Translations under genes and position numbers: made by a program
NCBI RefSeq assembly: GCF_003288845.1
Contig: NZ_NHYN01000003.1
Location: 62,001-126,000 of the forward strand
Direction: 5' to 3'
DNA: 64,000 bases
Origin: Helicobacter monodelphidis
GTDB taxonomy: Bacteria > Campylobacterota > Campylobacteria > Campylobacterales > Helicobacteraceae
Notes under the pieces: model-generated
The model's input: only the letters and a program-made list of their open reading frames with translations
Database searches by the model: none
Told to the model about the DNA's origin: nothing
In this document: positions 1 to 64,000 of the stretch, in pieces
Numbering within the stretch: position 1 is the stretch's first letter
Layout: each line of letters starts with the position of its first letter

Positions 1-1736
1 CTTTGAAACCAACCACGATGCTGGTCGCTCCCTTCAAGATATAAGGAAGCAGGATAATCCCCAGCATCATAATGTGGAGATTTTAACACAGCAGCCCAAG
101 TGCTACCACTATCAAACCACACATCTAAAATATGATTAATTTTCTCAAAACGGCTTACCTTATCGCTATACGAATCAGGGAGCAATTCAGCAACAGAATG
201 TGTCCACCATGCATCACAACCCTCTTTTTCAAAAATTTGTGCAATATGGTCCAAAACAACTGGATCTAGCAAAACTTCTTTGCTTGCTTTATCGCGTAAG
301 AATGCAATAGGAACTCCCCAATCCCTTTGACGAGAAATGCACCAGTCTGGACGATTTTCAATCATAGAACCGATACGTTTAACGCCATTTTCCGGATAAA
401 ACTTCACCTTTTGCAATTCATACCCTGCGACCTGTCTCAATGTTTTGCCTTCTTGAGTAAATGGCTTATCCATCATAATAAACCACTGCTTTGTTGCACG
501 AAAAATAACCGGTTTTCCAGAACGCCAACAATGAGGGTAAGAATGTGTAATTTTAGTCTGCTTTAATAAAGAATCACCCAATAATTCTAAAATTCTTTCT
601 TGCGCCTTAAAAATATGTACACCCACAAAAGATTCGGGATTAGGTAAAAGCCCAAGATGGACGACAGATTCATCAAAGCAACCTTTATCATCAACCGGCA
701 TAAGAACGCCAAGCTGATAACGCAACCCTAAAAGATAATCATCTTCCCCATGCCCTGGTGCAGTATGCACACAACCACTTCCATCGGTTAATAAAACATG
801 ATCGCCCAAGAGAATCTTAGAATCTCGCCCATTCAGCGGATTCTTTGCCAATTTATTTTCTAGCAATGTTGAGTTAAACTCTTTTACAATTTCACCTTGT
901 AGCACACCATTTTCCTTACATTGTGCAAAAAGCTCTTTTGCAACAATTTTACCATCGCTACTCAAAACATAAGGTGTATCTGGACGCAATGCAATCCCCA
1001 AATTTGCGGGAAGCGTCCAAGGCGTTGTTGTCCAAATCACCAAAGCCGCCTGACTCACACCCAAAGATTCTAACGCATCTTTTTGTAAATCAAAACCCAC
1101 AAAAATAGAATCACTTTGTTTGTCTTTATACTCTACCTCCGCTTCTGCCAAAGCAGTTTCACAAGCCCAACTCCAATACACTGGCTTTTCTCTCTCGCAC
1201 AATAAACCTTTACTTGCAATAGCACACAAACAACGATAAATTTCCGCCTCAAAGGTAAATTCCATCGTTTTGTAAGGGTTCTCAAAATCACCCAACACAC
1301 CTAAGGCCAAAAAGCCCTTTTTTTGAATCTCAATAAATTCAGCTGCATGGCTGCGACAAAGCTCACGGATTTTTTCTTTAGGCATACCATCTTTTTTGTC
1401 TTTACCTAATTTTTTCTCAATTTGTTGTTCAATGGGCAACCCATGACAATCCCAACCGGGTAAATAACGCACAGCATAGCCTCTGTAATAGTAAATTTTC
1501 ATAATCATATCTTTTAAAATCTTATTTAAGGCATGCCCAATATGTAATTCACCATTTGCATAAGGAGGACCGTCATGTAAATTAAACTTTTGCGTTATAG
1601 TTTGGCGATTATTCTTCATTATATGATACTTTTTTTCTTGTTGCCATCGTTCATAACGTTTTGATTCATTCTGGGGAAGATTTCCACGCATAGGAAAAGT
1701 AGTTTGAGGAAGAATGAGTGTTTCTTTATAATCCAT
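1..1736 (-). CDS. ileS: isoleucine--tRNA ligase, 5' part (runs off window)
   Basis: Charges tRNA-Ile with isoleucine in the cytoplasm. About 578 N-terminal residues lie in the window; the gene continues past base 1. I see the class I HIGH motif at residues 65-68 inside [12 protein letters not shown], the CP1 editing-domain motif TPGHGEDDY, and the WFDSGSTW motif near the cut edge. The KMSKS loop and zinc/C-terminal part lie outside. The start is the ATG at 1736, which gives the typical [13 protein letters not shown]-terminus with GGAGC just upstream. It is divergent from the SapC-family operon, and the 141 bp between them must hold both promoters. No disruption is seen. Identity is certain from motifs and length; nothing suggests a transferred copy. 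Confidence 0.97.
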
Positions 1737-1835
1737 TATCGCTCCTTTGAATATTTTAGGATTTTACCTCACATAGAGTTAAGAATGTATTAATCTTAAA
1801 CTCATCGCTTTATAAAGTTTTTTGGTAAAGCAGAG

Positions 1836-1841
1836 TATAAT
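1836..1841 (+). promoter_or_regulatory. -10 box upstream of the SapC-family operon
   Basis: TATAAT in the context GCAGAGTATAATTA, about 37 bases before the ATG at 1878. It has no clear -35 element, as is usual for Campylobacterota sigma-70 promoters, and is preceded by a T-rich stretch. AAAGGAG just before the start is the ribosome binding site. Confidence 0.6.
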
Positions 1842-1877
1842 TACTTAACAAAGCCAACAAAGGAGTAATAATTTATT

Positions 1878-2681
1878 ATGGAAAAACAAGTTCTTGCCAT
1901 CAGTAAAGAAGAATTTTCTAACAAGAGATTCTTACCTATAAAAAACTATCTTCACGCCACTAACGATTCTGTTGCACCTGTGCTTTTCAATGAAGCCAAT
2001 CAAGTCTCTTTGGAATTACCTCTTGCTTTTTTCAAAAAAGAAGATGAATTTGAATTGTTTGGGATTCTCTCTTTTTTAGAGAGTGTTAATCCTTTTGTTG
2101 ATGCAAACGGAAACTTTCACTTGCAATACATTCCTGTTTCTTACCGCACTTACCCATTTTTGGTTTACATGGAAAAAAATGGGGAACAAATTTTATGTTT
2201 TGACCAAAATAGTGGGCTTTTAACAGAGAATCAATCAGAGGGCTTTGCATTCTACGACAACGATGAAATTTCTGCAGAATTAGACAATAAAGTGAAGATG
2301 TTACAAGAAATACAAAAAATGAGGGTGATTGGTAAGCGTGCCATTGAGCTTTTGGGTGAAAAAGATCTATTCACAAAATGGGATTTAAAAGTAAATGTAA
2401 TCGGACAAGAACAAAGCATTAACAACCTATACACCATTAACGAAAATCGTCTATACGAACTTAAAGGTGAAGAATTGGTAGAACTACGCGATAGTGGTGC
2501 TTTAGCTCTTGCCTACATTCAACTTCTTTCGCGTGCCAATATCAGCAAAATTGAAGCTATTTCACGCATTTACTTAGCGGCACAGCAGAAAAAAGCAGCA
2601 GCAAATCAAGAGGCATTAGTTAATCAAAAAGGTGATTTGGACCTTGAATTCTTAAAGAATGATACCATCTCTTTTGGGTAG
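1878..2681 (+). CDS. SapC family protein
   Basis: Whole-length member (267 aa) of the family named after Campylobacter fetus SapC (Pfam SapC). Family features visible are the N-terminal LP/LPLAFF segment, the YIPVSYRTYPF motif near residue 90, LCFDQNSGL, and the C-terminal LYELKGEELVELRDSGALALAYIQLLS segment (given here as pieces of the family pattern). There is no signal peptide or membrane segment, so it is predicted cytoplasmic. The biochemical function of the family is not established; in C. fetus the name comes from the S-layer locus. It is the first gene of an operon with two GT-B-like proteins and two lipoproteins and is followed after 6 bp by the next start, which suggests a role in making or exporting a surface component. 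That role is inference. Confidence 0.85.
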   Translation: MEKQVLAISKEEFSNKRFLPIKNYLHATNDSVAPVLFNEANQVSLELPLAFFKKEDEFELFGILSFLESVNPFVDANGNFHLQYIPVSYRTYPFLVYMEKNGEQILCFDQNSGLLTENQSEGFAFYDNDEISAELDNKVKMLQEIQKMRVIGKRAIELLGEKDLFTKWDLKVNVIGQEQSINNLYTINENRLYELKGEELVELRDSGALALAYIQLLSRANISKIEAISRIYLAAQQKKAAANQEALVNQKGDLDLEFLKNDTISFG

Positions 2682-2687
2682 GCAGTG

Positions 2688-3173
2688 ATGAATATTGTCT
2701 ACGCTCCCACAAAAAGATGTGGAACAGATTTTATCCATCAAAATATTGATGCAATGTTTGATGTTATGCTTTTAGAAAATGTTTTGGGGATTCAAAAAGT
2801 TAAAAAAATTCTCTATCTCCCTAACGCACAAACCACACAAACACATTCAGACATCGTGCTTGAATCCTTAGCAACAAATTCTGTGCAACAAATTGCTTCT
2901 TTAAAGGAAGCACAAAAAACAGCATTTATGTTGACAGATAGTGCATATATTGCACTACCCTACACACTTTATTTTCAAAAACCGGTTATTTTTGCATTAC
3001 TTGGATTTACCGGATTAGATATTCAAAACGACCGTCTTTTTGCAATTTTGAAAAAATGTTCTTTTTTTGTTTATTCTTATCACGAACTCAACAACACGAT
3101 ACAACAAATACAAAAATTTTGGGTAGCCCAAAAAGAGGAATACGAAACCTTTTTGGAGGGGAGCATAATATGA
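2688..3173 (+). CDS. GT-B C-terminal-half-like protein
   Basis: A 161-residue protein with no signal peptide. Residues about 85-140 look like the C-terminal nucleotide-sugar half of a glycerophosphotransferase-type GT-B fold: a TDSAYIALPYTLYF segment followed by KPVIFA, which matches the 'SD-S...KPviF' pattern also present in the next gene. The N-terminal catalytic half is missing, so it is either a shortened paralogue or a partner subunit. I start it at the ATG at 2688 rather than the GTG at 2685. Its TGA overlaps the ATG of the next gene (ATGA at 3170-3173), implying translational coupling. Function unknown; the fold assignment is by eye and tentative. Confidence 0.7.
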   Translation: MNIVYAPTKRCGTDFIHQNIDAMFDVMLLENVLGIQKVKKILYLPNAQTTQTHSDIVLESLATNSVQQIASLKEAQKTAFMLTDSAYIALPYTLYFQKPVIFALLGFTGLDIQNDRLFAILKKCSFFVYSYHELNNTIQQIQKFWVAQKEEYETFLEGSII

Positions 3174-4291
3174 GTAAGGCACAGCTTTCATCACAGATTG
3201 TTAATACATTTTCTTCTATCCTTTCAAAGGAAAAGAAAAATATTGTTTTTTTACTTTTTTATGAAACTTATCGCTCTCATTTGAGTGTATTTTTGCCAAT
3301 TATTCCACTATTGAAAAAAAAATACAATCTTATCTTAGCCACACAACAGCAAAAACAAGACGCACTAGAAAAAAGTGTACATTACGCATTCACCATTCCT
3401 TGGAGAGTTCAGAATCAGCAAGGACAATATGATTTTATTGATGTGCATGTCGATGGCATTGATTTAATCATTACACCAGACCAAGTTTCCTATAATCAAG
3501 GAAAAGTTGATAGAACCTTTTTAAGTAAAACAGCAAAGCGACTTTACTTGCCTCATAGCCTTATTGAGGCAGTGGGTGCCACCGATACGATTGACTATAT
3601 TGCTGTTCCAAGTAAAATTGCAATGGAAAAGTATCAAAAAATTTTGAAGGGTAAAAAAGTTAGATTATTAGAAATGGGTTATCCTAAATTTGATGAATCT
3701 CTTAAAAACTACAAAACCCAAAAAAAGCCATCAAACACAATTGCCTATACTCCTACTTTACGTTATCAACAAGACTTTGTCCATATTAATAAAATTGGAG
3801 GGGTGGAAAGTATGTTGCTAGAATGGCTACTAAACAACACATCGCATAAAATTATTTATCGTGCTCACCCCCTATGCGTACAAAACCAACATACATTCTA
3901 TCAGATTTTAAAAGTAAAATTTGCACAACAAAAGCGCATTATTTTTGATGAAGATTCTTCGAATACACACATTAATCAAGCAGATGTTTTTCTTTCGGAT
4001 TGCTCCACTTCAGCATTCAGCTTTTCGCTTACCACCTTAAAGCCTTCTATTTTATTTGCTCCAGCAAGTTTAAAATTTAATAATACAATTATCCAAACCG
4101 CTACACAAACACAGCTTATTCCTGTTGCTAAAAATCTTTTAGAGCTTAAAATACACTTAGAATCTCTCTATAAACATGACACACAAGATTCTTTCAAGCA
4201 ATTTAGAGAAGACAATATTTATCATATTGCAAATAGCCTAGAAGTCTTTTGTCAACAAATTGACTCTATCATTAAAGGGGTGTCTCAATGA
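3170..4291 (+). CDS. CDP-glycerol glycerophosphotransferase-like (GT-B) protein
   Basis: A 373-residue protein resembling the CDP-glycerol:poly(glycerophosphate) glycerophosphotransferase family. Supporting motifs are LYLPHS at residues 125-130, YRAHPL at about 230-235 (the second conserved His) and SDCSTSAFSF at 276-285, followed by KPSILFAP, the family's C-terminal nucleotide-binding signature. There are no membrane segments. A much longer frame opens upstream at 3056, but the ATG at 3170 has the strong site TTTTGGAGGGGAGC and overlaps the previous stop, so it is chosen. Its TGA overlaps the next ATG at 4288. Likely transfers a polyol-phosphate or similar group onto a surface glycan; donor and acceptor cannot be read from the sequence. 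Confidence 0.75.
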   Translation: MSKAQLSSQIVNTFSSILSKEKKNIVFLLFYETYRSHLSVFLPIIPLLKKKYNLILATQQQKQDALEKSVHYAFTIPWRVQNQQGQYDFIDVHVDGIDLIITPDQVSYNQGKVDRTFLSKTAKRLYLPHSLIEAVGATDTIDYIAVPSKIAMEKYQKILKGKKVRLLEMGYPKFDESLKNYKTQKKPSNTIAYTPTLRYQQDFVHINKIGGVESMLLEWLLNNTSHKIIYRAHPLCVQNQHTFYQILKVKFAQQKRIIFDEDSSNTHINQADVFLSDCSTSAFSFSLTTLKPSILFAPASLKFNNTIIQTATQTQLIPVAKNLLELKIHLESLYKHDTQDSFKQFREDNIYHIANSLEVFCQQIDSIIKGVSQ

Positions 4292-5097
4292 AATTTGTGA
4301 TAATCTCTATCTTTGCATTATTTAGCTTGATAAGCTGCTCTCAATATCCCGAAATTTCAACGCAACCTCGCACAGATAGTCAAATTCAAGAAGCACAGGC
4401 CAAAATGCGTGAGTTTCACCGCATTGTCTTTTTACCTAATCAGCAAGATAAAGCTCAAAAACTCGCTTTAGATGCCTGCAATTTAGGACTTGGTGAAGGT
4501 TGTGCATTTAGTGTTTTTGGGAAACCTATTATCAGCAATATTAATGAAGATTCTGCACTTGTTAAAAAACGTTTTGAATCAGAGCAAGATAGCATTCACA
4601 AACAACAGCAAAAGATGGATCAACTTGCTTTAACTTTTGCAATGCGAAATTGTGAAGCCAACATAGGTAACGAATGCACAATTATTGCAGGGATTTATGA
4701 ACGTGGTGATGGAGTCGAACGCGACACAAATAAAGCAGAAGAATTTTACCAAAAAGCTTGTAGTTTGGATTCGGTGCAAGGATGTTTGGGCAAAAAAGAC
4801 AAATCGGGCTTAGAGTTCTCACAAAAAATTCTTAGCTTACTCAAAGAAGAATGCAAACAAGGCGATCCATTTTTATGTTATATGGCGGGTGAATGGGCAA
4901 TTATTCATTCCCTGCGTATAAAAAAATCCTCAATTAATGCCCCACTCATTCAAGAAGCAAAGCAATTTTATTCTGCCGCGTGCAAATTAGGATTTGACCC
5001 AGAACTTTTAGGAATGGGTGAAAATTGTGCAAATCAAAATATTTGGAATGCACGCATCAAGATTATTCAATCTTCAAATCACCATAAAGATAAATAA
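4288..5097 (+). CDS. Sel1-like cysteine-rich lipoprotein
   Basis: A 269-residue exported lipoprotein. The N-terminus is a lipoprotein signal ending in the lipobox LISC (Cys at residue 17). The mature part carries Sel1/TPR-like alpha-alpha repeats with regularly spaced cysteine pairs (ACNLGLGEGC, NCEANIGNEC, ERGDGVERDTNKAEEFYQKAC), the pattern of Helicobacter cysteine-rich (Hcp) proteins where each repeat is closed by a disulfide. It overlaps the preceding gene by ATGA and its TAA shares a base with the ATG of a second, related lipoprotein gene. Probably held at an envelope membrane in the periplasm as a scaffold for the operon's surface system; that role is inferred. Confidence 0.8.
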   Translation: MKFVIISIFALFSLISCSQYPEISTQPRTDSQIQEAQAKMREFHRIVFLPNQQDKAQKLALDACNLGLGEGCAFSVFGKPIISNINEDSALVKKRFESEQDSIHKQQQKMDQLALTFAMRNCEANIGNECTIIAGIYERGDGVERDTNKAEEFYQKACSLDSVQGCLGKKDKSGLEFSQKILSLLKEECKQGDPFLCYMAGEWAIIHSLRIKKSSINAPLIQEAKQFYSAACKLGFDPELLGMGENCANQNIWNARIKIIQSSNHHKDK

Positions 5098-6209
5098 TGA
5101 AACAATATTTTTTAATTTTTCTCCTCCTTATTTTTAGTGGTTGTGCCACTTCTTCACTTTCTGATATAGAAACAGAAAAACAACTAGAATCTGAACTAGA
5201 AGAGTTACAAACAGAGGGTTATCGCTTGTTTTTACAAGCTAATCTTGGCTCTATTGGCACAATGCAGGTTTATCAGGAAGCGTGTGAAAAGGGTAGCATT
5301 ACAGCTTGCAATGAATCTTTTTTTCTTAATTCTAAAAATCGTGAAGAATGGTTTATGTTATGCGAAAAAGGAAGTAAAAAGGCATGCTTTTTATTGGGCG
5401 AAGAATTCTTGCAAGAAAATCATTCACAAGCTAGACAACTTGCCTCCATTCAATTCTTAAAAGCGTGTAATTTAGGAGATTATTCGGGCTGTGAAAAGGC
5501 AGGGAATCTTGCTATCAGCTTGCAAGACAAACAAACTGCATTCTCACTTCTTAAAAAATCGTGCGAACACCTCAACATTAATGGTTGCCGTTCTTTTTAT
5601 GAAAACCTGTATTCAGGGGTTTTTGATACCCTACTCCAACCCATAGATAAGCAAGAAATTTTAAAGCAAACACGATTGGTTTTACTTGATTTTGGGCTAG
5701 ATAATGAGAATCTAATTTGTAATAGCGAAGATTGCAAAATTGCTGGTGGATTCGCACAACCAGAAACTATCATCGCATTATGCAAACAAGGTTCTTCACT
5801 TGCATGCACTCTAGCAGCAGAACAAGGCTTAATGACAAAAGACATTCAAAGCGTAGAAGTCTTACTATCCCCTCATTGTTTTCAACGCAATTATGGTGCA
5901 TCTTGTGACATATTGAGTCAAATTTATACAACTTTTAATGAACCAGAGCTTGCTATTAAGGTAGCTGCAAAAAGTTGCTCCACACCTTTTTATCCACAGG
6001 GACTAGCAAAATTCTCCAAAAATTATCAGATTTGCACACGTGTGGGCGATGGTTATATGTATGGAATTTGGAACGAGAATGGGAAAACTTTGCCTATCTC
6101 AAAGGATTTGAATCGTGCAAAATACTACTATAAAAAGGGTTGCGAAAGAGAAGATCGTCCAGAATTAAGTAGCTGTCAACGACTTGAAAAACTTTTAAGT
6201 ATTAAATAA
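5097..6209 (+). CDS. Sel1-like cysteine-rich lipoprotein (second copy)
   Basis: A 370-residue lipoprotein with signal peptide and lipobox FSGC (Cys at residue 16). It has at least six helical repeats marked by Cys pairs, such as ACEKGSITAC, LCEKGSKKAC, ACNLGDYSGC and LCKQGSSLAC, and a last repeat with KDLNRAKYYYKKGC. It is related in design to the gene just before it but more diverged and longer, so the pair probably arose by old duplication. Starts one base into the previous stop codon. It appears to end the operon; no strong terminator hairpin is visible in the 139 bp before metQ. Function unknown beyond Hcp-like protein-protein scaffolding in the envelope. Confidence 0.8.
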   Translation: MKQYFLIFLLLIFSGCATSSLSDIETEKQLESELEELQTEGYRLFLQANLGSIGTMQVYQEACEKGSITACNESFFLNSKNREEWFMLCEKGSKKACFLLGEEFLQENHSQARQLASIQFLKACNLGDYSGCEKAGNLAISLQDKQTAFSLLKKSCEHLNINGCRSFYENLYSGVFDTLLQPIDKQEILKQTRLVLLDFGLDNENLICNSEDCKIAGGFAQPETIIALCKQGSSLACTLAAEQGLMTKDIQSVEVLLSPHCFQRNYGASCDILSQIYTTFNEPELAIKVAAKSCSTPFYPQGLAKFSKNYQICTRVGDGYMYGIWNENGKTLPISKDLNRAKYYYKKGCEREDRPELSSCQRLEKLLSIK

Positions 6210-6311
6210 CATTATAAAAACAATAAAGTTTAAAATTAATTTTATCTATAAATACGATTATCAAATATTTTTAATTAACTTGCTTTTTAGTATAGATTAA
6301 GTTTTTTAGGC

Positions 6312-6317
6312 TATAAT
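6312..6317 (+). promoter_or_regulatory. -10 box of metQ
   Basis: TATAAT in TTTTAGGCTATAATTCC, 32 bases before the metQ ATG, preceded by a periodic AT-rich stretch instead of a -35 box. No SAM or S-box type riboswitch fold is apparent in the short leader. GAAGGA precedes the start codon. Confidence 0.6.
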
Positions 6318-6348
6318 TCCCCAAAATTCACCTCTTGAAGGATACAAA

Positions 6349-7131
6349 ATGAAGTGTAGTCAAATTTTATGCGGATTCTTATTGGCGGCCAGTGTGTGCA
6401 TTCCAGCATTTGCAAAAGATGGCAAAATTGTTGTTGGAGCTTCTCCAGAACCTCATGCCTTAATCTTAGAACAAGTTGTTAAACCCTTGAAAGAAAAAGG
6501 AATTAAGCTTGAAATTCAAGAATTTAATGATTATGTCGTTCCTAACTTATCCCTTAATGAGGGTTCTTTAGACGCTAACTTCTTTCAGCACGAACCTTAC
6601 TTAAAGGCATTCAACGCAGATAAAAAAACAGCACTTATTAGCGTTGCAAAAATCCATGTTGAACCCATTGGGCTATATTCTTATAAGATTAAAAAAATCA
6701 GTGAGTTGAAAAATGGGAGTGAAATTGCCATTCCAAATGACCCTAGTAACGCTGCAAGATCGTTGCGATTACTTGAAAAAGAAGGGTTAATCAAACTAAA
6801 AAAGGGTGATTTGATTACAATTTATGACATCACAGAAAATCCGAAACAACTAAAATTTAAGGAATTAGAAGGTGCACAACTTCCACGCGTTTTGAATGAA
6901 GTTGATGCCGCAGTCATCAACACAAACTTTGCACTTTTAGTTGACCTCAATCCGCTTAAAGATGCTATTGCTCTTGAGGACAAAGAATCCCCTTACGCAA
7001 ATATTCTTGTCGTAAAAAGTGGTAATGAGAATGACCCGGATATTCAAGAATTAATTAAAGCCTTACAAAGCGATAATATTAAACGTTTCATCAACAATCA
7101 ATATAAAGGTGCGATTCTCCCCTCCTTCTAA
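6349..7131 (+). CDS. metQ: MetQ/NlpA family methionine-binding protein
   Basis: Periplasmic substrate-binding protein of a D/L-methionine ABC importer (260 aa, normal length). Family motifs seen are VVGASPEPHALILE at the mature N-terminus, LDANFFQHEPYL, and AIPNDPSNAARSLRLLE. The signal peptide (residues 1-22) fits signal peptidase I cleavage after AFA; the Cys at residue 16 is not in a proper lipobox, so unlike many MetQ proteins it may be soluble in the periplasm. No MetN ATPase or MetI permease is encoded beside it, so it must pair with a transporter encoded elsewhere. It has its own promoter and stands alone between the Sel1 operon and rpsB. Confidence 0.88.
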   Translation: MKCSQILCGFLLAASVCIPAFAKDGKIVVGASPEPHALILEQVVKPLKEKGIKLEIQEFNDYVVPNLSLNEGSLDANFFQHEPYLKAFNADKKTALISVAKIHVEPIGLYSYKIKKISELKNGSEIAIPNDPSNAARSLRLLEKEGLIKLKKGDLITIYDITENPKQLKFKELEGAQLPRVLNEVDAAVINTNFALLVDLNPLKDAIALEDKESPYANILVVKSGNENDPDIQELIKALQSDNIKRFINNQYKGAILPSF

Positions 7132-7200
7132 ATCCAACCTATTGGCTAGTCCTTTTAAAATCTCTAGCCAATCTTCATTGAAATTTAAAATCTTTTTTGC

Positions 7201-7206
7201 TAGAAT
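7201..7206 (+). promoter_or_regulatory. -10 box of the rpsB-tsf operon
   Basis: Extended -10 element TTTTGCTAGAATGAG (TAGAAT at 7201-7206), with transcription expected to begin near 7213. This leaves a leader of about 100 nt before the rpsB start that contains a stable hairpin arrangement listed separately. Confidence 0.65.
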
Positions 7207-7213
7207 GAGAGCC

Positions 7214-7286
7214 CTTATTTTTAAATAAGTAGCTCACACATACCTCAATCCTTGCGATGAAATGGACGACATTTTATGAAGGTATG
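7214..7286 (+). promoter_or_regulatory. structured rpsB mRNA leader (candidate S2 autoregulatory element)
   Basis: The 5' leader can fold into two hairpins. The first pairs CTTATTT (7214-7220) with AAATAAG (7223-7229). The second has an outer stem CATACCT (7239-7245) with AGGTATG (7280-7286), a 5'-side internal loop, and an inner stem ATGAAATG (7257-7264) with CATTTTAT (7270-7277, one G-U pair), closed by a 5-nt loop. In enterobacteria the rpsB leader binds S2 to repress rpsB-tsf; the position here fits the same role. The folding is hand-derived, and the regulatory role is inference. Confidence 0.45.
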
Positions 7287-7315
7287 GCGGCAAAATCAAA
7301 TCAAGGAGACCTTAA

Positions 7316-8104
7316 ATGGTAACAATGAAAGATCTTTTAGAATGCGGTGTGCATTTTGGGCATCAAACAAGGCGTTGGAATCCAAAAATGAAAAAATTTA
7401 TTTTTGGTGTAAGAAAAAATATCCATATCATTGATTTGCAAAAAACTTTGCGTTATTTTCGCTACACTTATAAAATTGTGCAGGATGCGGCAGCAGAGGG
7501 AAAAGTCATTATGTTTGTTGGAACAAAAAAGCAAGCCAGTGAAACCATTAAAGAATATGCAAACAAAATTGATGCACCTTATGTTAATTATCGTTGGTTA
7601 GGCGGAATGCTCACAAATTATTCGACAATTCGCAAATCTATTCGTAAGCTTGAAAATATTGAAGAAATTGAAGCAAATGGGCAAATTGACCTACTCACAA
7701 AAAAAGAAAAATTGATGCTTTTACGCAAAAAAGAAAAACTTGAAAAATATTTAGGTGGTGTGCGACACATGAAAAAAGCACCCGATATGATTTTCGTCAT
7801 TGATGCGGCAAAAGAAAGAATTGCAGTTGCTGAAGCGAGGCGATTAGGCATTCCAGTAATTGCACCACTTGACACAAATTGCGACCCTGATTGCGTGGAT
7901 TACCCAATTCCGGGTAATGATGATGCGATTCGCTCCATTCAACTGTTTTGTAAAGAAATTGCTGAAGCTGTCTTGGAGGGACGTGCACTTGCTGAGGGTG
8001 GAGAAGAGGCATTAAAGCAACAAAAAACACCTTCACTGGACGATGAAGCAACGGAATCAGAAATGCAAGAAATGGCGGCTCTTGTCGATAAAGTTCAGCA
8101 ATAA
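7316..8104 (+). CDS. rpsB: 30S ribosomal protein S2
   Basis: Small-subunit protein S2 (262 aa, typical length). The N-terminus [20 protein letters not shown] and the segments [13 protein letters not shown] and [12 protein letters not shown] are diagnostic. An alternative ATG lies three codons in, but GGAGACC sits 7 bases before the first ATG. It is followed by tsf after 9 bp, the near-universal S2/EF-Ts arrangement. Likely autoregulated through the folded leader upstream. Confidence 0.97.
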
Positions 8105-8116
8105 AAAGGAAAAATG

Positions 8117-9187
8117 ATGGCAGATATTAGTGCACAACTCGTAAAAGAATTACGTTCCAAAACAGACGCACCTATGATGGATTGCAAAAAGGTGCTTGTA
8201 GAAACAAACGGGGATTTAGATAAAGCGATTGACCTTTTGCGCGAAAGAGGACTTTCTAAAGCCTCTAAAAAGGCTGATAGGGTAGCAAGCGAGGGTGTAA
8301 TTTCAATTCAAATTGCGGATGATTTCTCAAAAGCTGCAATGGTTGAAATTAATTCAGAAACAGACTTTGTTGCCAAAAATGAGACCTTTCAAGACTTAGT
8401 CGCAAAAACAACACAGGCTGTTTTCAGCAAAGAGATTACAACGGTAGACGACATTACATCTTTAGATATTCAAGGTACCGCTTTCAATGAATTCTTACAA
8501 GCTAATATTGCAAAAATCGGAGAAAATCTAGTTTTAAGACGATTGCACACACTTAAGGCGGATTGTCCGCTAACAATCATCAATGGTTATGTCCACACCA
8601 ATAAGCGCGTAGGCGTTCTTATTGCACTTACATGCACAAAACCGGAATCTAAGGAAGCTACGATTGATCTTGCAAAAAAGTTTGCAATGCATGCAGCTGC
8701 AATGAAGCCACAAGTAGTTTCGTATAAAGAATTTGATGATGAGTTTATCCAAAAGGAAAAAATTGCATTAATTGCTGAATTGGAAAAAGAAAATGAAGAA
8801 TTGGCACGACTCAAAAAGCCTTTACATAAAATTCCTCGATTTGTTTCCAAAAAAGAGATTACAGAGGAAATTATCAAAGAAGAAGAACAAAGGTTAAAGG
8901 AAGAATTGAAGGCACAAAACAAGCCTGAAAATATTTGGGAACGTATTATCCCGGGGCAAATTGAACGTTTTATTGCAGATAATACTTTGCTAGACCAACG
9001 TCTTACACTTCTTGGGCAATTCTATATTGTCGACGACAAAAAACGTATTGACCAAATCTTAGCAGAAGAGAACAAAAAACTAGGAGATAGCATTCATGTT
9101 CACGCTTATATACGTTTTGAGTTAGGTGAGGGTATTGAAAAGCAAAAAACAGATTTTGCAGCTGAAGTTGCTGCACAAATGGGCTAA
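8117..9187 (+). CDS. tsf: elongation factor Ts
   Basis: Guanine-nucleotide exchange factor that recycles EF-Tu. The UBA-like N-terminal domain MADISAQLVKELRSKTDAPM and the core motif KKVLVETNGDLDKAI are clear, as is the Tu-contacting TDFVA motif in EINSETDFVAKNETF. At 356 residues it has the long charged insertion typical of Campylobacterota EF-Ts. Two ATGs are adjacent (8114 and 8117); the second gives the conserved MADI start. It is co-transcribed with rpsB and followed 9 bp later by the ABC ATPase gene. Confidence 0.96.
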   Translation: MADISAQLVKELRSKTDAPMMDCKKVLVETNGDLDKAIDLLRERGLSKASKKADRVASEGVISIQIADDFSKAAMVEINSETDFVAKNETFQDLVAKTTQAVFSKEITTVDDITSLDIQGTAFNEFLQANIAKIGENLVLRRLHTLKADCPLTIINGYVHTNKRVGVLIALTCTKPESKEATIDLAKKFAMHAAAMKPQVVSYKEFDDEFIQKEKIALIAELEKENEELARLKKPLHKIPRFVSKKEITEEIIKEEEQRLKEELKAQNKPENIWERIIPGQIERFIADNTLLDQRLTLLGQFYIVDDKKRIDQILAEENKKLGDSIHVHAYIRFELGEGIEKQKTDFAAEVAAQMG

Positions 9188-9196
9188 GGGGAGTTT

Positions 9197-9835
9197 ATGC
9201 TACTAGAAGCAAAGGGGCTAGAACACACTTTTGACTACCCTTTGTTTCATTCTGTAAACTTGCAAGGTAAGGCGGGCGAGAGCATTTCAATTGTGGGTTT
9301 GAGTGGGAGCGGAAAAAGCACACTTTTGCATATCTTATCCACGCTTTTGCGTCCACAAAAAGGGAGTGTAAATCTTTTTGGGCAGGATATTTATCGACTA
9401 AAAACTGATGACCTTCTTGCAATTCGCCGACATAAAGTTGGTGTTGTTTTTCAATCTCACTATCTATTTAAGGGTTTTGACGCCATTGAAAACCTTCAAG
9501 TTGCAGCCTTACTCACACAACAAGAAATCGATAAAACCTTACTTGAGAAGTTTAAAATCCTACATTTACTTAACCACTATGCAGGTAAGCTCTCTGGAGG
9601 AGAACAACAAAGACTTTCTATTGCAAGAGTTCTCACAAAAAAACCTCAAATCATCTTTGCTGATGAGCCAACAGGAAACTTAGACCAAGAAACCGCTTTT
9701 AATGTGATGGAAGCATTGTTTGATTACATTCAAGAACAAAATGCCCTTTTGGTGCTTGTTACGCACGATAAAGGTTTGGCTAAATGTTGCTCTCATTGTT
9801 ATGAATTAAAAGAACAGCAGTTAATTCTTAGCTAG
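9197..9835 (+). CDS. LolD-like ABC transporter ATP-binding protein
   Basis: A 212-residue stand-alone ATPase of the LolD/MacB/FtsE group. Walker A is GLSGSGKST at residues 34-42, the signature is LSGGEQQR, and Walker B is IIFADEPTGNLD followed by the H-loop VTHDKG. LolD powers release of lipoproteins from the inner membrane together with LolC/E. No permease gene is adjacent, so the partner must be elsewhere, and the exact substrate is open. Its start lies 9 bp after tsf and it is followed 8 bp later by fliR, so it sits within the translation/flagellar operon. Confidence 0.85.
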   Translation: MLLEAKGLEHTFDYPLFHSVNLQGKAGESISIVGLSGSGKSTLLHILSTLLRPQKGSVNLFGQDIYRLKTDDLLAIRRHKVGVVFQSHYLFKGFDAIENLQVAALLTQQEIDKTLLEKFKILHLLNHYAGKLSGGEQQRLSIARVLTKKPQIIFADEPTGNLDQETAFNVMEALFDYIQEQNALLVLVTHDKGLAKCCSHCYELKEQQLILS

Positions 9836-9843
9836 GATTCAGA

Positions 9844-10614
9844 ATGCAACTTGTTTCACTTCTTACAGATGCTGGGGTGGCAAATTTCTTATTCCTCTTG
9901 CTTCGTTTCGCCGGGGTTTTCACATTCTTTCCTTTCTTTGAAAATCAACTCATTCCTGTTAGTGTTCGTGGAGCATTAACGCTTTATATGACTTTGCTTT
10001 TCTATCCTATTGTACCTCATCAAATTCCACCTATGGAACCTATTGCCTTTATTCTGGGTGGTTTATCGGAAATTATGCTAGGATTCTTAAGTTCTGTATT
10101 TCTACAAATTGTCTTTGGAATGATTAATTTTGGAGGTGAAACTATTAGCTTTAGTATGGGTTTGACGATGGCTAGTGCTTTTGACCCCGTTTCTGGAACG
10201 CAAAAAGCCATTGTTGGACAAATCATCGTTATGCTTGCATTATTGATATTGTTAGCAGCAAATTTTCACCACCTCATCTTAGAATTTGTTGCTTTTTCTC
10301 TCACGCAAATTCCGCTTGGCGGATTCGTGTTTTCCCCCCATATTGTTCCTTATATTGTCAAGGCATTCACAAACCTTTTTTTAATCGGCTTTACAATGGC
10401 ATTTCCCATCGCTGCCTTGATTTTACTATCAGATATTATTTTTGGTATGATTATGAAAACGCACCCGCAGTTCAACCTTCTTGTTATCGGATTCCCCGTT
10501 AAAATTAGCCTTGCATTTATGGTGCTTATCGTGATTATTCCTGCAATTATGGTGCATTTTAAACGCGAAATTGCCCTTGCATTTGATGCACTACAAATGT
10601 TTTTTGTGAGATAA
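9844..10614 (+). CDS. fliR: flagellar biosynthetic protein FliR
   Basis: Inner-membrane component of the flagellar type III export gate, forming the FliPQR channel. It has 256 residues with about six hydrophobic segments. Family features include FARxxG-like LLRFAGVFTFFPFFE near the N-terminus, FGGETISFSMGLTMASAFDP, and the C-terminal QFNLLVIGFPVKISLAF. FliP is encoded elsewhere in this window (23079-23942). It is preceded by the ABC ATPase gene after 8 bp and followed by queH after 2 bp, so it is transcribed with the rpsB operon rather than from a flagellar promoter. Confidence 0.95.
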   Translation: MQLVSLLTDAGVANFLFLLLRFAGVFTFFPFFENQLIPVSVRGALTLYMTLLFYPIVPHQIPPMEPIAFILGGLSEIMLGFLSSVFLQIVFGMINFGGETISFSMGLTMASAFDPVSGTQKAIVGQIIVMLALLILLAANFHHLILEFVAFSLTQIPLGGFVFSPHIVPYIVKAFTNLFLIGFTMAFPIAALILLSDIIFGMIMKTHPQFNLLVIGFPVKISLAFMVLIVIIPAIMVHFKREIALAFDALQMFFVR

Positions 10615-10616
10615 AT

Positions 10617-11747
10617 ATGCAAAATGTATCGCAAAGTATCTTGGTTCATATTTGTTGCTCTGTAGATAGCCATCATTTTTTAAGTGAATTAAAAAAACTC
10701 TACCCCACAACAAAAATAATCGGTTATTTCTACAATCCAAACATTCATCCCTTTGAAGAATATACACTGCGATTACTTGATGTAGAACGAAGTTGCAATT
10801 TGCTTGACATTGAATTAATTGATGAAGAATATGATTTTAATCATTGGCTAGTGCAAACAAAAGGTTATGAAGACGCACCTGAAAAAGGTGAGCGATGTGA
10901 AATTTGCTTTTCTGTACGACTGCACAAAACTGCAAAAAAAGCAAAACAACTCAATTTAAAATTTATCAGCACAACTCTTCTCACAAGCCCGATGAAGCCT
11001 CAAGAAGAATTATTTGCGCTGGGAGAAAAAATTTCTACACAATACAATCTTGGCTTCATTTCTCTTGATACACGTTCTTCAGGTGGCACACAACGACAAC
11101 AAGCTCTCGCAAAAGAGGCAAAACTTTATCGTCAAAATTATTGTGGATGTTTATACGCCCTCACAAAACAACGCGATAAAAGCAGCAAACAACCCACAGA
11201 ATTATTCTGCCCAATTTCTCAAAAACATTATGCAGAATTTCCTATACCCCTTCGCCTTGCACTCTACAAGAAACGTATGGAGCTAGAACAAAAACAAATC
11301 CCTTACCGCTTAATTAAGCAACGCAAAATGTTTTATTATCCACAATTCACGATTCTGTATGACCAATTTAAGAATCAACTACCCTGCTATGTTTTAACAC
11401 ATTCTTTATTTCCTTATTGCGGGAATTTAGACAAAATGCGTTCACAAAAAGTTGATATGATAAAACTCAAAAATGGCATTTTTTGTAGCCTCAATTCAGA
11501 GGTGTATATGTTAAGTTTAGAGTTTTATAATCATTTCTTCAAGCGAAAAGATTCAAGCATTACAGAATTATTATTTTCAGGAACAAGCACGGAAGAAGAA
11601 TTAGAATGTAGAAATGCCATTGAAGGCGATAGGCTCGGAAGTAGCCTCATTCTGGTGGTAGATTCTCCGCAAGAAAGCAGGTATTCAATAACACATTTCG
11701 CATTCTTTCAAGAAGAAATTTTAGAGCGAATTGTCACAGAAGAGTAA
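10617..11747 (+). CDS. queH: epoxyqueuosine reductase QueH with C-terminal extension
   Basis: Reduces epoxyqueuosine in tRNA to queuosine without cobalamin. All expected metal and cluster cysteines are present: C13-C14 (HICCS), C94 and C97 (CEIC), C176 and C178 (CGC). The QueH core ends near residue 195. The remaining roughly 180 residues form an extra domain with no motif I recognise, containing LSLEFYNHFF. Starts 2 bp after fliR. Queuosine affects decoding by GUN-anticodon tRNAs, such as the tRNA-Asp(GTC) encoded in this window. Identity is strong; the role of the extension is unknown. Confidence 0.9.
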   Translation: MQNVSQSILVHICCSVDSHHFLSELKKLYPTTKIIGYFYNPNIHPFEEYTLRLLDVERSCNLLDIELIDEEYDFNHWLVQTKGYEDAPEKGERCEICFSVRLHKTAKKAKQLNLKFISTTLLTSPMKPQEELFALGEKISTQYNLGFISLDTRSSGGTQRQQALAKEAKLYRQNYCGCLYALTKQRDKSSKQPTELFCPISQKHYAEFPIPLRLALYKKRMELEQKQIPYRLIKQRKMFYYPQFTILYDQFKNQLPCYVLTHSLFPYCGNLDKMRSQKVDMIKLKNGIFCSLNSEVYMLSLEFYNHFFKRKDSSITELLFSGTSTEEELECRNAIEGDRLGSSLILVVDSPQESRYSITHFAFFQEEILERIVTEE

Positions 11748-11793
11748 TGCTAGATAATAGTGATTTGCTAAAAGAGAATTAAAAATATACAAG

Positions 11794-11811
11794 TTGGAAT
11801 ACTTTTTGCTA
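11794..11811 (+). promoter_or_regulatory. candidate second sigma-54 promoter upstream of flgE
   Basis: TTGGAATACTTTTTGCTA has GG at 11796-11797 and GC at 11808-11809, with exactly 10 bases between them. It is 146 bp upstream of the strong flgE sigma-54 site. A transcript from here would have a leader of about 175 nt containing a small AAACC/GGTTT hairpin. Weaker evidence than the proximal site. Confidence 0.4.
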
Positions 11812-11939
11812 AAAAACCATAATCCATTTAACCCTGCCTTAAAATTTCCACACTAAAACCCCCTCAAATAACCTTAAACCTTTAGGGTTTGGCGATAAAA
11901 AGTCAGAAATCTCCTTTTTATTCATAAAAATTCTTAAAA

Positions 11940-11957
11940 TTGGAACGAAACTTGCTT
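11940..11957 (+). promoter_or_regulatory. sigma-54 promoter of flgE
   Basis: TTGGAACGAAACTTGCTT, with the -24 GG at 11942-11943 and -12 GC at 11954-11955 separated by 10 bases, matches the Helicobacter/Campylobacter consensus closely. It lies 40 bases before the flgE start. Hook gene control by RpoN is established in these genera, and rpoN itself is encoded in this window. Confidence 0.9.
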
Positions 11958-11994
11958 TATACTTTTAAAATTTCAACTTAAAAAAGGATGAACG

Positions 11995-14418
11995 ATGTTA
12001 AAATCACTATGGGCAGGTGTGAGCGGAATGCAAGCACACCAAGTTGGTCTTGATGTTACCAGTAACAATATTGCAAACGTAAATACAACTGGTTTTAAAT
12101 CTTCTCGTGCAAACTTTGCTGATATGATATATCAACCAAGAAGGGGGGCAACAACTCCTCAAGGTGGATTAGGTGGGCTCAATGCTTTTACAATCGGTTT
12201 GGGTGGTAGCGTTAACTCTACAACAAGAGTTCACGAACAAGGTTCCTTAAAGTCTACAAACTGGAAGGGTGATCTTGCTTTAAGCGGTCAAGGATTCTTT
12301 ATTGTTAGTGGAGATGGCGGACGCACTCGTGCCTTAACACGTGATGGGCAATTTGGATTTGACGCACAAGGAAACTTCTTAAACAATGCAGGTTATATTG
12401 TGCAAGGTTGGACAAAAGACATTTCTTCTTTTGGCAAAACATGTGCAATCAATGAAAACCAAGTGGATACAAGCGGACCTATTTCAGGCATTCGTATCGA
12501 TCCTAAAATGGTTATGCCAGCAAGAATGACAGATAGCGTTAAAATTGCAGCAAGCTTAACCTCAAGCGACTACACAGATAATGTAGCTTGTTCTTACGCG
12601 CTTGATAGCAGTGGACATACCATCGCAAATGACAATAATAGAATCTATGATAGTAAAGGTAATAGAACGCAAGTTCCAGATGATATGGGAACTCTATTCT
12701 CTTCTGATGGAAATGCAATGAAACTTCAACATGGACAAGGCATTTGGGTCAGTTATAGAGATACAGAGCTTACAGCAGGTATCAACCAAGCTTATATTAC
12801 ATCAGCAACTGCAACTGTTACACAAAGCATCACACTGAACGGACAAAAAATTTCTTTTGTCAATAACTCAACCTCAACAAATGTAACAAGTGTGGAAGCA
12901 GCAATTAAAGCAATCAATAATTATACCGACAAAACAGGTATTAGGGCTTATGCAAGCGGTTCTACAGGAATTCAGCTTATTAATGATAACTCAATTGATG
13001 GGGATTCTAGCACAAAAAATATCCGCATTGGTGCTGTTATACCTGCTGATGGTGTGTTCTCATTCTTTAAAGATGTCACTATGCTTGATTCTTTTGGTGC
13101 TAAGGAGCTTCCAAATGGTGATATTGTACGCGAAACAGCATTTAACTACAAATACACAACGCAAAGCAACCTACAAATGACTTCTACACAAGGAAGAGTC
13201 TTTAATTCTACAGAAGACTTGCGTCGATGGATGCAATATGATGCAAATATCCAGAAGAACTCTCACGCTGTTTCTATGGCAGCTGCTGCCGGTGGACTTT
13301 TCCCTATTACTATCTCTAACTACTCTATTGCACCGGGGCAAACAGGAGCAGCAGGAACACTATCTCCTTGGGGGCAAGGGACAGCAACCAACCCGCAAGA
13401 GAGTTCAGCATGGACACGTTTGAATTCTGTCAGTGTAACAATGAATGAATGGGGACAATTTGTTATGCAAAACAATCAAGATGGATTGCTTGATGAAGAC
13501 ATTACACAAGTGCCAAATCCAGGACAACTACCGGGTCCAAATAGTGCAAACAACTTGAAAATCAATATTGCGAATTACCAAAGCAAGAAAGTACCAAGCA
13601 ATGTTTTATTTGGTAAGATGATGGGAGGATTAAATACAAGTGCATTAACAGAAGCTGGACCAGTAAGCTCAACAGGAAGCTTTAAAGTACCTAAACTCAC
13701 AACTTCCTTCGATATCTTTGATAGCTTAGGAAATAAGCACACTCTAACAGTTGAATTTAGAAAGAAAGATGATTTAGAGTGGACATTCAGCCTTAAGTTA
13801 CCAGAACCTGCGGAATTCACGCCACCTAATCCTGATATGCCAAATGTATTAGAAGGTGGAAGCATTACTTTTAACCGCAATGGTGGACTTCAGTCTGTGC
13901 AACCCAACAAATTCATCTTCAATCCGCGTTCAGGAGCAACTTCTCCACAAGAAGTTGATATCGACTTTGGACAAAATGGAGTTAATTCAGATTACAAGGG
14001 TGTAACAAGCACAAATGAAGAAAGTGCAGCGAGAAATCACGACCAAAATGGTTGGGCATCAGGGACACTCACAGATTGGAGCTTTGATGCAAATGGTATT
14101 TTAATTGGTGAATTCAACAATGGTAAGAATTTTGCACTTGCAAAAGTTGCTATCGGAACGGTAGCGAATGAATCTGGTTTGAATAGCTGGGGTAATAACC
14201 TCTTTGGAGTTTCTCCAAACTCTGGTGATATTGTTGTGGGTGAGGCAAATAAAGCAGGAAACGCAAATATAGAACCCTCAAAACGCGAACAATCCACAGC
14301 CGACTTGAGTGAGGAACTTACGCAACTTATTGTAATACAAAGGGGTTATCAAGCAAACTCCAAAACCGTAACAACTTCAGACCAAATTCTGAATACTCTG
14401 TTGCAGCTTAAGCAATAA
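11995..14418 (+). CDS. flgE: flagellar hook protein FlgE
   Basis: Polymerises into the flexible hook outside the cell after export by the flagellar type III system. The N-terminal D0 domain has the rod/hook signature LDVTSNNIANVNTTGFK, followed by FADMIYQPRRGA. The C-terminal D0 helix ends with TQLIVIQRGYQANSKTVTT and NTLLQLKQ. At 807 residues it is longer than enterobacterial FlgE (about 400) and comparable to the large hook proteins of Campylobacterota, the extra length lying in the surface-exposed central domains. Monocistronic behind a sigma-54 promoter, with AAAGGATG just before the start. A weak GGCTA...TAGCC hairpin follows the stop. Confidence 0.96.
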   Translation: MLKSLWAGVSGMQAHQVGLDVTSNNIANVNTTGFKSSRANFADMIYQPRRGATTPQGGLGGLNAFTIGLGGSVNSTTRVHEQGSLKSTNWKGDLALSGQGFFIVSGDGGRTRALTRDGQFGFDAQGNFLNNAGYIVQGWTKDISSFGKTCAINENQVDTSGPISGIRIDPKMVMPARMTDSVKIAASLTSSDYTDNVACSYALDSSGHTIANDNNRIYDSKGNRTQVPDDMGTLFSSDGNAMKLQHGQGIWVSYRDTELTAGINQAYITSATATVTQSITLNGQKISFVNNSTSTNVTSVEAAIKAINNYTDKTGIRAYASGSTGIQLINDNSIDGDSSTKNIRIGAVIPADGVFSFFKDVTMLDSFGAKELPNGDIVRETAFNYKYTTQSNLQMTSTQGRVFNSTEDLRRWMQYDANIQKNSHAVSMAAAAGGLFPITISNYSIAPGQTGAAGTLSPWGQGTATNPQESSAWTRLNSVSVTMNEWGQFVMQNNQDGLLDEDITQVPNPGQLPGPNSANNLKINIANYQSKKVPSNVLFGKMMGGLNTSALTEAGPVSSTGSFKVPKLTTSFDIFDSLGNKHTLTVEFRKKDDLEWTFSLKLPEPAEFTPPNPDMPNVLEGGSITFNRNGGLQSVQPNKFIFNPRSGATSPQEVDIDFGQNGVNSDYKGVTSTNEESAARNHDQNGWASGTLTDWSFDANGILIGEFNNGKNFALAKVAIGTVANESGLNSWGNNLFGVSPNSGDIVVGEANKAGNANIEPSKREQSTADLSEELTQLIVIQRGYQANSKTVTTSDQILNTLLQLKQ

Positions 14419-14526
14419 TTTTCAATGGCTAGGGCTTAGGGCTTTAGCCACCTCTTGGGTATTTTATGAGACATTCTGGCTTAGTAGATGTATGCCTCAT
14501 TTAAAAAATATTTCAAGATATTTTGG
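14419..14526. other. intergenic stretch after flgE
   Basis: The gap from flgE to the DUF2156 gene (14419-14783) holds a weak hairpin after flgE (GGCTA/TAGCC near 14427-14449), then the candidate small RNA at 14527-14604, then an AT-rich stretch with a TACAAT -10-like box about 30 bases before the next gene. No open frame of note is present. Confidence 0.5.
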
Positions 14527-14532
14527 TATAAT
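14527..14532 (+). promoter_or_regulatory. -10 box of candidate small RNA
   Basis: TATAAT in TTTTGGTATAATTTCG preceded by a T/A-periodic region. It lies only about 27 bases upstream of a strong intrinsic terminator, so it can only make a very short transcript. Confidence 0.6.
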
Positions 14533-14538
14533 TTCGTC

Positions 14539-14604
14539 GTTTCTCCTTTAAATAGTTTAACCTCCTATTCCAGTTCCTCCATTCTGAAATAGGAGGTTTT
14601 TTCA
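14539..14604 (+). ncRNA. candidate C/U-rich small RNA (RepG-like)
   Basis: A predicted transcript of about 65 nt that starts near 14539 and ends in the U-run at 14597-14602. The 3' half is a terminator hairpin: AACCTCCTATT (14559-14569) pairs perfectly with AATAGGAGGTT (14588-14598), with an inner CAG/CTG helix that presents a C/U-rich loop TTCCTCCATT (14574-14583). The 5' part contains another pyrimidine run, TTTCTCCTTT. Both are complementary to Shine-Dalgarno-type or G-rich mRNA sites. This resembles the design of H. pylori RepG, whose C/U-rich terminator loop binds a G-tract in the tlpB leader. No ORF is present. Expression is unproven. Confidence 0.6.
14559..14604 (+). terminator. intrinsic terminator of the candidate small RNA
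   Basis: An 11-bp perfect stem (14559-14569 with 14588-14598) followed by TTTTTTC. It is one of the strongest rho-independent terminators in the window and is 180 bp before the next gene, so it does not belong to flgE alone. Confidence 0.8.
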
Positions 14605-14783
14605 TTTTTATTAATCTGTTATCTTAATTTTTTGTTTGTGGTCATTTCTTGCGAAAATTATCGCTCTTTAAGTGTAATTATTACAAGCTTAGTCATCTTG
14701 TTTCATAAATTATCACATATAAGATTGTGTAAATAGTGTAATCCTGCTACAATTTCAAATAACAAAATACAGGCGAGGTTAAA

Positions 14784-15671
14784 ATGAATTTTAAACCCAT
14801 TTCTTTAGCAGATAAAGATTTGATTGAAAAGTATCAAAAAGAGGCGGATTATGAAATATCCGACATCTCTTTTACAAATTTATTTTTATGGAGTTTTTCG
14901 CGCTCTATCTCTTTTTGTGAAATTCACGACACCCTTTGCATTCAAACCACTTACCCCCAACAAAAACCTTTTTTATTCCTTCCATTAGGTAAGGGGGATA
15001 AAAAGGCAGCTTTAGAGGAAATTATTGCTTTTTATCAAAGTCAAAATCTACATTTTTCCATTCATTCTCTTAGTCAACAAATGAAAGAAGAGCTAGAACA
15101 AATTATGCCTAATCGCTTTACGTTCACTTATAATCGAGATCGCTCTGACTATGTCTACTCCATTCAAGAATTAGTTGAACTAAAAGGGCGAAAATTCCAT
15201 AAGAAAAAAAATCATCTTAATCGTTTCTATGAGGAGTATCCAAATTTTTCTTATCGAGTTCTGAACATTTCTAATCGTTTTGAATTGATTGAGGTATGGA
15301 ATAATTGGTTTAGCCATACACAAGAACCAACACAAGGATTAAAAAATGAATATATTGGCATCTTAAATGCGTTGGAAAATTTTGAAAATATGAATTTTAC
15401 ATGCGGAATTTTATATGTGAATGATGAAATTATTGCTTTTAGTTTAGGGGAACCGCTAAATCACAATAGTGTTGTGATTCATATTGAGAAAGCAAATATT
15501 TCTTATCATGGTGCATATCAGGCAATAAATCAATTATTTTTAGAAAAGCAATGGCAGAATTATGAATGGGTAAATCGTGAAGAAGATTTAGGAATTGAAG
15601 GATTAAGAAAAGCAAAAATGAGTTATCACCCTGCTTATCTTGTAGAAAAATTTGATGGTTTTTTAATTTAG
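14784..15671 (+). CDS. DUF2156 domain protein (phosphatidylglycerol lysyltransferase C-terminal-like)
   Basis: A 295-residue soluble protein of the DUF2156/LPG_synthase_C type, a double GNAT-like fold. Supporting features are the N-terminal SDISFTNLFLW segment, a central RKFHKKKNHLNRF motif, and the C-terminal WVNREEDLGIEGLRKAK motif with SYHPAYLVEKF. The membrane domain of full MprF proteins is absent, so true lipid lysylation is unlikely; an acyl- or aminoacyl-transferase role is inferred only. It has its own likely promoter and lies downstream of the candidate small RNA; the WYL regulator follows after 67 bp. Confidence 0.82.
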   Translation: MNFKPISLADKDLIEKYQKEADYEISDISFTNLFLWSFSRSISFCEIHDTLCIQTTYPQQKPFLFLPLGKGDKKAALEEIIAFYQSQNLHFSIHSLSQQMKEELEQIMPNRFTFTYNRDRSDYVYSIQELVELKGRKFHKKKNHLNRFYEEYPNFSYRVLNISNRFELIEVWNNWFSHTQEPTQGLKNEYIGILNALENFENMNFTCGILYVNDEIIAFSLGEPLNHNSVVIHIEKANISYHGAYQAINQLFLEKQWQNYEWVNREEDLGIEGLRKAKMSYHPAYLVEKFDGFLI

Positions 15672-15693
15672 CCACAATTTATTAATCTTTTTT

Positions 15694-15708
15694 ATCATAA
15701 AATATGAT
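15694..15708. promoter_or_regulatory. palindrome upstream of WYL regulator (possible operator)
   Basis: ATCATAAAATATGAT is a perfect 6-3-6 inverted repeat located 31 bases before the WYL regulator start and overlapping its likely promoter region. Autoregulation is a guess from position. Confidence 0.35.
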
Positions 15709-15738
15709 ATGATTTGATAATAAGAGTGGGAGGGGAGT

Positions 15739-16659
15739 ATGCAGCAAAATTATGAAAAATTGTCTATTCGTTTGGGAAAAATTTTAGAGTTACTTTATGA
15801 GGGTAAGGAGTTCTCGCTCAAAGAATTGAGTGAGAAATTTGGTGTGAGCGAACGCACTTTACAGAGGGATTTGTATGAAAGATTGGGGGATAAAATCACA
15901 AAGCAAAATGGCGTTTTCAAACTTTTAAACCATACTCAAATCCAGCACCAAAACCGATATGACCGCACAATATCTATTCTTAAAGAGGTAAGTAAGGGCA
16001 TTGGGGAAGATTTTTCAAAAACAGCTGATGAAATTTTTGATCTTTTCAAGATTGCACAAAGGGATTCTTATGCGACAAAGTTATTCCTTGATGATATTAG
16101 TGCAAAAAGTGCACTAATCCATAAAATTGAGAATGCTATTACTCAAAATTTTATTCTAAAAATTCGATATAAATTTCACGATATGCCCATCGAATGTGTG
16201 GTTACGCCTATACAGATTGTATGTTTAAATGGTATTTGGTATTTGATTGCAGCAAATCAAGATGGCATCTGCAAAATTAATATTAATTCCATCGTTAAAC
16301 TAAAATCCAAAAAAGACAAAAAGGGGCAAAATATTCCCCAGCAAAAAAATATTCAAGATATTGTGGGTGAATCTTTTTGCATTAAAGAATCCCGCATTAA
16401 TGTTAAATTACAAATTAATAGCGAAATTGCAGACTACTTCAAAAACAAAAAATTTACAAATTTACAAACAATTATTGAGCAAGATAACAAGAATCTCGTT
16501 GTAGAATTTGCCGTATCGAGCCTTGAGGAAATTAAAGGAGAAATATTGCGTTGGTTACCTTATGTGATTGTTTTAGAACCAAAACTCTTAAGAGATGACA
16601 TACAAAAAACGATTCTTGATTACCAAAAACTACTGAATAATCAAGAATCCTTAGCCTAA
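15739..16659 (+). CDS. WYL domain transcriptional regulator
   Basis: A 306-residue regulator with a DeoR-like winged helix at residues about 8-60 (recognition region KELSEKFGVSERTLQRDLYE) and a WYL domain at about 135-215 containing TPIQIVCLNGIWYLIAA. A C-terminal WCX-like region follows. WYL domains are thought to sense nucleic acids or nucleotides and often control DNA-damage or defence genes. The neighbour is the DUF2156 gene rather than a defence locus, so the target is unknown. SD GGGAGGGGAG precedes the ATG. It converges on the lipoprotein gene at 16678 with only 18 bp between the stops. Confidence 0.88.
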   Translation: MQQNYEKLSIRLGKILELLYEGKEFSLKELSEKFGVSERTLQRDLYERLGDKITKQNGVFKLLNHTQIQHQNRYDRTISILKEVSKGIGEDFSKTADEIFDLFKIAQRDSYATKLFLDDISAKSALIHKIENAITQNFILKIRYKFHDMPIECVVTPIQIVCLNGIWYLIAANQDGICKININSIVKLKSKKDKKGQNIPQQKNIQDIVGESFCIKESRINVKLQINSEIADYFKNKKFTNLQTIIEQDNKNLVVEFAVSSLEEIKGEILRWLPYVIVLEPKLLRDDIQKTILDYQKLLNNQESLA

Positions 16660-16677
16660 TAATTTAGGCTGAAACAC

Positions 16678-17865
16678 TCACCATAAAGGTGTATTTGGTG
16701 TTCTAGGTAAGCCTTTCATTAATCGAATATCGTCAACAAATCCATTGAGATTCACAGCTGAAGCACGGATAAGATGTTGCAAAAGTTCGTCCCTTAAACC
16801 AATGGAATGATTATAGATATAAGCTTGAATAGCCTGTTGCCATTGCCCTTGTGCAACATCGACTGTAAATTCTCTCCACAAGCTATTTGCCGACCAAAGC
16901 ACTTCCCCGCTACCTGGCTCAATCAGCAAAATCTCCCCGCGCATAGAAATAGTAATTGCATTGGGTGTTTTTGGAGGAAGGGCTATGCCTCTAAGTGGAT
17001 TAGGTTGTGGTTGTGTATTTTGCCCTTGCTGTTGTTGTGGAGTCCCTTGCCCTTGTTGCGGTAAATTCTGCCCTTGCGTATCGCGTAGATTCTGGCTATA
17101 GTTTCCTGACCCGCGTCCAGCTTGCGAATGATTGAGTTTTTGTGCAGAATCCAACGCTGGATCTGCTCCTTTTGTAGCTTCATTTTGTGCTATTTTCTCC
17201 ATCTCTGCATTCTTCGGATTTGGCTTTTTAGGTTGTTGTTGTTGGCTTTGTACATTTTGCGGTTGGGGTTGTTTTGGAGGTTGCAGAGGTTGTGGAGCAT
17301 TTGCAGCCTCAATGGCGGCAATTTCCTCTGGCGTATAACTCAATGTTGTACCTTGAAATTCTTTGACCGTAATATAAACACGTGAATAAAAAACTGCTGG
17401 TAAACGATTAGCCTCATCAACGCTAATGGGGTATTGTGGATAATAGCTCACAATCTGCATTCTTTTCTCCCCCAACAAAGACGGAAAATCTCGATTGAAA
17501 ACATCTACACTCATTCGTGCATAAGACTCAACAACAGGTGCGAATCGGTTATAATTGTTTTGTGTCATTCCATAATCAATACTAATCAATGTTGGAATGT
17601 AACCAATATAGCTATCATAGTTAATGCGCAACGGACGATCCGTACGTGTGAATCCAACTGCGTGATTAGAACTTCTCGGGGGATTTGGCTCTTGCGTTTT
17701 AGGTGGGGGCATAGAGGGAAGTTGCATAGACGGAACTTGCGTTGTGAGATTAGATTCTTGATGTGTGATGTCACTAGCTGGAGGCTGGTCGCCTTCAAAG
17801 CCAAACCATGAGCAACCACTAAGCAATAATGTTGCTGGAATGACAAGTTTAACAAGAGATTTCAT
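16678..17865 (-). CDS. proline/glutamine-rich lipoprotein downstream of rpoN
   Basis: A 395-residue exported lipoprotein of unknown function. The lipobox is LLSGC (Cys at residue 18). Residues about 60-185 form one conserved-looking domain (IGYIPTLISIDYGMTQNNYNR). Residues about 190-290 are low-complexity, rich in Pro, Gln and Asn. The C-terminal part (about 295-395) contains ITISMRGEILLIEPGSGEVL. A GTG at 17883 is possible, but the ATG at 17865 has AAAGGA at the right distance. The gene overlaps the 3' end of rpoN by 17 bp and is last in the motA-to-rpoN chain, so a motility or envelope role is plausible but unproven. Confidence 0.85.
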   Translation of the reverse strand: MKSLVKLVIPATLLLSGCSWFGFEGDQPPASDITHQESNLTTQVPSMQLPSMPPPKTQEPNPPRSSNHAVGFTRTDRPLRINYDSYIGYIPTLISIDYGMTQNNYNRFAPVVESYARMSVDVFNRDFPSLLGEKRMQIVSYYPQYPISVDEANRLPAVFYSRVYITVKEFQGTTLSYTPEEIAAIEAANAPQPLQPPKQPQPQNVQSQQQQPKKPNPKNAEMEKIAQNEATKGADPALDSAQKLNHSQAGRGSGNYSQNLRDTQGQNLPQQGQGTPQQQQGQNTQPQPNPLRGIALPPKTPNAITISMRGEILLIEPGSGEVLWSANSLWREFTVDVAQGQWQQAIQAYIYNHSIGLRDELLQHLIRASAVNLNGFVDDIRLMKGLPRTPNTPLW

Positions 17866-19105
17866 AAAGTTTTTTCCTTTCACTTGAACTAGCTATATTA
17901 AGCTGCTTTCTGTATTTTGTAATTGTGCGTCTTACAAGAGTAATGCCAAAATGCCCTTCAACAATTTGCAAAAGTTTCATATCGCTAAGAGGATGTTTGC
18001 GATCTTCATTCTTTACCAAATCAGCAATAAAATCCTTAATGGCGGCGTTAGAAGTATCTTCATCAATTGCTGTTGCAAAGAAACTTTTCAGAGAAAAAAT
18101 TCCACGATTGCATTCAAGATATTTTCCAGAAATAGCACGTGAAATTGTTGATGGTGCATGATTGAACTCATCAGCAAGATCCTTAAGTTTCATTGGGCGA
18201 ATTTCCCCCCCTTTGAAAAAATCGTATTGATATTCTACAATCATTAGCCCAATTTTGTAAAGTGTCGCTTTACGCATCTCAAGAGCATCAACTAAGTCTT
18301 TTGCTTCCTTGATTTTATTGCGTATATAACTATCCTTGGATTTAACCTTGCTATCTTCAATAATAAGAGTGGGATAACAAGTATCATTGATACTAACTTC
18401 TATCTCCCCCCCTTCTTCCAGCACAAAGACTTCAGGGATAACCTCTCTATCACTGGCAAGATAATCGATTGCTGGAGGATTTTTAAATTTCTGAATCACT
18501 TTCATGGCTTCCTCATAGTGAACGCGTTTTTTGAAATGAGCATGATTTTGTAAATCAGCCACAATCTCCAAGCAGAGGGCGTAAATTTCGCTACTACATT
18601 CTGCTTGCTCTAGCTGAAACAAAAATGATTCCATAATGTCACAAGCACCAATTCCTGGAGGCTCTAAATAAGAGAATCTTTTACGGACTTTTTCACATTC
18701 TTCTACACTACATCCGCAATCTTGGGCAATTTGTTCCATATCACCATCAAAATAACCCTCATCATTTATATCCTCAATAATCATTTCTGCAATTTTACAC
18801 GACTTTGGAGTCGGGAATAATGGAGCTGCAATTTGTTCTAGCAAAAATTCATAGAGGCTTTTTTTAGCTAAGCAAAAACGTTCTATACTATCAGAAATCC
18901 CACTCCCGCTACGAGTCTTTTCGCGTTTAGTTTTCGTATTCAGACTATTTTGTCTTGGATTATCAATTTGCACATAGGGATTATCGCTTGTAACCTCATT
19001 CAAAGTGCTTTCCAGGTCATCAATAGAACTTTGCAATATCGGCAACCAACTCTTAAGGGTGGCAGAAAGCTTGGCTTTATTCTGAATAGAAGTGCGTAAT
19101 TTCAT
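17849..19105 (-). CDS. rpoN: RNA polymerase sigma-54 factor
   Basis: Directs RNA polymerase to GG-N10-GC promoters; in this group it controls hook and other middle flagellar genes. It has 418 residues, normal for Campylobacterota. The Gln/Leu-rich activator-interacting region I is reduced to [18 protein letters not shown]. The core-binding and DNA-binding regions follow, with the helix-turn-helix segment [15 protein letters not shown] near residue 300 and the RpoN box VRRTITKYR at about 391-399. Its ATG overlaps the lptB stop by 4 bp (ATGA). Its targets in this window probably include flgE and the two candidate sites at 44678 and 56001. Confidence 0.96.
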
Positions 19106-19821
19106 AGCTTAAAATGCTCGCCTAAATAGTGCTTACGCACCAATTCATTATTATAAATTTCCTTACTGCTTCCTTGTGCCAACAATTCCCCTCCTTTAAT
19201 CACATAAGCACGATGGCACACACCTAATGTTTCACGTACATTATGGTCAGTAATCAAAACACCAATACCAAATCCAACAAGCTGTTCAATAATTTGTTGA
19301 ATATCCCCAACCGCCAACGGATCAACTCCAGCAAAAGGTTCATCAAGCAAAATAAATTTTGGTTTTTTCACTAAAGCACGTGCAATTTCCACACGTCGAC
19401 GTTCACCACCGCTTAGACTAATCCCTTTTCGCATTCTAATAGGCTCGATATTAAAAGCCTCCAGCAACTCTTCAATGCGATGTGCTCGTTCTTGTTTAGG
19501 CAAGGAAACTTCAGCCGCCAAAGCAAGATTATCCTCTACGCTTAAATCTTTAAAAACACTCGATTCTTGCGGTAAATAACCGATGCCTTTGAGTGATCTT
19601 GCGTGCAGAGGTAGAGAAGAAATTTCAACATCATCAAAAAAAACTTCGCCACTCGTTGCCCTGAGCAATCCACAAATCATATAAAATGTTGTTGTTTTTC
19701 CTGCCCCATTAGGTCCCAACAATCCAACAACTTCCCCGCTATGAACATCTAAAGAAACACCGCGAACAATCTGTGTTTTTTTGATTTGCTTAGTTAAATT
19801 CTCTGCCTTCAGAGTGTGCAT
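19102..19821 (-). CDS. lptB: LPS export ABC transporter ATP-binding protein
   Basis: Cytoplasmic ATPase that drives LPS extraction through LptFG. It has 239 residues with Walker [10 protein letters not shown] at 36-44, signature LSGGERRR, Walker [14 protein letters not shown], and the LptB-type ending RKHYLGEHF. Placement just before rpoN is conserved in many proteobacteria. The start overlaps tsaE by 13 bp and the stop overlaps rpoN by 4 bp, so it lies inside the long minus-strand chain. LptF/G are not in the window. Confidence 0.95.
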
Positions 19822-20276
19822 TGCCCCAATCCTATTCGATATTTGCGTTTATCCCTTAGTGCTTCTATCCCAACTTTTAATGATATTATACCCATTTTCA
19901 TACAAATTGTCTCTATTTTTTCATCACCCCATTCAATAAAATGAATCCCTTTTTGCTGAATTTCCTCTGTTATGCCTAATTCTAGGATATCATTTAGCTC
20001 ATAGCGATACAAATCATAATGATGCAAAAAGGAAATGGATTGATGTGTGCTAGGATAGGTTTGGAGAAGATTAAATGTAGGAGAAGTGATGGAATCAATA
20101 CCTAAGATTTTTCCAAAAGATTGCACTAAGGTTGTTTTACCTGCCGCTACTTCCCCCTGCAACAAAAAAACCCGCCCTTCTTGTTGGTAGTATTCAAAAA
20201 TTTTCAAGAAAAGTGGATTGTTTTGATTTTGCAAATCTTGTTGACTTAAAACAAATTCTGTATATTCTTTGTTCAT
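19809..20276 (-). CDS. tsaE: tRNA threonylcarbamoyladenosine biosynthesis ATPase TsaE
   Basis: P-loop ATPase of the TsaBDE complex that makes t6A37 in ANN-decoding tRNAs. It has 155 residues. The Walker A loop is GEVAAGKTT at residues 41-49; [17 protein letters not shown] and IEWGDE are the family motifs. The ATG overlaps the dnaX stop (4 bp) and the 3' end overlaps lptB. All core motifs are intact. Confidence 0.94.
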
Positions 20277-21883
20277 TCCAATTTCCCTTTCTTAATAACA
20301 ATATCTTTAATATTTAAGAATTGATTAGCGGCTTGTACAATTGGAATATTAAGGAGTCTATCTATTTCCTTTTGTTGTGAAGAATCTATCTTTTGAATAA
20401 GTTTTTCTGGATGCGACACAAATTCTTCTTGCTGTGCTGTTGACTCTGTATGGGAAGAATCATTTTGTTCTAGCTGGATACGAACTTCCTGTCCATTGTT
20501 GGCTTTGCTATAAATTTCTTGCACAAAATGCTTAATCATAGAATAGCTATTCTTAAGACGTTCCTTGCATTGCCCCGTTGCAGAACTTTGCCACGATAAA
20601 ACTCCATCAATAAAAGAGATAAATTGAATGTGCTTCTCAAAACATTCACCTAACTCAAAGTTGCGATCATAAATTTTTGTTTTCAGTTGTGCAAAAAGAT
20701 TTTCTGGTTCTGAAACAGGAAGGGTAATGATGGGTGTTGGCTTTGCATTCTTACTTGAAGATTCTTGATAAGATGCTGGTGTAGGCAGAGAATTTGCCGC
20801 TTTAATCGCATTTGTTTTACCAAAAATTTCATGCTCTAAATTCTTAATCATCTCTTCAATATTCATTGTTTTCAGTGCTTCAAGCATTTTTAATAGACTA
20901 AGCGTCAACACAAAGGAGCTATTAGCATTGAGGTATAAAAGTTGTTTGCTATCTGTAATAATGCGGAAAAATCTATCAATAGTAACAAGCGGAAAGAGAT
21001 TGTTCCCATTACGCAATGATTCGTTCAAATGGTTTGCAATTTCCTCTAAAACCATTTCACATTCATAGCTTTCAAGCTCTTCTGCAATTTTAAACACATT
21101 TTCCTTATCTTCTTTTTGTAATGCTTCAAACAAAGAATCTAGCAATATGGGGTCAAGAATCCCAAGCATTTGTGCGACAGAAGCCGCTTCAATACTATTT
21201 TTAGAGTAAATAATAGCTTGATCAAGCAAAGTCAATGTATCGCGAAGACTCCCACCACCGCTACGCACAATCATTTCTAAAGCATCTTGTTTATAAGGAA
21301 TATTCTCTTTATTAAGAATATTAATCAGATGGTTAAGAACAATTCTTGGTGGAATTTTTTTAAATCGAAAATGTTGAGAACGACTAAGAATTGTCGGTGG
21401 AATTTTTAAGACATCTGTTGTCGCAAGAATGAACTTAACATAACTGGGCGGTTCCTCAAGGGTTTTTAAAAGTGCGTTATAGGATTCGCGCGTAAGCATA
21501 TGCACCTCATCAATGATAAAAACCTTAAATCTACCCATTGTAGGAGCATATTTGGTTTGCTCGATAATCCCGCGGATATCATCAATTTTGCGTGAAGAGG
21601 CGGCGTCCATTTCAATAATGTCTAAATGCCGTCCGTTTGCCGCCGCTTTACAATTTGCACACTCATTACAAGGTGTGCTTGTTGGTCCTTGATCGCAATT
21701 TAAAGATTTTGCAAAAATTCTAGCACTTGATGTTTTTCCACTTCCTCTTAACCCTGAAAATAAATATGCATGCCCCAACCTTCCGCTATCAAGGGCTAAG
21801 GAAAGGGTTTGGGATATGGAATCCTGCCCAATGAGTTCACTAAAGACACTTGGGCGATATTTAATAGCTAGGGCAGTAAACAT
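20273..21883 (-). CDS. dnaX: DNA polymerase III subunit gamma/tau
   Basis: Clamp-loader ATPase. The 536 residues contain Walker A GLRGSGKT (44-51), a four-cysteine zinc site (C63, C72, C75, C78), the DEVHML Walker B/DExH element and the SRSQHFRFKK sensor/Arg-finger region. The C-terminal tau-like domain is about 180 residues. I use the ATG at 21883, preceded by AAAGGATTAGCA, rather than the upstream TTG. I looked for the A-rich slippery site that makes gamma in E. coli and saw none in the last third. It lies 2 bp after the trmA stop (21886) and overlaps tsaE by 4 bp. Confidence 0.95.
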   Translation of the reverse strand: MFTALAIKYRPSVFSELIGQDSISQTLSLALDSGRLGHAYLFSGLRGSGKTSSARIFAKSLNCDQGPTSTPCNECANCKAAANGRHLDIIEMDAASSRKIDDIRGIIEQTKYAPTMGRFKVFIIDEVHMLTRESYNALLKTLEEPPSYVKFILATTDVLKIPPTILSRSQHFRFKKIPPRIVLNHLINILNKENIPYKQDALEMIVRSGGGSLRDTLTLLDQAIIYSKNSIEAASVAQMLGILDPILLDSLFEALQKEDKENVFKIAEELESYECEMVLEEIANHLNESLRNGNNLFPLVTIDRFFRIITDSKQLLYLNANSSFVLTLSLLKMLEALKTMNIEEMIKNLEHEIFGKTNAIKAANSLPTPASYQESSSKNAKPTPIITLPVSEPENLFAQLKTKIYDRNFELGECFEKHIQFISFIDGVLSWQSSATGQCKERLKNSYSMIKHFVQEIYSKANNGQEVRIQLEQNDSSHTESTAQQEEFVSHPEKLIQKIDSSQQKEIDRLLNIPIVQAANQFLNIKDIVIKKGKLE

Positions 21884-21885
21884 TG

Positions 21886-23058
21886 CTAATCCTTTATTTT
21901 TTGCAACCAAATAGCTGATTCTAAATGATGCGTATAAGGAAACTGGTCAAAAACAGCACAGCTAATTATGCGGTGAGTTTGGCTAAGAATCTTTAAATCT
22001 TGCAACATTGTACGAGGATTACAAGAAACATAGGCAATATAAGGAAAAGTTGTTGCAAATGTAGCAATATTATTGCCCAGCCCTGCACGTGGTGGGTCAA
22101 CAAAAAGGGTTGAAAAATGAAAATCTTGTAGATTTATATCAGAGAATCTTTTAAAAATGCGTTTTTGCAATAGGGCAGCTTGTAAATCTTCAGCATGCAT
22201 ACGCACTAATGTTGTGTTTTGAATATGATTTAAATGGCAATTTTCAATCGCAGCCTTAAGGCTTACACGTGAAACTTCTGTGGCTAAAACCTTCTGAAAA
22301 TATCTTGAAAGCGGAAAAGTAAAATTACCTAAACCGCAATATAATTCCAATAAATCTGAATTTTGAATGGGAATTGTTTGGGAAATTTGTTTCGCCACCC
22401 ACTCAATCATCTTTACATTCATAAAAGAATTTGGTTGTGAAAATGCACCCTCATACAAGCGATAAACAAAATCATATCTTTGCTGGTTTAATTTTACTTG
22501 TAGTGTCTGTGTAATAAATTCGTTTTGTAAAGCTATTTTTTGTTTACGACTTCTTCCGATAAGATGAATGGAATGTAGATGTGAGCAACATTTTTGCAAT
22601 TTTACCTGGAGCTGCTTTGCCGATTCTTCCCACTCTGGCTTTAAAAACTTATGATACAGGAGTGTGATAAGAATTTCTGTTTGTGTTGCAAGAAAATTGA
22701 CTCCAAATAAATGTTGACTAAGTATCTTTTGAAGAGATAAATATTCCAATAAAGGCATAAAAATATCTTGAATGGGCTGCAAAACAATTTCACAATGCTG
22801 AATAAAAACAGGTTGATTTTCTAAACCACGCAAGGTATAGAAAATTTTATCTTGTTTATGGAAAATACCAAACTCCGCCCTTGCACGAAAAGAATGGTGA
22901 GGGGAAGAAAAAGCTGTAAAATGTACATCTTGCAAGAATGTGCACAATATTTCTCTGAAATCTCTGCATTTTTCTGCAAACTGCCTTTCATAAATATCCC
23001 CACCTTTAAAATGCTTAAAAGAACAACCACCACAAGTTTCCCATTGAAGACAATTCAT
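21886..23058 (-). CDS. trmA: tRNA (uracil-5-)-methyltransferase with RlmD-type cysteine motif
   Basis: SAM-dependent enzyme forming m5U54 in tRNA. The body matches E. coli TrmA: RARAEFGIFHK, LLYHKFL, HLIGRSRK, LLELYCGLGNF, FVDPPRAGL, the catalytic SCNPRT (Cys about 346) and the C-terminal FDQFPYTHHLE. It differs from E. coli TrmA in having C3-x5-C9-x2-C12 at the N-terminus and C89 (HCEIV), the exact spacing used for the [4Fe-4S] cluster of RlmD (RumA). A 23S rRNA activity is therefore an alternative, though the C-terminus favours TrmA. Placed between fliP and dnaX in the minus-strand chain, with a 20 bp gap to fliP. Confidence 0.88.
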   Translation of the reverse strand: MNCLQWETCGGCSFKHFKGGDIYERQFAEKCRDFREILCTFLQDVHFTAFSSPHHSFRARAEFGIFHKQDKIFYTLRGLENQPVFIQHCEIVLQPIQDIFMPLLEYLSLQKILSQHLFGVNFLATQTEILITLLYHKFLKPEWEESAKQLQVKLQKCCSHLHSIHLIGRSRKQKIALQNEFITQTLQVKLNQQRYDFVYRLYEGAFSQPNSFMNVKMIEWVAKQISQTIPIQNSDLLELYCGLGNFTFPLSRYFQKVLATEVSRVSLKAAIENCHLNHIQNTTLVRMHAEDLQAALLQKRIFKRFSDINLQDFHFSTLFVDPPRAGLGNNIATFATTFPYIAYVSCNPRTMLQDLKILSQTHRIISCAVFDQFPYTHHLESAIWLQKIKD

Positions 23059-23078
23059 GTGAACTCTACTTTATTCCG

Positions 23079-23942
23079 TCATTTGAAACTAGCGACAAGG
23101 TTTCCTGCAAGCAGATTAAATCCATCAACGAGCACAAAGATAAGAATCTTGAAAGGTAGAGAAATCATCACCGGTGGTAGCATCATCATACCCATTGCCA
23201 TCAAAATGGAGCTAACAACCATATCAATTGCCAAAAAAGGTAAATAAATCAAAAAGCCGATTTGAAAAGCTGTCTTAATCTCGCTAATCATAAAAGCTGG
23301 AATTGCAATGAGTAAAGGTACATCATCAATTGTTTGAGGATTATCCATTTGTCGTATACGATAAAAAAGGGCAATATCTTTTTCCCTCGTATTACGAATC
23401 ATAAACTCCTTAAATGGGCGTACGGCACGGTCAAAAGCCACTTCATATGAAATCTGTTTATCCAAATAAGGACGAATACCCACCTCATAGCTTTGCTTTG
23501 CCACAGGTTCCATAATAAAAAAAGTTAGCACCATTGCCAATGAAACTAATAATTGTGTGGGCGGGGATTGTTGTGTTCCCATTGCAGTTCTAAGAAAAGA
23601 AAATACAATGATAATCCGTGCAAAGCTTGTCATTACAAGAACTAAGGAAGGGGCTAAAACAAGCAATGTAAGAATAACAACAATGTTTAATGTTGTTACC
23701 AAATCGCCCGGGTCAGTTGGTGCACCGATGGTTAAATTCACACTCGGAGGCGTGGGGGCGATAGGTGGCATTGCTGGAGTTTGTGCACGCATCTGTGCTT
23801 GTTGTTGCATTGCTGAAATAGGTTGCGGTGGCTGTGGCGTAACAATTGGTTGATTCGCGTTAGCAGGAGCCGCAAACACAGAAATATTAATCAGCACCGC
23901 ACTAAGCAAAAGTACTCTAAAGAATCTTTTTGCAATAGTCAT
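23079..23942 (-). CDS. fliP: flagellar biosynthetic protein FliP
   Basis: Core subunit of the flagellar type III export channel (FliPQR). It has 287 residues: a cleavable signal peptide (to about VFAAPANA), an unusual Pro/Ala/Gln-rich linker at about 33-65, then the FliP core with four membrane segments and the motifs FSFLRTAMGTQQSPP, FFIMEP and the C-terminal PVMISLPFKILIFVLVDG (segmented here). Its ATG overlaps the motB stop by 4 bp. FliR is encoded at 9844; FliQ is not in the window. Confidence 0.96.
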   Translation of the reverse strand: MTIAKRFFRVLLLSAVLINISVFAAPANANQPIVTPQPPQPISAMQQQAQMRAQTPAMPPIAPTPPSVNLTIGAPTDPGDLVTTLNIVVILTLLVLAPSLVLVMTSFARIIIVFSFLRTAMGTQQSPPTQLLVSLAMVLTFFIMEPVAKQSYEVGIRPYLDKQISYEVAFDRAVRPFKEFMIRNTREKDIALFYRIRQMDNPQTIDDVPLLIAIPAFMISEIKTAFQIGFLIYLPFLAIDMVVSSILMAMGMMMLPPVMISLPFKILIFVLVDGFNLLAGNLVASFK

Positions 23943-24736
23943 CGCTGGAAACCTTGAAGTGTCTTTTGTAAAATATTCTCCTGAATAACATTCTTAACAT
24001 CTTGTCCCTCATCAAGACGTTTAGGATAGAAATGCAAATCCACTCTCTCGTTACCTTCCCTACTTTTCGCATCTCTAGCATAAGTGAGAGGATCTTTATC
24101 ACCACGACCAAATGTAAATATTCTATCAGCAGCAAATCCTTGATCTTTGATAATGCGTGAAACACTCAATGCACGCATTGCAGTAAGAGTTAATTTGTCA
24201 TTATATTCCGCCTCTGTGGGTAATGGGTTTAAATCCGTATGTCCTCGCACTTCTACATAAACATTATCCGGAAATCTCTTTGCTAAGGCTGCAATTCTGC
24301 GGACAAATTGCTCCCCATCAGCATTACGAATATTTACCTTACCGGCATCAAAAAGCAATCCTGCAGGAAGACGCAAAATAAACCCCTCACTACCATCACC
24401 TTTAATATCTGAAGTTCCATCGGATACTTGTAGCATTTCTTGCAATTCAATATACAGAGTCTCTACTCTACGCACCTCATCTGAAAATTCCGGCGATGGA
24501 ATCATCTCTGTTTGTGTTTGCACACGATTCTTGCCGGGTTCTGTTTTTACGCCACCTGGCAGAATGCTCATTGCACCATCAATACTCCCCTCTGCTTCAG
24601 AGAGCTTTTTACCATCAAAAGACGCCATTGAAAGCAACAAAATGAAGAATGTCAAAAGGAGACTCATCAAGTCTCCGAATGTCCCTAACCAAGTAGGCAA
24701 TACATCTGGACAATCACAAGACGGGCATTTTGCCAT
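23939..24736 (-). CDS. motB: flagellar motor protein MotB
   Basis: Stator subunit that anchors the motor to peptidoglycan. It has 265 residues: a Cys-rich cytoplasmic N-terminus (CPSCDC), one membrane helix with the proton-carrying Asp (D22 in GTFGDLMSLLLTFF), a plug/linker, and an OmpA-like peptidoglycan-binding domain with EVRGHTDLNPLP and GRGDKDPL. It follows motA by 12 bp and overlaps fliP by 4 bp, so it is transcribed with the export gate gene. Confidence 0.96.
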   Translation of the reverse strand: MAKCPSCDCPDVLPTWLGTFGDLMSLLLTFFILLLSMASFDGKKLSEAEGSIDGAMSILPGGVKTEPGKNRVQTQTEMIPSPEFSDEVRRVETLYIELQEMLQVSDGTSDIKGDGSEGFILRLPAGLLFDAGKVNIRNADGEQFVRRIAALAKRFPDNVYVEVRGHTDLNPLPTEAEYNDKLTLTAMRALSVSRIIKDQGFAADRIFTFGRGDKDPLTYARDAKSREGNERVDLHFYPKRLDEGQDVKNVIQENILQKTLQGFQR

Positions 24737-24748
24737 TCTTTCTCCTTA

Positions 24749-25513
24749 TTATTCAAACTGGCTAATTCTTTGCGAAGGTGGCAAGAAAGATAGAAGTTTT
24801 GTTTCCAGATTTCTTGGGTTATCACCTCGTTGAATCGACATAATCCCCTCTAAAACAAGTTGCTTAACAAGTGCTTCATCATTTGCACGTAAAATAAGAA
24901 TACTATTAATCGGAGAACCAAGAACATTACCAATCAAAGAACCATAAAAAGTTGTAATCAACGCCACCGCCATCGCTGGTCCAATCGCCGAAGGGTCAGA
25001 CATATTCAAAAGCATTGCCACCAAACCAATAAGTGTCCCAAGCATTCCATATCCTCCTGCTAACGCACCCCAAGTTGAAAAAATACTTGCATTCTCTTTA
25101 TGTCTTGAAAGGGTTTGGTCCATATCTAATTCCAAAAGCTCACGAATCGTGTCTGCCTCAGCACCGTCAATAGCCATTCCAAGCCCTTTGCGCAAAAACT
25201 CATCTTCTTCTTGGTTTGCACTTTGTTCAAGTGACAGGATTCCATCTCTCCTCGCTTGCGTAGAATAGTCCACCATTTTTTTGACAAGTCCGGGAACATC
25301 AACTTGTGGTGGCTTAAAAGCAATCATAAAGAACTTAAATGTACCTTTTATGTGCTCCATCTTATAAGAAATCAACAATGCGGCAATCGATCCTCCAAAA
25401 GTAATCAACACGGAAGGAATATCAATATAGGGTCCAATTCCAGCTCCAGTCATCATCGCCCAACCTAAAAGAATCCATACCGCCACCATACCAATGACTG
25501 ATGCTATATCCAT
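24749..25513 (-). CDS. motA: flagellar motor protein MotA
   Basis: Proton-channel stator subunit with 254 residues and four membrane helices. Family features include the cytoplasmic charged loop, the segment YGMLGTLIGLVAMLLNM with helix 3, and PMAVALITTFYGSLIGN-like helix 4. It is the first gene of the long minus-strand chain ending in the lipoprotein at 16678. A TATAAT box on the minus strand, near 25548-25553 and about 35 bp upstream, is the likely promoter. AGAGAGG precedes the ATG. Confidence 0.96.
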   Translation of the reverse strand: MDIASVIGMVAVWILLGWAMMTGAGIGPYIDIPSVLITFGGSIAALLISYKMEHIKGTFKFFMIAFKPPQVDVPGLVKKMVDYSTQARRDGILSLEQSANQEEDEFLRKGLGMAIDGAEADTIRELLELDMDQTLSRHKENASIFSTWGALAGGYGMLGTLIGLVAMLLNMSDPSAIGPAMAVALITTFYGSLIGNVLGSPINSILILRANDEALVKQLVLEGIMSIQRGDNPRNLETKLLSFLPPSQRISQFE

Positions 25514-25647
25514 ACGCTAAACCTCTCTTTGGTTTAATTTTCTATAAAAATTATAGTGTAAAATTAGGAATTATATAGGTAATTGTGTTAAAATCATCTA
25601 AAGCTAAGAGCAATTTTTTTGAGTTTTTTTATCGAGAAGGAGAATAT

Positions 25648-26961
25648 ATGCGTAATTGTTCAATTGTGATTTTAGCAGCAGGTATGGGAAGTCGAATGAA
25701 GTCCTCTACGCCTAAAGTTTTGCATCAGATTTGTGGGCGAGAAATGCTTTATTATAGCTTAAAAGAAGCATTAAAAATAAGTGATGATGTGAGCGTTATA
25801 CTTTATCATTCAGCAGATAAAATACAAGAAGTTATGCAACAACATTTTCCAAAAATTCGTTTCATCAGACAAGATTATGAGAATTATCCCGGAACAGGTG
25901 GTGCGATTATATCTTTTTTAAAATCTTATACACCTAGATACCCCTCTTTGTTAATTTTAAATGGTGATATGCCTTTGGTGCAAGCAGAAGAATTGCAACA
26001 ATTTTTAGATACAAATGCAGAAATTGTAATGAGTGTATTGCGTTTGCAAAAAGGTGATGGCTATGGACGTATTATTATGCAAAATGGGCAAGTTAAGGGC
26101 ATTGTGGAAGAAAAAGATGCAACATTAGAGCAGAAGAAAATCAATATTGTAAATGCGGGAGTGTATCTTATTTCTTGTGAGGTGCTGCAGAGATTCCTAC
26201 CTTGCTTGAACAACAACAATGCACAACAAGAATATTATTTAACAGACATTGTGAGCTTAGCTTTAGAGAAAAAAATTTTACTTCAACCGCTAGAAGTGAA
26301 AGAGGAGAATTTTAAGGGTGTTAACACAAAACTTGACTTAAGCATTGCAGAAGAAATTATGCTTGAACGTATTCGGAATTATTGGTTAAATGAGGGTGTG
26401 ATTATGCATCAAAAAGAGAGTATTTATATCGATGAACGTGCTGAATTTATCGGGGAATGCGAAATTGAAGGGGGTGTAAAGATTTTTGGGAATTGCAAAA
26501 TTATTGACTCGATAATTAAGGCACATAGTGTTGTAGAATTCAGTGAAATTGCCCATAGCGATATTGGTCCCTTCGCACACATTCGCCCTCAAACACAAAT
26601 GATTAATACACATATTGGAAATTTTGTAGAAGTCAAAAAAGGTATTTTAAAAGGTGTAAAAGCCGGGCATTTAAGCTATCTTGGAGATTGTGAGATTGAT
26701 GAGGGGAGCAATATTGGTGCGGGTGTGATTACTTGTAATTATGATGGCAAACAAAAACATCAAACAAGAATTGGAAAAAATGTTTTTGTAGGTAGCGACA
26801 CACAACTTGTTGCACCCATTAATCTTGCTGATGATGTTTTAATTGCAGCTGGAAGCACAATTACAACTGATGTTCCTCAAGGGTCTTTGGCTATTTCTCG
26901 CACAAAGCAAAATCATAAGGAAAATTTCTTTTATACATTTTTTAATAAGGAGAAAAAGTGA
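25648..26961 (+). CDS. glmU: bifunctional GlmU (UDP-GlcNAc pyrophosphorylase / GlcN-1-P acetyltransferase)
   Basis: Makes UDP-GlcNAc for peptidoglycan and LPS. It has 437 residues. The N-terminal pyrophosphorylase has LAAGMGSRMKSSTPKVLH at 9-26 and LILNGDMPL; the C-terminal left-handed beta-helix has hexapeptide repeats, HIRPQ, VEVKK and the YLGDCEID and NIGAGVITCNYDG motifs. The frame opens at 25585, but the ATG at 25648 preceded by GAAGGAGAA fits the family. Its TGA overlaps the GTG of thiS by 4 bp. Confidence 0.96.
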   Translation: MRNCSIVILAAGMGSRMKSSTPKVLHQICGREMLYYSLKEALKISDDVSVILYHSADKIQEVMQQHFPKIRFIRQDYENYPGTGGAIISFLKSYTPRYPSLLILNGDMPLVQAEELQQFLDTNAEIVMSVLRLQKGDGYGRIIMQNGQVKGIVEEKDATLEQKKINIVNAGVYLISCEVLQRFLPCLNNNNAQQEYYLTDIVSLALEKKILLQPLEVKEENFKGVNTKLDLSIAEEIMLERIRNYWLNEGVIMHQKESIYIDERAEFIGECEIEGGVKIFGNCKIIDSIIKAHSVVEFSEIAHSDIGPFAHIRPQTQMINTHIGNFVEVKKGILKGVKAGHLSYLGDCEIDEGSNIGAGVITCNYDGKQKHQTRIGKNVFVGSDTQLVAPINLADDVLIAAGSTITTDVPQGSLAISRTKQNHKENFFYTFFNKEKK

Positions 26962-27167
26962 ATCTTAAGGTAAACGGAAATCAATCAGCAAACTATGAAG
27001 AGGGTATTTCATTGCAAAAGCTTATTGAAAAATTGGGGGTAGATTCTAAGGTTTTAGCAGCTGCTGTGAATATGGAAATTGTGAAAAAAGATGCATGGAA
27101 AGAAAAAATTTTACATGAAAATGATGAAATTGAATTATTGCATTTTGTGGGTGGAGGAAGTCGATAA
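26958..27167 (+). CDS. thiS: sulfur carrier protein ThiS
   Basis: Small ubiquitin-like sulfur carrier for thiamine thiazole synthesis, 69 residues, start codon GTG overlapping glmU (GTGA). The beta-grasp fold pattern LKVNG...ISLQKLIEKLG...ENDEIELLHFVGGG is clear. The C-terminus reads GGGSR rather than a bare GG; the carrier glycine must be exposed for adenylation, so two residues may need trimming or the family tolerates the tail. No other thiamine gene is adjacent. A hairpin terminator follows directly. Confidence 0.88.
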   Translation: MNLKVNGNQSANYEEGISLQKLIEKLGVDSKVLAAAVNMEIVKKDAWKEKILHENDEIELLHFVGGGSR

Positions 27168-27175
27168 AAGGGCTG

Positions 27176-27211
27176 AATTCTTCTGAAATATTTGTATTTT
27201 AGAAGAATTTA
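27176..27211 (+). terminator. terminator after glmU-thiS
   Basis: AATTCTTCT (27176-27184) pairs with AGAAGAATT (27201-27209), with further AT pairing inside, followed by TTT. It lies 9 bp after the thiS stop and before the tRNA promoter. Confidence 0.6.
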
Positions 27212-27220
27212 CCTGCAGTC

Positions 27221-27249
27221 TTGACAAAAAGAATAAAATCAGATATAAT
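27221..27249 (+). promoter_or_regulatory. consensus sigma-70 promoter of the tRNA cluster
   Basis: A perfect TTGACA (27221-27226), a 17-bp spacer and a perfect TATAAT (27244-27249). A full -35 box is uncommon in Campylobacterota promoters and fits a highly expressed stable RNA operon starting near 27256. Confidence 0.85.
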
Positions 27250-27270
27250 CCAATCCTTGTTTAATCGTTA

Positions 27271-27346
27271 GACCCGTTAGCTCAGTTGGTAGAGCAATTC
27301 CCTTTTAAGGAATGGGCCGTTGGTTCGAATCCAACACGGGTCACCA
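27271..27346 (+). tRNA. tRNA-Lys(TTT)
   Basis: A 76-base cloverleaf with encoded CCA. The anticodon loop CTTTTAA sits on stem ATTCC/GGAAT; the D-loop (TTAGCTCAGTTGGTAGAG) and T-arm (TTGGTTCGAATCCAA) are standard. Confidence 0.97.
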
Positions 27347-27365
27347 TTCTTTTTGCTAAATTAGT

Positions 27366-27440
27366 GGCCCCGTCATCTAGTGGTTAGGATACCACCCTTT
27401 CACGGTGGCTACAGGGGTTCGAGTCCCCTCGGGGTCACCA
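27366..27440 (+). tRNA. tRNA-Glu(TTC)
   Basis: A 75-base tRNA with acceptor GGCCCCG/CGGGGTC (one G-U pair), anticodon loop CTTTCAC on stem CCACC/GGTGG, T-arm GGGGTTCGAGTCCCC and encoded CCA. In this lineage tRNA-Glu is charged by a GluRS distinct from the tRNA-Gln-directed paralogue, see gltX. Confidence 0.97.
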
Positions 27441-27472
27441 AGTTAGTGCAAATTTGATTTTCTGTATTTTTT

Positions 27473-27548
27473 GGTCGCTTAGCTCAGTTGGTAGAGCGCC
27501 ACCCTTACAAGGTGGATGTCATAAGTTCGAGTCTTATAGCGACCACCA
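27473..27548 (+). tRNA. tRNA-Val(TAC)
   Basis: A 76-base tRNA with acceptor GGTCGCT/AGCGACC, anticodon loop CTTACAA on stem CCACC/GGTGG, T-arm with AAGTTCGAGTCTT and encoded CCA. Confidence 0.97.
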
Positions 27549-27553
27549 TCTAT

Positions 27554-27630
27554 GGAGCGGTAGTTCAGCTGGTTAGAATACCTGCCTGTCACGCAGGGGG
27601 TCGCGGGTTCGAGTCCCGTCCGCTCCGCCA
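27554..27630 (+). tRNA. tRNA-Asp(GTC)
   Basis: A 77-base tRNA with acceptor GGAGCGG/CCGCTCC, anticodon loop CTGTCAC on stem CCTGC/GCAGG, T-arm GCGGGTTCGAGTCCCGT and terminal CCA after the discriminator base G. Its GUC anticodon is a substrate for queuosine, linking it to queH in this window. Confidence 0.97.
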
Positions 27631-27786
27631 CTCTTTTTCACTACATCCATCTTTGTTGGTTTTTTTATCCCTAAATGTCAGCTACTTGGATACTATTGGG
27701 TAGTAGGCGATACCTTTTAAAATCCCTTATTTGGATATAGCCAACAAATAATGTTTAGAATACTTTACTATTGCTAAGATGGGATT

Positions 27787-27959
27787 AATGTTTTGAAATT
27801 TACTCGAATATTTTTAGCCTTTAGAACAAGTACTTATCTTGATTATTTCCACAGAAGTAGACATGGAATGTAACATATGATTCTTTTAAAAGTGATGGAT
27901 TAAATAACAGTAGGGTTGATTTTATCTTTAAGTTTGGTCGTTCTCTCAAGTTCGCATAA
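27787..27959 (+). pseudogene. remnant of an outer-membrane beta-barrel C-terminus
   Basis: Two overlapping frames read like the last strands of a beta-barrel. The upstream frame gives FRTSTYLDYFHRSRHG and ends in TAA at 27868-27870. The next frame from 27861 gives TWNVTYDSFKSDGL, then NNSRVDFIFKFGRSLKFA before TAA at 27957-27959. The alternating hydrophobic/aromatic pattern and near-terminal Phe are typical of outer-membrane proteins. There is no start codon and stops lie upstream, so only a fragment is left, apparently frameshifted. The parent family is not identifiable by eye. Confidence 0.4.
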
Positions 27960-28103
27960 TCTAAAATATTATTTTTTTCGCTAAACCTAACAATACCCCA
28001 AGCTTAAGAGCTAAATTTTAAATGTGAAAATGGTTGTATGGCACATTGTGCTTAAAGAGACTTACAAATAACACCACTCGATAAGCAAAGAGTCTATAAT
28101 AAC

Positions 28104-28138
28104 TGCCCCCCATCGCTTGATTTTGATAAGCGGGGGCA
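28104..28138. terminator. GC-rich hairpin between the OMP remnant and the fliD operon
   Basis: TGCCCC (28104-28109) pairs with GGGGCA (28133-28138) and CGCTT (28114-28118) with AAGCG (28128-28132), with a 4-nt bulge and a 9-nt loop. It lies 15 bp after the stop of the minus-strand fliD-fliS operon. There is no U-run on either side, so termination is uncertain. Confidence 0.4.
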
Positions 28139-28153
28139 ATCGTCTCTCAATAA

Positions 28154-28405
28154 CTAAAACTGCAAAGTAGATTGTCCATAAGGGTTAGTCCTAACAAATT
28201 GACGAATCTTACGAATATTATCCATCTTTTCTTTTAGAACACCCTTGCTTTCTTGAAAAATTTCAATTCCCTGCTCTAAATAACTTAAAGCCTCCTCTGC
28301 TTTTTCTCGACTTTCAAATTCTTGAGGCAATGCCTCAAAAGCTACAATTAACTTTTCAGGATCACGTTCTACAATAGCGACTTTAAACTGCGTTTCCCAA
28401 CAACT
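28154..28405 (-). CDS. small protein downstream of fliS (FliT-like candidate)
   Basis: An 83-residue helical, acidic protein. The start ATG at 28405 gives MSCWETQFKVAIVERDPEKL and has AGAGG upstream; it overlaps the end of fliS by 23 bp. No signal peptide or membrane segment. In many flagellated bacteria the gene after fliS is fliT, a small helical chaperone of the cap protein, and Campylobacterota keep a small unnamed ORF here. Size, predicted helicity and position fit a FliT-type role, but I see no diagnostic motif. Confidence 0.7.
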   Translation of the reverse strand, partial: SCWETQFKVAIVERDPEKLIVAFEALPQEFESREKAEEALSYLEQGIEIFQESKGVLKEKMDNIRKIRQFVRTNPYGQSTLQF

Positions 28406-28781
28406 CATTTGGATGAACCTCTCTCCATGCTTCAAGAAGTCCGCGTGTAACACGAACAACTGTATCAATTTTTGTAACATCATCTTCTACATTGGCTTGA
28501 GTAAGAAGTTTAATTTGATGCGTATAAAGCCCAGTGAGGTAATGTGCAACCTCTCCACCTCTCTCATAATCCAACGAACTTAGAAGTTCCGCAAAAATAT
28601 CGGTAATTCTATTAATGTAATAAATTTTTTTCTCGATATCTTCGTCTTCTATACCCTTTTTCGCCAAAGCACTAAAGCGCAAAATGCCCTCATACAGCAT
28701 TTCAACAAGTTTTGCTGGCGATTCTACAGATGCCGAACTCTGTGCATAAGCACCATAAGCCTTTCCTTTTTGCATATCCAC
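28383..28781 (-). CDS. fliS: flagellin export chaperone FliS
   Basis: Cytoplasmic chaperone that binds the flagellin C-terminus and prevents premature polymerisation. It has 132 residues with the family N-terminus AYAQSSASVESPAKLVEMLYEG, the inner ILRFSALAKKGIE helix and ELLSSLDYERGGEVAHYLTGLY. It follows fliD by 35 bp on the minus strand in the conserved flaG-fliD-fliS order. Confidence 0.95.
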   Translation of the reverse strand: MDMQKGKAYGAYAQSSASVESPAKLVEMLYEGILRFSALAKKGIEDEDIEKKIYYINRITDIFAELLSSLDYERGGEVAHYLTGLYTHQIKLLTQANVEDDVTKIDTVVRVTRGLLEAWREVHPNELLGNAV

Positions 28782-28816
28782 TCCTTTGCTGCCTTACAAA
28801 TTCCTAACTTTATCGC

Positions 28817-30988
28817 TTATTGGTTACCACTCATAGCACCAATCATCGTGCTGATTTGTTGTCCCTGCATTTGATATTTACTAATCATTGCATCATATTT
28901 TGACCATTTCTCTTGCATGCTTTCATAGCGGTTGTTAATACGTTCTTCATCAGCTTTCTTGTTTGTGTCAAGTCTATCATAATCACTCTTAAGGGATTGC
29001 TCATAAGCTTTAAGAGTACTGAAACTATTCTTTTCATCAAATAGCCCCTTGACGAGTTTGTCAAACTGTGTAAAGATACCTTCAATCTCAACTTTATGAC
29101 CGCCCACACGTTTATAAACAGGATTACCTTCTTCATCCCTACCTGTCATAATCTCTGTTCCACCAATCAATGCTTCACCACCCTTGAAGAACGCCATAGC
29201 TGCTTCTGGATCTTCTTTGTATTTCTTTTGAAGTGTCGCTTTATCTAAAGTCAATTTGCCATCTGAATTAACCTCAATTCCATACTTCAATAAACTCCCA
29301 TCAGAGCCTGCAGTATAGCTTATAATGTTGGCGAGGCTCGACTTAATATCACGTATAGCAGAATCACCCTGAAAAAGCCCACCAATTTTTGTATCTGGGT
29401 CATATTTTGTAAGCTCCTCTAACTTTGACATTAGAGCATTATAAGACTCAACAAATTCTTCCATTTTGTCAAAAATATCTGTTGTATCACTCTTAATGCG
29501 TATCATGGACGACTCATCTGCACTATGCTCCTTAGTTAATTCAACACTAATTCCAGAAACAACATCATCAATCGTATTTGTAGGACGCGAAACCTCCATA
29601 CCATTCCAGCTAAACTTTGAATCCTGTGCAGTTTGAATCTTTGAAAGTTGTAAAGTGTCTTTCAAGAAGGATTCATTAGAAGAATGTTTTCCTGCACTAA
29701 TCCCCAAAATATTTTGAATAGCATTATTTTGGTTACCTGTATTGCCTTGGTCAAAAGTAACCTGCAAATCCGAACCATCTTTAGTGTCAATCACAAGTCG
29801 ACCATTCTTCTCAGAAGCAATCAGCTCACCATTTGAATTATTATTAATATAATTAATTGTATTGTAGAGATTTGCTTCTCTTGAGCCTGCGGCATAAACC
29901 GTTCCTGTATTAGGGTCAGTATAAGACTGATTCACTACTGCATCAAGATCAATTGTAAGCGTACTATTACCTGCACCCGTTGCACCAAGAGTAATCTTTC
30001 CACCAACAGTTCCAGCCCTAACAGTTGTCTGAGATTCAAAGACACTCCCTGAACCAAACTCTCCCGCTTTTAAGCCAATATCTTTTAAAGTATCCACATT
30101 AGGGTCAGTATTTTCAAGAGAAATTTTACTTCCTCTTGAGTCATTCAATGTAAACTTCTTTCCATCACCCGTTAAACCAATACTTAAAGTACCATCATCA
30201 TAAAGGCTCTTCAAATCAGGATCACTACTAAAGGCATCTTGAACCGCTTTTTGCACAGCAGCCGCATTATCCTGTGAACTGTTATTGCTAGGAGTATCAA
30301 GGTTAATTGTCAGTTTTTTATCCTGTCCATTCGCATCCTTAACTGTTAAATCAAAAGAACCCTTGATTGCACCACCTTTGACAATATCACTTGTCGTCGA
30401 TGTTCCAAAATATACGCGATTTGCTTCACCTGTATCCTTAGATTGAATCATCAACTGATAAGGTTGTGCACCACCTGTTTTCATCATAATACCCATCACC
30501 TTACCATCAGTTGCATCTGTAATCGCTTGAGCAACCTCACCTACGGTTTGTCCGGGCTTAATGTTGACATTATACTCCTGCCCATCATGCACAAATTTCA
30601 TATTGCCACCAACAGAAGAGAACACAGAATCACGCGATTCAAATTTTCTACCTACTTGTGTTACATCGCCCTTTGCAAGCTGATGAGTCTCAATTTTAAT
30701 ATCCTGTTCTGCGACACCAGATCCAATGTTTGCCGTTACACCCTCACCTGTTACAGTTGCTGTCCTTTTAAGGTATGCATCCGTATCCAAATAAGATTTA
30801 AAACTACTTCCGAAAGTATTAAGCAATGTAACAATCTCTGTTAACGCTGTTTGCTTACTTAAATTTGTTTGCATTTTTTCTGTATAAGGCTTAATGATCC
30901 CATTAATCTCTGCATCTTTTAGCTGATCAAGCAATTCACCTGTTAAAATTCCACTACCAATCCCTAAGGCATTAATTGTACCTGCCAT
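28817..30988 (-). CDS. fliD: flagellar filament cap protein FliD
   Basis: Hook-associated protein 2, which caps the filament and folds flagellin at the tip. It has 723 residues, long like other Campylobacterota FliD. FliD_N spans about residues 1-110 (NALGIGSGILTGELLDQLKD). The FliD_C coiled-coil region has MEEFVESYNALMSKLEELTKYDP, shown in parts, and the terminal MISKYQMQGQQISTMIGAM. Central domains are rich in Gly, Asp and Ser. CCTCC on the plus strand just before the start marks the GGAGG ribosome binding site. It lies 50 bp after flaG and is probably co-transcribed. Confidence 0.95.
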   Translation of the reverse strand: MAGTINALGIGSGILTGELLDQLKDAEINGIIKPYTEKMQTNLSKQTALTEIVTLLNTFGSSFKSYLDTDAYLKRTATVTGEGVTANIGSGVAEQDIKIETHQLAKGDVTQVGRKFESRDSVFSSVGGNMKFVHDGQEYNVNIKPGQTVGEVAQAITDATDGKVMGIMMKTGGAQPYQLMIQSKDTGEANRVYFGTSTTSDIVKGGAIKGSFDLTVKDANGQDKKLTINLDTPSNNSSQDNAAAVQKAVQDAFSSDPDLKSLYDDGTLSIGLTGDGKKFTLNDSRGSKISLENTDPNVDTLKDIGLKAGEFGSGSVFESQTTVRAGTVGGKITLGATGAGNSTLTIDLDAVVNQSYTDPNTGTVYAAGSREANLYNTINYINNNSNGELIASEKNGRLVIDTKDGSDLQVTFDQGNTGNQNNAIQNILGISAGKHSSNESFLKDTLQLSKIQTAQDSKFSWNGMEVSRPTNTIDDVVSGISVELTKEHSADESSMIRIKSDTTDIFDKMEEFVESYNALMSKLEELTKYDPDTKIGGLFQGDSAIRDIKSSLANIISYTAGSDGSLLKYGIEVNSDGKLTLDKATLQKKYKEDPEAAMAFFKGGEALIGGTEIMTGRDEEGNPVYKRVGGHKVEIEGIFTQFDKLVKGLFDEKNSFSTLKAYEQSLKSDYDRLDTNKKADEERINNRYESMQEKWSKYDAMISKYQMQGQQISTMIGAMSGNQ

Positions 30989-31038
30989 TTTGTCCTCCTA
31001 AATTTAAGCTATCCCTTCAGATGATGACTCTAGAACGA

Positions 31039-31437
31039 CTACACCTCTTTATTAAAATCAAAAAGTGAGTGATGAAAATCTCGCATTGAAACCATCAAGT
31101 TAATCGCCTCTTCGCTAGGAATCTGACGAATGATCCTACCGCTATCTATCTCCCTGACTTCAACATATAAAGCACCAATGTCTTCATCATATGCAAAGGA
31201 AACATTCAAATTGAACTGCTCATACTCTACATTAATCTCGTCAATCATCTCTGAAAGCTGTTGCTCTGAGACTTCATCACTAATATCGGCAACCTCTGAA
31301 AAACCTTTAGGGAAATTTGTAATTTTCCCCTCACTCCTAGCTAAATTACCATTATCAATACTACTCATATTAGCTGAAGCTCCATTTTTCACGGAACTCT
31401 TAATAGTACCTACTGCTCCATAGTTAGTCATTTCCAT
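31039..31437 (-). CDS. flaG: FlaG family protein
   Basis: A 132-residue protein of the FlaG family, reported to influence flagellar filament length. The conserved domain is C-terminal (about residues 60-125): LNVSFAYDEDIGALYVEV, then DSGRIIRQIPSEEAINLM. The variable N-terminus is Ser/Asn-rich. The ATG at 31437 is preceded by AAGGAGG. First gene of the flaG-fliD-fliS cluster, with a sigma-28-like promoter upstream. Confidence 0.93.
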   Translation of the reverse strand: MEMTNYGAVGTIKSSVKNGASANMSSIDNGNLARSEGKITNFPKGFSEVADISDEVSEQQLSEMIDEINVEYEQFNLNVSFAYDEDIGALYVEVREIDSGRIIRQIPSEEAINLMVSMRDFHHSLFDFNKEV

Positions 31438-31493
31438 AACAACATCCTCCTTGATTTAATAGAGTTACATCAATTATTGCGTATAATAACACA

Positions 31494-31520
31494 CAATCGG
31501 TTAAAAATCAAAAAACTTAA
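31494..31520 (-). promoter_or_regulatory. sigma-28 (FliA)-like promoter of flaG-fliD-fliS
   Basis: Read on the minus strand: TTAAGTTT (31520-31513), an 11-base spacer, and ACCGATTG (31501-31494). This resembles the sigma-28 consensus TAAAGTTT-N11-GCCGATAA with correct spacing and an intact CGAT core. A TTATTATAC motif 5-15 bases further downstream could act as a sigma-70 -10 box instead. Confidence 0.5.
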
Positions 31521-31521
31521 A

Positions 31522-32757
31522 TTACTTAATACTAATCAGCTCTAAAGGGTCAATATGAAAATTCTTTTGCGTTACCTCAAGCATTAATTTATTATCAACA
31601 CTTCCGATGCCATAACCTTTAGGTACTTTTCTACCAACAGCAATATTAGGAGCAATTTTATCTAATTGCGCATACGCAATATGTAAATTATTACTATGTT
31701 TAATGATAACAACTTTTTTTAAGAAGGGTGATTCTTTAGCGTAAATCACTTCACCATCAAGAATACTTTTAACGATAGCATTTTTTTGCAATGGTACAAA
31801 TGTAACAGACTCATTAAAAATTTTCATATTATAGATAGGGTCCTGATATTGCCCAAACTTTTGCTCAATACGATATTTATCTAAAGGTGCGATTGTCTTT
31901 TTTCCTGTATATTTTGTTGTTTTCACATTATGATAGGCTGTCGAGACTTGCCTCACATCAATCTTTGGCATACTTTTCATTTTTTCAGCCACTATTGCCT
32001 TTTCTTTTTCTCTTGCCTTTTTATCTTCCTCTTCCTCTTTTTTAATATTTAATTCTTGAAGAAGATTCTGCAACTTCTCTCTCTCATTCAACACAGAACT
32101 TAACTCTGTGTTATAAGCCTTTAATTCACTTTTTAACGCGATTAATGTTTCTTTATGTCGTTTTTTTGCTTCATCAAGTTTAACTTGTTTTTGATTTTCT
32201 TGCTCAATAAATTCTTTTACGGATGTAATACTCTTCTCCGCTTCTTGAATCTGTGTTACAACCTTATCCTGTTGTTTACTTAACTCTTCAATTTTTTTCT
32301 TTGAATCCGCACTCAAATGGCGAAAAATATCCTCCTGAATCATATCTTCTTCAGAACCTAAACTGAATTCATCAAGCAAAATCATTAAAGCTAATTCTTC
32401 AGATAAATATTTGACCAATTCTCTTTCAATTTCAATACGTTCTGATTCAAATTTAAAAAGTTGCTTATCAAGCATATCCAAATCACCCATACGTTTCTTA
32501 ACGAGATTCTCATTGCGTTTAATTGCAGCACTTGAAGTTGCAATTTGATTATCTAAAGCCGCAATTTGACGATTATAGCGATTAACCTCAACACCCAGCT
32601 TCTCCAATCGACTTTGTAAGGCTTTCTCTTTTCTGATTGTATCTGAAATACCTGTCGTTGTTGTGCCAATTTGACGATCAATATTTGCGGCATTCAAGAC
32701 AACAAGGAATGCAAAAAAGGAAAGAAATAAATTTACCTTTTTAGTTGCATTAATCAT
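31522..32757 (-). CDS. EnvC-like murein hydrolase activator (degenerate LytM/M23 domain)
   Basis: A 411-residue exported protein: signal peptide (to about residue 24), a long coiled coil (about 35-260) and a C-terminal LytM domain (about 295-411). The metal ligands of active M23 peptidases are missing: IYNMKIFNES replaces the H-x3-D region and LMLEVTQ replaces the HxH strand, while HIAYAQL remains. That is the EnvC pattern, a non-catalytic activator of amidases at the septum. It overlaps ftsX by 4 bp, so FtsE-FtsX-EnvC-like appears as one unit. The amidase partner is not in the window. Confidence 0.85.
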   Translation of the reverse strand: MINATKKVNLFLSFFAFLVVLNAANIDRQIGTTTTGISDTIRKEKALQSRLEKLGVEVNRYNRQIAALDNQIATSSAAIKRNENLVKKRMGDLDMLDKQLFKFESERIEIERELVKYLSEELALMILLDEFSLGSEEDMIQEDIFRHLSADSKKKIEELSKQQDKVVTQIQEAEKSITSVKEFIEQENQKQVKLDEAKKRHKETLIALKSELKAYNTELSSVLNEREKLQNLLQELNIKKEEEEDKKAREKEKAIVAEKMKSMPKIDVRQVSTAYHNVKTTKYTGKKTIAPLDKYRIEQKFGQYQDPIYNMKIFNESVTFVPLQKNAIVKSILDGEVIYAKESPFLKKVVIIKHSNNLHIAYAQLDKIAPNIAVGRKVPKGYGIGSVDNKLMLEVTQKNFHIDPLELISIK

Positions 32758-33581
32758 TGCAAACCTTTTCTTCTCTCACGCGTAATTCTTGCAATAACTG
32801 CTAAAACAGAAAAATTTGAAATACATAAAGAAGAAACAAGTAAAATAAAAAAATCCGTCTGTGGATAAAAAACATGGCCATGCACACCAATCTCTGAAAA
32901 AAGTGTTAACAAAAACCCATGCGAACCAAAATAAATTGTAATACCTGTAAGTAAAAATGTTGCAAGAATGGAGTCCACAATTGCTAAGCGAAACAAAAGC
33001 CCATTTCGTAACCAATTAGGTGCACCTAATAAAGTCATAATCTCCATACGCTCTCTATGCTCAAAGTGCCAAACTTCAATTTGCTTAACCATCAGCAACA
33101 AACTAACCAAGAACATAGGAATTGCAAAAAAAATAATAGTTGTTTTCAAAAGAAGTAATAAACGATAGATACGATCATGGGCTTTATTAAATGATTCTAC
33201 GCGTTTAATATCCTTAATTTGTTGAATCTGCTCTGTAATTTGTGCTAATCTTTTTTGGTTTGGAAAATAAGAAAGTGTAATTGAGTAATAATAAGGCAAA
33301 ACACCTTTTAGACGCTCAATATTTTCTTCGCGTACCTCCCCTTTAAGTTTTTGCACAATCATATCCGAATCAATTTCATTTAAACTTTTAAATTCAGGTA
33401 TTTTTAAAGCAATATCTTCATCTTTTAATGGACGAGAGGAAGCCACGATAATGGAGTAAGCTTTGCTTAGATTAATCTCATACAAACTTTGCAAACGCAT
33501 AATACTTAACACAGATTCAAGACTGAATAAAATCGCAATTAAAGGCACAATTAATGCAATATGCCGTTTAAGAGACTTCAT
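32754..33581 (-). CDS. ftsX: cell division protein FtsX
   Basis: Membrane subunit of the FtsEX ABC-like complex that transmits ATP-driven changes to periplasmic hydrolase activators. It has 275 residues: one N-terminal helix (about 8-28), a periplasmic loop to about residue 130, and three more helices (LLLKTTIIFFAIPMFLVSLL, IVDSILATFLLTGITIYF, DFFILLVSSLCISNFSVLAV). WHFEHRERMEIMTLLGA is the conserved cytosolic coupling segment. It overlaps ftsE by 14 bp and the EnvC-like gene by 4 bp. Confidence 0.93.
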   Translation of the reverse strand: MKSLKRHIALIVPLIAILFSLESVLSIMRLQSLYEINLSKAYSIIVASSRPLKDEDIALKIPEFKSLNEIDSDMIVQKLKGEVREENIERLKGVLPYYYSITLSYFPNQKRLAQITEQIQQIKDIKRVESFNKAHDRIYRLLLLLKTTIIFFAIPMFLVSLLLMVKQIEVWHFEHRERMEIMTLLGAPNWLRNGLLFRLAIVDSILATFLLTGITIYFGSHGFLLTLFSEIGVHGHVFYPQTDFFILLVSSLCISNFSVLAVIARITRERRKGLQ

Positions 33582-34242
33582 GGACTCTTCCTTCTTCTAT
33601 GTGAAACTGCCGACAATGAATGCCTAAGAATTTCGGATTCATATGCGTTACAACCACAACACTAATTCCCAAAGTCTCATTTGCTCCACGCAAAAGATTC
33701 CAGATAATATCGCTTGAGTGTTCATCTAAATTTCCGGTAGGCTCATCAGCTAGAATCATAATCGGATTATGTGCTAATGCCCTTGCCATCGCTACCCTCT
33801 GTTGCTCTCCTCCACTTAATTCTAAGGGATAGTTATGTGCTTTGTGGGAAAGTTTAATATGATTAAGAAGTTTTGTTGTTTGCGTACGACACAATTCCTT
33901 TGAAAAACCATTAATAATCATCGGCAACATCACATTCCGCTCCACACTCCAATCTTTAATCAATTTATAATCTTGAAACACAATACCAATGTGTCGTCTA
34001 AGTGTTTCAATCTCCTTTTCCTTAGGTAATTGCATATCAATACCCAAAATCTCCAATGCTCCGCCATACACTTCCATCTCGCCATAAAGTGATTTGAGCA
34101 ACGTGCTCTTACCGCTACCGCTAGGGCCGGTAATAAAAATAAATTCTTTCTCCAAAATAGAAAAGGAGGCATCTTTAATTACAGGTTCTTGGCGCTTATA
34201 GCCTAAAGCTAATCTTTCTGCAGCTACAATAACACTATTCAC
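33568..34242 (-). CDS. ftsE: cell division ATP-binding protein FtsE
   Basis: ATPase partner of FtsX, 224 residues. Walker A GPSGSGKST (39-47), Q-loop VFQDYKLI, signature LSGGEQQR, and Walker B MILADEPTGNLD are all intact. The start codon is GTG at 34242, preceded by GGGGAGGAGA. Lies 39 bp after trmB. Confidence 0.94.
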   Translation of the reverse strand: MNSVIVAAERLALGYKRQEPVIKDASFSILEKEFIFITGPSGSGKSTLLKSLYGEMEVYGGALEILGIDMQLPKEKEIETLRRHIGIVFQDYKLIKDWSVERNVMLPMIINGFSKELCRTQTTKLLNHIKLSHKAHNYPLELSGGEQQRVAMARALAHNPIMILADEPTGNLDEHSSDIIWNLLRGANETLGISVVVVTHMNPKFLGIHCRQFHIEEGRVHEVS

Positions 34243-34281
34243 TCTCCTCCCCTTTTTGTAAAATTCTTTGTCCGTTTCTCA

Positions 34282-35475
34282 TTATATAGTAGAATGGATA
34301 AAACTTTGATGATATTTCTTTAAAATCTGGTGGATTCTCCGATTTGCAGCAAGATTTAAAGGTGGGTTAAAATATTCAGCTGAATCTGGAAAAAGTAGCA
34401 AATAGTTGCTTTGAGGCTGTGTAACACTACCAAAACAGAGTTGAATTACTTTGCATTCCGCATTACTAAATAATTGCTGAATAGACAAAAAAGCAGACTC
34501 AAAGCATTGTTTAAAAGGCATGAAAGAACCTTGAAAATATTTATAAAGCCCTTGTGCCTCCTCTTTTGTAAAAGAAAAATCTGCTTTTTCTTGTGCAATT
34601 TTGACCAACGCGGGACGATACAATATATCAAAAATATTTTTATTTTGCCTAAGCCATCGCTCTTCATATTTACTACACACCGCAATTTTACGATTCTTAA
34701 AAATCTCGATATGGCTCTTAGAATCTTGCAAAAACAGGTCTAAACTCTGCCTAAAATATTCCTCATCATCACTTCTTAAATTCAAGATACCTGACGGCTT
34801 TAAAACTCGTTTGACTTCCGCCACAAACACATCATTAATTACACGACGATGAAGCTTTTTCCATGGGATTGGAAAATGCACAACAATTTCATCAAGCAAC
34901 TGATTAGGTAAAACCTCCAGCAATAAACGTGCATCAATGGAAAGAATGCGTAAATTCTCAAGCTGGGAGAGTGTTATTTGTCGCAAAACTTGCTCGATTG
35001 AAGGCATATGAATCTCCAAACCAATCCATAAAGAAGAAGGATTTTGCTTAGCAGTTTGCAAGATTCTACGCCCACTTCCAAAACCAATTTCAAGATTTAC
35101 AGACTCAAAGTGATGGTCGTGTAACTCTTGCAAAAGCGTTTGTACAGAATAGTAAAAATAAGGATTCTCTTCTTCTTGTCGTGGCTTATTTGGGCTTAAA
35201 TTATGCCTTAAGCAAAAATCTGCATTTATATTTCTAATCTGCATCAAAGCATTTTTCAAAATACCAACCGGTGAAATACGACTTTGTTTATCGCATTTAA
35301 CTAAAATACCTTCCTTTTTCTGTTGCATTCTCAAAAAAAACCGCTTGCATTGATATTGGACTAAAATCAAAGAATCTTGCGTGTTCTCATCAAAATATTG
35401 CCCCAAAAATTGAAAAGATTCTTGCTCAAAAGGCATTTTAGGCAGACGAACAGAAGAAAGCAAGATATGTGGCAT
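34282..35475 (-). CDS. trmB: tRNA (guanine-N7-)-methyltransferase
   Basis: Forms m7G46 in tRNA. It has 397 residues, nearly twice the length of the E. coli enzyme (239). The Rossmann methyltransferase core spans about 110-300: SAM-binding LEIGFGSGR (128-136), VHFPIPWKKLHRR (about 187-199), LNLRSDDEEYF. The roughly 100-residue N-terminal and C-terminal extensions are typical of the Campylobacterota form. Its ATG shares one base with the stop of the fibronectin-III lipoprotein gene. Confidence 0.92.
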   Translation of the reverse strand: MPHILLSSVRLPKMPFEQESFQFLGQYFDENTQDSLILVQYQCKRFFLRMQQKKEGILVKCDKQSRISPVGILKNALMQIRNINADFCLRHNLSPNKPRQEEENPYFYYSVQTLLQELHDHHFESVNLEIGFGSGRRILQTAKQNPSSLWIGLEIHMPSIEQVLRQITLSQLENLRILSIDARLLLEVLPNQLLDEIVVHFPIPWKKLHRRVINDVFVAEVKRVLKPSGILNLRSDDEEYFRQSLDLFLQDSKSHIEIFKNRKIAVCSKYEERWLRQNKNIFDILYRPALVKIAQEKADFSFTKEEAQGLYKYFQGSFMPFKQCFESAFLSIQQLFSNAECKVIQLCFGSVTQPQSNYLLLFPDSAEYFNPPLNLAANRRIHQILKKYHQSFIHSTI

Positions 35476-36701
35476 TAATGTGCCTCCACTGGAATTTTAA
35501 TTGTCCTTTTTTTACTACTCACAGATTCAAGCCCATTCTTATCAATAGCAATAACACCATAAAAATAACTCTCTCCCTCACTCACCTCGCTGTCATAAAA
35601 ATAAGTATTAGGAACAGAAATATACTTCTCTCTTTTTCCAAAAAAACTATCTTCTTGTTTATAAATAGAATACTGCACCGCCCTTGAATCTGATGGACTC
35701 CATTGTAACATCACGCGCCCATTTTCATAAGCTAGTCGCGTAATATTTGGAGGAGCTGGACGCGAAAGTGTTCGCCCCTCAATTGCATTGCGTTGCATTT
35801 GGCTTTCTAATCCATCTTTATCCACTGCTGTAACAAAATAACCATAACTCACACCATCTTCTTGTGTGGTATCGATAAAGTGCAGTGTATGATTATTTAA
35901 ATTTGCAATTTCTGTCTCTGTAATTCCGCCCAAAATTTTGCGATAAACTTTATAACCGACAACATCTTGTTGTGTGCTAGGTTGCCAGGAAATTTTAATT
36001 TGTCGCGGGAGGTCCATTGATGCTGTAAGCCCTTGTGGAGGGAGAGGGAGAGGTTTTGTCTTTGCAGTTAAAATCGATGTTGGATTAGATTTAATATCAT
36101 TCGCATTTAACGCATAAATCATATAGTGATATTGGGTATTATCACGCAAACCCTCATCGATATATTCAACCTGCAAACGATTTTCAATCTTTGCCACCCT
36201 AACAAACTTTGCCCCTTCCGCACGCATAATCAAATAACCATTCACGCGTGGGTCGGCATGAGGCGACCAAAGCAACTTTACTTTTCTTGGATAATTACTC
36301 ATCGCTTGTGCATATTCAACCGCATCAAGAACGCCTGTTTTTACAACAATAGGTTCAGAAGCAATAGAGGGACTGCCATGTGCATTAAAGGTTGCAAAGC
36401 GATAGATATAAGTCGTATTTGGAGATAATCCTGTATCCACAAAATGCGATGAGAAACGCGAAGGAATTTCAGCTACACGATGAAACTGTCCCCCTTTTGA
36501 ATCTTTACGATAGATATAATAACCTTGTACAACACCAGATTCTTTGATGCTCTGCCACTCAAACGCTATGCTATCAATATCCGCTATTGATTTCACTTGA
36601 GTAACAATGGGTAAATTTGGGTCTGCTTGGGGTTGTGTTTGTGAACAAGCCGTAAAGAAAAAAAGAATACAAGATATAACAGAAAATAAATAAAACTTCA
36701 T
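35475..36701 (-). CDS. fibronectin type III domain lipoprotein
   Basis: A 408-residue lipoprotein with lipobox FFTAC (Cys at residue 19). The mature part consists of about four tandem fibronectin-III domains, each with the W...V.GY.IYR...G...F..V and NTTYIYRF or SYGYFV patterns (starting near residues 40, 140, 230 and 325). It probably sits in the envelope as an adhesive or scaffold protein. Syntenic with the gene upstream of trmB in H. pylori. It is preceded by the Cache-type sensor gene (34 bp gap). Confidence 0.85.
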   Translation of the reverse strand: MKFYLFSVISCILFFFTACSQTQPQADPNLPIVTQVKSIADIDSIAFEWQSIKESGVVQGYYIYRKDSKGGQFHRVAEIPSRFSSHFVDTGLSPNTTYIYRFATFNAHGSPSIASEPIVVKTGVLDAVEYAQAMSNYPRKVKLLWSPHADPRVNGYLIMRAEGAKFVRVAKIENRLQVEYIDEGLRDNTQYHYMIYALNANDIKSNPTSILTAKTKPLPLPPQGLTASMDLPRQIKISWQPSTQQDVVGYKVYRKILGGITETEIANLNNHTLHFIDTTQEDGVSYGYFVTAVDKDGLESQMQRNAIEGRTLSRPAPPNITRLAYENGRVMLQWSPSDSRAVQYSIYKQEDSFFGKREKYISVPNTYFYDSEVSEGESYFYGVIAIDKNGLESVSSKKRTIKIPVEAH

Positions 36702-36735
36702 TCTAGCTCCTTAAAATACGATAACTAATACTGAA

Positions 36736-38679
36736 TTAAAGTGCCAAAAAAATTAAAGCGACAACTGTACCCGACAAATTATCCCTTTTAAAAATCTCTC
36801 CAAAATGTGCAGCTTGTGCAGAAATCATATAAGGTTTATCCTGAAAATAAGCAATTTCATTTAGGCATTCCCCTGCATGATTAAGAATGTAGCGATTATC
36901 AATTTCTAAAATCTCCCCCGCCTTAAAATGTTCATTGCTAGAAGCAATAATTTTACCACCTTTTTCAATCACAATGCCGAAAAGCTCACTTTGGCTGGAA
37001 AACATTTCTCTATGAGTTTGCAAAGCTTGACTTAAAATATCATGCAATAAAGATTCAACATTTAGCAAAATTCCTAACCCACCAATCAGCTCTTTTCTTT
37101 CTTCGTGTCGTTTATAAGTGGGTGCATAAAGGGTATAGGTTTGTTTTTCTTTATAGAGAGACGAAAAGTCAAAGTTTGATAAATAAGCACTTTTATCCCC
37201 TTTTAAAGAACGAACATTCAACAAATGTTCAAAAGGAATACTCTCCCCCACCTGATGAGAAAAATCTCCACGACAAAATTCCTGCGTAATTCCATTATAA
37301 TCAAAAGAAAAAAGTGTAATATAACTCTCATTTGCCGCGATATATTCTTTTAATGTATGATCTGCATATAAATTCTTTAACTCTAAATACTGCGTATCAT
37401 TCGCATACCAGCACAAAACACGCATTGTTTTACGCAAGAACCCATCAAGTGAGCTCACAACAGCCTTTGCATAAAAGTCTACTCGAACCAACAAAGAAGA
37501 AAACACGCTCATTTTTAAATCCTCAATGGATCGCAAACAAACCCCACCAATTTCTTCGCTCAAAATCCGAATATTATTTAAAATTGGATTCAAGGCATAA
37601 GAACGACGTTTTGAAGCAATAATTTCACCATTAATCACCACATCGCTTAAATCCTCATTTAGATTATCCGCCTCCTCCATCACCTCTTTAAGTTCATCTG
37701 TAATTAAGGCAGTATCTTGCAGATAAGTTGCATCAATACTCTCTCGTTGGCGACTATCAAAAGCACCCTTCAGTGAAATTGCTACTAAGCTTTTCCATTT
37801 CAAATCATAATTCAAATAGGGTAACGGGGAAATCTCCGCTATATAGGGAGTCTTATGAATATAAAATAACCAGTGTTCATCAATATTTTGGGTAACCACC
37901 TTTTGGAATGAGGGCAAAACACGTTGATGGCTACTAGCGATTACCTCATCTCTCTCATTCAAAAACGCCATTATCACAGAAGCATTGCTTGCATGATAAA
38001 AACTTTTAAAGATAGAATCACTATAGCATTCAAGCTTAATTGCAAAATGCACAACCCCCTTTTGCCCATTCTTATCATACGCAATATACAAATGCAAAGC
38101 GTCTTTACAAGCAGAAAAATCCGGTGCAACCAGAGTGTTAAAAATCTTACTTTTTTCATTCAGCACCCGTGCAACAACAGAAGTTTTAGTATTTTTAGGT
38201 TGCGGATTTTGTGTGCTGAAAATAATATCCCCCTCCTTGCTTACAATGTTGATTTCTAAAAAATAATCAAAAATTTCCAAAAATTTCTTCAGATAAACAC
38301 TATGTTCATTTGTGTAAATACCAGAAAGCAGATCATTAAAAGTAGAAGATTCAAGAAAAATTATTGAGGTAGCAGTAATGTTATCAATCACGCGCCCCAT
38401 CGATCTTGCTATAACCGATGCAGTCAAACCTAAACCACTTGAAAGAATTTTAAAGTGTTGATCCATTAGGGTGGAAATAAGCCTATCTTGCAATTGAGAA
38501 AATTTAATGCCTGTTTCTTCCATGTATTGGAATAAATTTTCAGCAATATCTAAGGAACTGATTTTCCCTGTTAAAGTTGTCTTCCGCAAAAGAGAATTTA
38601 ATGAATAAAAACGACCGCGATAAGTAGAAATTTCATTCATATTGTCTGTCAATAAGTTAACAAGCTGTTTATCTAGCAT
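36736..38679 (-). CDS. Cache/PDC-like sensor protein without membrane segment
   Basis: A 647-residue protein with three copies of a PDC/Cache-like strand-turn: INIVSKEGDIIFST (about 143-156), MAFLNERDEVIASS (237-250) and GIVIEKGGKIIASS (568-581). Around each are the acidic/aromatic patterns typical of extracytoplasmic ligand sensors. However, I find no signal peptide, no clear transmembrane helix and no methyl-accepting, kinase or cyclase output domain. It may act in the cytoplasm, perhaps near the chemotaxis machinery, but that is a guess. It has 63 bp of non-coding DNA upstream and precedes the FN3 lipoprotein. Confidence 0.6.
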   Translation of the reverse strand: MLDKQLVNLLTDNMNEISTYRGRFYSLNSLLRKTTLTGKISSLDIAENLFQYMEETGIKFSQLQDRLISTLMDQHFKILSSGLGLTASVIARSMGRVIDNITATSIIFLESSTFNDLLSGIYTNEHSVYLKKFLEIFDYFLEINIVSKEGDIIFSTQNPQPKNTKTSVVARVLNEKSKIFNTLVAPDFSACKDALHLYIAYDKNGQKGVVHFAIKLECYSDSIFKSFYHASNASVIMAFLNERDEVIASSHQRVLPSFQKVVTQNIDEHWLFYIHKTPYIAEISPLPYLNYDLKWKSLVAISLKGAFDSRQRESIDATYLQDTALITDELKEVMEEADNLNEDLSDVVINGEIIASKRRSYALNPILNNIRILSEEIGGVCLRSIEDLKMSVFSSLLVRVDFYAKAVVSSLDGFLRKTMRVLCWYANDTQYLELKNLYADHTLKEYIAANESYITLFSFDYNGITQEFCRGDFSHQVGESIPFEHLLNVRSLKGDKSAYLSNFDFSSLYKEKQTYTLYAPTYKRHEERKELIGGLGILLNVESLLHDILSQALQTHREMFSSQSELFGIVIEKGGKIIASSNEHFKAGEILEIDNRYILNHAGECLNEIAYFQDKPYMISAQAAHFGEIFKRDNLSGTVVALIFLAL

Positions 38680-38742
38680 TAAAACTCCAATGATTCTAAA
38701 AATTTAGCCTATTATAACAAAAATAAATTCATAAGAAAAGGT

Positions 38743-39678
38743 TTAATATTCTCTAGCGAACCAAATATTATAAAAAAGAGAACGATGTTCCCTATGGAAT
38801 ACCTTTGCTTCCAATAGATCAACATTAATTTGTTTCCTTAGATCCTTCAAAGAACTAAACTTACGATTTGCCCGTAAATACTTCAGAAAATGCACCCTTG
38901 CATAACTTGATAATTGTGCTTCAGAGAAAAATAGGCTCGCATTGTCTGGAAGATGGTAAAATTCTTCTAAAATCATTGGTGCAAGCAAATGCGTTTCCAC
39001 CGCAAAATGATGGTCCGTCGTTACACGTTTTCCAATGAAGGTGATAGAAGAATAAAGAGTATCTTTGATTTGCGTATAACTGCAATATACGCCATCTTTA
39101 GGAAGTAAAAAAGTATGAATATCTAGATTAATTGTAGGTATCAGCTTTTTTTTACCTAACCCTTGTCCACGAATAATTTTTCCCTCAATCAAATACGCAC
39201 GTCCCAGAAGTTCATTAGCTTCATAAATTTTGCCCTCCATTAACAGTTGGCGAATGTCTGTTGCATGAATAGCACGTCCCTTATAGTGAATCTCTGGAAC
39301 AATCTTTACTTCCCCTTTAAAAACCCTTTGAATATCTTCAGCCCCAAAACTCCGATTCTTACCACAGCGAAAATCATAACCAACAATAATTTTTTGAAGA
39401 CAAGGAAAATTTTGCAATAAAAGAGAAAAAAAATCTTCACCGCTCAAATGCTTGATGGCATCAAATTCTATTGTGAAAATAGGATATGAGGTGAATTCCT
39501 GCTTCATCTCACCGGGCGTTAAATTCTCCTGTGCCATATGAATAACAATAATCGCACCGCCCCCATCAAGATACGAAAAAAGCTTCCTATGTGCCCTATG
39601 TAATCCATCGAATTTACCAATTACAATTGAGGTAATTGAGCTATCTTGCGATATGGATAAAAGTCTCTTCATTCCCAT
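38743..39678 (-). CDS. ribF: bifunctional riboflavin kinase/FAD synthetase
   Basis: Converts riboflavin to FMN and FAD. It has 311 residues. The N-terminal FAD synthetase is a nucleotidyltransferase fold with GKFDGLHRAH (21-30; Campylobacterota-type variant of GNFDGVHxGH) and VGYDFRCGKNRSF; HATDIRQLL replaces ISSTxIR. The C-terminal kinase has the loop GQGLGKKKLIPTINL and HLLAPMILEEFY. ATGs at 39678 and 39672 are both possible. Overlaps tlyA by 38 bp. Confidence 0.9.
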   Translation of the reverse strand: MGMKRLLSISQDSSITSIVIGKFDGLHRAHRKLFSYLDGGGAIIVIHMAQENLTPGEMKQEFTSYPIFTIEFDAIKHLSGEDFFSLLLQNFPCLQKIIVGYDFRCGKNRSFGAEDIQRVFKGEVKIVPEIHYKGRAIHATDIRQLLMEGKIYEANELLGRAYLIEGKIIRGQGLGKKKLIPTINLDIHTFLLPKDGVYCSYTQIKDTLYSSITFIGKRVTTDHHFAVETHLLAPMILEEFYHLPDNASLFFSEAQLSSYARVHFLKYLRANRKFSSLKDLRKQINVDLLEAKVFHREHRSLFYNIWFAREY

Positions 39679-40345
39679 TCTTTCCTGTTAACATAGAAGA
39701 TTGCGTACAACATATCTTAAAACCCAATGCAGAAATTTGCCTCTGTATGGATTCTAAAGCAATTAAGCAGGATTGTTTATCCTGCACAACACCTCTTGCA
39801 TTCCGCTTAACATTCTTACCCACTTCAAATTGTGGCTTAAACAATAAAACTGCCTCATGGCTACAAAGTCGATAAATATCTCCTAAAATATAAGCTAAAG
39901 AGATAAAAGAAATATCACAAGTAATGAGCTCAAAGGGGCTAGAATCAAAATGGCGAATATCTGTTTGCTCAAACAAGCACACTTTAGGATTATTTCTTAA
40001 ATTCTTATGCAACTGCTCTTTACCCACATCAACACAAACCACTTCCAAAGCCCCATAATCAAGCAAAATTTGTGCAAACCCTCCAGTAGAAGAACCAATA
40101 TCCAACACACGTTTATTGAGAATTTCAATTGGATTATTCTGTAAAAAATTTTTCAGCTTTAATGCCGCACGACTCACATAGATATCAGATTCATCAATTT
40201 CAATTTCAGACTTTTTATCTTGAATCTGAAAAGAGGGTCTTAAAACCACTCTGCCACATACCTTAACCTTACCTGACTCAATCAACTCTTTTGCTTTTTG
40301 GCGCGAAAAATCATATATTTGTGCTAAATAAAGGTCTAAACGCAC
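39641..40345 (-). CDS. tlyA: TlyA family rRNA (cytidine-2'-O)-methyltransferase
   Basis: A 234-residue protein with an N-terminal S4 RNA-binding domain (residues 1-60, MRLDLYLAQIYDFSRQKAKE) and an FtsJ/RrmJ-type methyltransferase with SAM motif LDIGSSTGGFAQILL and VALLFKPQFEVGK-type catalytic Lys (LLFKPQFEVGK). TlyA 2'-O-methylates 16S and 23S rRNA cytidines, which affects capreomycin sensitivity; in Helicobacter and Campylobacter it has also been described as a haemolysin-like factor. It shares one base with the upstream lipoprotein gene stop and overlaps ribF. Confidence 0.92.
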   Translation of the reverse strand: MRLDLYLAQIYDFSRQKAKELIESGKVKVCGRVVLRPSFQIQDKKSEIEIDESDIYVSRAALKLKNFLQNNPIEILNKRVLDIGSSTGGFAQILLDYGALEVVCVDVGKEQLHKNLRNNPKVCLFEQTDIRHFDSSPFELITCDISFISLAYILGDIYRLCSHEAVLLFKPQFEVGKNVKRNARGVVQDKQSCLIALESIQRQISALGFKICCTQSSMLTGKNGNEETFIHIAR

Positions 40346-40869
40346 TATAAACCTCTAAGGGATTTAAGAGTATTGTTTTTTGTTACATCAAAAATTAAAT
40401 TGCTTTCCTTTAATCCCTTTTTAAAAAGCGTTAACGTTAGAGGTTGCTTATTTTTTTGTTGTTGTGTTGGAAAAGTAACAAGAAAATACCCTCCCCATGG
40501 AGAGATATTTACAAAACCATAATGTGCAACATCGTCCCGATTTAAACGTCGAATAGAAATGGGTTCAATACCATCAAGGCGAATAGAGTATAAGGGGTTC
40601 ATTAAACCCCTTTTATCTAATTCTAAAGAATCGCTTGTGATATAAATATCCACAAAAAAATACTCTGCTTCCTTGTCAAACTGTTTAGGGTAAGCTTCAT
40701 TCAAATAAGTAACCAAAAAAACTGCCTCAGTCTGTAAGCCGTTAAGAATTTCACCTTTACGCGTTGATTGAATATGTTTTTCTGCGACGACATCGGGTTG
40801 CATAGCATTATGATACACCTCACAACCGGATAAAAACAACAAGCAAAAACAAAACAAAGCTATTCGCAC
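40345..40869 (-). CDS. hypothetical lipoprotein
   Basis: A 174-residue lipoprotein with lipobox FLSGC (Cys at residue 16). The mature domain is beta-rich, with the segments AVFLVTYLNEAYP, YFFVDIYITSD and WGGYFLVTFP. No family recognised. It overlaps ugd by 10 bp upstream and shares a base with the tlyA start downstream, so it is certainly translated with the operon. Function unknown. Confidence 0.75.
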   Translation of the reverse strand: MRIALFCFCLLFLSGCEVYHNAMQPDVVAEKHIQSTRKGEILNGLQTEAVFLVTYLNEAYPKQFDKEAEYFFVDIYITSDSLELDKRGLMNPLYSIRLDGIEPISIRRLNRDDVAHYGFVNISPWGGYFLVTFPTQQQKNKQPLTLTLFKKGLKESNLIFDVTKNNTLKSLRGL

Positions 40870-42212
40870 ATATGCTCCTTTTGAAGAATTGCCTTTGTGC
40901 CGATTTGATAGTAAGAAATTCCAAATTTTTGCATTTTTTGCGGATTGTATTGATTCCGTCCATCAAAAATAACCGGTTTTTTCAATCTCGCTTTAATTTC
41001 ATAAAAATCGGGACTCCTAAATTCTTTCCATTCCGTAACAAGCACCATCGCATCTGCAGAATCTAATGTCTCATACTTGCTCTTCTTGTATTCAATGCCC
41101 TGCAAACCTTTAAAATAAAACTCCTGTGCTTCCTTCATTGCTTTTGGGTCATATACCGCCACCCTAGCCCCAGCATTCAACAATGCATGGATTAAATCGA
41201 TTGAACTTGCTTCACGCATATCATCTGTTTCAGGCTTAAAGCTTAAACCCCAAATTCCAAACAATCGTCCCTCTAAATGCTTAAAATGGCTTTGAATTTT
41301 ACGGAATAAGATCTGTTTTTGTGCTTGATTTGTCTCTTTTGTTGCCGTAATCATTTTAGATTCTACACCCACATCTTTAGCAATTTTCTCCAAAGCTTTT
41401 ACATCTTTAGGGAAACAACTTCCACCATAACCACAACCTGGATAGATAAAGCTATAGCCAATACGATTGTCACTCCCAATGCCAATACGAACTTCATTCA
41501 CATCTGCACCAACAGCCTCGCAAATATTTGCAATTTCATTAATAAAGCTAATTTTAAGTGCTAGCATCGCATTTGCCGCGTATTTTGTCATCTCTGCACT
41601 TCTTACACTCATTTCAATTAAACGATCATGGTTACGAATAAAAGGTGCATACACTTCTCGCATCAACGCGAAAGCTTCTTTTGTTTTTGCCCCCACCACA
41701 ATACGGTCTGGACGCATAAAATCCTGAATCGCTGCACCTTCTTTTAAAAACTCTGGATTGCTTACAACATCAAAAGAAATATCTATATTGCGTTTGTTTA
41801 GCTCTGATCTAATTGTTGATTCAACCTTATCAGCTGTTCCAACGGGAACAGTTGATTTATTCACAACAACCAAAGGGGATTCAAGCAACACACCAATTTC
41901 CTTTGCAACACCCAAAACATATTGCAAATCTGCACCACCATCCTCACCCATCGGTGTTCCAACTGCAATAAAAAGAACTTCACAACGACTCAATGCTTCT
42001 TTTAAAGAAGTAGTAAAGAGAATCTGTTCACGTTTTTGGTTACGTACAACCATTTCTTGTAAGCCTGGCTCATAAATAGGAACTTCCCCTTTTCTTAAAG
42101 CCTGAATTTTCTGCTCATTTGTATCCACACAAACGACCCTATTGCCCATTTCTGCAAGACAAGCTCCACTCACAAGCCCTACGTATCCGCTACCTACAAC
42201 CGCGATATTCAT
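40860..42212 (-). CDS. ugd: UDP-glucose/GDP-mannose dehydrogenase family, UDP-glucose 6-dehydrogenase
   Basis: NAD-dependent four-electron oxidation of UDP-glucose to UDP-glucuronate for surface polysaccharide. It has 450 residues. Rossmann motif GSGYVG (7-12), VNKSTVPVGTAD, NPEFLKEGAA, and the catalytic cysteine in GCGYGGSCFPKD (about 254-265) are present. The C-terminal domain has GLSFKPETDDMREA. The family also includes UDP-ManNAc or GDP-Man dehydrogenases; the FLKEG and GSCFPKD motifs fit UDP-glucose best. The first gene of a block with the lipoprotein, tlyA and ribF. Confidence 0.9.
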   Translation of the reverse strand: MNIAVVGSGYVGLVSGACLAEMGNRVVCVDTNEQKIQALRKGEVPIYEPGLQEMVVRNQKREQILFTTSLKEALSRCEVLFIAVGTPMGEDGGADLQYVLGVAKEIGVLLESPLVVVNKSTVPVGTADKVESTIRSELNKRNIDISFDVVSNPEFLKEGAAIQDFMRPDRIVVGAKTKEAFALMREVYAPFIRNHDRLIEMSVRSAEMTKYAANAMLALKISFINEIANICEAVGADVNEVRIGIGSDNRIGYSFIYPGCGYGGSCFPKDVKALEKIAKDVGVESKMITATKETNQAQKQILFRKIQSHFKHLEGRLFGIWGLSFKPETDDMREASSIDLIHALLNAGARVAVYDPKAMKEAQEFYFKGLQGIEYKKSKYETLDSADAMVLVTEWKEFRSPDFYEIKARLKKPVIFDGRNQYNPQKMQKFGISYYQIGTKAILQKEHMCE

Positions 42213-42288
42213 CTAATTCCCTTAGTTTGAATGATTTAAACAATGCTAAATTATAACATAAGCACAATAAGCATTCATTAATCGAAAT

Positions 42289-42876
42289 TTATAAAGTCCA
42301 AAAATCCTCCAAATACTCATCAAGAAAATAAATATTTTTATAACCAGAAAGCACTAAATCATTACCTAGAAGTGATGCCGTATGTCCACTGTAACACTGC
42401 AAGAGAATCTTTTTCTCCACATTCTCTTCAATAACTTTTATCAACTTCTCATAGCCATCAATGTGCTCTGCATAAGGTAAATGTCGTTCTAAAAAATCCT
42501 GCGTTTGGCGAATGTCCAAAATAACATAATCTTGTGGACAAAAATTGTCAAAGTGCACTGCCTTAGCAAAACTTTGGTTTCGCTTTCCGTAAACTGGTAA
42601 GGTAGGGATTACATATTTTTTAAGAATCACTTCTTTAATTTCTACTAATAATTTCTCTGCTGAAATACCCTTCATTTGATACTGGTCGCATTCTTCAAGA
42701 TTCCCATTTTCTAAATCTTGAATCGTATTTGCACACTGAATCCATAAAAATGAATCATCAATAAAAAAGCGATAATATCGACGATGGAAGAAAAAATACA
42801 CCTGATTATTGATTATTTGTTCTTCAAAATTATATTTTTTTAGTAAATCTATAATATCCTGCAATGCTTCTTTCAT
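42289..42876 (-). CDS. rhodanese-like domain protein
   Basis: A 195-residue protein. The N-terminal half (1-100) is an unassigned domain rich in Tyr and Phe (YFFFHRRYYRFF). The C-terminal half is a rhodanese domain with VILDIRQTQDFLERHLPYA and the active-site loop CYSGHTAS (Cys about 160). The loop size fits a sulfurtransferase or a persulfide carrier. It lies between ggt and ugd with 61 bp and 76 bp spacers, so it may be a separate transcription unit. Partner unknown. Confidence 0.82.
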   Translation of the reverse strand: MKEALQDIIDLLKKYNFEEQIINNQVYFFFHRRYYRFFIDDSFLWIQCANTIQDLENGNLEECDQYQMKGISAEKLLVEIKEVILKKYVIPTLPVYGKRNQSFAKAVHFDNFCPQDYVILDIRQTQDFLERHLPYAEHIDGYEKLIKVIEENVEKKILLQCYSGHTASLLGNDLVLSGYKNIYFLDEYLEDFWTL

Positions 42877-42937
42877 ATAACCTCTTGAGAAATTTTACTT
42901 AGAAGGGCAGACAATAAATAGCCTGCCCGTCAATATT

Positions 42938-44611
42938 CTAAAATTCACGTCTTGGGTCAGACATTCCCTGTGTTTCCCCGTCTGGCATTAACATAATTGC
43001 GTTAACATCGCCCATATAAGGTTCAACAGAAAGCTTATGCCCCTTTGCTTTAAGTGCATTTACAACATCTTTAGGTGCGGTTTCTTTCTCTACACGAATT
43101 TCATCAGGTTGCCATTGGTGATGAAAACGAGGAGCAAAAACTGCTTCACTCACATTCATTCCATGATCAATTACATTCACAATCACTTGCAGAACAGTTG
43201 TAATAATGCGAGAACCACCCGGACTTCCTACCACCATAACAACCTTACCATCCTTTAAAACAAGAGTTGGTGTCATAGAACTAAGAGGACGTTTTTTGGG
43301 TTCAATCGCATTCGCATCACCACCCACTAAACCATAAATATTTGCAACACCAGGCTTAATGGAAAAATCGTCCATTTCGTTATTAAGTAAGAATCCAGCC
43401 TTATCTACCGCCACCGCAGAACCATAAGAGCCATTAATTGTATAAGTTACACTCACTGCATTCCCATCCTTGTCAACAACAGAATAATGCGTTGTATTTG
43501 GCTTCTCCAAAGAAATTTTACCCAAACCGGGTTTAATTTTTGTGCTTGAGGTCGCCTTTTTACCAATTTTTGCATAGATTTTTTTTGCGTATGCTTTGTC
43601 TATTAGCTTTTCTACAGGCACATTCACAAAATCAGGGTCACCCATATATTCAGAACGATCAGCATAAGCTTGTCGCATCGCCTCCGTCATCAAATGAATA
43701 GTATCAGAGCTACCAAAGCCCATTTTTTTCAAATTCGCATTTTCAAGTACATTCAATATTTGAATAACATGCACTCCGCCAGAACTAGGAGGAGGCATAG
43801 AAACAATATCATAACCTCTATATGTTCCTTTTACAGGCGTCCTCCAGGAAACTTTATATTGTGCCAAATCTTCTTTTGTGATAATTCCATGATTTTTCTT
43901 CATATCTGCTTCAATTAAATCTGCAATTTCACCTTTATAAAATGCATCGCTACCTTGCTTGGCAATAAGTTTAAGTGTTCTTGCCAAATCTTTTTGAACA
44001 AATAACTCACCATCTTTATAGGTTTCCCCATTACTCTTTAAAAAATATTTTTTACTTGATTCAAATTTTGCAAATTCATTTTTCATTTCTTTCATTGTCT
44101 GTTCTTGACGATAAGAAACAATAAACCCATCATTAGCAATATCAATACTAGGTGAGATTAAATCACCCAAATCCTTCGTACCATATTTTTCAAGCATAGC
44201 ACTCATTCCTGCCACTGTCCCTGGAACTCCCGCTGCAAGATAGCCAAAAACACTAGAATTTTCGATTGGATTTCCATTTTTATCCAAGTACATATCACGT
44301 GTTGCAGCTAAAGGAGCAGTTTCACGAAAATCTAAAGCAATACTTTCACCATTTGCAAGATGAATCAATGCAAATCCACCGCCACCAATGTTTCCTGCCG
44401 CAGGATGCACAACGGCCAACGCGTAACCAACAGCTACCGCCGCATCAATAGCGTTCCCACCATCATCAAGAACTTGTTGTCCAATTTTATCCGCTAACGG
44501 GTGACTTGACACAACCATTCCTTTTTTTGAATGACTGGGTTCTGGAGCAGCACTCCACAACATCGTCATTGCACTAAGGCAAATCACAAAAATTTTAATC
44601 ATATAATTCAC
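42938..44611 (-). CDS. ggt: gamma-glutamyltranspeptidase
   Basis: Periplasmic or secreted enzyme that hydrolyses glutathione and glutamine; in gastric and enterohepatic helicobacters it is a recognised host-interaction factor. It has 557 residues with a signal peptide (about 1-22). The autoprocessing and catalytic threonine is T373 in PNTTHYSVVD, which starts the small subunit. The lid and substrate motifs NNEMDDFS and MTPTLVLKDG, and SPGGSRIITT, are present. Length and motifs are complete, so it should be active. It is preceded by a 119-bp gap shared with the divergent small gene at 44731. Confidence 0.95.
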   Translation of the reverse strand: MNYMIKIFVICLSAMTMLWSAAPEPSHSKKGMVVSSHPLADKIGQQVLDDGGNAIDAAVAVGYALAVVHPAAGNIGGGGFALIHLANGESIALDFRETAPLAATRDMYLDKNGNPIENSSVFGYLAAGVPGTVAGMSAMLEKYGTKDLGDLISPSIDIANDGFIVSYRQEQTMKEMKNEFAKFESSKKYFLKSNGETYKDGELFVQKDLARTLKLIAKQGSDAFYKGEIADLIEADMKKNHGIITKEDLAQYKVSWRTPVKGTYRGYDIVSMPPPSSGGVHVIQILNVLENANLKKMGFGSSDTIHLMTEAMRQAYADRSEYMGDPDFVNVPVEKLIDKAYAKKIYAKIGKKATSSTKIKPGLGKISLEKPNTTHYSVVDKDGNAVSVTYTINGSYGSAVAVDKAGFLLNNEMDDFSIKPGVANIYGLVGGDANAIEPKKRPLSSMTPTLVLKDGKVVMVVGSPGGSRIITTVLQVIVNVIDHGMNVSEAVFAPRFHHQWQPDEIRVEKETAPKDVVNALKAKGHKLSVEPYMGDVNAIMLMPDGETQGMSDPRREF

Positions 44612-44677
44612 AACTACTCCTTAACATAATAAAACTACTTCTAATTATAGACATAATTTCCTTAAAGATTTTATCAT

Positions 44678-44695
44678 TTGGTATATTTTTTGCTT
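44678..44695 (+). promoter_or_regulatory. candidate sigma-54 promoter
   Basis: TTGGTATATTTTTTGCTT, with GG at 44680-44681 and GC at 44692-44693 exactly 10 bases apart, and a TTTGCTT -12 region as in flgE. It predicts a start near 44705, 26 bases before the ATG at 44731. The -24 element lacks the preferred C/A after GG. Confidence 0.6.
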
Positions 44696-44730
44696 TAAAG
44701 CATTCACAAACAATTAAAGGAGCTAAATCA

Positions 44731-45180
44731 ATGAGAGAGCATCATTATCAACAAGCCTCCGCACAAGAACATCAAGACGATATTCTGATTGATATTCAAC
44801 TTCAAGAAAAATCAAATAAATTACTTGACGATTGGAAAGAAAAAATGCAAAAAGCAGGTGCTGGGGACATTGCTGAAGAAATGGTAAACGAGGCACAACG
44901 ACAGGGCATTAAACCAATTAATATCGTTACCCCCTTTATTTTCAAGCAGGTCAAAGAGAGCTTACAAGAAGCACAAGGGTTATTAGAATCTTTTGCTGGA
45001 CATAAACAATTATTTACACAAAACTACTTTAATGGCACAAATCGAGAAGCAATTAAGAATGAAATTTTAGAGTATCTACACGATACACTCAAAAATTTCA
45101 AAAGCACAGGAAATCAGGAGCAAGACACGAATAAGAAAAAACTTTACAATGGTTTAATCAACGCTATACAAAAGACTTAA
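44731..45180 (+). CDS. hypothetical small helical protein under a sigma-54-like promoter
   Basis: A 149-residue, predicted cytoplasmic, mostly helical and hydrophilic protein. The N-terminal 35 residues are rich in Gln, His and Asp; VTPFIFKQVKESLQEAQGLL is the only more hydrophobic helix. I do not recognise a family. AAAGGAG precedes the ATG. It stands alone, with a sigma-54-like promoter 36 bp upstream, and converges on slt with a 2-bp gap. The promoter type makes a flagellar role plausible (a small chaperone or adaptor), but that rests on the promoter only. Confidence 0.75.
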   Translation: MREHHYQQASAQEHQDDILIDIQLQEKSNKLLDDWKEKMQKAGAGDIAEEMVNEAQRQGIKPINIVTPFIFKQVKESLQEAQGLLESFAGHKQLFTQNYFNGTNREAIKNEILEYLHDTLKNFKSTGNQEQDTNKKKLYNGLINAIQKT

Positions 45181-45182
45181 TT

Positions 45183-46919
45183 TTATCGCAATAACCTTTG
45201 CAAGGCTTCTTGTGTCGTGATATTTTTTCCTAGTAACCGCTGGTAAATAATATAGTTTGTCATCACTTTTTGCCCATAGTTTCGAGATTCCTCATAAGGC
45301 ACAAACTCCATACTCCACCAGGGGTCCAAAGGATTTTTCTTAGAAAAAATCGGTTGCTTTAATATTCTTCTTGCAAAACCAGAACCGCCATTGTATGCAT
45401 ACGCAATAAAAAGTGGCTCTTTGAATTCTTGCTCCAAATCCCTCAATAAAAATTCTGCGTATTTAATATTAATCGCTGGATCAAACATATCTGTGTAATA
45501 TCTTGTCTCATTCAACTTTTTTGCAATGGATTCTACATTAAAAGGCATAATTTGCATCATACCCAAAGCATAGGATATAGAAACAGAGGCAGGAATAAAA
45601 AAGCTCTCTTGCAAAGAAATAGCATACAACAAAGCTTGTTTATCTTGGCTATACCTCTCAAACAATTCCCGATACGGACGAATATAATAATGAATTCTAA
45701 ATTGATTTTCTCTCCTTAAAGCAAGGGCTAAATGTGGCTCTGTTTCTTTTGTTTGCAAAGTCGCTTTGATGCGTTTTAGGCTATCTTCCCCAGCACGAAT
45801 TCTCTCTTGCATATTCAGCCACTCAAAGGGGTCGGTAATATCCCATTGGGTATTCTTAACTTTAACATTTGGCGGTAAAATATCATATACGATACGAAAA
45901 GCAGGTGCTACATTCAGCTTTTCTGTCGCATACAGTGAGTAAATATTTGGATAACCGCTACGAGAAACTTTCTGCAAATACTCCACATTCTGTGTTATCA
46001 TATAAAACCAAAAATTAATTCTATCACGCATAATAGGGTCTTGAGATTTCTTTGCAGAACGTTCCAGATAAGTCAAAGCAGCTTGTTTTCTCTGATGCTT
46101 AAACGCATTCAAACCCAAGTAAAAAAGAGTAATCGCATCAGGTGCAGTGATATTATTAACCTCTGCAATACTTGCCTGTAACTTTGGATATTGTGGATTC
46201 ATTATAATCACTCTTAAAAGTCGCCAAAATTTTTTGCTTTTTTGGTTGGCAAGATGATTAATCTTATTGGCAGGGATTTTTGCTTCAAATTGCTTTAAAC
46301 GATAATCAAGCGGAACACCATCAAAAACAGATGCGAAAATTGCAGGGTCTGCATTTAATAAAGCCTGAATCGGATTTCTCGCAGCAAGAATACCCAATTG
46401 TTGTGAAAGCTCTGGATTCACTTTTTTAACCTTACGCGAAAGAGAAGCAAGCTCCCCTTTAGGGAGTGTTGCAGCATCTTTTAGAGTCAACGCATAACTA
46501 ATACATTTTGCATCTTGTCTTAAAAGATCTTTAAGTGTCATACGCTCACAAATCGTTTTACGTCCTAATGTTTGGTTGCTGCCCTTTTTATAATACAAGC
46601 CAAAAAGTTGTGTATTTTGGCGATGAACAAGCTTATGTGCCGCATCCGCATCCGCCTTAGAAATATCTTGCTTTAAAAATAACCAAATGTAAAAATCTCG
46701 CACGATTCCCTTGCGCTGATTACGTAAAAAATCAAGCGTGATTCTTTGTTTCTGTCTTAAGCGAGAATCTCTATGCTTTGAGTCCGCCAAAATTTGTTGT
46801 GGGACTGCATTGGAATTGAAAGAAGAAGTGTTTTTTTGTGGTGATGATAAGGGGTTACGCATAATCTCTTCTGCAAATAGAACAACGCAAAATATGCACA
46901 AAGAGACAAAAAATCTCAT
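45183..46919 (-). CDS. slt: soluble lytic murein transglycosylase
   Basis: Periplasmic enzyme that cleaves peptidoglycan to 1,6-anhydromuramyl products. It has 578 residues: signal peptide (about 1-16), a long alpha-superhelical region, and a C-terminal SLT domain with the catalytic Glu in YAISLQESFF, ALGMMQIMP, and IAYAYNGGSGFARR. Its ATG overlaps the yggT stop by 4 bp. Syntenic with the gltX2-yggT-slt run of H. pylori. Confidence 0.93.
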   Translation of the reverse strand: MRFFVSLCIFCVVLFAEEIMRNPLSSPQKNTSSFNSNAVPQQILADSKHRDSRLRQKQRITLDFLRNQRKGIVRDFYIWLFLKQDISKADADAAHKLVHRQNTQLFGLYYKKGSNQTLGRKTICERMTLKDLLRQDAKCISYALTLKDAATLPKGELASLSRKVKKVNPELSQQLGILAARNPIQALLNADPAIFASVFDGVPLDYRLKQFEAKIPANKINHLANQKSKKFWRLLRVIIMNPQYPKLQASIAEVNNITAPDAITLFYLGLNAFKHQRKQAALTYLERSAKKSQDPIMRDRINFWFYMITQNVEYLQKVSRSGYPNIYSLYATEKLNVAPAFRIVYDILPPNVKVKNTQWDITDPFEWLNMQERIRAGEDSLKRIKATLQTKETEPHLALALRRENQFRIHYYIRPYRELFERYSQDKQALLYAISLQESFFIPASVSISYALGMMQIMPFNVESIAKKLNETRYYTDMFDPAINIKYAEFLLRDLEQEFKEPLFIAYAYNGGSGFARRILKQPIFSKKNPLDPWWSMEFVPYEESRNYGQKVMTNYIIYQRLLGKNITTQEALQRLLR

Positions 46920-47200
46920 AAACTTCTTCCCATATATGTTATAAAAGTATTAATAAACTGTAAAGCAATAATAACAATTAGGGGTGCAATATCTAATCCA
47001 GCAAAATTTGTTGGTATTTTTGTGCGAATCCAATTATAGACAGGCTCTGTCAAGTTCCTTAGAATCTGCACAATTGGATTATAAGGATCAGGACGCACCC
47101 AACTTAACAATGCAGAAATAACAACAATCCAAGTATAGGTTGTAATCAAAATGCTGATTGTGCTAATCACAGCAACAATTAATGAATCAAAAACAATCAT
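46916..47200 (-). CDS. YggT family membrane protein
   Basis: A 94-residue inner-membrane protein with two helices (VISTISILITTYTWIVVISAL and a C-terminal one) and the YggT motif SWVRPDPYNPIVQILRNLTEP, split here as SWVRPDPYNP and ILRNLTEPVY. The family is linked to osmotic response or cell shape in some bacteria; the exact function is unclear. It overlaps gltX and slt by 4 bp each, so the three genes are translationally coupled. Confidence 0.88.
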   Translation of the reverse strand: MIVFDSLIVAVISTISILITTYTWIVVISALLSWVRPDPYNPIVQILRNLTEPVYNWIRTKIPTNFAGLDIAPLIVIIALQFINTFITYMGRSL

Positions 47201-48525
47201 TTTTCATCCTCAATTTGTACAATGTCTTTCAAAAACCCCCATATCAAAGGGTATAAATCACTCAATTCCGGTCCATTCAAATCATTTGTAAGCAAAATTC
47301 TCAATGGCTTAAAAAAACGTTTCCCTTTAAGATGCGTACGATTCATCGCCTCTGCTTTAAAACTCTCAAAATCCGCCAAACAAAGATGCTTTTCTTCAAT
47401 AATTGATTTTAAGGCAGAATAAAGCAATCTTGCATCATCTCTGAATTCTTCCCATTCGGGCTTATCTAGTTGCTTTTTGCTAAAAATTTTCCGAATATGG
47501 TCACGCAATTCATTCAAAGTGCTACTTTCTTGTAAATAAAATTTTGCTAACTCGCCAACACCCGCATCTTTGCAATCTAGCATTAACGCTAAATCTTGAT
47601 TGCTAATTCTTTTAAAATGCTCACGATTCAAAAATCTTAATCGCTTAATGTCAAATTTTGCAGGGGCTTTGGCAATATTTTTAATCTCAAACCAAGTGAT
47701 AGCCTCCTGCAATGTAAAAACCTCTGTAGGAGGATTATTTCCCATCGCAATCAAATAATTTGCAATAGCTTGAGGCAAAAACCCTTCTTCTAAAAGCCAA
47801 GAAACGCTAGAACTTTTCTCGCGTTTGCTCATTTTCTTACCCTCTTCGTTCAAGATAATAGGTAAATGTGCAAAAGTGATTTGTTTAGGATAATCCAGTG
47901 CTTTATGGATAAGAATTTGCTTAGGCGTATTTGTTGTGTGGTCCTCTCCGCGTACAATAAAACTCACATCATAAAGCATATCATCAACTGCACAAGCAAA
48001 ATTATAAGTCGGCATTCCGTCCGGACGTAAAATCACAAAACTTTCAATTTCTTGTTGCTCAAACCGCAATTCACCCTTAACCTCATCAGAAAAACAAATC
48101 GCTTCATTTGCACCTCTTAAGCGCAATACTGGTTGTTGATTAGCATCTTTTTGCAAATCTGCCCATGAATCATCATAACGAAAAGCCTTTTTTTGCTTTT
48201 GTGCCTCTTCGCGTTTAGAATTTAAAAATTCTGTCGTGCAATAACAATGAAAAGCCTTACCTGTCTGCAAAAGATGATGGGCAATTTGGTGATGATAATT
48301 CAAATTTGCACTTTGATAAACAAGTTTATCCCATAATAAACCAAATAGAGTCAGAATCTGCAAAATTTCTCTATCTGCGTCTTTAATATTTCTTTCTTTG
48401 TCTGTATCTTCAATTCTAATCAAAAATTCTTCATTGCGTTGTTTGGCAATAATATAATTAAAAATTGCTGCCCTTAGGTTTCCAATATGCATATCCCCCG
48501 TAGGGCTTGGAGCAAAACGAAGCAT
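47197..48525 (-). CDS. gltX: glutamyl-tRNA synthetase (GltX2-type)
   Basis: Class I synthetase of 442 residues with HIGN at 13-16 (HIGH motif) and KMSKR at 231-235. Sequence features such as MLRFAPSPTGDMHIGNLRAA and the location before yggT-slt match the H. pylori GluRS2 (HP0643), which mischarges tRNA-Gln with glutamate for the GatCAB amidotransferase. The assignment to the tRNA-Gln-specific paralogue is based on recalled synteny and similarity, and should be checked against the second gltX expected elsewhere in the genome. Confidence 0.9.
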   Translation of the reverse strand: MLRFAPSPTGDMHIGNLRAAIFNYIIAKQRNEEFLIRIEDTDKERNIKDADREILQILTLFGLLWDKLVYQSANLNYHHQIAHHLLQTGKAFHCYCTTEFLNSKREEAQKQKKAFRYDDSWADLQKDANQQPVLRLRGANEAICFSDEVKGELRFEQQEIESFVILRPDGMPTYNFACAVDDMLYDVSFIVRGEDHTTNTPKQILIHKALDYPKQITFAHLPIILNEEGKKMSKREKSSSVSWLLEEGFLPQAIANYLIAMGNNPPTEVFTLQEAITWFEIKNIAKAPAKFDIKRLRFLNREHFKRISNQDLALMLDCKDAGVGELAKFYLQESSTLNELRDHIRKIFSKKQLDKPEWEEFRDDARLLYSALKSIIEEKHLCLADFESFKAEAMNRTHLKGKRFFKPLRILLTNDLNGPELSDLYPLIWGFLKDIVQIEDEK

Positions 48526-48636
48526 ATTTTTCCTTTCAAAATTAAAATAATTAAAATTGTAACGCTTATTCGCCTAAACTTTAATGAAATAACTTTTTTA
48601 ATAAGTAGATAATTTTGCAGACAAAAATAGATGCCC

Positions 48637-48664
48637 CATTCTATAAAAGACCATTTATAGAATG
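48637..48664 (-). terminator. hairpin after dcuA
   Basis: CATTCTATAAA (48637-48647) pairs perfectly with TTTATAGAATG (48654-48664), loop 6 nt. On the minus strand it lies 13 bp after the dcuA stop; a T-rich run follows at a short distance. Confidence 0.55.
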
Positions 48665-48677
48665 AAACAATCAAAAA

Positions 48678-50399
48678 TTATGCCAAGAAAGGCACGATAA
48701 CAAATCCTAACGCAACTGTAATTGCAATTGCTAAAACACCCGGCACAATAAATGCATGATTAAAGATATATTTCCCGATTCTTGTGCTTCCTGTATCATC
48801 CATTTGCACTGCACCCAAAAGGGTAGGATAAGTTGGCAACACAAATAACGCAGAAACAGCCGCAAAAGACGCAACTAGAATGTAAGAATCTCCAGGATTT
48901 AACGCAGTAATCCCCAAGGCACCAATCACTGTTGGCATAATTGCTTTTGCAGTTGCCGCTTGTGAATATAAAAGCATACTTGCAAAAAATAATGCAACAG
49001 CCAACAGCCACGGATACTGTTGCACCATTTTTCCAGCAAGAAGACCAATTTCTTTTTCATGTGCCCCAACAAAAGTATTTCCAAGCCATGCTACACCAAG
49101 AACACATACACAAGCTGTCATCCCTGCCTTAAATGTCCCTGTATCAAGTAGTTTTGTTGTATCCACTTTACAAAAAATTACAATCAAAGTCGCAATAGCA
49201 AGCATAAAACTCATAATTGCCCCATCTCTAGGTAAGCGCACAGGATCAATATAGCTTTTTACAATTGCAAAAAGGCTTCCTATAATGCCATCTTTTTGCA
49301 CATAATCCGTAAGAAACTGATTAGAATTCGTAATCAGATAATCTAAAGAAGTTTCCATCACCTTACTGGCTTCAGCATTCTCTGAAAGTATTGGTAGCAA
49401 GTTTGCTTTTGTTTCCTTTAAAACATCTTGATAAGCATCAATCTGTGAGGAATCATTTTTGAAATCTGCCGCATAAAACTTTTGCTTTGCAGAAGCAATT
49501 TGTGTGTCCACAGCCTTCACAATCTCAATCCCTTGTTCATTGCCTAATGGAACTTTATCTAAAATCTTAAGACGTGCTGATTCTAATTCTTTATCCATAT
49601 ACACCGGCACAAAATCATTCACAAAATTCAGCATAGGAATTCTAACTACATTAGAAATGCTTGTTGCATAAAATACAACCAATACGACACCGGCTAAGAA
49701 AATCATCACAGAAGTTTTTGCACTTTTAGGTAGAGAAACTTGGTGAATTCCACCTTCAACTTGTCGAATTAAACCAGCCTTTAAACGTTCTTGATACACC
49801 GGATCGCTAGAAAGATCTAAATTGGAAAACTTACTCACAATAAAAGCAGTAATCATACAACCACAATAAGTCGTAATTGCCCACACAAGAAGTAACATCG
49901 GATAACTCCATCCATACTTTTCCAACTCTCCAGACATCCACACAACTGCTGCACTCACAGGACTTGCAGTAATCGCAATTTGGCTTGAAACAACTGCAAT
50001 AGAAAGCGGGACAGAGGGCTTAATGTTTTGCTCTTTAGCTACCTCAACAATAACAGGAATCATAGAAAACGCCGTATGTCCAGTTCCAGCAAGAAAAGTT
50101 AGCAGATAAGTTACTGTCGGTGCAAGATAGTTAATTTGCTTAGGATTCTTTCGCAAAACCTTTTCTGCAACCTGAACCATATAATCTAACCCACCAGCTA
50201 CTTGCATTGCCGTAATTGCTGCAATTACGGACATAATAATCAAGATAACATCCCAAGGGATTGCACCAGGCTTTAACCCCAGCCCCAAAGAAAGCAAAAT
50301 TACGCCAATTCCACCAGCATAGCCAATCGCCATACCTCCCAAGCGGACACCCAAAAAAATTGCTCCAAACAGAACAATAAGTTCTAACGCTAACTCCAT
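48678..50399 (-). CDS. dcuA: DcuA/DcuB family C4-dicarboxylate transporter with inserted domain
   Basis: Inner-membrane carrier for fumarate, succinate, aspartate and malate exchange, important for fumarate respiration and aspartate uptake. The family pattern is clear: GGIGVILLSLGLGLKPG, FLAGTGHTAFSMIPVI, ITASPVSAAVVW, and the C-terminal LPTYPTLLGAVQMDDTGSTRIGKY (given in pieces). Standard DcuA is about 440 residues; this one is 573. The excess is a hydrophilic helical insertion at about 262-385, between two hydrophobic segments. A -10-like TAGTAT sits about 50 bp upstream on the minus strand. Confidence 0.9.
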   Translation of the reverse strand: MELALELIVLFGAIFLGVRLGGMAIGYAGGIGVILLSLGLGLKPGAIPWDVILIIMSVIAAITAMQVAGGLDYMVQVAEKVLRKNPKQINYLAPTVTYLLTFLAGTGHTAFSMIPVIVEVAKEQNIKPSVPLSIAVVSSQIAITASPVSAAVVWMSGELEKYGWSYPMLLLVWAITTYCGCMITAFIVSKFSNLDLSSDPVYQERLKAGLIRQVEGGIHQVSLPKSAKTSVMIFLAGVVLVVFYATSISNVVRIPMLNFVNDFVPVYMDKELESARLKILDKVPLGNEQGIEIVKAVDTQIASAKQKFYAADFKNDSSQIDAYQDVLKETKANLLPILSENAEASKVMETSLDYLITNSNQFLTDYVQKDGIIGSLFAIVKSYIDPVRLPRDGAIMSFMLAIATLIVIFCKVDTTKLLDTGTFKAGMTACVCVLGVAWLGNTFVGAHEKEIGLLAGKMVQQYPWLLAVALFFASMLLYSQAATAKAIMPTVIGALGITALNPGDSYILVASFAAVSALFVLPTYPTLLGAVQMDDTGSTRIGKYIFNHAFIVPGVLAIAITVALGFVIVPFLA

Positions 50400-50834
50400 C
50401 CTTCTTCCTTGTTGTTTTTAAGATACCTTAAAATAAAGGGTGAAAATATACTAGCAGAAAAAAACTAAAATTTAAAGAAAACTAGCCCTACCCATCGCGG
50501 ACAATTCATTGATTCTTAAAATAACATTTTGTGTAGCTACACAGCCATTACGCACCAGAAAAATATTCTTTAGGCAATTAATTTAGCAAAAGATATGAGT
50601 CTACTAAGTTCTTTACGATCAGACTCAAACTTGCATCTTATCAAATTAGAACCTTTATTGAGTACACTTAATCCAAAATTTCAAATAGTATGCCTTCTGT
50701 TAGCTAAAATTTTATATTTTTGTTCTAAAAATGATTTTTGTGCTAGAATCAACGGCGATAAAATGCTAGATAACACAAAGAATCTTTTTATTTTATTCAT
50801 TAAGCAAACTAAAAATCTAAACAGCAAGGCAACG
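50400..50834. other. intergenic region between dcuA and mnmH
   Basis: About 435 bp. The left end carries the dcuA promoter (minus). On the plus strand TGTGCTAGAATC near 50738-50750 is a good extended -10 box and would direct a transcript towards the 3' end of mnmH, through a possible 29-codon frame starting at the ATG at 50762. A longer plus-strand frame from 50595 exists but has no family likeness. I cannot assign a gene here. Confidence 0.4.
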
Positions 50835-51857
50835 CTATCCTCTTTGCTCTAACTCTCTAAGGATTCCTTTCCTAACCCGGTTTAATTTTTGCAAAGTTGT
50901 TTGTATGTCTGTATGCTTGATTTTAAGATGAAAATCACTCGGCTTATAAACTTTATCATAATATTCTAGCAATAAGATCCTTGCACAAGATTCCAAGTCC
51001 CCTCGCTTAAAAGCTTCATAACAAGCATTCCACGCATTTTTAGACATATAGGTTTGAATTTTGGACATAGCTTTTGAGAAGAATTCAAGATTCATCACTC
51101 CATATTCTTGAACGATGCGTTTAACCCTATCTTCTAACGGCGATTCAATATAAATCTTGAATCCGCATTGATACGCTTCCACAAGGGGAGTGGGTAAAAT
51201 AATTGTACCAAGTTTTTTGCTTTCACATTCAATCAGGGCAATTTTTTCATTTGTCCTTTCCTGTCTATGTAGCTCCTCAAAAAGTGAATTTTGAAACATT
51301 TTTGTGGAGGGTTGTGTTCCCTTAATACCCCCAAAGCTAGAACCCAAATGATACGCCAACTCTTCAAGGTGGATGCCATATTCACAAGTAGCAATAATTT
51401 CGCTCTTTCCGCTACCTGTGGGACCACAGAGGGTAATAAAAGAAAGGTTTGGTGGGGAATTCAAAGCAGTACAAACCTTTTGGCGATAGCTTTTATACCC
51501 ACCCCTCAAGCGGTAGATTCTGTATCCAATTTCACTCAAAATCACACTTAAAGAGTTACTTCTCTGCCCACCCTTTGCACAATAAAGTATCACTTTTTTA
51601 GAAGGGTGGATATGGTCTGAGATAGTTTTTAAAAGCTTTGAAATATTTTCACAAACATAAGAAGCCCCCAAAATACGGGCAGAGAATGGGTCTTTTTTGT
51701 ATTGCGTACCAACAATACACCTTTGTTCATCACTTAAAACCGCAAGATTAATTGCCTTTGGAATATGAGAATAAGCAAATTCTGAAGGTGAACGCACATC
51801 AAGGATGCAATCAAATTCAAGACTTGAATATTCAGCAATATCGATATTTTGAATCAT
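50835..51857 (-). CDS. mnmH: tRNA 2-selenouridine synthase (SelU/MnmH)
   Basis: Replaces sulfur by selenium (via geranylated 2-thiouridine) at U34 of tRNA-Lys, -Glu and -Gln. It has 340 residues: an N-terminal rhodanese domain with catalytic Cys93 in YCAKGGQRS and the C-terminal P-loop domain with GPTGSGKS (145-152). Both halves are intact. It implies a selenophosphate synthetase elsewhere in the genome. It lies 1 bp after the pyrC stop; likely the same transcript. The tRNA-Lys(TTT) and tRNA-Glu(TTC) targets are encoded in this window. Confidence 0.9.
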   Translation of the reverse strand: MIQNIDIAEYSSLEFDCILDVRSPSEFAYSHIPKAINLAVLSDEQRCIVGTQYKKDPFSARILGASYVCENISKLLKTISDHIHPSKKVILYCAKGGQRSNSLSVILSEIGYRIYRLRGGYKSYRQKVCTALNSPPNLSFITLCGPTGSGKSEIIATCEYGIHLEELAYHLGSSFGGIKGTQPSTKMFQNSLFEELHRQERTNEKIALIECESKKLGTIILPTPLVEAYQCGFKIYIESPLEDRVKRIVQEYGVMNLEFFSKAMSKIQTYMSKNAWNACYEAFKRGDLESCARILLLEYYDKVYKPSDFHLKIKHTDIQTTLQKLNRVRKGILRELEQRG

Positions 51858-51858
51858 A

Positions 51859-52872
51859 CTAAAATGATGATTGGATAGACCAGCTTATCTCTTTTTCACT
51901 CAAAAAACTAACAACACCCTCGTATTCTCTAGCTACCTTAAATGGCTTTTTTACTAAAGTAATGGCACGTTTAGGTGGATTAAACTGATAGATTCTTGTT
52001 GCATTCAAAGACAAAAAAGGTTGCAGAAATTCCAAGGCGTTATTTTTTTCAAATAACTCTACTAAAGCAGGCAACAATACAGGGGCTGAAAATACGCCCG
52101 CAGCACAATAAGGACATTCTTTATCTTCTCTCAAATGTGGAGCTGAATCGCTACCAAATGAAAACTTAGGATGTGCATTAAATGCTGCAACCCTTAATGC
52201 ATCTCTGTCTCTTGGCAATTTAAATGAAGGCTTACAAAATAAATGAGGCTGGAGTTTATCACCCATCAAATCATCAAGCGTAAAAAGGAGATGGTGAAGC
52301 GTAATTGTTCCAAATGTATTTGCGTATCGCTCAATCACATCAACAGAACGTGCATCTGAGACATGTTCTAAAATTAAACGCAATTTTGGGAACATTTTTG
52401 CTAACTCTTCAAAAACGCCTAAGAATTCAAATTCCCTATCCATAACAAAACCACTACTTTCACCATGCAAGGAAAGGATCATTCCAACATCTTCAATCAT
52501 CTTAAAAATTTTCAAATTCTTTGAACTTAAAAGCTGTTTTGGCCCTTTATCGCTATTTGTTGTCAGCCCTCTTGGATAAAGCTTAATAATTTTAATTCCT
52601 GCAGTCTTTGCTTGTGTCAATTCTTCTTTAGTTAAACCTTCATGATAAAAAAGTGTCATTAGAGGTAAAAAATCTGCACAATTCGCAGCAGTTACAATGC
52701 GAGATTCATATTCTTTGACAGATTTTGTATTCTTAAGTGGTGGCAATAAATTAGGCATAATCACAGCAGCGGAAAATTGCGAAACACTAAAGGCAATAAC
52801 CCCTTCCATCATTGCACCATCGCGTAAATGTAAGTGCATATCGCACGGACTATTCAGAGTAACTGTATCCAT
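51859..52872 (-). CDS. pyrC: dihydroorotase
   Basis: Third step of pyrimidine synthesis, class II (PyrC) type, 337 residues. Zn ligands are in DMHLHLRDG (H13, H15), the carboxylated Lys is probably in the IIKLYPRG region, then SLHGES and LEHVSD, and the catalytic Asp in FGSDSAPH. The sequence is complete. It precedes mnmH by 1 bp and follows the phosphohexomutase gene by 24 bp. Confidence 0.95.
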   Translation of the reverse strand: MDTVTLNSPCDMHLHLRDGAMMEGVIAFSVSQFSAAVIMPNLLPPLKNTKSVKEYESRIVTAANCADFLPLMTLFYHEGLTKEELTQAKTAGIKIIKLYPRGLTTNSDKGPKQLLSSKNLKIFKMIEDVGMILSLHGESSGFVMDREFEFLGVFEELAKMFPKLRLILEHVSDARSVDVIERYANTFGTITLHHLLFTLDDLMGDKLQPHLFCKPSFKLPRDRDALRVAAFNAHPKFSFGSDSAPHLREDKECPYCAAGVFSAPVLLPALVELFEKNNALEFLQPFLSLNATRIYQFNPPKRAITLVKKPFKVAREYEGVVSFLSEKEISWSIQSSF

Positions 52873-52896
52873 AATTATTCTCCTTTATTTATTAAT

Positions 52897-54288
52897 TTAA
52901 CTATATTGGCTTGAGTTATTGATTTCTTGCAATAAGCGATGCATAGCTTTTTCATAAATTTTTAAATTCTCCTGTTTATAAGATTCAAAACGTGTGACAA
53001 GCATGGGTGTCGTATTACTTGCACGAATCAACGCCCAGCCTTCCTCAAAATTAATTCTCACACCATCAACATTAATAACATCTTCAAATGGAGGAAAATA
53101 GGAGGGCGGATGATGCAATCTTTCTCTGAATGTAGCAATAATAGAAAATTTCGATTCTTCTGTAGTCTGAATTTTCAGCTCATCAGTTGAATACAAAACA
53201 GGCAGAGATTCTATTTCTCTATCTAAATCAACGCCTTTTTGCATTAATTCAAGCACCCGTAAAGCAGCATATATTGCGTCATCATATCCAAAGTATCGGT
53301 CATTAAAAAATAAATGTCCACTCACCTCTGCCCCCAAAGATGCATTTAATTCCTTGATTTTTGTTTTAATATTACTATGCCCCGTTTTATACATATATGC
53401 CCTACCTATGCGGTTAATCTCGTTATACATATTCATAGAACATTTCACTTCACCCACTACAACAGGATTAGGAATATGTTTTGCAAAAATAATCGCTAGC
53501 TCATCGCCTTTCAACACGCGTTTAGGTGTAATGACGGCAATCCTATCTCCATCACCATCAAAAGCAAAACCCACACCACCTTTTTGTGTAACTTTTTGCT
53601 TAATTTCAATAAGATTTTTTTCTTCTGTTGGGTCCGGATGATGGTTAGGAAATTCCCCATCAGGATTCATATAAAGCCCATCATAGGCAATATTTAAACG
53701 GTTAAGAATGGGTGCTATACCAACTCCAGCAACCCCATTACCACAGTCAAGAGTTAAAGGGATTTGCAAACCTTGTAAATGTTTAAAGGCTTGAGTTAAG
53801 TACTGAATGTAACATTCTAAATAATTTACTTCAGTGATATGAGTCATCGCAATCGTAGAAATTTTTGCCTGTAAGATTTTCTCAACTTCCTCCCCTAAGG
53901 CATAAATTTCATCACCAAAAAAGGGTTTTTTATCAAGAGTAATTTTAAAACCATTATATTCTTTAGGATTATGAGAACCTGTAATCATTACAGATGCAGC
54001 GATTTGCTTACCCCCCTCAAAAAGAGTAAAATAGGCAACAGGCGTAGCAACTAACCCTAGATTCAAAACCTCCACCCCTGCTTTTGCAAACCCTTGTGCC
54101 AACCACTCAAAAAGCTGTTTTGAATGCACTCTCGCATCATAACCAATTGCAACTTTTAAATCAGGTTTCTTAAAATAATTTACAATATGTTCGCCAAGCA
54201 AAAAACCAATTGCTTGCACTCTTTTGTCATACAATTCGTGTGGATAAATCCCGCGTATATCATATTCTCTAAAAATTGTTTTCATCAT
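52897..54288 (-). CDS. manB: phosphomannomutase/phosphoglucomutase
   Basis: Interconverts hexose 1- and 6-phosphates for GDP-mannose and UDP-glucose pathways. It has 463 residues: FREYDIRGIYP at the N-terminus, the phosphoserine loop TGSHNPKEYNG (Ser about 105), the metal loop DGDGDR, the sugar loop GAEVSGHLFF, and the phosphate loop RASNTTPMLVTRFE. The family (AlgC/ManB) cannot be split by motifs into Man- or Glc-specific. Two ATGs (54288, 54285) are possible. Supplies precursors relevant to ugd in this window. Confidence 0.9.
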   Translation of the reverse strand: MMKTIFREYDIRGIYPHELYDKRVQAIGFLLGEHIVNYFKKPDLKVAIGYDARVHSKQLFEWLAQGFAKAGVEVLNLGLVATPVAYFTLFEGGKQIAASVMITGSHNPKEYNGFKITLDKKPFFGDEIYALGEEVEKILQAKISTIAMTHITEVNYLECYIQYLTQAFKHLQGLQIPLTLDCGNGVAGVGIAPILNRLNIAYDGLYMNPDGEFPNHHPDPTEEKNLIEIKQKVTQKGGVGFAFDGDGDRIAVITPKRVLKGDELAIIFAKHIPNPVVVGEVKCSMNMYNEINRIGRAYMYKTGHSNIKTKIKELNASLGAEVSGHLFFNDRYFGYDDAIYAALRVLELMQKGVDLDREIESLPVLYSTDELKIQTTEESKFSIIATFRERLHHPPSYFPPFEDVINVDGVRINFEEGWALIRASNTTPMLVTRFESYKQENLKIYEKAMHRLLQEINNSSQYS

Positions 54289-54374
54289 TATAGCCTTATT
54301 ATCCTACAAAAATACGGCGTAATTGTAACATAATCTCCTTAATCTCTGTATGTTAAGCCCTCCAAAAAATGTGT

Positions 54375-54380
54375 TATAAT
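54375..54380 (+). promoter_or_regulatory. -10 box of ubiX-coaD-tmk
   Basis: TATAAT in AATGTGTTATAATAGCGG, a TGTG-extended -10, 30 bases before the ubiX start. Confidence 0.65.
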
Positions 54381-54409
54381 AGCGGAATTGATAACTTAAG
54401 GAAATACGA

Positions 54410-54943
54410 TTGAAACAAAGAATCTTAGTGGCATTAAGTGGTGCAAGTGGTGTTACGCTTGGAAGTAAACTCATTGCCGCTATTCCCCCACACATAGAAT
54501 GTCTCGTCATAGAGACTGATGGTGCAAAACAAGTTAAAGAACGTGAATTTATGCGTGAATATGTACTTCTTGATGATTCTGACATCGGTGCTTGTGTTGC
54601 CTCCGGTTCATTTGTCTGCCAAGCAATGGCAGTTGTGCCTTGTAGCATGAACACTCTTGCAAAAATTGCACATGGCATTGCAGATAATTTAACAACAAGA
54701 GCTGCAAGTGTTTTTATTAAGGAAAGACGGCTACTCCTGCTTTCTCCTCGAGAAATGCCTTTTTCAGCCATTGCCTTAGAGAATATGTCTAAACTTAGTC
54801 ACCTTGGAGTGATTATCTCCCCTCCTGTAGCAGCATATTATGCGGGTATTCAGACTTTGGAGGAGATGGAAAATTTTTGGGTTGGAAAATGGCTTGATAT
54901 TTTAGGGATTGAGCATTCTTTATTTCATCGATGGGAAGGTTAA
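54410..54943 (+). CDS. ubiX: UbiX family flavin prenyltransferase
   Basis: Makes prenylated FMN, cofactor for UbiD-type decarboxylases. It has 177 residues: the N-terminal [16 protein letters not shown]-binding loop, [34 protein letters not shown]. The start codon is TTG at 54410 with TAAGGAAA before it; no ATG gives the conserved N-terminus. The TAA shares a base with the coaD ATG. It diverges from the phosphohexomutase gene. Confidence 0.92.
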
Positions 54944-55437
54944 TGTATCGTAAAGCAATTTATCCGGGGACTTTTGATCCCATCACTAATGGGCATTTAG
55001 ATATTATTCGTCGTGCAAGTTCTATCTTTCAAGAAGTGATTGTTGCTGTCGCTGAATCGGCTTCAAAATCACCGATGTTTTCACTTCAAGAACGCAAAGA
55101 AATGATTGAAATTGCATTAAAACACATGGATGGCAATATAAGCGTACAAAGTTTTGATTGTTTGCTGGCGAATTTTGCTAAACAAAATGGTGTTGTTGTT
55201 CTTGTGCGTGGCTTAAGAGCGGTTAGCGATTTTGAATATGAATTACAAATCGGTTACGCCAATGCCTCATTAAATAAAGATTTAGAGACAGTTTATTTTA
55301 TGCCTAGCTTAGAAAATGCTTTCATTAGTTCCTCTGTTGTACGTTCCATTCTTACCCACCAAGGTAAGATTTGCCACTTAGTACCTTTTGAAGTATGCCG
55401 TTATTTACAGGAGAAGGGTTATGTATGTAGTGCTTGA
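54943..55437 (+). CDS. coaD: phosphopantetheine adenylyltransferase
   Basis: Penultimate step in coenzyme A synthesis. It has 164 residues with the TxGH motif [13 protein letters not shown] and [10 protein letters not shown] place the start at ATG 54943 (GGAAGGT upstream), not at the in-frame ATG 54931, since it gives [13 protein letters not shown]. It overlaps ubiX by one base and tmk by 17 bases. Confidence 0.95.
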
Positions 55438-55990
55438 AGGCATTGACACAAGCGGAAAAAGCACACAAATTCAATCTTTAAAGCAGAAATTTCCAAATGC
55501 AATTTTTACCAAGGAACCTGGTGGAACACAAGTAGGGTTAGAATTGCGTGAAATCGCTTTACATAGGCAGATTTCCCCTTTATGCCGCACCTTTTTGTTC
55601 CTTGCTGACCGTGCAGAACATTTCGAACGCATCATTCTCCCTCATAATGACAAGCTAATTATTTCGGATCGTAGCCTTTTTTCAGGAATAGCATACGCAG
55701 ATAATATTGATGAAGAATTATTATTAAAAATGAATCAATACGCCATTCACTGTCACATTCCTCATTTAGTCATCTTACTTGAATTAGATAAGGCGGAACT
55801 AAGACAAAGATTGTCGCAGAAAATCCCTGATAGAATTGAAGAATGTGGGGTTGAAAAATTACTTTACATTCAAGCAAGAATCAAGAAGTTCATAAAGAAG
55901 CTAAATTGTCCTTGTGTATGTATTTCATCTTCAGAATCTAAGGAAAGAATTACAGAACTCATTACAAAGAAAATTAAAGAATTAACATAA
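55421..55990 (+). CDS. tmk: thymidylate kinase
   Basis: Phosphorylates dTMP to dTDP. It has 189 residues: P-loop [10 protein letters not shown] at the N-terminus, [13 protein letters not shown] (DR[YH]-type motif, here DRS) and LID region [12 protein letters not shown]. The ATG at 55421 preceded by GAGAAGG is used; the frame opens further upstream at 55388. Last gene of ubiX-coaD-tmk. Confidence 0.94.
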
Positions 55991-55998
55991 AACTACAA

Positions 55999-56018
55999 AA
56001 GTGGAACTCCTTGTGCTT
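55999..56018 (+). promoter_or_regulatory. candidate sigma-54 promoter upstream of a lipoprotein gene
   Basis: AGTGGAACTCCTTGTGCTTA, with GG at 56003-56004 and GC at 56015-56016 exactly 10 bases apart, and the TGGAAC element identical to that of flgE. The -12 part GTGC is off-consensus (TTGC). It is 59 bases before the ATG at 56078. Confidence 0.4.
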
Positions 56019-56077
56019 AGAACACTGTCATAACACCTAAATCCCAAAGGATTGAGAGGCAATTTCAAGGAGAAAAT

Positions 56078-56491
56078 ATGCGAATTAAACTTCTAGCAAT
56101 ATCGGTTGGAACAATGTTTATATTGGGTGGATGCATGATTCCTAACGAATGTGGCTTATCGTATAATTACAATGCAAAAATGACAAATTTTTATGACTCT
56201 CAAGGAATGTATCATGAGTCTTGCCCCAAAAATATCATTAATTATGATGAGATTCGCCCTCGATATGGGGAACACAACCCTTATGTTTATGATGATCTTT
56301 ATACACCTGTTCCGGCAGATTCTCCACGCGGAATACAAACACAAGAACGCGAACGCGAACGCTGGGAAGCAAAGCAAAGAGAACTTGCTGAATTGCAGGG
56401 TATGAGTGGAGGAGAAAGAAGTGCTTACCCCAAAGGACAACGACCAGGAGAAAGTAAATTTAATGATTTTTCAGCTGACTGGAATTTTTAA
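56078..56491 (+). CDS. hypothetical lipoprotein
   Basis: A 137-residue protein with lipobox LGGC (Cys at residue 19). The mature part is Tyr/Asn-rich at its start and contains three further Cys residues near the N-terminus, then a charged Arg/Glu helix (QTQERERERWEAKQRELAE) and a Gly/Pro-rich tail. No family recognised. A good ribosome site AAGGAG precedes the ATG. Stands alone, with a hairpin after it and a sigma-54-like site before it. Confidence 0.72.
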   Translation: MRIKLLAISVGTMFILGGCMIPNECGLSYNYNAKMTNFYDSQGMYHESCPKNIINYDEIRPRYGEHNPYVYDDLYTPVPADSPRGIQTQERERERWEAKQRELAELQGMSGGERSAYPKGQRPGESKFNDFSADWNF

Positions 56492-56500
56492 CCTATTATG

Positions 56501-56541
56501 GGGATAGCGATAAATTACACAAGCAAACTAAAAGCTATCCC
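56501..56541 (+). terminator. hairpin after the lipoprotein gene
   Basis: GGGATAGC (56501-56508) pairs with GCTATCCC (56534-56541), loop 25 nt; no U-run follows, so its strength as a terminator is uncertain. Confidence 0.4.
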
Positions 56542-56683
56542 ACAAATATTGTGCTTAAAGAAGTCATAAATCTATCAAAAAAGATTTAAACCCTTTCTTA
56601 TCTATAATTGAGTATAATTGTTCTTTTATTGCAAGAACCTTGTCTGATAAAATAAATGAAGAATATACTAAGGGTGTTTTAGA

Positions 56684-58171
56684 ATGATTCAATGGATGCA
56701 AAAACACAAAAAATATCTTGTCGTCACAATTTGGATTAGTGCTATTTCCTTTATAGGTGCTGGTTCTGTTGGCTGGGGAGTCTACAGTTTCTCCGGTGCT
56801 GGGGGCTATGTTGCGAAAGTGGGTGATTCTATAATCACAAAAAGTGATCTTGCCCGTGAATATAGTCGTTTGCACGAGGTCTATAGTAAAATCACTGGTA
56901 GCAATATTGATGAAAAAACTGCCCAATTCTTGAATATTCAAAAACGAGCAGTGGACAATTTAATTTATCTAACCCTAATGCTTAATTATGCAAGCGATAT
57001 AGGCTTGTTTACTACCGATGAGGAAGTTGCTAGAGAAATCAGCAAAGACAAAGATTTTTATGATGAATTTGGTTTGTTTAGCCAAAAAAAGTATACGGAA
57101 ATTCTACAAGCAAACAACATAAAGAAAGCTGATTACGAAGAAGCGTTGCGCAAATCTTTACTGCTTAAGAAACTTGATAGTATTTTAGAACCGATTATGA
57201 CCCCCCTTGAAGAGCGGAGTGCAGCCTCCTCTTTGTTTATGAAAGACCAAATCTTGATGGATATTTTAACTCGCAACCATCAGGCTGAATCTGTTATTGA
57301 AATCAATGATGAAGAACTTAAAAAGTATTGGGAGAATAATCAAGCTTTATATATGGGAGAAAAAGAATATAAAGTGATTTATGATCTTTTTAAAAAAGAT
57401 GAGATTCAAACTTCACAAGCTGATATTGAACGTTATTACGATGATTTTAAAAGTAATTATATTGACAAAAGTGGAAGGCAAATTCCTTTGGAAGAAATTC
57501 AAGACAGGGTGATTGAAGATTATCGTACAAATGAAGCACGTAACAAGGCACGCGAACGTTTCATCTTATATAAGAAAAATTCTAACCTACAAGGACAAGA
57601 AAAGACATTCACGGAGCGACAAATACAAACAGAATTTGGAGATAAGTTTATGCAAGAGCTACTAGGTTTGTCAGTTAAATCGGCTATGGAACCCGTGTGG
57701 GTAGAATCTAAGAATGCATTCGTATCATTGAAGCTCATGGAAATAGTTGAGGCAACACCTCTTTCGTTTGAGATGGCGAAAGAAAGAGTTGCAACAGATG
57801 TTTTACACCAAAAACAAATGGCATTATTGGAGAATGCGGCAAAAAAGGCTCTGGAAGATTTTCGTGGGGATTCAATTGGTTGGATTATGCGTGATGAGTC
57901 CACGAAAATCAAAAACCTTTCAGAGGAAGATTCTTTAGATTTTTTAGCCGATTTATTCAATAGCACAAATTCAAAAGGCTATATTTTGCAAGGTGAAAAA
58001 GCGATTTTATATCAAATTAAAGCTCAAGAGCTTTTTAAAGAATGGGAAACTCCAGAGCAAAAAGATTTTTTTATGGCAAATTTTAAACAACTGAAGCGAC
58101 AAATTGTCGAGGATGCTTTTTTAAACTATCTCCAAAAGCGTTATCGCATTGTTCGAGCAGAAAGTTATTAA
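56684..58171 (+). CDS. PpiD-like peptidylprolyl isomerase/SurA N-terminal domain protein
   Basis: A periplasmic chaperone anchored by one N-terminal helix (residues about 12-38: VVTIWISAISFIGAGSVGWG). It has 495 residues. The SurA_N-like region (VAKVGDSIITKSDLAREY) is followed by a degenerate parvulin-type region and a long helical C-terminus. This matches the PpiD domain plan, assisting folding of exported proteins at the inner membrane. It lies 15 bp before ftsA, as in H. pylori HP0977-HP0978. Isomerase activity is uncertain. Confidence 0.82.
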   Translation: MIQWMQKHKKYLVVTIWISAISFIGAGSVGWGVYSFSGAGGYVAKVGDSIITKSDLAREYSRLHEVYSKITGSNIDEKTAQFLNIQKRAVDNLIYLTLMLNYASDIGLFTTDEEVAREISKDKDFYDEFGLFSQKKYTEILQANNIKKADYEEALRKSLLLKKLDSILEPIMTPLEERSAASSLFMKDQILMDILTRNHQAESVIEINDEELKKYWENNQALYMGEKEYKVIYDLFKKDEIQTSQADIERYYDDFKSNYIDKSGRQIPLEEIQDRVIEDYRTNEARNKARERFILYKKNSNLQGQEKTFTERQIQTEFGDKFMQELLGLSVKSAMEPVWVESKNAFVSLKLMEIVEATPLSFEMAKERVATDVLHQKQMALLENAAKKALEDFRGDSIGWIMRDESTKIKNLSEEDSLDFLADLFNSTNSKGYILQGEKAILYQIKAQELFKEWETPEQKDFFMANFKQLKRQIVEDAFLNYLQKRYRIVRAESY

Positions 58172-58186
58172 AGGAAGTAATGGTTT

Positions 58187-59587
58187 ATGAATAACGAGAC
58201 AATTCTGGGTATTGATGTTGGCACATCAAAAGTGTGTGCAATTATTGCAGAGGTAAAAGATGGCATTCCTCATGTAATTGGAACGGGTTTGCATAAATCT
58301 CAAGGGTTGCGTAAAGGGGCAATTGCAAATATTGAGTTAGCAAGTCGTGCAATTAAAGCTGCCATCAATGATGCAAAAAGGGTTGCTGGAACAAACTGTT
58401 CCAAAGCAATTATTTCTATTTCGGGTGTGTATACAAAAAGTTTCAATAGTTCAGGGATTGTAAATATTCCAAATAGCGAAATAGGGACTCAGGAAATTAA
58501 CCGCGTTATGCAGACAGCATTGTACAATGCAACAATCCCTCAAGAATCTGAAGTAATTCATGTTTTACCTTATAGCTTTAAGGTTGATGACCAAGATTTT
58601 ATCGATGATCCTATGGGTATGAATGGAAATCGCATAGAGGTATTTGTTCATATTGTTTGTGCTCAACGTTCAAGCCTTAACAACCTTAAAAAAGCTGTTC
58701 GTTCATCAGGTGTGGAAGTTGCCAATATTGTACTTTCAGCCTATGCCTCTGCCATTGCCGTTTTGAATGATGACGAAAGGGAACAAGGTGTAGCGTGTAT
58801 TGATATGGGTGGTAGCACTTGTGATTTAATCATTCACGCTGGAAATTCAATTCGCTATAATGATTTTTTAGGCGTAGGCTCTCAACATATCACAAATGAT
58901 TTGGCTATGATTCTTTCCACACCCATAGCAGCAGCTGAAGAAGTCAAGATTCGCTTTGGATCCTTACGCAAAGAAAGTTCTCAAAGTGGGGATAAAATTG
59001 AGCTACCAACAACAAACGATGAAAAAAACATTCAAACAACAGAAGCTGATGTTGTCTATAATATCATTTACGCACGAACAGAAGAAACACTTATGTTCTT
59101 AGCAAAGTTTTTAGAAAAAAGCTCGCTACAAGACCATTTAGGTGCAGGGGTTGTATTAACAGGCGGAATGGTTAAGTTAGAAGGCATCAGAGAATTGGCA
59201 AGTGCAATTTTTACAAATATGCCTGTTAGGATTGCAAAACCTCACGATGTGCTTGGGCTATTTGAATCCTTGAGAGACCCTAGCTACTCAACTGTTGTAG
59301 GGCTTATTTTATATGGTGCAGGCCATTTCACAAACTATGAAATAGATTCAGAAAAAAAACTTTTAGTAAGAATGGGGAAATTTAATAATGAAGATGTTAA
59401 TATTTCACTAGCAAACCCAACACATGAAGTGAATGCTTTGAAAGATTTGGCTACACAAAGTCCAAATCAAACGACTAGCGAGGAGATAAAAACAAACTCG
59501 GGTCGTTTTAAAAATATGAAACAAGTCGACCATGAAACGGAAAATTTTATGAGTCGCTTTTGGCGTTGGTTGACGCAACTATTTTAA
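58187..59587 (+). CDS. ftsA: cell division protein FtsA
   Basis: Actin-like ATPase that tethers FtsZ filaments to the membrane. It has 466 residues: phosphate-1 loop GIDVGTSKVCAIIAE, SHS2/1C domain, phosphate-2 CIDMGGSTCDL, adenosine loop LTGGMVKLEGI. The C-terminus ends in an amphipathic helix SRFWRWLTQLF, the membrane targeting sequence. It precedes ftsZ by 31 bp. Confidence 0.95.
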   Translation: MNNETILGIDVGTSKVCAIIAEVKDGIPHVIGTGLHKSQGLRKGAIANIELASRAIKAAINDAKRVAGTNCSKAIISISGVYTKSFNSSGIVNIPNSEIGTQEINRVMQTALYNATIPQESEVIHVLPYSFKVDDQDFIDDPMGMNGNRIEVFVHIVCAQRSSLNNLKKAVRSSGVEVANIVLSAYASAIAVLNDDEREQGVACIDMGGSTCDLIIHAGNSIRYNDFLGVGSQHITNDLAMILSTPIAAAEEVKIRFGSLRKESSQSGDKIELPTTNDEKNIQTTEADVVYNIIYARTEETLMFLAKFLEKSSLQDHLGAGVVLTGGMVKLEGIRELASAIFTNMPVRIAKPHDVLGLFESLRDPSYSTVVGLILYGAGHFTNYEIDSEKKLLVRMGKFNNEDVNISLANPTHEVNALKDLATQSPNQTTSEEIKTNSGRFKNMKQVDHETENFMSRFWRWLTQLF

Positions 59588-59618
59588 GGGTGAATCTATC
59601 TCAACTAAGGGGACAAGC

Positions 59619-60821
59619 ATGATGGACATTCAAATTATGGAGACACAACCTCCAATAGAGGGTGCAAAAATTAAAGTTATAGGTGTAGGTGGCGGGGGTG
59701 GCAATATGATTAGCTACCTTATGCAAATGGATATTGACGAAAGTATCGAATTAATTGTTGCAAACACAGATGCACAAGCTTTGCATAAGTCTCCGGCACC
59801 GACAAAAATGCAACTTGGACTAAATGAAACAAAAGGTTTGGGTGCAGGAATGAAGCCCGAAAAGGGCAGAAAGGCTGCAGAGGAAAGCTATGAGGACATT
59901 AAAGCCGTTTTGGAAGGTGCAGATATTGTTTTTATCTCTGCTGGTTTAGGTGGTGGGACAGGAACAGGAGCAGCACCTATCATTGCGAGAGCTGCGAAAG
60001 AGGTGGGTGCATTAGTGATTGCAGTTGTAACAAAGCCTTTTAAATTTGAAGCTGGAAAGCGTGATAGGCTTGCAAAAGAAGGTTTTGTTGAGCTAAAAAA
60101 AGAGACAGACACTATTGTTGTCATTCCAAATGATAAGCTTCTTAGCATTATTGATAAATCTGCAGGACTAAAAGAAACTTTCAAAATTGTTGATAGTGTT
60201 TTAGCAAAGGCTGTTGATGGAATGAGTCGTGTCATTCTCCAAACAGGAAGCAATGATATTAATGTTGACTTTGCAGATGTTTGCACGGTAATGAGTTGGC
60301 AGGGTGCTGCATTGATGGGCATGGGTGAGAGTACAGGCTCTAATGCAGCATACGAAGCCATCAAAAGTGCAATTGAATCGCCACTATTTGATAATATCTC
60401 AATCAACGGTGCAAGAGGCTTGCTTGTGAATTTTCGGCTACACCCCGATTACCCATTTCAAGAGATTAGTGCGGCTATGGAGTCTATCTGCAATAGTCTT
60501 GATACAGATGCCGATGTGTTCTTTGGAACGCATTCTGATGATACACTACCAGAAGATAAGATTGAAGTTACAATTATTGCAACAGGATTTGAAAAAGAGC
60601 AAGAACAACAGAGTATTGCAGTAACATCCCCAACACCAATTTCAAACAATACGCAACAACTTTCTAGTCAACCGGTCAGTGGTGGCGAACAAACCGCCGC
60701 AAGTCTTTCTGCATCACCTATGCAACACATGCAATTAAGACGTGTCAGTGGAAGTGATTATTTTCAAACTAACCCCGATGATTTAGATCAACCTTCGTTT
60801 TTCAGAAAACAGATGGATTAA
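59619..60821 (+). CDS. ftsZ: cell division protein FtsZ
   Basis: Tubulin-like GTPase that forms the division ring. It has 400 residues: GVGGGGGNM nucleotide loop (about 22-30), the tubulin signature GGGTGTGAAPIIA, the T7 loop NVDFADV. A variable Gln/Ser-rich linker leads to the C-terminal conserved peptide DLDQPSFFRKQMD, the FtsA-binding tail. Two ATGs are adjacent. Followed after 20 bp by the glycosyltransferase gene. Confidence 0.97.
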   Translation: MMDIQIMETQPPIEGAKIKVIGVGGGGGNMISYLMQMDIDESIELIVANTDAQALHKSPAPTKMQLGLNETKGLGAGMKPEKGRKAAEESYEDIKAVLEGADIVFISAGLGGGTGTGAAPIIARAAKEVGALVIAVVTKPFKFEAGKRDRLAKEGFVELKKETDTIVVIPNDKLLSIIDKSAGLKETFKIVDSVLAKAVDGMSRVILQTGSNDINVDFADVCTVMSWQGAALMGMGESTGSNAAYEAIKSAIESPLFDNISINGARGLLVNFRLHPDYPFQEISAAMESICNSLDTDADVFFGTHSDDTLPEDKIEVTIIATGFEKEQEQQSIAVTSPTPISNNTQQLSSQPVSGGEQTAASLSASPMQHMQLRRVSGSDYFQTNPDDLDQPSFFRKQMD

Positions 60822-60841
60822 TTTTAAAGGAGTATGGAAGT

Positions 60842-61771
60842 GTGAAAGAGGGCTTTATTGATTCCTTAAAGCGATGGAGAAAAAATGCCAGTGCGAGATT
60901 GCGTGGCGTCCCTTTTTTCGACATCAGACAGGCTAGAAAGGATTTTCAACATCTGCTTTCCTCTTCTGTAACACTTCCTAAACCCTCGACTTCTAGCGAA
61001 TATATTTTATCCCTAACAACATTTCCGGAACGTATCCATGTTGTTGGTTGGACACTCCTATCGTTCTTTATTCAAACACAATTACCCAATCGTATTATCC
61101 TTGTCTTAAAGAGAGAAGAGTTTCCTTTGGGTGAAAAACAACTCCCTAAAGAATTATTTCACTTTCAGGAGATGGGTTTAGAAATTCTATGGGTCAACGA
61201 AAACCATCGCTCATATGCCAAAATTATTCCGATTCTCAACCGTTACCCAGAAGCAACAATCATTACCGCTGATGACGACCATTATTACACTTCAGATTGG
61301 CTAGAAAAATTAATCACGAATCACAAAAAAGAACCGCAATATATCCACGCTCACCGCGTTCATCACCTTAACTTTGATGAAAATAGGCAATTATTACCTT
61401 ACAATCAATGGCATCTTGCTCTATTGGACAAGGACAGTAAACCTAATCCATCATTTTTTAATTTTGCGACAGGTATTGGCGGAGTTCTCTATCCACCACA
61501 CTGCTTCTATAAAGACATTTGTGATTCTTCTTTGTATCTCAAAATTTGCCCAAGTGCCGATGATATATGGTTATGGGGAATGGAAGTTTTGGCACACCGC
61601 CAAATCAAACGAATAGAGGGACGCTATGACCGCCCTATTGGCACAATGCTTTCACAAAAAACTTCATTATCTTATGAAAATGTCCATCACTCAGCAAATG
61701 ATATTCAAATACAACAACTTCTAGCACATTACCCAGAAATTTTAGAAATTCTAGCAATACAACAAAATTAA
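60842..61771 (+). CDS. GT-A type glycosyltransferase-like protein downstream of ftsZ
   Basis: A 309-residue cytoplasmic protein. The N-terminal region (about 52-145) has SLTTFPERIHVVGWTLLSF followed by a DxD metal motif within TADDDHYYTSDWL (D144-D146), and a C-terminal acidic motif SADDIWLWGME that could be the catalytic base region. This fits a family 2-like or lipopolysaccharide-type GT-A enzyme, often found with the first motif 'SLTTxPxRI'. Donor and acceptor unknown. The start codon is GTG at 60842 with AAAGGAG before it. It is likely co-transcribed with ftsAZ. Confidence 0.75.
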   Translation: MKEGFIDSLKRWRKNASARLRGVPFFDIRQARKDFQHLLSSSVTLPKPSTSSEYILSLTTFPERIHVVGWTLLSFFIQTQLPNRIILVLKREEFPLGEKQLPKELFHFQEMGLEILWVNENHRSYAKIIPILNRYPEATIITADDDHYYTSDWLEKLITNHKKEPQYIHAHRVHHLNFDENRQLLPYNQWHLALLDKDSKPNPSFFNFATGIGGVLYPPHCFYKDICDSSLYLKICPSADDIWLWGMEVLAHRQIKRIEGRYDRPIGTMLSQKTSLSYENVHHSANDIQIQQLLAHYPEILEILAIQQN

Positions 61772-61809
61772 TCAAACTCTTTTGGGAAACCATAAAAACA
61801 TACGGACAC

Positions 61810-61838
61810 ATAACTATCCGGTGCATAGAATTAGTTAT
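61810..61838. terminator. hairpin between convergent genes
   Basis: ATAACTA (61810-61816) pairs with TAGTTAT (61832-61838) between the convergent glycosyltransferase and nadD genes. Only 7 AT-rich pairs, so weak. Confidence 0.3.
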
Positions 61839-61859
61839 AGATCCTTTACCTTAAATACA

Positions 61860-62438
61860 TTATAAAACAAATGGAATAAATGACGCGATATCTATATCCT
61901 TTTTGATTTTTTCACGCAAATCTGTAGAGCTGATGGCACATTCAAAAGGCACAAATGCACACTGAATTTCTTCTAAAATTCCTACATCATATGAGCCTGT
62001 TGAACGTCCAAAAATAATAAAACTAACCTCTTTTTTTAGTTTTTCAAACTGATTCCATTCTGACAATCTCCCTAACTGGTCTTCACCCACAATCAATGAA
62101 ATAGGTATATTTGGAAAAAGTCCTTGCGTATGCTTTACGGTTAGAATTGTCGGCGTGGGTCGATTCTGCTCAATCTCAAAATCAAGAATCTCCACATTTT
62201 GTAATTCTTCTTGCATAATAATTTGTTCTAACCACCTTTGTCGTTGTTGAGGAGAAAATAATGAGGAAGTTTTAAAGGGATTCAAGAATGATGGAACAAT
62301 CAGCAACTTCGCTATTGGATAAGCAAGAATATGCTTTATTATCAAGAAATGTCCATTATGAGGTGGATCAAAAGAGCCTCCGAAAAGCACAATCGGTGGT
62401 TTTGATAACTGTGAAAGCAATGATACTAAATCAAACAT
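61860..62438 (-). CDS. nadD: nicotinate-nucleotide adenylyltransferase
   Basis: Makes deamido-NAD from nicotinate mononucleotide. It has 192 residues: GGSFDPPHNGH (20-30), then LIVPSFLNPFK, and the SSTDLREKI motif (variant of ISSTxIR) near the C-terminus. The start ATG at 62438 lies inside the 3' end of a short frame (stop at 62426) that reads as a frameshifted remnant. Confidence 0.93.
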   Translation of the reverse strand: MFDLVSLLSQLSKPPIVLFGGSFDPPHNGHFLIIKHILAYPIAKLLIVPSFLNPFKTSSLFSPQQRQRWLEQIIMQEELQNVEILDFEIEQNRPTPTILTVKHTQGLFPNIPISLIVGEDQLGRLSEWNQFEKLKKEVSFIIFGRSTGSYDVGILEEIQCAFVPFECAISSTDLREKIKKDIDIASFIPFVL

Positions 62439-62672
62439 AAATAATCCTTGTTGCCATATACTTCTTTAACTGCATCTTTTAAACCTGTTAATGTCACCAC
62501 CTTTTCTTTTACAACTTCTGCGGAATGTCCTTGTTTGTTGTCTATCCTCGTTTGAATACTTTTGTCAATCATCTTAAAAATTCGTCCATTATTCCCTTTT
62601 TTTGGTTGTAAAATTAAAGGTATCTTTAAAAGATTCTACTTGCTGTGGTTGTTTTAATCTCTTACAAAAGTA
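62426..62672 (-). pseudogene. frameshifted ORF remnant upstream of nadD
   Basis: Two minus-strand frames join at a run of seven A residues (plus-strand T at 62597-62603). The first (from 62672) reads YFCKRLKQPQQVESFKDTF, then NFTTKKRE, and ends at 62589. The second reads KKGNNGRIFKMIDKSIQTR, then IDNKQGHSAEVVKEK and VVTLTGLKDAVKEVYGNKDY, and ends at 62426, 13 bases into nadD. The second has an ATG at 62572 giving a 48-residue peptide. Composition looks coding (Lys/Glu/Val-rich, codon use like neighbours). The parent protein is not recognised; a genuine 48-aa gene coupled to nadD is the alternative. Confidence 0.4.
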
Positions 62673-62805
62673 TTATGATTGTTGTAACCTGTTGTTATCA
62701 TTTTATTTCCTTGCTATTAAAATTGCCTTTACCCTTAATATTTAATAAGCAAAAATAGAAAAAGAAGGATTAATGGTGGGCGAAATACCCACCTAAAAGA
62801 ATCAA
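62673..62805. other. non-coding region between ORF remnant and membrane protein
   Basis: AT-rich. Near 62775-62794 a GTGGGCG...CCCAC hairpin lies just after the stop of the minus-strand membrane protein gene and probably contributes to its termination. Nothing else recognised. Confidence 0.4.
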
Positions 62806-64000
62806 TCACTCAACGCTATAGAGAAAATTTGTATTGTTTTGGTAAGAAACAAGTTGTATTTTTTCTCCATCAAAATAAATCGCTCTTGCATTTTGAATTT
62901 CTTTTGGATAGCTCATTACCTCAACAACCTCTTCACTCTTAATGTCAATCACAACAATCACATTGTAATTCTTACTTAAGGCATAAATGCGCCCATCATG
63001 ATACATCATAGAGGTTATATATAAATCCCCTAAACTACGATTCTCTTTGAGGTTTGCTTTAGGTGTGAATTCCCCTGAAAGTATGCGGTCATACAAAGAA
63101 AACTTACTAATCACAAAAGTTTTCTTATCTTTATTATTTGGAACGGTCGCCATATAAAAATAGGCGTCATCGTTAGTGATACTTGCGACATGATGGAACT
63201 TAGAACGAACAGTGTCAATTCTTCCGCGTCCTAAACCATCGCCCTGTCCCTCAAATCGGTCATACCCACGCACAAAATGAGCAAATTGTAACGCATCATC
63301 TGCTTCATCATTTTTCTTGAAACGCAAAAAAGTCTTATTTGAACCCATCAAAAGATATTTATCTTCCATGTAAGGAATAACCCCAATAATAGGATCAATT
63401 GTTGCTGAAAAATAAGGATCAATTTCAAATTCACCCTTAATTGCAAAAGAGTTATCCAAGAAAGAAACTATCCATTTAGAACTCACAACCCATTCACCAT
63501 TAATATATCTCATTGAATTGATTGGATAGGGATATTCAATTTTTTGTGTTTGTGTTAACACAAGGCTTCTATCAATAGTCTTGAATGGAGAATTTGCAGA
63601 ATCTGATTCAAATTGGATACCGAGATTCGCACCATTGGGTGCAAACGCATAATCTGGACTCTTCACATCTCTTTTACCCAAAAAAGATATATTCTGCCAA
63701 GTGCCTTTCCAACCATCTGTTGACCAAATGATATATTTTGGATTCAAAGTAAACCTTACGGGATCACCTTGTCCAGTATAAGGTGGAACACCCGTCGCAA
63801 CAAAGGCTTGAAATACATTAGAAGCAATAATAAATGCTGAAATTCCAAAAGCAATAAATGTAAATTTTGTCATTTCACGTACTTTCTTACCTTTCATTTC
63901 CTCTTCAAAAGTGCTAAATTTCGGTGCAAAAAGAAAGATAATCCCCAAAAGCACAATCACTGCCCAAAAAACAACTTCAGCCCAAAAATAAGTATGAATA
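62806..64000 (-). CDS. hypothetical membrane-anchored protein with periplasmic domain, 5' end outside window
   Basis: The frame is open to the window edge, so the protein is longer than the about 398 residues visible. It begins with a hydrophobic helix (TYFWAEVVFWAVIVLLGIIF in this window), a short cytoplasmic loop with KGKKVREMTK, a second helix (FIAFGISAFIIASNVFQAFV) and then about 300 residues outside the cytoplasm. That domain is beta-rich, with repeats such as KYIIWSTDGWKGTWQN, YINGEWVVSSKWIVSF and FYMATVPNNKDKKTFVISKF, suggesting a propeller-like fold. Not recognised; function unknown. Confidence 0.7.
   Translation of the reverse strand, partial: IHTYFWAEVVFWAVIVLLGIIFLFAPKFSTFEEEMKGKKVREMTKFTFIAFGISAFIIASNVFQAFVATGVPPYTGQGDPVRFTLNPKYIIWSTDGWKGTWQNISFLGKRDVKSPDYAFAPNGANLGIQFESDSANSPFKTIDRSLVLTQTQKIEYPYPINSMRYINGEWVVSSKWIVSFLDNSFAIKGEFEIDPYFSATIDPIIGVIPYMEDKYLLMGSNKTFLRFKKNDEADDALQFAHFVRGYDRFEGQGDGLGRGRIDTVRSKFHHVASITNDDAYFYMATVPNNKDKKTFVISKFSLYDRILSGEFTPKANLKENRSLGDLYITSMMYHDGRIYALSKNYNVIVVIDIKSEEVVEVMSYPKEIQNARAIYFDGEKIQLVSYQNNTNFLYSVE

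Follow-up and report, generated by a model that had tools for sequence, protein, structure and literature searches.

In this genome of the Helicobacter family (1.99 Mb in 131 contigs), the region that separates flgE (11995-14418) from the LPG_synthase_C/DUF2156 protein gene (14784-15671) contains a promoter-like box and a strong hairpin terminator, and raises the question of whether these elements serve one of the flanking genes or delimit a small RNA of their own, and in the latter case whether that RNA could be a relative of the H. pylori regulator RepG. A RepG-like RNA had been proposed here in a first-pass annotation of the window, i.e. the whole 64,000-nucleotide stretch of DNA that was analysed.

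The putative promoter has a -10 region of the extended (TGN) type, TTTTGGTATAAT, at 14521-14532 on the forward strand. Its TATAAT lies precisely at 14527-14532, is immediately preceded by TTTTGG, and is separated by 26 bases from the hairpin, confirming both the existence and the coordinates of the -10 box that had been claimed ahead of a strong terminator. TATAAT by itself occurs at about 0.08 per 60 nt of non-coding DNA and hence is not rare. The fuller pattern TTTTGNTATAAT, in contrast, is encountered only twice when both strands of the 64-kb window are counted; the 1.99-Mb genome has 24 copies, as against 9 of a reversed control pattern. Sixteen of these 24 copies lie outside ORFs, mostly a short distance 5' of a start codon, and the tRNA-Val gene of the same genome shows a nearly identical box, CTGGTATAATTGC. 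The copy at the present locus is the only intergenic one with a terminator within 200 nt.

This intrinsic terminator (14559-14603, forward strand) consists of a hairpin of 11+3 bp followed by a T-run, with arms at 14559-14569 and 14588-14598, extended by 14571-14573 and 14584-14586, the hairpin as a whole spanning 14559-14598. Statistics on terminators and targets were obtained from a 464-kb sample of the genome, in which start codons were called crudely. Among the 15 non-coding terminator-like hairpins of this sample with energies of -11 kcal/mol or lower, some of which are tRNA arms, that of the candidate ranks as the strongest. A consensus scanner with an obligatory -35 hexamer and loops restricted to 8 nt or fewer reported neither the candidate promoter nor the candidate terminator, both being absent from its list because of these two requirements.

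Taken together, promoter spacing, terminator and fold predict a non-coding RNA of approximately 66 nt on the forward strand, starting at G14539 and ending at about 14604. The fold of this segment has an energy of -17.7 kcal/mol, compared with -7.0 +/- 2.1 for shuffled sequences (z = -5.1). The predicted architecture begins with an unpaired, C/U-rich 5' tail of 20 nt, after which comes a single stable hairpin whose loop is likewise rich in C and U. Within the tail, the pyrimidine run TTTCTCCTTT (RNA UUUCUCCUUU; 14540-14549, forward strand) is unpaired and complementary to Shine-Dalgarno sites of the form AAAGGAGAAA. The 10-nt terminator loop, TTCCTCCATT (RNA UUCCUCCAUU), occupies 14574-14583 on the same strand. 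CUCC is found three times in the RNA, and the two unpaired copies, one in the tail and one in the loop, have complements resembling Shine-Dalgarno sequences. The locus accordingly displays the general hallmarks of an intergenic trans-acting sRNA, namely a promoter of its own, an intrinsic terminator and no ORF. These features support the earlier proposal of a short, terminator-bounded non-coding unit, and its C/U motifs in the 5' run and loop are exposed in the fold, as had been suggested. A search of the region against Rfam, under both strict and lax settings, recovered no match.

The phyletic spread of the candidate appears to be very narrow. BLASTN searches with the intergenic region against 58 relatives yielded only short AT-rich matches, and a gapped pattern combining the 5' motif and the loop, run against 121 genomes of the family, gave 3 other matches versus 2 for a control, with no convincing homologue. 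Orthologues of flgE and of the DUF2156 gene are present family-wide, yet are non-adjacent and have differing neighbours at the loci inspected. The nearest relative, a member of the same genus, appears by visual inspection to have an RNase P RNA gene on the opposite strand after flgE (L120), suggesting that the surroundings of flgE already differ inside the genus. As judged from these comparisons, the predicted RNA is lineage-specific, with no detectable homologue among the genomes searched. Both rapid turnover and a recent origin would fit this pattern, since even in the nearest relatives the DUF2156 protein is only about 60% identical.

Neither neighbour needs the candidate elements, because flgE possesses its own hairpin and the DUF2156 gene its own -10 box. 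The former, an 11-bp stem of -16.5 kcal/mol at 14426-14450 (forward strand), directly follows the flgE stop codon and probably marks the 3' end of flgE as opposed to being a part of the RNA; the latter is a TACAAT box at 14749-14754 (forward strand), the likely promoter of the DUF2156 gene. As the proximal hairpin has no clean T-run, transcripts of flgE could read through to 14604. It is therefore conceivable, albeit doubtful, that the downstream hairpin is only a distal terminator for such transcripts and that TATAAT is a chance occurrence or a weak, functionless promoter, a reading with which the frequency of the bare box and the lack of detected conservation at the locus are also compatible. 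The rarity of the full TTTTGNTATAAT pattern and its association with promoters speak against a chance box, and a hairpin just past the stop codon is often seen at the inspected loci of flgE orthologues and would form their 3' end. A terminator devoted to flgE read-through, which the first-pass annotation had named as one outcome that would count against an RNA, is at odds with flgE already having a probable 3' end of its own in the hairpin at 14426-14450. Alternatively, the promoter at 14527 might drive the DUF2156 gene, with the terminator deciding whether transcription continues. We regard such an attenuator leader as unlikely: even though the gene lies on the same strand with its start 180 bp away, and the CUCCU of the tail could pair with AGGAG in the 3' arm, this competing pairing comprises only about 5 bp against the 11+3 bp stem, and the fold of 14539-14784 reveals no alternative structure. 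Further points against it are the gene's own TACAAT box, the differing upstream regions of DUF2156 orthologues, and the finding of neither a leader ORF nor an Rfam element.

Like RepG (HPnc5490) of H. pylori, the candidate would be a short intergenic RNA whose terminator hairpin carries a C/U-rich loop, and both belong to one bacterial family; on these grounds it could be considered a relocated orthologue in this species. RepG, however, folds into two stem-loops, its loop of 18 nt includes the invariant core ACCUCCCCCUCCUU, and it is located mostly next to hsrA, whereas the candidate, situated between flgE and the DUF2156 gene, forms a single stem-loop whose 10-nt loop lacks the run of five C residues. 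A covariance model (R1) was built from 19 RepG sequences, with two-sided changes in 6 of its 7 consensus pairs; it gave no match at 14527-14604, in the source genome, or in its genus, and hence the covariance check that had been suggested for kinship came out negative at every level. The loop core ACCTCCCCCTCCTT is missing from the source genome and from genus g1, and the flank of hsrA in the source genome contains nothing RepG-like. A single exact CTCCCCCTCC occurs in the genome, inside a response-regulator gene. The chemoreceptor (MCP) leaders that were read contained no run of 5 or more G residues, some of the 12 loci being too short upstream. On this comparative evidence membership in RepG is refuted, its identity with the candidate being ruled out by the covariance model, the absent core loop, the stem-loop count and the neighbours; a relocated orthologue would be highly improbable. 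Of the proposed RepG-like design, the C/U-rich terminator loop stands, but kinship fails for want of a model match, the core loop, the second stem-loop and the position. A RepG-like mode of working, through pairing of the loop to mRNA leaders, may nevertheless apply.

In the published description RepG is situated between hp1043 and hp1044, and outside H. pylori is given for H. acinonychis, H. cetorum and H. mustelae only (PMC8295292). In H. pylori-type genomes we find it on the strand opposite to hsrA (HP1043). The suggestion that HP1044 might be a DUF2156 protein, and the position thereby conserved, does not hold, as the HP1044 equivalent in these genomes is a calcineurin-like phosphoesterase, and their DUF2156 gene sits elsewhere, away from RepG. 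The R1 model detects RepG in every genome of three genera, namely 34 of g7, 7 of g2 and 6 of g12 (one of the last weakly), mostly beside hsrA, and in g2 and g12 mostly divergent to it. The matches in these two genera (e.g. L194, L195, L206 and L213) indicate that RepG extends past the gastric group. The genus of the source genome has no detectable RepG, implying that RepG-type control is not transferable to it.

With a rare, promoter-associated TTTTGNTATAAT leading into the strongest non-coding terminator of the 464-kb sample, and with flgE having its own hairpin, we infer that a short orphan RNA is likely to be made at this locus. The reading that we favour for the unit at 14521-14604, at a probability of roughly 0.55, is that it encodes a lineage-specific trans-acting RNA of about 66 nt, distinct from RepG, which masks Shine-Dalgarno sites. 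A strong sigma-70 promoter would initiate the RNA at about 14539, and transcription would stop at the unit's own intrinsic terminator to yield the non-coding product. Its unpaired CUCC-type motifs could then pair in trans with the Shine-Dalgarno regions of a few mRNAs, and such pairing would lower their translation. If the RNA is made, masking of Shine-Dalgarno sites by the C/U motifs is our best guess as to its function. RsaE of Staphylococcus and Bacillus is a C-rich sRNA that masks Shine-Dalgarno sites without Hfq. The candidate would resemble RsaE-type sRNAs in its predicted use of unpaired C/U motifs against such sites without Hfq, but has no known kinship with them in sequence or structure and lacks any Rfam match. 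In H. pylori, which possesses neither Hfq nor ProQ, the sRNA RepG uses a C/U-rich loop for pairing (PMC8322730, PMC8295292). The mechanism has been worked out for few trans-acting sRNAs in Helicobacter, where these two proteins are absent (PMC8322730, for H. pylori). Should our reading be correct, the existence of so short an RNA with C/U motifs and no relationship to RepG would point to more than one origin of this design in Helicobacter.

Potential targets were sought through complements of the two motifs. The complement of the 5' motif is present in the leaders of L277/L324, L333 and L307. A perfect AAAGGAGAAA precedes the ATG in one chemoreceptor leader (L277), such sites being seen in 2 of 422 sampled leaders. 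The loop complement, ATGGAGGAA, has 31 genomic copies versus 21 for a control, mostly within genes, and shows no clear enrichment. The L307 leader (G000:C76 near 66569; L307:1497-1532, forward strand) contains AAAATGGAGGAATTTCATTAAAAAGGAGAAAAATTATG, with perfect complements to both 10-nt motifs in antiparallel order, ahead of a 66-aa glutamine-rich ORF that has no match in Pfam or NCBIfam. Both motifs had been specified in advance by the first-pass annotation, and none of the 422 sampled leaders has the two complements together, while the pairing energy at L307 is in the top 1.2% of leaders and no higher. The upstream site shares bases with a potential -10 box, TAAAAT, and might for this reason be untranscribed. 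We treat L307 as a lead rather than a result; simultaneous gripping of two sites in this leader, in which the tail would bind the Shine-Dalgarno sequence while the loop held a second site slightly upstream, is a long shot on present sequence evidence.

Several further features of the source genome were noted in passing. Homopolymers of 13 and 10 G residues (L320, reverse strand, 15301; L322, forward strand, 17204) are candidate phase-variable repeats. On the strand opposite to the tRNA-Val gene, and overlapping it, a segment (L334:16883-16992, reverse strand) matches the Rfam antisense RNA HPnc0260 above the gathering score. A second orphan module of TATAAT and terminator, at L334:8006-8068 on the forward strand (G000:C54:128006-128068), is purine-rich, has genes for a transporter and an OmpR-type response regulator on its two sides, and possibly represents another small RNA.
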